DNA from: Bacteroidales bacterium
GTDB taxonomy: Bacteria; Bacteroidota; Bacteroidia; Bacteroidales; VadinHA17
Length of the DNA stretch: 12,515 bases
Direction of reading: 5' to 3'
NCBI GenBank assembly: GCA_003518245.1
Contig: DOZA01000100.1
Coordinates: 1 to 12,515 of the forward strand
Position numbers and translations under genes: made by a program. This document shows, in pieces, positions 1-12,515 of the stretch; position 1 is the first letter of the stretch; each line of letters begins with the position of its first letter. The notes under the pieces were generated by a model. That model worked only from the letters and a program-made list of their open reading frames with translations, was not told the origin of the DNA and did no database searches.

Positions 1-70
1 AGATGCTGTTACTAATGAATCAGGTTAAAACAAGTCGATATTTGCTGAAATATATATTGTGGATTTTTCC

Positions 71-78
71 TATTTTTG
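71..78 (+). promoter_or_regulatory. Candidate Bacteroidota -7 promoter box
   Basis: TATTTTTG matches the Bacteroidota -7 consensus TAnnTTTG exactly and lies 17 bases before the ATG of the lipoprotein gene. The nearest TTTG that could serve as the -33 element is at 41-44, which leaves a 26-base spacer where about 19-21 is usual. The pairing is therefore poor and the leader would be very short. This rests on a box match only. Confidence 0.3.
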
Positions 79-95
79 AATAAATAACCTGAAAC

Positions 96-1337
96 ATGAT
101 TCGAAAAAAACCTGCTCTCCCGGTATTATTAATTCTGACTATCACAATATTCTCAGCCTGCACACCTAAGGAAAATCAAGAAACAGATAGCTATGACGAA
201 CCCGAAACAAAAGTCAATATAGATAATGCAAAAGAATCTACCCTAAATCTTAGCAGCCTGGCGGTAAATTGTGATATCATCCATCTGGATGATTCTGATG
301 AGGCTCTCCTTAATGTGCCTGTAAGTTATGCTGTAACGGCTGAAAATATCCTGATAGTTGATGGTGACCAGTACCCTGCAAAGCTGTTTAACAGAAAAGG
401 TTGTTTCATCAGGGATATAGGAAATATTGGAACAGGACCGGAAGAATATCTTTCAGTAGTATCCCCTTCAATAAATACTAATGATAATAATATCTGGCTT
501 ATGGTGGGAGGAAACTACTCCAACCCAAAGGATGGATGGTACTATGCTTACGATACGGAGGGTAATCTGCTTAAACAGGTTAACATACTTAATAGAAAAA
601 ACCTTGAGAATAACAGGAACAATCTGCTTATGCATAGTGGTAATATCTATATCCCTGGTAATGTTGATTCAGAAAGCATACTAATAATCAAAAATATTAA
701 CACAGGAAGTGAGAAAAAAATCAGAAACCTGATCAGTCCTGATTATTTCACCTATACAGTCAATAACAGTACCATATACCAATACGGCAAGTGCTATAAA
801 TTCAAAATTGGTGAAACAGATAATATTTACTCATATATTCCGGAAACCAGTACTATAGTACCAGAAATAAAAATATATACTGAAAAGCACCGATTTGATG
901 AACAGAAAATAAAGGATGCCCGCTCATCAAGAGGATCCGCAAGATGGACTAATATTCAAAATGCTGTTGACGGGTGTTATAGTATAATACTTATGGGAGA
1001 GAGTGAGAAATACTATATTTTAAAAGTAATAGTTAATGGTAATAATTCTCACACAAAATTGCTAGTTATTGATAAAAGCAACAGCAAGCCGTGGTTTATC
1101 ACTATTATTGATGATATAGTATCAGGTCTGGAATTGAAAAGCATCCCCTATATTTATAATAACGAATATTTGATATTTCACTATTCATCAATTGATTACG
1201 CAAAACTTACAAGAGACAAGCTCGGGGATGGAGTTGATAACAAATACCATAATTTTCTTGAGAAAGAACTGGAAGCAACAAATGAAGATGGAAATGATGT
1301 ACTAATCATTGCCTCAATTAAAAATAATACCGAATAG
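96..1337 (+). CDS. 6-bladed beta-propeller lipoprotein
   Basis: The 413-residue product starts with a lipoprotein signal peptide: K4-K5, a hydrophobic stretch at about 8-20, and the lipobox FSAC with the acylated cysteine at 22. The next residues (TPKENQETDSYDE) are fairly acidic, so export to the outer-membrane surface is possible. The body fits the Bacteroidota 6-bladed beta-propeller family (BF3164-like). It has an opening segment of the type LNLSSLA...IIHLDDSDEALL at about 50-71, a strand IPILIVDG-like at about 85-90, and the diagnostic turn GNIGTGPEEY at 109-118, corresponding to the family's usual G-xx-GxGPGEY motif. Length is normal for the family. Its function is not established; such proteins are often encoded near SusC/SusD loci and may bind ligand or protein. 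It appears monocistronic, since the next plus-strand gene is far away and the stretch after it is noncoding or decayed. The family call is fairly secure, the role unknown. Confidence 0.75.
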   Translation: MIRKKPALPVLLILTITIFSACTPKENQETDSYDEPETKVNIDNAKESTLNLSSLAVNCDIIHLDDSDEALLNVPVSYAVTAENILIVDGDQYPAKLFNRKGCFIRDIGNIGTGPEEYLSVVSPSINTNDNNIWLMVGGNYSNPKDGWYYAYDTEGNLLKQVNILNRKNLENNRNNLLMHSGNIYIPGNVDSESILIIKNINTGSEKKIRNLISPDYFTYTVNNSTIYQYGKCYKFKIGETDNIYSYIPETSTIVPEIKIYTEKHRFDEQKIKDARSSRGSARWTNIQNAVDGCYSIILMGESEKYYILKVIVNGNNSHTKLLVIDKSNSKPWFITIIDDIVSGLELKSIPYIYNNEYLIFHYSSIDYAKLTRDKLGDGVDNKYHNFLEKELEATNEDGNDVLIIASIKNNTE

Positions 1338-1396
1338 GACTGTTTGTTTTACCATATATACAATCTATTAATTTTTTATCATAAGCCCCTAAGAAA

Positions 1397-1430
1397 TGCT
1401 ATTGTCCTTACCAACCAAACCCGAATAGCA
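1397..1430. repeat. 7-bp inverted repeat with 20-base loop
   Basis: TGCTATT at 1397-1403 is exactly complementary to AATAGCA at 1424-1430. It lies 60 bases after the lipoprotein gene and just before the stronger hairpin at 1441-1465. It may contribute to a 3'-end structure or be chance in A+T-rich DNA. Confidence 0.35.
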
Positions 1431-1440
1431 CCTTAATTAG

Positions 1441-1465
1441 GGTTTGCTGAGAAAGTCAGCAAACC
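1441..1465. terminator. Strong 10-bp hairpin, probable terminator
   Basis: GGTTTGCTGA (1441-1450) and TCAGCAAACC (1456-1465) form a perfect 10-bp stem around the loop GAAAG. On the plus strand it is followed by AGTTTATATTATTTC, which is U-rich but interrupted. It begins 104 bases after the lipoprotein stop codon and 4 bases beyond the end of the minus-strand remnant (1469), so it could close transcription from either side. The stem is certain; the terminator role is inferred. Confidence 0.55.
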
Positions 1466-1468
1466 AGT

Positions 1469-1698
1469 TTATATTATTTCACTTTCTGTATCGTATTTGT
1501 TCCGATTGTTGAATTTTGATTCGGATATGGCTCTACTGGCAAGCATATCAACAACCGCTGATCCATCCATCGGGTAATCCAGCCAGGCACTGTTCATTGT
1601 CAGGCGATAGGTCCGGGGCTTGGTTTTTCCATAACTTTCAGCAGTATCTGAAAGCCGAAAATAGCTACAGCCCATATCAACACAAGTTGAATAACCAT
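1469..1698 (-). pseudogene. Decayed small membrane-protein-like remnant
   Basis: On the minus strand a short frame opens at the ATG at 1698-1696 and ends at a TGA at 1602-1600, giving 32 residues. It contains a convincing membrane segment, VIQLVLIWAVAIFGFQILLKV, followed by MEKPSPGP. Right where it stops, a different minus frame continues open to 1469, and its later part (TYRLTMNSAWLDYPMDGSAV, then DMLASRAISESK) has protein-like composition. The simplest reading is one small protein with an N-terminal membrane anchor and a soluble tail, split by a frameshift near 1610. I do not recognise the family. The frame also reads open upstream of the shift (from a stop near 1706), so a purely soluble 68-residue product starting at 1675 is the alternative. 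Both could also be chance. Confidence is low. Confidence 0.3.
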
Positions 1699-1826
1699 AT
1701 TCCTGTTAGTCTTGCACTGTCTGTGGTGGGCTTAAAAAAGCTAATGTGGTAATCATTGGGGGTTGATTCCATCAGGCAGTAAGTTTTAGGTTAGGGGAGT
1801 AAAAATAAACGAAATATTAATATATC

Positions 1827-1846
1827 AAAGACCTGGGTATGTCTTT
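1827..1846. terminator. Weak hairpin downstream of galactosidase gene
   Basis: AAAGAC (1827-1832) pairs with GTCTTT (1841-1846) around an 8-base loop, about 80 bases beyond the galactosidase stop codon. On the minus strand the stem is followed by GATATATTAATATTTCGTTT. It is the only stem I see that could end the galactosidase transcript, but it is short and not G+C-rich. Confidence 0.25.
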
Positions 1847-1890
1847 TATGTCATATCTTCAATATTTATTGGTCGTATTTATAAATAATT

Positions 1891-5128
<3,238 letters not shown>

Positions 5129-5899
5129 TTATTTGATATGTTCTACTTTACATGCAGATAGTTTAAAAGGTGCTATCTTGGAATAGGGATCAAGCTCTGC
5201 CCTTGTTAAGTTGTTGACCAGTGCTTCAGAGAAATGCCATGGCATAAATAATTCGCCAATTGCAACCTGGTCGCTTTCGTGCAGGGATGTAACCAGTTCA
5301 CCTCTGCTGTTGGATATCCTCACCCTGTCGCCTGTTTTAAATCCATAATTATCGGCATCTATCATATTCATCAGTACATAAGCCTCATTGGCATAATCAT
5401 TAAGTACCTTGTTCCTCCTCGACATGGTTGATGAATGATACTGGTATAATATTCTTCCCGAGTTAAGTATAAAGGGATATTCTTTACTCGCCTTTTCACT
5501 TTGTTCTATATGATCAACAGGGTTTAGTTTTGCCTTACCGTTATCTGTATTAAATTTATCAAGAAATAATGTTGATGTTCCGGGATGGTTACTGTTGGGG
5601 CATGGCCACTGTATCCCTTCATGCTCTATCCTGTCATATGATATTCCCTTCATAATAATTGCTGACTGTGCTATCTCATCAAAAATTTCAGATGCATTGT
5701 TATAATTACCAATATTATAACCCATTTTTTCAGCTATCATCATAATTATTTTCCAGTCTTCTTCTCCTTCACCAGGCATCTCAACTGCTTTTCTCACCCT
5801 TATTACCCTTCTGTCGCTATTCACGAAAGTACCATTTTTTTCAGCATATGAAGAGGCGGGCAGTATAACATCAGCAAATTTGGTTGCCTCATCTTCGTT
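5129..5899 (-). pseudogene. Formate dehydrogenase alpha subunit, C-terminal fragment
   Basis: This reads as the C-terminal end of a molybdopterin-dependent formate dehydrogenase (FdhA/FdhF family). The homology begins upstream of any credible start codon, at about 5899, with NEDEATKFADVILPASSYAE followed by KNGTFVNSDRRVIRVRKA, the conserved segment in which these enzymes carry ADVxLPA and the (R)RVxRVRKA motif. The molybdopterin dinucleotide-binding domain follows: YPFILNSGRILYQYHSSTMS, GFKTGDRVRI, then GELFMPWHFSEALVNNLTRA and a complete C-terminus ending KLSACKVEHIK. About 255 residues survive. The N-terminal Fe-S domain, the Cys/Sec active-site region and most of the Mo-bis-MGD domain are absent. 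The GTG at 5824 is an internal Val codon (GTFVNS), not a real start, and the frame runs into TGA at 5914-5912 just upstream. The piece cannot be an active enzyme. It ends 6 bases before the galactosidase start, so the two may share a transcript. Confidence 0.85.
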
Positions 5900-5928
5900 G
5901 CCTGAGCTATTTCAATGTCTGATTTCAT
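5890..5928 (-). pseudogene. fhs: 5' end of formate-tetrahydrofolate ligase, truncated
   Basis: On the minus strand an ATG at 5928-5926 opens MKSDIEIAQATKM, the characteristic N-terminus of formate-tetrahydrofolate ligase (the Moorella enzyme begins with a close SDIEIAQAAKMKPV). After these 13 residues the similarity ends: the frame continues as unrelated RQPNLLMLYCPP and stops at a TGA at 5823-5821, a 35-codon product. The DNA at 5890-5899 is also the start of the formate dehydrogenase fragment in another frame, where it encodes NEDEA. The natural start codon and upstream leader of fhs therefore seem to be kept, while the rest of fhs (about 540 codons in the family) and the front of the dehydrogenase gene are missing. 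The identification rests on a short but distinctive match. No intact fhs lies in the window. Confidence 0.6.
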
Positions 5929-6072
5929 AGTAGATTGTTTATTTTGGTTAATATTTATTTGTCAATAAACTGGTAAGTGCCTAATATATCTATAACATAT
6001 TAAACCTGTTCTTGTTCTGAATCCCACTCATCATTAACCAGTTTTATTAATAATATTTAGCCTAAACAATAG

Positions 6073-6080
6073 TATATTTG
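6073..6080 (+). promoter_or_regulatory. Candidate -7 box for the SDR gene in divergent region
   Basis: TATATTTG matches TAnnTTTG exactly, about 85 bases before the SDR start codon, within the 236-base region between the divergent fhs remnant and the SDR gene. No clear TTTG sits 19-21 bases upstream; nearby runs are GTTTT at 6041 and TTTA at 6056. A short inverted repeat, CATAAT/ATTATG (6112-6117 and 6128-6133), lies between the box and the gene and could be an operator or chance. Nothing else was recognised in this region. Confidence 0.35.
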
Positions 6081-6164
6081 ATATAAAAAAAATATAAGAT
6101 ACAAAATTTACCATAATGCGGGTAAAAATTATGAACTTATAAATATGGACAAGTTGCACAGCTT

Positions 6165-6965
6165 ATGAATCATATAATTATAACCGGTGGTACCAGAGGC
6201 ATTGGATTTGGGATGGTCAGGGAATTTCTTAACCGAGGATTTAATGTAACATTCTGCGGCACTACTGATAATTCAGTAATGAAAGCAATGTCAGCCCTTA
6301 CAGAGAAATGGTCATCAAAAAAATTCAGGGGTGTCGTTTGTGATGTGTCAAAAAAAGAGGATCTGTTAAACCTCTGGGATTTTGGCACAAAGATATTCGG
6401 CGAGGTTGATATATGGATCAATAATGCAGGTATCAACAATTTCCGGGCGCCGTTCAATGAGCTTGGTACGAATGTGTTCAGCAGGATTATTGATACTAAT
6501 ATTAAAGGACTGATGTATGCTACACACCTTGCGTATAACAATATGCAGAAGCAGGGCAAAGGTTTTATTTATAATATGGGAGGTCTGGGCAGTGACGGCA
6601 GGATAATAAAAGGACAGGCTCCTTACGGCACTTCCAAACGAGCAGTGCAATATTTCACTAGGGCGTTTGCAAAAGAGATTAAGAAAGCTGATAATGTAAA
6701 AATTGGCCTTTTATTACCAGGCATGGTGCTCACTGATATGCTTCTTGACCCTATAAGGAGGGATAGTGATAACTCCAGACGACTTAAAAGAGTATACAAC
6801 CTGCTTGCCGATGAAGTTGAACCGGTGGCTGATTATCTTGCAGAAAAGATTATTGATAACCAAAAGAACGGAGCTGTAATTTCTTATTCCGGTAGCTTCA
6901 AAATGTTTCTCAGGGTGCCAGGAAGAATGTTAAGTGGCAGGGATATTGTTTCAAGTAAGCTATGA
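6165..6965 (+). CDS. Short-chain dehydrogenase/reductase, NOL/NYC1-like
   Basis: A 266-residue NAD(P)-dependent classical SDR with a Rossmann fold. The cofactor loop TGGTRGIG is at 7-14, the adenine-contacting Asp60 is in CDVSKKED, and NNAG is at 86-89. The catalytic residues are Asn112 (TNIKG), Ser143 (LGSDGR), Tyr154 and Lys158 (YGTSK). Ser143 lies 11 residues before the Tyr instead of the common 13. That spacing, with the GSDGR sequence after it, is the pattern of plant chlorophyll b reductases NOL/NYC1. PGMVLTD (185-191) and the following insert up to VEPVADYLAEKI also match that branch. Bacterial members need not act on chlorophyll, and the substrate here is unknown. The C-terminal tail (KMFLRVPGRMLSG) is hydrophobic-basic and could touch the membrane. 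No signal peptide, so cytoplasmic. It stands alone, converging on the SusC/SusD operon. Confidence 0.88.
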   Translation: MNHIIITGGTRGIGFGMVREFLNRGFNVTFCGTTDNSVMKAMSALTEKWSSKKFRGVVCDVSKKEDLLNLWDFGTKIFGEVDIWINNAGINNFRAPFNELGTNVFSRIIDTNIKGLMYATHLAYNNMQKQGKGFIYNMGGLGSDGRIIKGQAPYGTSKRAVQYFTRAFAKEIKKADNVKIGLLLPGMVLTDMLLDPIRRDSDNSRRLKRVYNLLADEVEPVADYLAEKIIDNQKNGAVISYSGSFKMFLRVPGRMLSGRDIVSSKL

Positions 6966-7020
6966 AGATGAGACGGGCTAAGGCTCTGCTATCGGCATTC
7001 GCACAGTTCGGGTTGTTAAA

Positions 7021-7040
7021 ATTAGCGATAATTAGTGTAT
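7021..7040. repeat. Two decamers related to the 1891-1944 repeat
   Basis: ATTAGCGATA followed by ATTAGTGTAT, in the same orientation as the array at 1891-1944. The shared string AATTAGCG followed three bases later by ATT occurs at both sites, and both lie just beyond the end of a coding region. Short, so a chance match is possible. Confidence 0.4.
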
Positions 7041-7050
7041 CAAAGAAGAA

Positions 7051-7073
7051 GGCGTGGATCTCTGATCCACGCC
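7051..7073 (-). terminator. 10-bp hairpin ending the SusC/SusD operon
   Basis: GGCGTGGATC (7051-7060) and GATCCACGCC (7064-7073) form a perfect G+C-rich 10-bp stem around the loop TCT, about 50 bases beyond the susD-like stop codon. On the minus strand it is followed by TTCTTCTTTGATA, a U-rich tail, so it should act as an intrinsic terminator for that operon. It may also stop transcripts of the SDR gene, which ends 86 bases away on the other side. Confidence 0.75.
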
Positions 7074-7085
7074 ATCCTGTATTAT

Positions 7086-7102
7086 CCTAATCTTTAATTA
7101 GG
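7086..7102. repeat. Small inverted repeat after the SusD-like gene
   Basis: CCTAAT (7086-7091) and ATTAGG (7097-7102) make a perfect 6-bp stem with a 5-base loop, between the SusD-like stop codon and the stronger terminator hairpin. It may be an auxiliary part of the transcript end. Confidence 0.35.
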
Positions 7103-7124
7103 CGTTTATTAGTCTATTCAGAAA

Positions 7125-8570
7125 TTACTTCATTGATTTATTATCCCACCATACTTTAGTAAACAATGCATTGAAATTATTATCAGGGCAGTTAGAATTT
7201 CTTTCCTTCTCACTGGTAGGATACGGCCATCTTCTGGGGGTTGTTTCGTTTGACACCGCACCTAGCAGAAATTCCTGAAATTTCATCACAGGGTAACCAG
7301 TACGAACAAAGTCAAAATAAACCTCACTATTAGTTGTAAAATTAGCAATATACTTCTGCATCATCACGAAAGCCTGGGCTTCTTCAACTGTTGATGGAAA
7401 AGTAAATTGTGCTATATATGGAGTTATATCAGAATTATCCAATCCTAATCCTTCCATATTAGCAGTAACAGCCTCTTCCCATGCATCCTGAGCATTGGTA
7501 AAATCACTCTGTAATACATAGGCTTCTGCCTCGAGGAATTTACATTCCACATAATTCATGAATGTTTCCGGGTATGTTGGTCCGACAAAACTTTCTGATA
7601 TATAGCTGGGAGCATCGCCTCCCAGTATATATTCACCGGAGATCCATCCCTGGTATATTCCTGTTTCTTCCACGTCAAAATATATAGCTCTGCGCGGATC
7701 ATTATTATAATTCATGGTATCTACCATATATTTACAGGGTGTGAGTCTCTGGACATCCGTCCAGTTGGGACCATGCTCGTAATAACCGCTTTGGAAACCT
7801 GTACCTGTATAATGCCTGAATAAAGCATCATCATCACTCGAGGCCATTCCATTTAACAGAGCTGTCAGTACAGCACCTACCTGTGTAGTGGTTGTTATCC
7901 CGGGGGCATAACAAAGTCTCATGGTATAGCGAGCTTTCAGTGAATAAGCTAGTTTTATCCATTTATCCATATCACCTTCGAACACAAGATCATCATTTCT
8001 CACAACCCTGGTCTGCGCATCTTCTGATGTTTGAAGGTTTACAATGGCCGCATCAAGCAATCTAAACACTTCAGTATATACAGATTGCTGATCATCGAAA
8101 ACAGGATTGGTAATTTCAGGAAATTGAAAAGATTCTGTCAATGGTATAGGACCATAATAATCGGTAAGATTAGCCCATCCCCATGCCATAATAATCTGTG
8201 CAATTCCCTGATAATGAGGATTCCCATTTTCAGCAGCCATTGCCTCAAGTCTAACAGCATGTTTCTGGATGCTTGTAAACATTCCCCATGGGCCGCCTGA
8301 GTTATCAGCGTGAACGTAGTTACCCCAGAGACCTGTAGGTGGAGCACCTACCCTGACCCATTGCAGAGTTTGATAAAAAGCATCAACTCCACGGGAACAT
8401 ATACCATTATATGCCCATCTTCCCAACAGGCCCGGTAAAGTTGTTGCTTCTGTAATCTCACTGGATGTAGGGCTGTCAGGATCTTCATTAACGTCGAGGA
8501 ATTCTTCACACGAAGCAAGGGTCATGGTAAACAGACCCAACATAATTAAATATTTATATAATTTCTTCAT
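7125..8570 (-). CDS. SusD/RagB-like outer-membrane lipoprotein (SusD_2 type)
   Basis: The 481-residue product is the surface glycan- or nutrient-binding lid that partners the SusC-type channel encoded upstream. The signal peptide is lipoprotein-type: MKKLYKYL, hydrophobic 8-19, lipobox LASC with Cys21. It is followed directly by EEFLDVNEDPDSP, an acidic stretch consistent with surface export and with the (D)VNxxPxxP signature of the SusD_2 branch. The rest is alpha-helical and tetratricopeptide-like, with the usual family landmarks WGWANLTDYYGPIPLTES (about 130-147), the KWIKLAYSLKARYTMRL helix (about 203-219) and the ECKFLEAEAYV helix (about 342-352). Length is typical. The gene begins 24 bases after the SusC-type stop codon, so the two are co-transcribed. 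The ligand cannot be inferred; SusD_2 members occur with peptides and other nutrients as well as glycans. Confidence 0.92.
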   Translation of the reverse strand: MKKLYKYLIMLGLFTMTLASCEEFLDVNEDPDSPTSSEITEATTLPGLLGRWAYNGICSRGVDAFYQTLQWVRVGAPPTGLWGNYVHADNSGGPWGMFTSIQKHAVRLEAMAAENGNPHYQGIAQIIMAWGWANLTDYYGPIPLTESFQFPEITNPVFDDQQSVYTEVFRLLDAAIVNLQTSEDAQTRVVRNDDLVFEGDMDKWIKLAYSLKARYTMRLCYAPGITTTTQVGAVLTALLNGMASSDDDALFRHYTGTGFQSGYYEHGPNWTDVQRLTPCKYMVDTMNYNNDPRRAIYFDVEETGIYQGWISGEYILGGDAPSYISESFVGPTYPETFMNYVECKFLEAEAYVLQSDFTNAQDAWEEAVTANMEGLGLDNSDITPYIAQFTFPSTVEEAQAFVMMQKYIANFTTNSEVYFDFVRTGYPVMKFQEFLLGAVSNETTPRRWPYPTSEKERNSNCPDNNFNALFTKVWWDNKSMK

Positions 8571-8594
8571 TTTTCTCGATTTTTATATGAACCA

Positions 8595-11500
8595 TTATTT
8601 AAAAGTAATTGAAATACCAAATGAATAAGATTTGGTATCTGGCATCATATAGGTTGACCATCCCTGGGAATTACCGATTCCGTTCTGATTGACTTCAGGA
8701 TCGGAACCTGAGAAATCCTTGGCGTAAATACGCAACAGATTTCTACCCTGGGCAGTAAAACTTACATTATCAATCCATGACACTTTTGAGAGTATATCCC
8801 TGGGGAGGGTATATGTCAGAGAGACGTCACGTAACTTCAGAAAATCACCTGGTTGTATTGACTCTTCGGTAACATAACTATAATACCACTGCCATCCTTT
8901 TACAACTTCAGACTCGATATCGTTGACCTCGCCTGAGAGAATCAGATTATTGCTTGCATCATAATGTCCCTTTACGCCTTCATGTACAAGTATCCCATTT
9001 GCAGGTCTGTCTTCCTGTCTTTTGGCCATACCATAATATAAAAGATAATAGTCTGTACCACTACTTATTACATTACCAACCCTGAAGTCAAAGAAGGCTG
9101 TCAGGCTTAGATTCTTATATGTAACAGTATTTCTGACCCCTCCAGCAAAATCGGGTTCGTTTGTTCCGATAATATTCTGACCATAATCAATCAGGTAATA
9201 CCCATATGTAGAACTCGCAGGGTCGTCATCTACCACCTTATTACCATTATCATCCCGGACATATTGAGAGCCACGGAATACTGCATATGGTTCTCCTTCA
9301 ACAATGGATGAATTTCCTCCAGTATCTATTGATGGTACTCCATCAGCAATTTTTTCAACAACACTCTTATTCTTATACCAGTTAAGGTTAACATCCCAAC
9401 TCAGATTCTCGGTTTTTACCGGTGTCAGGTTAAGTGAGAGTTCAACTCCCTTATTGGATATCTTACCTATATTCATCAATACAGATGAGAACCCTGTAGT
9501 GATCGGTGTGTTTGCAGGTAATATCTGATTAAGACTTATCTTATTGTATACAGCTCCTTCAAATCCAATCCTGTTATTGAACATTCTTAACTCCAGTCCA
9601 AATTCCCATTCGTTTGTCTCCTCGTTTTTAAGATCAGTGTTTCCTGCAGCCGTTCCTTCAAGATAGCTACCTACTCCATTGTAGGGATATTGAAGTGATG
9701 GTATTCCTGCTCCTCCATAAGCATTGGCAACATTAGATCGTGTAAAGATTGAATAAGCCGGGGCATCGTTACCGACCGATGCATACGACGCTCTAATCTT
9801 TCCATAATTAAGGAAAGGTATTTCCACGAGTTCTGAGAATATAAAACCCAGGCTGTTTGAAGAATAGAAATAGGAATTATTCTCTGTTGGTAAGGTGGAT
9901 GACCAGTCGTTACGTCCCGTGAAGGTGTAATACAGGAAATCACGGAATGATATAACTGCCTGACCGTATCCACTGTAGGAACGGCGCTGCCAGATGTTAC
10001 TCCAGGGCGTTTGTGTTGAACAGTTATAGATATTATACCACTCCGGAATATTATAATCTGCTCCGTCAATTCCTTCACTCTTCGTCTGGTAAGTCTGGAT
10101 ATTATGACCGATCATAAAATCAGTTTTCAAATCCCCACCCATAAACTCTTTCCGGTAATTCAATAAAATGTCTGAGTTGAAGCTAAAATATTCTTCATTT
10201 GCCTGACTATAACTTCCTGTTGTAGAGCCATAGGCAATCGATCCGACATTGACATAGAAATACCGTCGCTGACTATAGAAATCAACACCTGCTCTTCCTG
10301 TCAGGTTCAAACCCTCGAGTATCTGATATTCGAGTGTAAATACCGGCTTAAATCTGTGCCGCTGAACATTATTTCTTGTATTTTCCTGTATCCAGAGGTA
10401 ATTGTTTCTGCCGGCGTACCGATATATTCGCTGACGTCCGTTATCATCGACTATCGGTTCAGGGTTCCATGTCCATGGGCTAGCCAGAAATGAATTCATA
10501 AATGATGAAAGGGAGCTCCATCCTTCAATAAGGCGATCATTATCCGTATTAATATAGTTAAGACCTACTGTAGCTTTAACCTTGTCTGTTACCTGAGCCG
10601 TAAGATTTGTCGTAAAACTGGTACGGCGCAACTTGGTAGGATCCAAAACTCCGCTTAAATCAGTATGATTAATAGCACCAAAGTATGAGATATTTTCACT
10701 ACCACCTGAGATACTGAAGCTTGACTCAGATGTATATCCTGTTTTAAAATATTTCCATCTGTCATATTTTGTTGCTTCACCTGAGCTTACAACATCAGAT
10801 ATCTTCGGGCCCCAGCTTGATGATGTATATTCTCCTTCCTCAGTATCATACAAAACATAGCCTCCGGCAGCTGCACTATATAAACCCATAGCCCAGGTCT
10901 CCTGCAGAGGAGTTTCATAAATTTTATCAAAAGTTGATCTATGAGAAATCTTTATGGTGGGTTTAGTGTTTAGTTTTCCTGATTTTGTTGTAACAAGGAT
11001 CACTCCGTTTGCCGCCCTTGAACCATAGAGTGCAGAAGCAGCAGCACCTTTAAGTATGGAGATGTTCTCAATGTTGATTGGGTCCAGGTCTAAACCTGTA
11101 GATGTACCTGGTCCGCCATCCTGGCTTCCTGTTTCACTGTTATCAAACGGAATTCCATCAACAATGAAAAGAGGTTGATTATTATAGAGTAATGAAGAAT
11201 TACCCCTTATAGTAATTCTTGCCGCTCCTCCTGGTTGGCTGGAGGATGTTGAGATCTGAACACCTGCAACTTTACCTGAAAGGGCAGTAATAACATTGGC
11301 CTCCTGAGCATTGGCCAATTCTTCATTATCAACTTCTCCTACTGAATATCCGAGAGCCTTTCTTTCTCTTCGAATACCAAGCGCCGTGACCACAACCTCG
11401 CCTACTTCTTCAAGCGAAGGTTGCATAATTACATCGACCACTGACCTTCCGTTTACAGCTACCTGCTGTTCCAGAAAGCCAATATACCTGAAAATAAGTG

Positions 11501-11726
11501 TCACATTCAGATCTTCAACCGTAATTGAATACTGGCCGTTAGCATCTGTGGTGGTACCCACCGTTGTTCCCTGAACAACAACAGCTACCCCCGGAATTGG
11601 TCCTCCACCCTCCTCAGCGGATGATACTGTACCCCTTACCACTGTCTGTGCCATTACAACACCTCCAATGAAAACGAATAACAGCATTGCAACCAATTGT
11701 TTCGAAATTCGATTTTTAAAATTCAT
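8595..11726 (-). CDS. SusC/RagA TonB-linked outer-membrane transporter
   Basis: A 1043-residue TonB-dependent importer that, with the SusD-like lipoprotein encoded next, moves oligomers across the outer membrane. The signal peptide is of the Sec type, probably cut after VVMA (Gln27). A carboxypeptidase-regulatory-like domain follows (about 29-103: RGTVSSAEEGGGPIPGVAVV, then TTTDANGQYSI). Next come the TonB-box region EEVGEVVVTALGI (106-118), the plug (about 123-249) with LSGKVAGVQIS, the SusC signature LYGSRAANGVILVTTK (233-248) and a long 22-strand-type barrel. It ends SYSFGISITFK, a normal terminal beta strand. No N-terminal STN domain is present, so signalling to an anti-sigma factor is not indicated. 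It is the first gene of a two-gene operon behind a 338-base A+T-rich leader with a 25-base tandem duplication. Confidence 0.95.
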   Translation of the reverse strand: MNFKNRISKQLVAMLLFVFIGGVVMAQTVVRGTVSSAEEGGGPIPGVAVVVQGTTVGTTTDANGQYSITVEDLNVTLIFRYIGFLEQQVAVNGRSVVDVIMQPSLEEVGEVVVTALGIRRERKALGYSVGEVDNEELANAQEANVITALSGKVAGVQISTSSSQPGGAARITIRGNSSLLYNNQPLFIVDGIPFDNSETGSQDGGPGTSTGLDLDPINIENISILKGAAASALYGSRAANGVILVTTKSGKLNTKPTIKISHRSTFDKIYETPLQETWAMGLYSAAAGGYVLYDTEEGEYTSSSWGPKISDVVSSGEATKYDRWKYFKTGYTSESSFSISGGSENISYFGAINHTDLSGVLDPTKLRRTSFTTNLTAQVTDKVKATVGLNYINTDNDRLIEGWSSLSSFMNSFLASPWTWNPEPIVDDNGRQRIYRYAGRNNYLWIQENTRNNVQRHRFKPVFTLEYQILEGLNLTGRAGVDFYSQRRYFYVNVGSIAYGSTTGSYSQANEEYFSFNSDILLNYRKEFMGGDLKTDFMIGHNIQTYQTKSEGIDGADYNIPEWYNIYNCSTQTPWSNIWQRRSYSGYGQAVISFRDFLYYTFTGRNDWSSTLPTENNSYFYSSNSLGFIFSELVEIPFLNYGKIRASYASVGNDAPAYSIFTRSNVANAYGGAGIPSLQYPYNGVGSYLEGTAAGNTDLKNEETNEWEFGLELRMFNNRIGFEGAVYNKISLNQILPANTPITTGFSSVLMNIGKISNKGVELSLNLTPVKTENLSWDVNLNWYKNKSVVEKIADGVPSIDTGGNSSIVEGEPYAVFRGSQYVRDDNGNKVVDDDPASSTYGYYLIDYGQNIIGTNEPDFAGGVRNTVTYKNLSLTAFFDFRVGNVISSGTDYYLLYYGMAKRQEDRPANGILVHEGVKGHYDASNNLILSGEVNDIESEVVKGWQWYYSYVTEESIQPGDFLKLRDVSLTYTLPRDILSKVSWIDNVSFTAQGRNLLRIYAKDFSGSDPEVNQNGIGNSQGWSTYMMPDTKSYSFGISITFK

Positions 11727-12064
11727 GGGTTGTTTAATTTGGTTTAAGATTAGGAAATTATTAAAACATTAAGATTAGGAAGTTATTGAAATATATAGAT
11801 TTTAAATAGAAATGTCATATTTACACTTATTCACTCAAAAAACATTGATTCTATTAATACTTTAAAGCAATAATGGATTTTATGTTATGTATTCCAATTT
11901 TTTGAGAGTAAAGATTAGATTCTTAAATCACACTAATATATAACAAAATATTTTATAAAAAACTGAACTAATTAAAATTTTGTTAATTATTTAAACATAT
12001 ATATAATAATCAAACATCTTAAAATCGTATTTTAATGCCAGGTAAAATGTTAGGAATAAATAAA
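11727..12064. other. A+T-rich leader region upstream of SusC gene
   Basis: This 338-base stretch separates the SusC-type gene from the preceding gene on the same strand. It is strongly A+T-rich with no open frame of note. The near match TATATTTC (minus strand, about 11790-11797) differs from TAnnTTTG only in its last base, and no exact -7 box was found. The 25-base tandem duplication next to the start codon is listed separately. It should hold the SusC promoter, and its proximal end the terminator of the upstream gene, though no strong hairpin was seen. Confidence 0.5.
11744..11793. repeat. 25-bp tandem duplication in the SusC leader
   Basis: Two adjacent 25-base units (11744-11768 and 11769-11793) share TTAAGATTAGGAA, then A or G, TTATT, A or G, AAA, C or T, A: 22 of 25 positions agree. 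They lie 18 to 67 bases upstream of the SusC-type ATG, in the likely 5' untranslated region or promoter. They could be a duplicated regulator site or a recent slippage product. Confidence 0.7.
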
Positions 12065-12515
12065 TCAATTTAACAATAAAGAGTATTCGCTCCATTCAAT
12101 TATCAAATCATCAGCCTGTTTCATTAATAGGCTGATCCAATAATGTTGTGATTGCGTTGGTTTATCCGAGTTCTTTCTAACCTGGTTGAATAGCCAGTTC
12201 ATCCTGTTCAGGATATTTGGTCCATCGGGAGATACATCATCAGGAACAATAACCGACCTGAGTTCTTCCAGCTTAGTATTAAGTTTTAAAGCATCTGCAC
12301 CTCTATAATTTCTGTTTATATGCTCAGCTGCCTCTTCCATTTCAACAAGAACTGAATAAAGCAGGTTCATCCTTACAGCCATTTCATGAACTAAAAGATA
12401 GCATTTCTCAGTATTTGCAGGGGGTATATCATGCCTGGGATCCTGATGTACTTTAATTATCCTTTTATCAAGTATAAGGTCATCTTCAATCATAGAAACA
12501 ATATAAGAACCCGGG
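12065..12515 (-). CDS. C-terminal end of probable VPS10/BNR-repeat protein (partial)
   Basis: The frame is open to the window edge, so the start lies outside; the ATG at 12493 is internal. It is preceded by PGSYIVS, giving PGSYIVSMIEDDLILDKRII, then KVHQDPRHDIP. That is the PGxYxVxL...xVxxDPR strand pair which precedes the helical C-terminus in Bacteroidota proteins annotated as BNR/VPS10-domain 'glycosyl hydrolases' (sortilin-like beta-propellers). The remaining ~120 residues are predicted helices, including VRMNLLYSVLVEMEEAAEHI and LNTKLEELRSV, as in that tail. The catalytic or binding propeller is not in view, so the family call rests on the tail alone. The gene lies upstream of, and on the same strand as, the SusC/SusD pair, but the 338-base gap suggests a separate transcript. 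Enzymatic activity of this family is generally unproven. Confidence 0.55.
   Translation of the reverse strand, partial: PGSYIVSMIEDDLILDKRIIKVHQDPRHDIPPANTEKCYLLVHEMAVRMNLLYSVLVEMEEAAEHINRNYRGADALKLNTKLEELRSVIVPDDVSPDGPNILNRMNWLFNQVRKNSDKPTQSQHYWISLLMKQADDLIIEWSEYSLLLN

Follow-up and report, generated by a model that had tools for sequence, protein, structure and literature searches.

Results

Genes and gene remnants at the locus

The window, by which we mean the whole stretch of DNA that was analysed, is the entire contig C415 (12,515 b) of a metagenome bin, G000, of 2.9 Mb in 419 contigs (completeness 89.6%, contamination 3.5%), and its uncultured host probably belongs to the Bacteroidales. 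It is compared below with G001, G003 and G002, which are genomes of the same genus, and with G010, a further relative. The labels mobA, nuoE, nuoF, dmsA, dmsB, dmsC, moeA and mog were assigned from sequence and gene neighbours, unless a Pfam match is given. The region around the junction comprises the following features:

6165..6965, plus strand: SDR-family oxidoreductase gene (Pfam adh_short), divergent from the fhs start; it marks one flank of the ancestral locus, since in G003, G002 and G010 it lies next to fhs in divergent orientation
5929..6164, no strand: intergenic region between the SDR gene and the fhs start; presumed site of the fhs promoter, from the divergent arrangement
5890..5928, minus strand: fhs remnant, the first 13 codons, aligned to the fhs starts of G001, G002, G003 and G010
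5888..5892, minus strand: probable deletion junction, with 1-4 bases possibly common to both parents, judged from relatives
5821..5928, minus strand: fused 35-codon frame that opens at the fhs start, and its stop (reading-frame analysis)
5129..5890, minus strand: fdhA 3' remnant, matching G001 fdhA from codon 657 to codon 909 and including the stop (alignment, Pfam)
5129..5824, minus strand: putative 231-aa ORF with a GTG start, inside the fdhA remnant; the public protein P0001 (231 aa) differs from it at two positions
1925..5122, minus strand: GH2 beta-galactosidase, whole gene (Pfam), found directly after fdhA in G001 and G003

The preliminary description had seen in this region an fhs'/'fdhA junction on the minus strand, read in two frames, and our alignments bear this out. 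The 39 bases from 5928 to 5890 read MKSDIEIAQATKM, the start of fhs, and this start is conserved in close relatives, being MKSDIEIAQATKM in G003 and G002, MKSDIEIAQTTRM in G001 and MKSDIEIAQAANM in G010 (four relatives aligned). In the other frame, the GAG at 5890-5888 opens EATKFADVILPA..., which corresponds to the C-terminal portion of a formate dehydrogenase alpha subunit. The resulting remnant of 253 codons, free of internal stops or frameshifts, is 82% identical to residues 657-909 of G001 fdhA and matches positions 298-353 of 353 of the Pfam family Molybdopterin (PF00384) together with Molydop_binding. A complete molybdopterin oxidoreductase domain is absent from the window, as is the FTHFS domain (PF01268), of whose gene 13 codons are present. 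The stop of the fused 35-codon frame, TGA, shares bases with the GTG start of the 231-aa ORF (GTGA), and six bases separate the end of the fdhA remnant (5129) from the GH2 gene. The one Bacteroidetes-type promoter pattern tried gave no match upstream of the fhs start (5929..6164).

The intact operon in related genomes

In G001 the genes lie on one strand in the order fhs - mobA - nuoE - nuoF - fdhA - GH2; this contig ends 104 b before fhs, which places the SDR side outside it. The arrangement in G003 is SDR (divergent) - fhs - mobA - first nuoE-nuoF-fdhA set - second nuoE-nuoF-fdhA set - GH2. Both flanks, SDR and GH2, are found together in G003; of the two, GH2 is found also in G001, and SDR, again divergent and next to fhs, also in G002 and G010. 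The window, with its order of SDR gene, 13 fhs codons, last 253 fdhA codons and GH2, is the cluster of the relatives minus its middle, and at least five genes are missing from it wholly or in part. The missing interval amounts to 6,155 b in comparison with G001 and 11,293 b in comparison with G003. The fdhA tail is of the second-set type, with 82% identity to G001 and G003 versus 41% to the first-set protein. Because the SDR and GH2 genes beside the junction are the flanks of the intact cluster in G003, the junction is not a product of chance.

A same-strand pair of fhs and fdhA, which had been suggested as something to look for in relatives, thus exists in G001 and G003 of the same genus, and the intact parental arrangement there supports the earlier proposal of a deletion between genes of the same direction. 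The accompanying view of an ancestor with adjacent fhs and fdhA genes that lost both was right in that most of both genes is gone, but the parents were not neighbours: mobA, nuoE and nuoF lie between them, and in G003 another nuoE-nuoF-fdhA set as well. Gene order varies elsewhere, and two loci of more distant genomes (L046 and L048) have the two genes on one strand in the reverse order, fdhA before fhs. At another locus (L015; G008:C74, 11733-11816) 28 residues that match the GH2 C-terminus lie just beyond fdhA and are perhaps the remnant of a lost GH2 gene.

Bases shared at the junction

Two details of the preliminary description did not survive comparison with 29 distinct fdhA junction sites, drawn from 25 of 37 relative loci with first-set fdhA genes included. 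The segment NEDEATKFADVILPA, taken there as conserved in fdhA, has no counterpart, as NEDEAT occurs at none of the 29 sites and HTETT at 18. A microhomology of 9-10 bases is likewise rejected, as ACGAAGATG occurs at 0/29. The residues N-E-D at the junction are fhs sequence in the other frame, and ACGAAGATG is therefore not common to both parents. In three of the four relatives, similarity to fhs persists as far as the A that follows the second ATG (5889), and similarity to fdhA begins at the Glu codon 5890-5888. The identical run that ends at the second base of this codon measures 2 bases at 20 of the 29 sites, 3 bases at five, 4 at two and 1 at two, giving 1-4 shared bases, a range estimated from relatives and not from this species' own parental sequence. 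Our literature search returned no account of this junction among the matches listed.

Other broken operons in the bin and the genus

Whether intact copies lie elsewhere in the bin, a question already raised in the preliminary description, has a mixed answer: outside the window, the bin (89.6% complete) yielded neither a complete fhs nor a complete fdhA of this type, and the edge of contig C140 holds a 3' part of fhs. The searches for missing parts covered fhs, fdhA and nuoF. With full-length fdhA as query, the hits in the bin were the window tail, 31 residues on C140 and a remote match (32%) on C341; nuoF had no close match in the bin, with identities of 46% and 38% only; and FTHFS (PF01268) had a single match, residues 305-556, at the C140 edge. 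From that edge, C140 continues with mobA and then with a fused frame of 845 aa (L010, 1710-4247) composed of nuoE from about residue 17, at most about 31 residues of fdhA, and GH2 from about residue 293; the bases just 5' of this frame look, by eye, frame-shifted relative to nuoE. C140 may be a foreign contig from another species, as its GH2 is just 73% identical to that of the window, about as distant as the window is from G001 (0.74). Against this, its tetranucleotide profile fits the bin (0.911, compared with a median of 0.863 for 21 small bin contigs), and its G+C of 0.417 is reached by three of 40 sampled contigs.

The sister species G002 also carries a damaged locus (L167; G002:C2), in which nuoE is down to a 31-residue match and GH2 to remnants, with two transposase-like ORFs (identified by eye) between these remnants at 6758-9195, and in which the first fdh set is present. 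The lesions of C140 and G002 at the fhs-fdh-GH2 locus differ from that of the window, and loss here is apparently recurrent. Further along the G002 locus, at 11873-15028, an ORF of 1051 aa appears by eye to be NuoF-type and to run into an NAD(P)-binding, glutamate-synthase-like part.

A second operon of the bin, likewise a molybdoenzyme operon, is broken in a similar manner, apparently through another in-operon deletion. On C402 (L162, 4413-5691) a DmsA-like gene with a PF00384 match is cut after about 146 codons, and the stub runs, out of frame, into the final ~35 codons of a dmsB-like gene, with a dmsC-like gene next; the missing interval is 2,469 b relative to both G001 and G003. The DmsA-like gene is intact in G003 and G002, and its G001 counterpart (L184; G001:C64, 2064-4463) is broken into two frames, one of 455 and one of 295 codons, with a TGA reported within it. 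The two genes of the bin that match PF00384, the window fdhA and the C402 gene, are therefore both truncated, versus 0/49 control genes (described below), in a comparison of small numbers between groups that were found differently and that was made after the fact.

Origin of the junction

We consider an in-operon deletion that joined the fhs start to the fdhA tail to be the best explanation of the junction, and we hold it with considerable confidence. The ancestor would have carried the operon fhs - mobA - nuoE - nuoF - fdhA - GH2, as in the relatives, perhaps with a second nuoE-nuoF-fdhA set. A deletion in cis, presumably through end joining or replication slippage at the few shared bases, would have joined fhs codon 13 out of frame to about fdhA codon 657. 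Lost with it would be nearly the entire formate-tetrahydrofolate ligase, along with the MobA-like protein, both Nuo-like subunits (NuoE and NuoF) and the N-terminal ~72% of the formate dehydrogenase; the SDR gene and GH2 would have been spared, as would the beginning of fhs, with the region upstream of it, and the tail of fdhA. One such event is the simplest reading. Stepwise loss through nested deletions is a variant compatible with this explanation, in which the first fdh set went before the stretch from fhs to fdhA and the visible junction is only the last of two or more deletions. G003 has the first nuoE-nuoF-fdhA set and both G001 and C140 are without it between mobA and nuoE, so this set can be absent independently; as one junction explains everything in the window, we regard such a history as possible but not probable.

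The other reading that has to be weighed is an assembly or amplification chimera, in which the genome holds an intact operon whose two ends the contig falsely joins. The bin is in 419 contigs, the overlap is of just 1-4 bases and a random chimera would also show few shared bases, and a single ORF on C140, from the same bin, contains two junctions, which could indicate a faulty library or assembly of the region. Public protein entries speak against a chimera. P0001 (same GTG start as the window ORF, two substitutions, a cluster of 3 sequences) and P0121, which is 100% identical to the window SDR protein, lie one on each side of the junction, and for each the longest contig given is 15,510 b, more than the 12,515 b of the window contig; we take them as one contig from these equal lengths. 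Because an intact fdhA would encode ~909 aa and P0001 has 231 aa, this contig very probably carries the same junction and would be a second instance of it, though the equal-length entries could stem from the same sample, assembled a second time. For the fusion protein of C140, too, the public entry gives a longest contig (6,606 b) that exceeds C140 itself (4,479 b). Furthermore, searches of the rest of the bin did not turn up the lost portions of fhs, fdhA and nuoF, and the joins of the window, C140 and C402 are all direct and within one operon, whereas MDA chimeras are mostly inversions: one published MDA experiment gives 406 inversions among 475 chimeras and 69 direct ones, 11 of these below 10 kb and 58 above (PMC1855051).

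Control genes were free of truncation, which also argues against a chimera. Among 543 G003 ORFs from 40 sampled stretches, 50 were scorable against 40 sampled G000 contigs (a non-random choice: C1-C30, C411-C414 and C416-C419, plus C341 and C64, chosen for their nuoF matches), with 7 further edge-limited ORFs left out, and 49 of the 50 were covered over at least about 85%. The single flagged ORF, which we take to be a UvrA-type paralogue, reflects a comparison between paralogues and not a truncation. In the reverse direction, which looked for chimeric G000 frames or truncation in G003, all 53 scorable ORFs among 239 from G000 passed, and in a smaller first run no gene was flagged apart from the window fdhA, the nuoE of C140 and the UvrA-type paralogue. 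General truncation as a fault of the assembly was not seen in these 50 and 53 gene comparisons. An assembly chimera is, in our estimation, unlikely, with only a slight chance of being correct.

The deletion as preferred here leaves a question about the remnant, namely whether the 231-aa frame has been kept as a small functional protein, a putative dinucleotide-binding domain translated via the GTGA overlap. Its 253 codons without stop or frameshift and the equal length of the P0001 ORF are consistent with this, as is a lack of acceleration: identity is 0.82 to G001 and to G003, versus 0.79 between those two, and four unique departures from otherwise invariant sites compare with 2-6 in the seven relatives aligned. 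A recent deletion would look identical, however, and one of the two differences from P0001 is apparently an A-to-G change on the window side, at a position that does not vary among the seven relatives; we thus judge retention of a working protein to be very improbable. Relaxed selection on the remnant was rejected on the same absence of acceleration, with no dN/dS formed, as dS was saturated in most pairs. The lack of acceleration means that the deletion is young relative to the splits from G001 and G003 or that the remnant is still constrained, and if the second contig is as we describe it, the deletion predates the split of the two strains.

Discussion

Our findings describe what is, as a single event, ordinary gene loss. 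The junction resembles short-homology or illegitimate deletion in bacteria, in which same-direction sequences are joined in cis with the loss of kilobases, leaving a short overlap where they meet. In Salmonella, experimentally verified spontaneous deletions shared about 8 b or more at their junctions, in contrast to the 1-4 b here; that study selected for longer homologies, a bias which means that shorter ones are not contradicted (PMC3411829). By Pfam and by its 82% identity, the remnant belongs to a formate dehydrogenase of the NuoE-NuoF-FdhA type (a label taken from gene neighbours), but with the last 253 codons only it is not a working enzyme.

Formate oxidation and activation by this route would have been lost with the deletion, and transcription of GH2 would continue from the old upstream region. 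Judging from gene content, activation of formate by fhs and its oxidation by this formate dehydrogenase are gone from the organism, unless the tenth of the genome absent from the bin encodes them or C140 supplies fhs. The bin carries a pyruvate formate-lyase-like protein and FolD, so that formate could still form and formyl-THF could be made via FolD. The formate dehydrogenase genes of gastrointestinal acetogens, in one study, are reduced or lost in some lineages and kept in others, a lineage-wise loss that the fdhA loss in the window resembles (PMC10103890). The same study describes other Wood-Ljungdahl genes without a difference in copy number, whereas here fhs was lost together with fdhA and the scar is readable (PMC10103890).

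Loss of cofactor synthesis was rejected, as MoaC is present in all four genus genomes searched, our own bin included. The bin has a weak match to the MoaA C-terminal domain, barely above the cut-off, and an apparently whole group of moaA-, moaC-, mog- and moeA-like genes beside modABC-like transport genes (L164; G000:C391, 3760-9700). Across the genus, we tentatively propose, at well below even chances, that molybdoenzyme operons have been lost repeatedly by separate in-operon deletions. These would have taken the catalytic genes and kept the operon start and the last non-molybdenum gene, passing the upstream region to the surviving downstream gene, with cofactor-synthesis genes persisting while the genus leaves formate and DMSO-reductase-type metabolism.

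In summary, the junction represents the loss of a pathway with a readable scar, in an uncultured group seen here through metagenome bins only. It also carries a caution, as a bin annotated with formate dehydrogenase from a tail fragment may lack such an enzyme. The repeated breakage of molybdoenzyme operons in the genus is the part worth following, and if the pattern holds across multiple loci, it would become testable whether the loss of molybdoenzymes precedes the loss of cofactor synthesis.
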